In this document: in pieces, positions 1 to 8,106 of the stretch | Numbering within the stretch: the first letter of the stretch is position 1 | Layout: each line of letters opens with the position of its first letter | Assembly (NCBI GenBank): GCA_016188625.1 | Contig: JACPHL010000325.1 | Location: 1-8,106 of the forward strand | Direction of reading: 5' to 3' | Length of the DNA stretch: 8,106 bases | From: Candidatus Rokuibacteriota bacterium | Lineage (GTDB): Bacteria; Methylomirabilota; Methylomirabilia; Rokubacteriales; JACPHL01 | Notes under the pieces: model-generated | What the model was told of the DNA's origin: nothing | The model's input: only the letters and a program-made list of their open reading frames with translations | The model's database searches: none | Position numbers and translations under genes: made by a program

Positions 1-586
1 GGATTCGGAACCGCTCCCGGACCACGATGTCGGCCCGGCGGAAGGCCCCCTCCACATCCCCGATCGCGTGGCTGAAGTGGACCGCCACGTTGTCCGGCCA
101 CTCCGGGTGGACCCGCGGGGCCCCCGGCTCGAGCGCCGCCTCCGGGTCCACCACCGCCGGGAGGGGCTCGTACTCGACCCGGATCCGCTCCAGGCCGTCC
201 TCGGCCACGGCCCGGCTCTCCGCCACCGCCACGGCCACCGCCTCCCCCACGTAGTGGACCCGGTCCCTGGCGAGGGGGTACTGGATCCCGCTCCGGACGG
301 TGAACGTGATCCGGCTGACCAGGCCTGGGGGCGCTACCCCCGATTCCAGGACCGGCTTCATCCGGTCCGCGAGGTCGGCGTGGGTGAAGACGGCGAGCAC
401 GCCCGGGAGCGAGCGGGCCGCCCCGGCGTCGATCCCCCGGAGCCGCGCCGAGGCGTGCGGGCTCCGGAGCACGGCCGCGTGCGCCATCCCGGCGAGCTGG
501 ATGTCGTCCACGTACCGCCCGCGTCCGGTGAGGAGCCGCGGGTCCTCCTTCCGTCGGACGACCGCCCCGAAGTACTTGGCCCCCAT
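1..586 (-). CDS. Xanthine dehydrogenase/CoxL-family molybdopterin-binding subunit, N-terminal part (3' end outside window)
   Basis: Large catalytic subunit of a molybdenum hydroxylase, which hydroxylates aldehydes or N-heterocycles with water as oxygen source. I translated 195 residues by hand from the ATG at 586; the frame is open to the window edge. It opens with MGAKYFGAVVRRKED and RLLTGRGRYVDDI, the usual start of this family. The a/b-hammerhead domain follows, with AAVLRSPHASARL, PGVLAVFTHADL, HYVGEAVAVAVAES, RVEYEPLPAVVDPEAAL and, near the edge, GDVEGAFRRADIVV. The Mo-cofactor domains (residues beyond about 200) are not visible, so substrate cannot be judged. The ATG overlaps the stop of the upstream cysteine-synthase-like gene by one base (TGATG), which implies translational coupling. 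The FAD and 2Fe-2S subunits expected for a three-subunit enzyme are not in the window and may follow to the left. The family is secure; the substrate is unknown. Confidence 0.93.
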   Translation of the reverse strand, partial: MGAKYFGAVVRRKEDPRLLTGRGRYVDDIQLAGMAHAAVLRSPHASARLRGIDAGAARSLPGVLAVFTHADLADRMKPVLESGVAPPGLVSRITFTVRSGIQYPLARDRVHYVGEAVAVAVAESRAVAEDGLERIRVEYEPLPAVVDPEAALEPGAPRVHPEWPDNVAVHFSHAIGDVEGAFRRADIVVRERFRI

Positions 587-1635
587 CAGGCGATGATCTC
601 CCAGCGCGGCTGGTACTTGTCCAGCTCGGCCTGGCTGTGAGCGTCCATGGGGTGCTCCCGCTCCGGGGCCTCCCACTGTTTGGGGACGTCGCAGAGCGGG
701 GTGGTGAAGTAGCGCTGGCCCGTGTCGTTGATCATGACCACGACCCGGCGGAGCGCCGGGTGCCGCCGGGTGAGCTTGAGGGCCGCGGCCACGTTGCATC
801 CCGAGGAGATCCCGCAGAAGATCCCCTCCTCCCGGGCCAGGCGCTTGGCCATGGCCACCGACTCCTCGGTCGTGGTCGTGATGATGCCGGTCAGGAGCCC
901 CAGGTCCAGGTTCCGGGGGACCAGCCCGTCGCCGATCCCCTCGATCCCGTGCGACCCCCACTGGCGCCGGGAGAGGAACGGGCACTCCGCCGGCTCCACG
1001 GCGAAGAGGGCGACCGCCGGGTTCCGCTCCCGGAGGTAGCGCCCCACCCCGGTGATGGTCCCGCCGGTCCCCTGCGAGGCCACGAAGGCGTCGATCCGCC
1101 CCTCCATCTGCTCCCAGATCTCCGGCCCCGTGGTGGCGTAGTGGGCCCGGATGTTGGCGGGGTTGTCGAACTGGGCGGGGACCCAGTACCGCCCGGGCTC
1201 CGCCCGGCGGATCGCCTCGAGCCGCTCAAGGGCCAGGTCCACGTCGCTCTCCCCGCCCGGGGTCAGGACCAGCTCGGCCCCGTAGGCGCGGATCAGCTTC
1301 TGCCGCTCCACGCTCATCCCCTCGGGCATCACGATGATGCAGGGGTACCCCTTGAGGACGGCGACGAAGGCGCAGGCGGTCCCCGCGTTCCCGGTCGAGC
1401 ACTCCAGGATCGTCATCCCCGGCGTGAGCTCGCCCCGCGCCTCGGCCTCCTCGATCATCCTGAGGTAGGCCCGATCCTTGAGGCTCCCGGTCGGGCTGAA
1501 CCACTCGACCTTGCCGTAGAGCTCGACGGCCGCGCCGTCCACGACCCGGCGCAGGCGGACGAGGGGGGTGCAGCCGATCGCCTCCAGGAGGCTCCCGAGG
1601 GTCCGCTGGTGACGCCCCCAGTCGGGCGTGGTCAT
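586..1635 (-). CDS. PLP-dependent cysteine synthase family protein
   Basis: A 349-residue fold-type II PLP enzyme of the cysteine synthase/cystathionine beta-synthase family; members make or break bonds at the beta carbon of serine or cysteine derivatives. Visible motifs are GCTPLVRL (21-28), SPTGSLKDR with the probable Schiff-base lysine K53, STGNAG (80-85), the PLP-phosphate loop GTGGTITG (189-196), EGIGDGLVP (232-240), SSGCNVAAAL (277-286) and NDTGQRYF (303-310). The length is slightly above the 300-330 typical of CysK/CysM because of a tail of about 30 residues ending RWEIIA. The start is set by an AAAGGAG ribosome site seven bases upstream; the frame is open for 29 more codons, but that stretch is low-complexity Arg/Gly-rich. 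It is the first gene after a 300-base gap and overlaps the molybdenum hydroxylase gene by one base. The reaction is uncertain: cysteine synthesis is possible, but the setting suggests a pathway-specific beta-replacement or elimination. Confidence 0.9.
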   Translation of the reverse strand: MTTPDWGRHQRTLGSLLEAIGCTPLVRLRRVVDGAAVELYGKVEWFSPTGSLKDRAYLRMIEEAEARGELTPGMTILECSTGNAGTACAFVAVLKGYPCIIVMPEGMSVERQKLIRAYGAELVLTPGGESDVDLALERLEAIRRAEPGRYWVPAQFDNPANIRAHYATTGPEIWEQMEGRIDAFVASQGTGGTITGVGRYLRERNPAVALFAVEPAECPFLSRRQWGSHGIEGIGDGLVPRNLDLGLLTGIITTTTEESVAMAKRLAREEGIFCGISSGCNVAAALKLTRRHPALRRVVVMINDTGQRYFTTPLCDVPKQWEAPEREHPMDAHSQAELDKYQPRWEIIA

Positions 1636-1642
1636 GGGCGTG

Positions 1643-1649
1643 CTCCTTT
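1643..1649 (-). promoter_or_regulatory. Shine-Dalgarno site of the cysteine-synthase-like gene
   Basis: On the minus strand AAAGGAG sits seven bases before the ATG at 1635. It is among the best ribosome sites in the window and decides the start against a candidate 87 bases further upstream (1722), where I see no comparable site. Confidence 0.75.
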
Positions 1650-1860
1650 CCTGGGTAACTCGGAGGGGTTCCGCCCCCCCCGGGAGGCGCCGGCCCCTCG
1701 CTCCACACGCTCCGCGGCGCACCCGTCAGTGACTCGCCGGGCGGGGCCCCTCCTTCTTCGTTCTGAGCCCGTTCTCCGGCTTCCCCACCCGGCTCGCTCA
1801 CGACGGGGACCCGCGCCGCTCCGCTTAACGTTCCGCTCGGGGCCGACACCCCCCGGGGAG

Positions 1861-1885
1861 AGCCGTCGCCCTTCGGCGACCGGCT
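1861..1885 (-). terminator. Stem-loop after the LamB/YcsF gene, possible terminator or processing hairpin
   Basis: The arms AGCCGTCGCC and GGCGA-C-CGGCT pair over ten base pairs with one bulged C and a four-base loop (CTTC on the plus strand). The hairpin begins about 50 bases after the stop of the last gene of the upstream unit. No run of T follows it on the minus strand, so it is not a standard intrinsic terminator. It could instead be a transcript-stabilising hairpin or a dispersed palindromic repeat. Confidence 0.3.
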
Positions 1886-1936
1886 TCGGGGCCTGCCGGG
1901 GGGCGGACTCCCCAAAAGCCCTACTCGGACACATCC

Positions 1937-2719
1937 CTAGGCCTGACGGAACCATTCGCGGAGCGGCCGCACCCGCGCGCCGGCCCGCTCCAGGCCCTCG
2001 CGGACGGCCCGCACGATCTTGTGGGCGTCGGGGGTGTCGCCGTGGATGCAGATGGTCTGGACCTCGACGTCGATGAGCTGGCCGTCGAGGGTCCTCACCT
2101 TCCCCTCGAGGGCCATCAGCACCGCCTGCTCCACGGCCTCGGCCGGGTCCGAGATCAGCGCCCGGGGACCGATCTTCCGGGAGACGAGCTGCTTGTCGGC
2201 CGCGTACCGCCGATCGGCGAACCCCTCGCTCGCCACCCGCGCCCCGACTCCCTTGGCCTCGGCCTCGTACCGGGTCCCGGCCAGGGCGAAGAGGATCAGC
2301 GCCTTGTCCAGCTCCATGACCCCCTCGGCCGCGGCCCGCGCCAGCTCCGGGCTCCGCTCGTACATGGCGTACTGGATCCCGTGGGGCTTGACGTGCTGGA
2401 GCTCCGTCCCCGCGACCCGGGCGAAGGCCCAAAGCGCCCCGGTCTGGTAGCGGTGGTAGTCCTTCAGCTCCTGGGGGGAGACGTCGAGGGCCCGCCGCCC
2501 GAACCCCAGGAGGTCGGGGAGCCCCGGGTGGGCCCCCACCGCGACCCCGTGGCGCAGCGCCAGCTCGACGGTCCGGCGCATGACGTGCGGGTCGCCGCCG
2601 TGGAAGCCGCAGGCGATGTTGGCGGAGGTGATCCAGGGCATCACCTCCTCGTCATGGCCGAGGGTGTAGCGGCCGAAGCTCTCCCCCATATCGCAGTTGA
2701 TGTCGATCTCCTTGGCCAT
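1937..2719 (-). CDS. LamB/YcsF family protein (5-oxoprolinase subunit A-like)
   Basis: A 260-residue member of the LamB/YcsF family, whose characterised member PxpA is part of the ATP-dependent 5-oxoprolinase PxpABC that opens the lactam ring of pyroglutamate. The family signatures are all present: DINCDMGESFG (6-16), TSANIACGFHGGDP (31-44), GAHPGLPDLLGFGRR (62-76), VKPHG (110-114), EGFADRRY (165-172) and the C-terminal ICIHGDTPDAH (223-233). The usual KPHGALYN reads KPHGIQYAM here (111-119). A GGAGG ribosome site lies ten bases before the ATG. It is the last gene of its unit, 25 bases after ubiX. No pxpB or pxpC homologue is in the window, so ordinary 5-oxoproline recycling is not supported by context. 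Action on another lactam or cyclic amide made by the pathway is a guess. Confidence 0.93.
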   Translation of the reverse strand: MAKEIDINCDMGESFGRYTLGHDEEVMPWITSANIACGFHGGDPHVMRRTVELALRHGVAVGAHPGLPDLLGFGRRALDVSPQELKDYHRYQTGALWAFARVAGTELQHVKPHGIQYAMYERSPELARAAAEGVMELDKALILFALAGTRYEAEAKGVGARVASEGFADRRYAADKQLVSRKIGPRALISDPAEAVEQAVLMALEGKVRTLDGQLIDVEVQTICIHGDTPDAHKIVRAVREGLERAGARVRPLREWFRQA

Positions 2720-2744
2720 GGCGTGTTCGCCTCCTCCGTCCGGC

Positions 2745-3341
2745 TCATCCCCTCTCCAGGGACGTCGGCTTCCCCTGGGTCCCCTGCCACTCCTTCACCA
2801 GGTCGTGCTCGATCCCGAGGCGATCCAGGACGCGGCCGATGGTGTGGTCCACCAGCTCCTCGATGGTCCGGGGGTGGTGGTAGAAGGCCGGCATCGGCGG
2901 GAGGATCACCCCCCCGGCCTCGGCCAGGCGCAGCATCTGGCGGAGGTGCCCCGCGTGCAGCGGGGTCTCCCGGAACACCACCACCAGCCGGCGCCCCTCC
3001 TTGAGGGTGACGTCGGCGGCCCGGGTCAGGAGGTTGTCCGCGTAGCAGTTGGCGATGGCCGACAGCGTCTTGACGCTGCAGGGGGCCACGACCATTCCGG
3101 CGGTCTTGAACGAGCCCGAGGCGATGGCGGCGCCGATGTCGCGGATGTCGTAGACGTGGCGCGCCAGGGCCTCCACGTCGGCGATGGAGAACTCGGTCTC
3201 GTGCAGGATCGTCCGCTTGGCCGGATTGGTCAGGACGAGGTGGGTCTCGACCTCGGGCCGGCCCGCGAGGATCTGGAGCAGCCGGACGCCGTAGATGACC
3301 CCCGTCGAGCCCGAGATCCCCACCACCAGGCGCATGGTCAT
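2745..3341 (-). CDS. ubiX: UbiX family flavin prenyltransferase
   Basis: A 198-residue protein that should join a dimethylallyl group to FMN, making prenylated FMN, the cofactor of UbiD-type reversible decarboxylases. It shows the FMN-binding GISGSTGVIYG (8-18), VLTNPAKRTI (36-45), the long conserved block from MVVAPCSVKTLSAIANCYA (83-101) through NLLTRAADVTLKEGRRL (103-119), RETPL (124-128), MLRLAEAGGVILPPMPAFYH (136-155) and the C-terminal GRVLDRLGI (169-177). The residue before RETPL is Phe where Pro is usual. The start is either the ATG at 3341 (MTMRLVVG) or the one at 3335 (MRLVVG); a GAGGCGAGGGGG stretch fits both. It follows the flavin reductase by ten bases. No UbiD partner is visible. 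Its position next to a phenol-type hydroxylase suggests an aromatic-acid pathway more than ubiquinone synthesis. Confidence 0.95.
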   Translation of the reverse strand: MTMRLVVGISGSTGVIYGVRLLQILAGRPEVETHLVLTNPAKRTILHETEFSIADVEALARHVYDIRDIGAAIASGSFKTAGMVVAPCSVKTLSAIANCYADNLLTRAADVTLKEGRRLVVVFRETPLHAGHLRQMLRLAEAGGVILPPMPAFYHHPRTIEELVDHTIGRVLDRLGIEHDLVKEWQGTQGKPTSLERG

Positions 3342-3351
3342 CCCCCTCGCC

Positions 3352-3906
3352 TCAGTACCCGTGGCGGGCGAGCAGATCCCAGGCCGCCTCCGCCCGGCTC
3401 TCGGGCGAAGGGTCGAGCTGCCGGTAGGCGCCGCGGAAGTACGCCAGCGGCGCCCCGCCCCCGCCCTCGACGAGGATCCCCCGCACGCGCCCGACGACGA
3501 TGGCGTGCGTCCCGGCCGGGTGGGCGGCGTCCACCGCGCAGTCCAGGTAGCCCAGCGCCCCGGCGAGGGCCGCCGGCGCGCCGGGCTCGAGCCCGCGCTC
3601 GAGCCAGCGCGGGTCCAGGCGTTTGTCCTGGCCGGGGCGCGCGCAGTGCTCGGCGATGGCGCGCTGCCCCTCGCCCAGGATGTTGATCCCGAACCGGCCC
3701 CGTCGCTCGATCATCGCCCACGCGCGGCTCGATCGGTTGAGGCAGGCCAGGACCAGGGGCGGGGTGAGCGAGACCGAGCAGACCGCGTTCGCGGTCATCC
3801 CCACGGGCCGGTCCTCGTCGTCCGCGAAGCTGATGACGGTGACCCCGGTGGGGAGGGAGCCGAGGGCGCGCTTCATCGCGTCCGGCGTCGAGGTGAATCG
3901 TTGCAT
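3352..3906 (-). CDS. Flavin reductase family protein, probable partner of the HpaB-type monooxygenase
   Basis: A 184-residue NAD(P)H:flavin oxidoreductase of the HpaC/RutF family, expected to supply reduced flavin to the oxygenase encoded just upstream. Seen are the N-terminal LGSLPTGVTVISF (15-27), the flavin-binding core GMTANAVCSVSLTPPLVLACLN (36-57), FGINILGEGQ (72-81), GTHAIVVGRVRGI (132-144) and the closing APLAYFRGAYRQL (152-164). The start at 3906 matches the normal family N-terminus and has GGAG six bases upstream. The frame stays open far upstream through two neighbouring genes, but that part is only a GC-driven shadow. It lies 23 bases after the monooxygenase stop, as in other two-component systems. 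Whether it uses FAD or FMN, NADH or NADPH, cannot be read from the sequence. Confidence 0.95.
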   Translation of the reverse strand: MQRFTSTPDAMKRALGSLPTGVTVISFADDEDRPVGMTANAVCSVSLTPPLVLACLNRSSRAWAMIERRGRFGINILGEGQRAIAEHCARPGQDKRLDPRWLERGLEPGAPAALAGALGYLDCAVDAAHPAGTHAIVVGRVRGILVEGGGGAPLAYFRGAYRQLDPSPESRAEAAWDLLARHGY

Positions 3907-3929
3907 GACGCGCTCCGCTCCGGGCGATC

Positions 3930-5420
3930 CTACGCACGCACGGCGACCGCGGGGTCCGCCGCGGGCGGCAGGTCGTAGGAGGCCAGACACCGCTCCACCA
4001 CGGCCTTGGCCGCGGCGAAGTCGAAGGCCCGAAAGGCGCGGATCGACGTGGTCACCGAGCGGGCGCCGGCGTAGAAGAGCTCGTACTGCTGGTGGCGGCC
4101 CGCGAACTCCGAGCCGACGAGGTCCCAGGCCAGCTTGAAGAGCTTCGTGCGCTCCACCGAGGAGAGGCCCGGGGAGCGGATGAAGCGGTCGAGATCCCGG
4201 GCGACCTCGGGGTGCTGGTAGTCGCGGTATGACGAGGGGAGCTGGATGAGGCCGGCCCCGGCCAGCTCCCGGAGGTAGGTGAGGAGGGTCGTGTAGTGGG
4301 TCGCCTGGAGCCAGTTGTTGGCGTAGACGTAGGTCGGGTTCGGGTAGACGAACCCCCGGGGGTCGTGGACGCACTCGGCGTCGGCGGCGAGCACCAGCCC
4401 GCTGGCCATGGCGCAGTAGCTCGCCAGCTCCCCCAGCATGGTCTGGACCGGCGGCAGCTTGACGACCCCGTTGACCTCCGCGATCCGATACGCCAGCCCC
4501 GCGAGCAGCTCGGTCTTGCTCCAGAAGCGGACCTGCGCCTGGTGGTTGCCGATGATGTGCGCGGGCGTCTCGAAGAATTGGTCCCAGGTCAGGGCGATGT
4601 TGCGGTAGACGAACACCCGCTCCCAGGGGACGAAGACCTTGTCGAAGACCAGCAGCGCGTCGGTCTCGTCGAAGCGGGAGGAGAGCGGGTAGTCGAAGAC
4701 GCTGGGGACGCCCTCGGCGTAGGGCCGGCGCACGATCAGCCGGACGCCGGGAGCCGCGATGGGGACGGCCACCGAGATGGCGTAGTTCTCGTCGCCCGGG
4801 CGCAGGGGAAGGATGCAGCTCAGGAAGACCTCGTTGGAGAGGGCCGAGGCCGTCCCGAGCATCTGCGCCCCGCTCACGACGATCCCGCCGTCCCGCTCCT
4901 CCACCACCCCGGCGTAGAGGGTGGGGTCCTCCTGCTGGTGCGCGGGCTTGGAGCGGTCGATCTGGGGGTGGATGATGACGTAGCTGACGTAGAGATCGTG
5001 ATCGCGCACGTGCTCGTAGTAGCCGACCACGTGACGCCCGAACTCCTCGCCGGCCCGCGCGAAGACGTCGGGGCGGAGGGCGAACCCGACGAGGAATCCC
5101 GCGACGTGGTCCGGGGAGCGCCCCATCAGCCCGTAGGTGGCGTCCGCCCAGAGCTTGAGCGCTTCCCGACGCGCCGCGAGGTCCTCGGGGGTGCGCGGCA
5201 GGAGGAACGCCCGGTTGACCGGCTGGCCCGTCCTCGGCGAGGGGTAGGTCATGACCTCCCGATGCTCCGGGCCCGCCGCCATGTCGTAGAGGTGCGCCAC
5301 GGAGCGCACGGCGTTGCGGAAGGCCGGGTGCTCCGGCACATCCGCGACCCGCTCGCCGTGGACGAAGACGGCGCGGCCGTCCCTGAGGCTCTCGATGTAC
5401 TCCTTCCCGGTTCGGCTCAT
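3930..5420 (-). CDS. 4-hydroxyphenylacetate 3-hydroxylase (HpaB) family FADH2-dependent monooxygenase
   Basis: A 496-residue flavin-dependent oxygenase component; relatives such as E. coli HpaB (about 520 residues) ortho-hydroxylate phenols using reduced FAD and oxygen. The N-terminus (GKEYIESLRDGRAVFVHGER) and much of the rest align with HpaB as I recall it: GLMGRSPDH (97-105), IVVSGAQMLGTASALS (180-195), FDYPLSSRFDETDALLVFD (242-260), VPWERVFVYR (264-273), LIQLPSSYRD (391-400) and GSEFAGRHQQYEL (436-448). The Arg of the substrate pocket is kept (R101). However, the pocket Tyr (E. coli Y117) is His105 and the pocket His (E. coli H155) is Tyr147. It lacks the Fe-S cysteine pattern of 4-hydroxybutyryl-CoA dehydratases, as far as I can align. 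AGGAG precedes the ATG by four bases. The flavin reductase follows directly. The family is certain, but the substrate is probably not 4-hydroxyphenylacetate. Confidence 0.95.
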   Translation of the reverse strand: MSRTGKEYIESLRDGRAVFVHGERVADVPEHPAFRNAVRSVAHLYDMAAGPEHREVMTYPSPRTGQPVNRAFLLPRTPEDLAARREALKLWADATYGLMGRSPDHVAGFLVGFALRPDVFARAGEEFGRHVVGYYEHVRDHDLYVSYVIIHPQIDRSKPAHQQEDPTLYAGVVEERDGGIVVSGAQMLGTASALSNEVFLSCILPLRPGDENYAISVAVPIAAPGVRLIVRRPYAEGVPSVFDYPLSSRFDETDALLVFDKVFVPWERVFVYRNIALTWDQFFETPAHIIGNHQAQVRFWSKTELLAGLAYRIAEVNGVVKLPPVQTMLGELASYCAMASGLVLAADAECVHDPRGFVYPNPTYVYANNWLQATHYTTLLTYLRELAGAGLIQLPSSYRDYQHPEVARDLDRFIRSPGLSSVERTKLFKLAWDLVGSEFAGRHQQYELFYAGARSVTTSIRAFRAFDFAAAKAVVERCLASYDLPPAADPAVAVRA

Positions 5421-5444
5421 GGATCTCCTCTCGCGGTGCCCGCG

Positions 5445-6470
5445 CTAGCGGAGAACCCCGATCTGCGCCACCCGCTCGCCGCTCGCCACGGTGGGGAACG
5501 TCGTGATCCTGACGAGCGGGCCGGCGTGGGGCGCCCGGATGCGCTCCACGACCTCGCCGAAGACGTCGGTGACCGTCGCCAGGACCTGGCCCGCTGCCAC
5601 GTCGCCGCCCAGCTCGGCCTCGAGGTGGAGGAGGCCGCCCCGCTGGCAGCGCACCGCCGTCATGCGCTGGATCACGATCTGGCGCCCCAGGGCCTCGATC
5701 GGGCCGGGCAGCATCCCGAGGGCGCGCAGGAGGTTGGTGAGGCCGCGCACGCCGCGCTCCACCGGCTCCGCCTCGAGCCGGCCGCCCTCGCCCAGCTCCA
5801 CCCCGAGCCCCACGCCCCCCCTGGCCGTCAGGACCACGTGGGGGGTGCCGTCGCCGACGTACATCCCCTGCTCGGCGTCGAGGATGAAGTCGGCCCCGAA
5901 GACCCGGGCCAGCTCCTCGGCCCGGCGGGCGCCGGCGCCGAGGCGGCGCGGCGGCAGGAAGGCGAAGGGGGCATACCGGCCCCCGGTGGTGGGGGTGTGG
6001 ATGTCCAGGAGGACCTCGGCCCGGGCGATGACCTGCTCGTACAGGACGGCGGCCATCCGCTCCGTGGAGTTCCCCTCCGGGCTCCCCGGGAAACAGGCCC
6101 ACATATCCGCCGGCGATTGGTCGAGGGGGGACTTCAGGAGCAGCCCCACGGGGAAGCGGTGCTGGCCCCGGAGCCCGAGCGGGTTCTGGACCGGCACCGC
6201 CAGGATCGTGCCCGAGAGCGCCCGGGGATCGACGGCCCTCACGACCCGGGAGACGATCTCGATGCCGTTGATCTCGTCGCCGTGGATGGCGGCCCCCACG
6301 TAGAACGTCGGCCCCGGACGGGTCCCGGCGACGACCATGAGGGGGAACTCCACCCAGCTCCCGTCGGCGAGCTGGATGGCCCGGAGGGACCCCGTGTGGC
6401 GACTGCCGGGCCCGGCCACGATCGGCCCGATCCGGAGCGGACCCGCCGGGGGCGCGGCGCGGGCGGACAT
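5445..6470 (-). CDS. Succinylglutamate desuccinylase/aspartoacylase family (M14-like) hydrolase
   Basis: A 341-residue zinc hydrolase of the AstE/AspA family; members cleave the amide bond of N-acyl amino acids. The zinc set is visible as HGDE (H63, E66) and the later DIHTPT (H158), and the catalytic Glu is probably E225 in VELGEGG. FPGSPEGNSTERMA (127-140) matches the family block. The C-terminal third (about 265-341), with GGDVAAGQVLATVTDVFG and RAPHAGPLV, looks like a small biotinyl/lipoyl-type beta domain; this is the architecture of the ectoine-pathway deacetylase DoeB/EutE. The conserved substrate-binding Asn-Arg of the DLNRxFPG motif is missing: the site reads DMWACFPG (122-129). No other ectoine genes are present. 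It starts four bases after the M20 stop, with GAGG overlapping that stop. It is a good family call with an unknown substrate. Confidence 0.92.
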   Translation of the reverse strand: MSARAAPPAGPLRIGPIVAGPGSRHTGSLRAIQLADGSWVEFPLMVVAGTRPGPTFYVGAAIHGDEINGIEIVSRVVRAVDPRALSGTILAVPVQNPLGLRGQHRFPVGLLLKSPLDQSPADMWACFPGSPEGNSTERMAAVLYEQVIARAEVLLDIHTPTTGGRYAPFAFLPPRRLGAGARRAEELARVFGADFILDAEQGMYVGDGTPHVVLTARGGVGLGVELGEGGRLEAEPVERGVRGLTNLLRALGMLPGPIEALGRQIVIQRMTAVRCQRGGLLHLEAELGGDVAAGQVLATVTDVFGEVVERIRAPHAGPLVRITTFPTVASGERVAQIGVLR

Positions 6471-6474
6471 CGCC

Positions 6475-7746
6475 TCAGGCCCCTCCCGTCAGGAAGTCGG
6501 CCACCACGCCGGCGTGCACCCGGGCGGTGGCGAAGAGGTCGTCCAGGGTGACGTATTCGTTCGCGCCGCCCATTCCGTGGGCCGTCGGGCCGAAGACCAC
6601 CGTCGGGATCCCGGCCGCCCGGAAGTACCGGGCGTCGGTGGCGCCGAGGCGCACGACCGGCAGCGAGGCCCGACCCAGGGCCTCCGCGCTCGCGGCCTCG
6701 GTGACCCGCACGATCGGCGACCCGGGCGGGGTGTACGCCGGCTCGAAGACGGTGAGCGTCTCGATCTCGACCCCGGCGAGGCCCGCGGCGGCCAGGCGCC
6801 GGTCCAGCTCCTTCAGGATCGCCGAGGAGGTGAGGCCGACCGGCATCCGGATGTCCACCTCCGCGACCGCCTCCTCCGCCACCAGGTTGATGGCGGTCCC
6901 GCCCCTGAGCGTGCCGATGTTCACCGTGACCCGGTCGAGGATCTCCGGGGCCTCGGCCCCCCACGCGGCCGCGACGAGCGGCCGCTGGCGCTCGATCACC
7001 GGGCGCAGGTCCTCGGGGGTCGCCGGCACCAGATCCGCGAGGGAGCGGATCACCCGGAGGGCCTCGACCAGCCTCGCCGTGGCGCTGTCGCGGGTCCCGT
7101 AGGCGGCGTGCGAGGCGCCGCCCCGCGTCCGCGCCCGGAGCCAGCAGCCGCCCTTCTCGCCGATGCCGATCGCCCACGGGCCGCACTGGTCGCCGATCAG
7201 GCAGGCGTCGCCGCGCAGCTCCGGGGCGTGCTCCAAGAGCCACCGGGTCCCCCACGTCCCCCCGGACTCCTCGTCCGAGGAGTAGCTGAGGGTCAGCCGG
7301 CCCGGCAGCCGGAGGCGGAGGTCCACGAGCAGCCTCGCGAGGAACAGGGAGACCGCCAGGCCGGCCCGCATGTCCGAGGCGCCGCGCCCGTAGAGCCGCC
7401 CCTCCTCGACGACCCCCGCGAAGGGTGGATGCCGCCAGCCCTCCCCCGTCGCCGGGAACTCGTCGAGATGGGCGTTCAGCACCAGGTGCGGCCGGGCCTC
7501 GCCCAGCGAGGCGACGAGGTTCGGGCGGTCGGGCTTCGGGGCGTACTCGCGCACGGCAAGGCCGAGGGCCTCCAGGTACTCCCGCACGAAGCGGGCGATC
7601 GCGGTGGTGTCCCCGGGGGGGTTCTCGCTGGGGATCCGGACCGCGCGCGCGCAGAGCTCGACCAGCTCCTCTCGCCGCACCTCGAGCGCCTCGAGGAGGC
7701 GGGCCTTCAGGCGCCCGGGCGAGCCGATCTGGGCCCTCGCCGTCAT
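6475..7746 (-). CDS. M20 family metallohydrolase (ArgE/DapE/ACY1 type)
   Basis: A 423-residue cytoplasmic di-zinc amidohydrolase; relatives remove acyl groups from amino acids or hydrolyse carbamoyl and dipeptide bonds. The metal and catalytic set is complete: NAHLDEFP (H93, D95), GRGASDMRAG (D125), SDEESGG (E159 as general base, E160 as ligand), D186 in LIGDQCG, and H390 in GPTAHGMGGANEYV. The lid/dimerisation domain (about 190-310) carries GGASHAAYG with H213. There is no signal peptide. The ATG shares four bases (ATGA) with the stop of the upstream split-barrel gene, so it is probably translationally coupled; no strong ribosome site is seen. It is followed within four bases by a second amide hydrolase of an unrelated fold. 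Candidate roles are N-acyl, N-carbamoyl or ring-opened amide hydrolysis; sequence alone does not separate these. Confidence 0.94.
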   Translation of the reverse strand: MTARAQIGSPGRLKARLLEALEVRREELVELCARAVRIPSENPPGDTTAIARFVREYLEALGLAVREYAPKPDRPNLVASLGEARPHLVLNAHLDEFPATGEGWRHPPFAGVVEEGRLYGRGASDMRAGLAVSLFLARLLVDLRLRLPGRLTLSYSSDEESGGTWGTRWLLEHAPELRGDACLIGDQCGPWAIGIGEKGGCWLRARTRGGASHAAYGTRDSATARLVEALRVIRSLADLVPATPEDLRPVIERQRPLVAAAWGAEAPEILDRVTVNIGTLRGGTAINLVAEEAVAEVDIRMPVGLTSSAILKELDRRLAAAGLAGVEIETLTVFEPAYTPPGSPIVRVTEAASAEALGRASLPVVRLGATDARYFRAAGIPTVVFGPTAHGMGGANEYVTLDDLFATARVHAGVVADFLTGGA

Positions 7747-8106
7747 CTCGGGCTCACGGCGACCCCCCGCTCGGCGAGGGCCTTTCGCAGCCGGTTCCAG
7801 TAGGGGACCGATGCCTCGCGGTCGCGGCCGACCTCGAAGGTGATCCCGCCGGTCAGCCGGGCCTCCGGCTCCACGTCCTCCCGGGCCTGATCGACCAGGA
7901 CCGCTCGGACGGTCACGGCGAACCGCGCCAGCCCCGGAAAGCCGGCCATGGGATTCTCCACCTCCCGGACCTCCCCCTTGAGGTAGTACGCCATGCCCGC
8001 ATCGACGAGGCAGAGGGTCAGGCGCCCCGTCCGCCGCATGTGGCCCGAGGTACGGCTCTCCCGGTATGTGGCCACCGCGATGTCGCGGGCGCCCAGGGCC
8101 ACGACC
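7743..8106 (-). CDS. Probable PNPOx-like flavin-binding split-barrel protein, C-terminal part (5' end outside window)
   Basis: The last 120 residues of a protein whose start is beyond the right edge; the frame is open to the edge, and the GTG at 8102 is an internal valine codon rather than a convincing start. The sequence reads like the second half of a pyridoxamine-5'-phosphate-oxidase-like barrel: an ATYRESRTSGHMRRTGRLTL stretch, comparable to the family's pattern in which a residue-by-residue list of treated samples ends in an N..R.GR.xL.. strand, then MAYYLKGEVREV and a long FAVTVRAVLVD strand, ending WNRLRKAL. I recognise this by pattern only. Its ATGA overlap with the M20 gene places it in the same operon. 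It could bind flavin, F420 or heme and reduce a substrate, or simply be a cofactor-binding accessory; the N-terminal half is needed to decide. Confidence 0.55.
   Translation of the reverse strand, partial: VVALGARDIAVATYRESRTSGHMRRTGRLTLCLVDAGMAYYLKGEVREVENPMAGFPGLARFAVTVRAVLVDQAREDVEPEARLTGGITFEVGRDREASVPYWNRLRKALAERGVAVSPR

Follow-up and report, generated by a model that had tools for sequence, protein, structure and literature searches.

Among the closest described systems to the locus analyzed here (a stretch of DNA of 8,106 nt, referred to as the window) is HpaB/HpaC, the 4-hydroxyphenylacetate 3-monooxygenase (T. thermophilus structures PDB 2YYJ and 2YYK; PMC6165268), with which it shares an oxygenase of the HpaB_N plus HpaB fold and a separate small flavin reductase. 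However, the neighbors of the window oxygenase are C-N hydrolases and not homoprotocatechuate genes. DoeB, the N-acetyl-L-2,4-diaminobutyrate deacetylase of ectoine catabolism (PDB 6TWL), has the AstE/AspA fold and the same zinc and catalytic residues as one of these hydrolases, but the window protein scored 81.4 bits against the DoeB equivalog cutoff of 402.7, and other ectoine genes are absent from the window. The caprolactamase CapAB, whose family opens lactams with ATP (PMC8453981, PMC6061476), is also absent from the window and provides the nearest named relatives of HyuA/HyuB proteins encoded at related loci in Hyphomicrobiales.

The window contains seven minus-strand genes in a tight row (Table 1), called from open reading frames and codon usage, with junctions in gene order of -4, 4, 24, 23, 10, and 25 bases. 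A purine-rich Shine-Dalgarno-like stretch precedes most starts of the row. These seven calls, their order, and their spacing (from a 4-base overlap to 25-base gaps) had been given in an earlier note on this DNA and were all borne out. Given that the window is an entire contig, the 5' end of the first gene is missing and any genes beyond it lie outside the sequence. Pfam identity was strong for six of the seven genes, while the first one, a PNPOx-like fragment, had a weak PNPOx_N match (E value of 0.021, under the cutoff). Its full-length homologues are 157 to 160 aa long (PNPOx_N E values of 4e-7 to 3e-4), and therefore, the fragment lacks ca. 40 residues. Genes on the same strand continue downstream of the row, with a 301-base gap, a CysK-like gene, and then, overlapping by 1 base, part of a molybdenum-hydroxylase large subunit, which had no Pfam match alone but matched, at 41%, a protein of 781 aa that carries the domains Ald_Xan_dh_C and MoCoBD. 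An Rfam search of the window gave no match, and scans for promoters and terminators found nothing over chance, the lack of a sigma-70-like promoter being uninformative at the G+C content of this DNA.

Table 1. Features of the window, listed in the direction of the minus-strand genes
Feature	Position	Strand	Details
PNPOx-like split-barrel protein, 3' part	7743-8106	-	120 aa; 5' end outside contig
M20 zinc hydrolase, ArgE/DapE-like	6475-7746	-	423 aa; Peptidase_M20 E 7e-32
AstE/AspA-family (DoeB-like) zinc amidohydrolase	5445-6470	-	341 aa; AstE_AspA_cat E 3.5e-27
HpaB-type (group D) flavin-dependent oxygenase	3930-5420	-	496 aa; HpaB_N E 1.6e-102, HpaB E 2.3e-53
NAD(P)H:flavin reductase, HpaC/HsaB type	3352-3906	-	184 aa; Flavin_Reduct E 1.1e-39
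UbiX flavin prenyltransferase	2745-3341	-	198 aa; exceeds NCBIfam UbiX cutoffs
LamB/YcsF (PxpA-like) protein	1937-2719	-	260 aa; LamB_YcsF E 8.5e-94, PxpA subfamily cutoff passed
Interspersed repeat, ca. 180 bases, long imperfect palindrome	1676-1854		between PxpA and CysK
Cysteine-synthase-like PLP enzyme (CysK-like)	586-1635	-	349 aa; PALP E 8e-76
Molybdenum-hydroxylase (xanthine dehydrogenase/CO dehydrogenase type) large subunit, N-terminal part	2-586	-	cut by contig end

The oxygenase has the hallmarks of a group D two-component flavin monooxygenase, that is, HpaB_N and HpaB matches over their cutoffs and a Flavin_Reduct gene 23 bases downstream, and the HpaB fold predicted from its sequence is certain (ca. 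290 bits to the solved HpaBs). It fell short of both NCBIfam HpaB equivalogs, with 341.2 bits for HpaB-1 (cutoff of 480.2) and 316.8 bits for HpaB-2 (cutoff of 885.2). In HpaB, the phenol is bound by the triad Arg100, Tyr104, and His142 (T. thermophilus numbering). The window protein differs from the T. thermophilus enzyme at two of these positions (Tyr104 is replaced by His, and His142 by Tyr), so that R101, H105, and Y147 stand where phenol hydroxylases have R-Y-H. The Arg-His-Tyr combination was found in 82 of the 84 sequences of its clade, while three solved phenol hydroxylases have Arg, Tyr, and His. This absence of the phenol-binding triad from the clade fits a nonphenolic substrate.

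C-N hydrolases were encoded within 8 kb at 52 of the 82 R-H-Y clade loci versus 1 of the 21 classical HpaB loci, a comparison partly confounded by taxon because all 21 classical loci are from Rokubacteria. At the Rokubacteria R-H-Y loci, C-N hydrolase neighbors were present in 4 of 20 cases, and a PF01979 amidohydrolase was found instead in 11. A flavin reductase of the HpaC/HsaB family adjoined or was near HpaB at 51 of the 82 loci. Neighbors of other clade members include cupin and DUF2848 genes, hydrolases of the nitrilase or amidase type, and transporters. For instance, proteobacterial clusters (flavin reductase-HpaB-like-cupin-amidase-DUF2848-Liv) share with the window the R-H-Y oxygenase, the flavin reductase, and a C-N hydrolase, and actinobacterial and bacilli clusters, also of this clade, have a nitrilase-type version of the flavin reductase-HpaB-like-DUF2848-cupin set. 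Their hydrolases are of the amidase or nitrilase type, unlike the M20 and AstE/AspA enzymes of the window. Together, the altered triad and the C-N hydrolase neighbors support the predicted sequence of hydroxylation and then C-N hydrolysis.

The exact seven-gene order was absent from ca. 60 genomes of the order and was not found elsewhere, but a core was conserved, in which the HpaB-type oxygenase is joined by the AstE/AspA hydrolase and by an M20 or M28 zinc hydrolase, with a flavin reductase as well in some cases. Besides the window, three other Rokubacteria have this core, and six alphaproteobacteria carry it in a rearranged form close to hydantoinase/caprolactamase-like genes. The three Rokubacteria (G026, G034, and G054) had an HpaB-M20-AstE/AspA trio, flanked by branched-chain-amino-acid-type (Liv) transporter genes in both contigs long enough to show them; no flavin reductase was seen near these loci within the DNA examined. 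Four Hyphomicrobiales had the arrangement HpaB-AstE/AspA-flavin reductase-amino-acid ABC transporter-HyuA/HyuB-M20, with HyuA and HyuB closest to CapA and CapB (546 and 250 bits, under the cutoff of 1,000), and two further alphaproteobacteria had HpaB-MarR-AstE/AspA-M28 with a HyuA gene nearby plus a molybdenum hydroxylase. A PNPOx-like gene was not found beside the core in the relatives.

Both hydrolases retain the residues expected of their families. The M20 protein, 48 to 49% identical to those of the three Rokubacteria core loci, has candidate ligands for two zincs, assigned by family pattern (H93, D125, E160, D186, and H390), with Asp replacing one Glu. In the AstE/AspA protein, H63, E66, H158, and E228 (His-x-x-Glu, His, and the catalytic Glu) were invariant in eight sequences. 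The AstE/AspA subfamily formed one clade (support of 96/97) in which HpaB adjoined all 10 members, and lower-scoring AstE/AspA genes had no HpaB match in the flanking DNA examined (some only 2 to 4 kb). No member was detected at an E value of 1e-80 in Burkholderiales (349 genomes) or Actinomycetes (345 genomes) among six candidates scored per genome, which makes this a weak absence. The window HpaB clustered with Rokubacteria (support of 100), whereas its AstE/AspA protein grouped with those of the alphaproteobacterial loci L159 and L160 (95/92), indicating that the pairing has outlasted reshuffling. The linkage is conserved across phyla, the oxygenase clade has the changed triad, and both hydrolases keep their putative catalytic residues. 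Enzymes of the M20 and AstE/AspA families have broad substrate ranges.

On balance, we lean toward the M20, AstE/AspA, HpaB, and flavin reductase genes forming a catabolic module whose substrate is a nitrogen-containing acid, probably a heteroaromatic one, or else a closely related N-acyl compound. The flavin reductase would give FADH2 to the oxygenase, which would hydroxylate the ring and convert the heteroaromatic into a lactam or another hydrolytically openable compound, and the AstE/AspA-type and M20 zinc hydrolases would then cleave C-N bonds (amide, N-acyl, or N-carbamoyl), releasing an amino acid or ammonia. We infer this substrate class and order of steps, as well as the co-transcription of the core. 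The reverse order, in which the two hydrolases first remove N-acyl or peptide-like groups from a conjugate taken up by the cell, and the aromatic amine or amino acid so released is then hydroxylated by HpaB, would agree with the deacylases typical of both families, with the deacylases and desuccinylases that are their nearest solved relatives, and with the amino-acid-type or Liv-type transporters at core loci. We regard it as unlikely, as a ring-cleavage dioxygenase is missing from most core loci, leaving the hydroxylated product without an evident onward route, and the hydantoinase/caprolactamase-like genes near six of them favor ring opening after oxygenation.

The module favored here leaves UbiX and PxpA probably outside the core, as co-located genes. 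UbiX, with 273.5 and 247.6 bits against NCBIfam cutoffs of 188 and 108.9, is the second copy in the genome and a recent paralogue, of uncertain role in the operon; the other copy, 82% identical, lies on another contig (C134) beside two UbiD genes. UbiX makes prenyl-FMN and is not a decarboxylase itself. There is no UbiD gene in the window (three matches are elsewhere in the genome), and UbiX was not found in the other nine core loci, so we rejected it as a decarboxylase. PxpA, also not found in those nine loci, has no PxpB or PxpC partner within the window. In five relatives, it is linked to the CysK-like gene and not to HpaB, and in others it occurs with KipI/KipA-like genes. It probably belongs with the downstream PxpA-CysK block, in whose 301-base gap lies the interspersed repeat, with at least 40 copies at 80 to 97% in its own genome and a conserved core and hairpin. 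A single seven-gene pathway of hydroxylation, UbiX-dependent decarboxylation, PxpA-dependent lactam opening, and amide hydrolysis is accordingly very improbable, despite the common orientation and tight junctions of the seven genes, the UbiX genes that accompany same-clade HpaBs in Bosea, Ancylobacter, and Methylobacterium (joined by UbiD in the first two), a PxpA gene ca. 9 kb from HpaB in one Nocardia locus, and the ATP-dependent lactamase-like genes that accompany the core elsewhere. The linkage evidence indicates that the seven genes are probably not one pathway, while four or five of them are. Thus, in the breakdown of an aromatic or heteroaromatic nitrogen-containing acid put forward in the earlier note, hydroxylation followed by C-N hydrolysis holds as a conserved theme, whereas the decarboxylation and the lactam opening by PxpA are not supported.

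Least probable is an ordinary phenolic pathway with a 4-hydroxyphenylacetate-like phenol hydroxylase, meta cleavage, and bystander hydrolases, for which the HpaB fold, the two-component layout, and LigB-type ring-cleavage dioxygenase genes (ca. 4.7 kb past HpaB in core locus L077, and at most 8 kb from it in L127) can be cited, but against which stand both missed equivalog cutoffs, a triad altered at two of three positions, the lack of homoprotocatechuate genes in the window, and the invariable AstE/AspA link.

As the earlier note had supposed, we found no characterized pathway matching the set, in a literature of incomplete coverage that likewise yielded nothing on DUF2848 and nothing joining an HpaB-type oxygenase with a hydantoinase or N-heterocycles in a cluster. 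A paper on a skatole oxygenase was set aside, as it deals with group E enzymes. The pyrrole-2-carboxylate monooxygenase of Rhodococcus and Arthrobacter has been described as a flavin enzyme of the two-component type whose substrate is an N-heteroaromatic acid, and R-H-Y clade loci occur in both genera, a likeness that serves as a lead only. Tentatively, the R-H-Y clade may represent widespread, unrecognized two-component flavin monooxygenases that act on N-heteroaromatic acids and not on phenols, and HpaB-AstE/AspA-M20/M28 with a hydantoinase/caprolactamase-like partner may be a new catabolic route for a compound of this type.

Proteins of the R-H-Y clade are at risk of being automatically named 4-hydroxyphenylacetate hydroxylase. 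The conserved triad change and the recurrent C-N hydrolase neighbors suggest that in many cases such a name gives the wrong class of substrate, a possible misnaming that spans Rokubacteria, Alphaproteobacteria, Actinomycetota, and Bacillota. The core module offers a defined, cloneable set of four to six genes for finding the true substrate, and it bears on the diet of the poorly cultured soil Rokubacteria.

The window is one entire contig of a fragmented genome (2.6 Mb, 84% complete), and the earlier description of a seven-gene set was borne out by co-oriented genes, tight junctions (−4, 4, 24, 23, 10, and 25 bases), and strong Pfam scores for M20, AstE/AspA, HpaB, flavin reductase, UbiX-type flavoprotein, and LamB/YcsF (PxpA). 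The first gene is a 120-amino-acid remnant of a PNPOx-like protein, truncated by the contig end. Downstream, a 301-base gap separates PxpA from two further genes on the same strand, the first CysK-like and the second the beginning of a molybdenum-hydroxylase subunit. This last fragment recurs at the end of another contig, reflecting either an assembly break at a repeat or a recent duplication.

Coordinates of the features discussed (G000, source genome; C, its contigs; L, loci from other genomes)
Feature	Location	Strand	Copies or counterparts	DNA identity
Seven-gene set	window 1937-8106	minus
UbiX gene	window 2797-3341	minus	G000:C134:8992-9536	87%
PxpA-CysK neighborhood	window 586-2719	minus	L253, L254, L256, L257, L258
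Interspersed repeat, ca. 180 bases	window 1676-1854		at least 40 in own genome (40 of 678 first-look candidates scored)	80-97%
Molybdenum-hydroxylase fragment	window 1-377	minus	G000:C195:6799-7175 (377 bases)	97%
LigB-type ring-cleavage dioxygenase and small LigA-like protein	L077 16732-17792

The nearest named relative of the window oxygenase comes from a Candidatus Rokuibacteriota genome. At the positions of Arg100, Tyr104, and His142, the phenol-binding triad of Thermus thermophilus HpaB, three solved phenol hydroxylases have Arg-Tyr-His, whereas the window protein has Arg-His-Tyr (R-H-Y). One clade of the tree (support 99) comprised 84 proteins, of which 82 were R-H-Y and the other two were unusual ones from Xenorhabdus; classical HpaBs from the same Rokubacteria fell outside it. 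The window protein also scored under both HpaB equivalog cutoffs and, judged by its sequence, is not an ordinary HpaB.

Close relatives of the AstE/AspA protein were detected in just 3 of 59 related genomes (G026, G034, and G054), always in the order HpaB-M20-AstE/AspA and, in both contigs of sufficient length, accompanied by Liv-type transporter genes. Their HpaBs were 73 to 75% identical to that of the window, versus ≤54% for all others of the order. Among 297 Hyphomicrobiales genomes searched, four carry the core (M20, AstE/AspA, HpaB, and flavin reductase) with hydantoinase-type genes in one stretch: MarR, HpaB, AstE/AspA, flavin reductase, amino-acid-type binding protein, fused ABC permease/ATPase, Cro-cupin regulator, HyuA, HyuB, and M20. 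A wider alphaproteobacterial search added two loci that carry M28 instead of M20, with genes for HyuA and a molybdenum hydroxylase close by. HpaB adjoins all 10 members of the AstE/AspA subfamily, which form one clade (support 96/97); no HpaB was found in the flanking DNA examined for more distant AstE/AspA genes, several stretches being only 2 to 4 kb. The window HpaB groups with Rokubacteria (support 100) and its AstE/AspA protein with those of alphaproteobacterial loci L159 and L160 (support 95/92). The pair has thus stayed together through reshuffling, an argument that the two are functionally connected. The four-gene arrangement is more than chance. In the core relative L077, the LigB/LigA-like genes are divergent from the Liv/HpaB genes. 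A Bosea genome (L161) has a pair of less closely related AstE/AspA genes, accompanied by an oligopeptide-type transporter and an amidohydrolase, immediately next to UbiX and UbiD genes.

The core was conserved, although rearranged in alphaproteobacteria, whereas UbiX was found in no other core locus. A second UbiX in the genome, 82% identical, lies immediately behind two UbiD genes, with a GntR-type regulator also preceding it. The decarboxylation proposed earlier was not supported. Three wider-clade loci do carry UbiX: in Bosea and Ancylobacter it lies no more than 8 kb from HpaB and UbiD is present as well, and the third is in Methylobacterium, so UbiX may be linked to the HpaB clade. The step assigned to PxpA was not supported either. 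Almost every genome of the order has PxpA (54 of 59), and in five of the contexts read, a CysK-like gene 65 to 70% identical to the window's lies beside or near it, with CoA-transferase genes and a luciferase-like oxidoreductase between them in three; in other contexts, PxpA adjoins KipI/KipA-like genes. These genes form a conserved block. The PxpA-CysK pairing recurs in the window, which makes it more likely that PxpA there is part of the downstream group. The interspersed repeat has a near-invariant core, folds into a single long hairpin (−110.8 kcal/mol, minus strand as RNA), and matched neither Rfam nor any fetched sequence of other genomes.

Genes of a C-N hydrolase set (nitrilase-type, amidase, M20, M28, AstE/AspA, HyuA/B, PxpA, and DUF2848) lay within 8 kb of HpaB in 52 of 82 R-H-Y loci versus 1 of 21 classical loci, a difference (Fisher P = 7e-7) not to be taken at face value, since the set was picked after the neighborhoods had been viewed, DUF2848 has no function known to us, and the comparison is confounded, the classical loci, some of them short, being all from Rokubacteria. 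Within Rokubacteria, 4 of 20 R-H-Y loci had such a gene and 11 adjoined a PF01979 amidohydrolase. The qualitative pattern across phyla is better evidence than the P value. Clusters of flavin reductase, R-H-Y HpaB, cupin, amidase or nitrilase-type protein, and DUF2848 (L115 to L118 and L040-L075) are widespread in proteobacteria, actinobacteria, and bacilli; no paper found in our literature search mentioned DUF2848.

The general idea that an N-containing aromatic is hydroxylated and its C-N bonds hydrolyzed was supported, and, as the earlier note held, no matching characterized pathway was found (open-licence papers). Most likely, the reductase would provide reduced flavin, with which the oxygenase would hydroxylate an N-heteroaromatic acid. 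The resulting lactam or tautomer would be opened by hydrolysis, in Hyphomicrobiales probably by the caprolactamase/hydantoinase-like pair, whose family opens lactams using ATP (PMC8453981). The last C-N cleavage would fall to the AstE/AspA and M20 enzymes. A plausible candidate substrate is pyrrole-2-carboxylate, whose 5-hydroxylation would yield a lactam one hydration short of cyclic 2-oxoglutaramate, a compound hydrolyzed by nitrilase-type omega-amidases.
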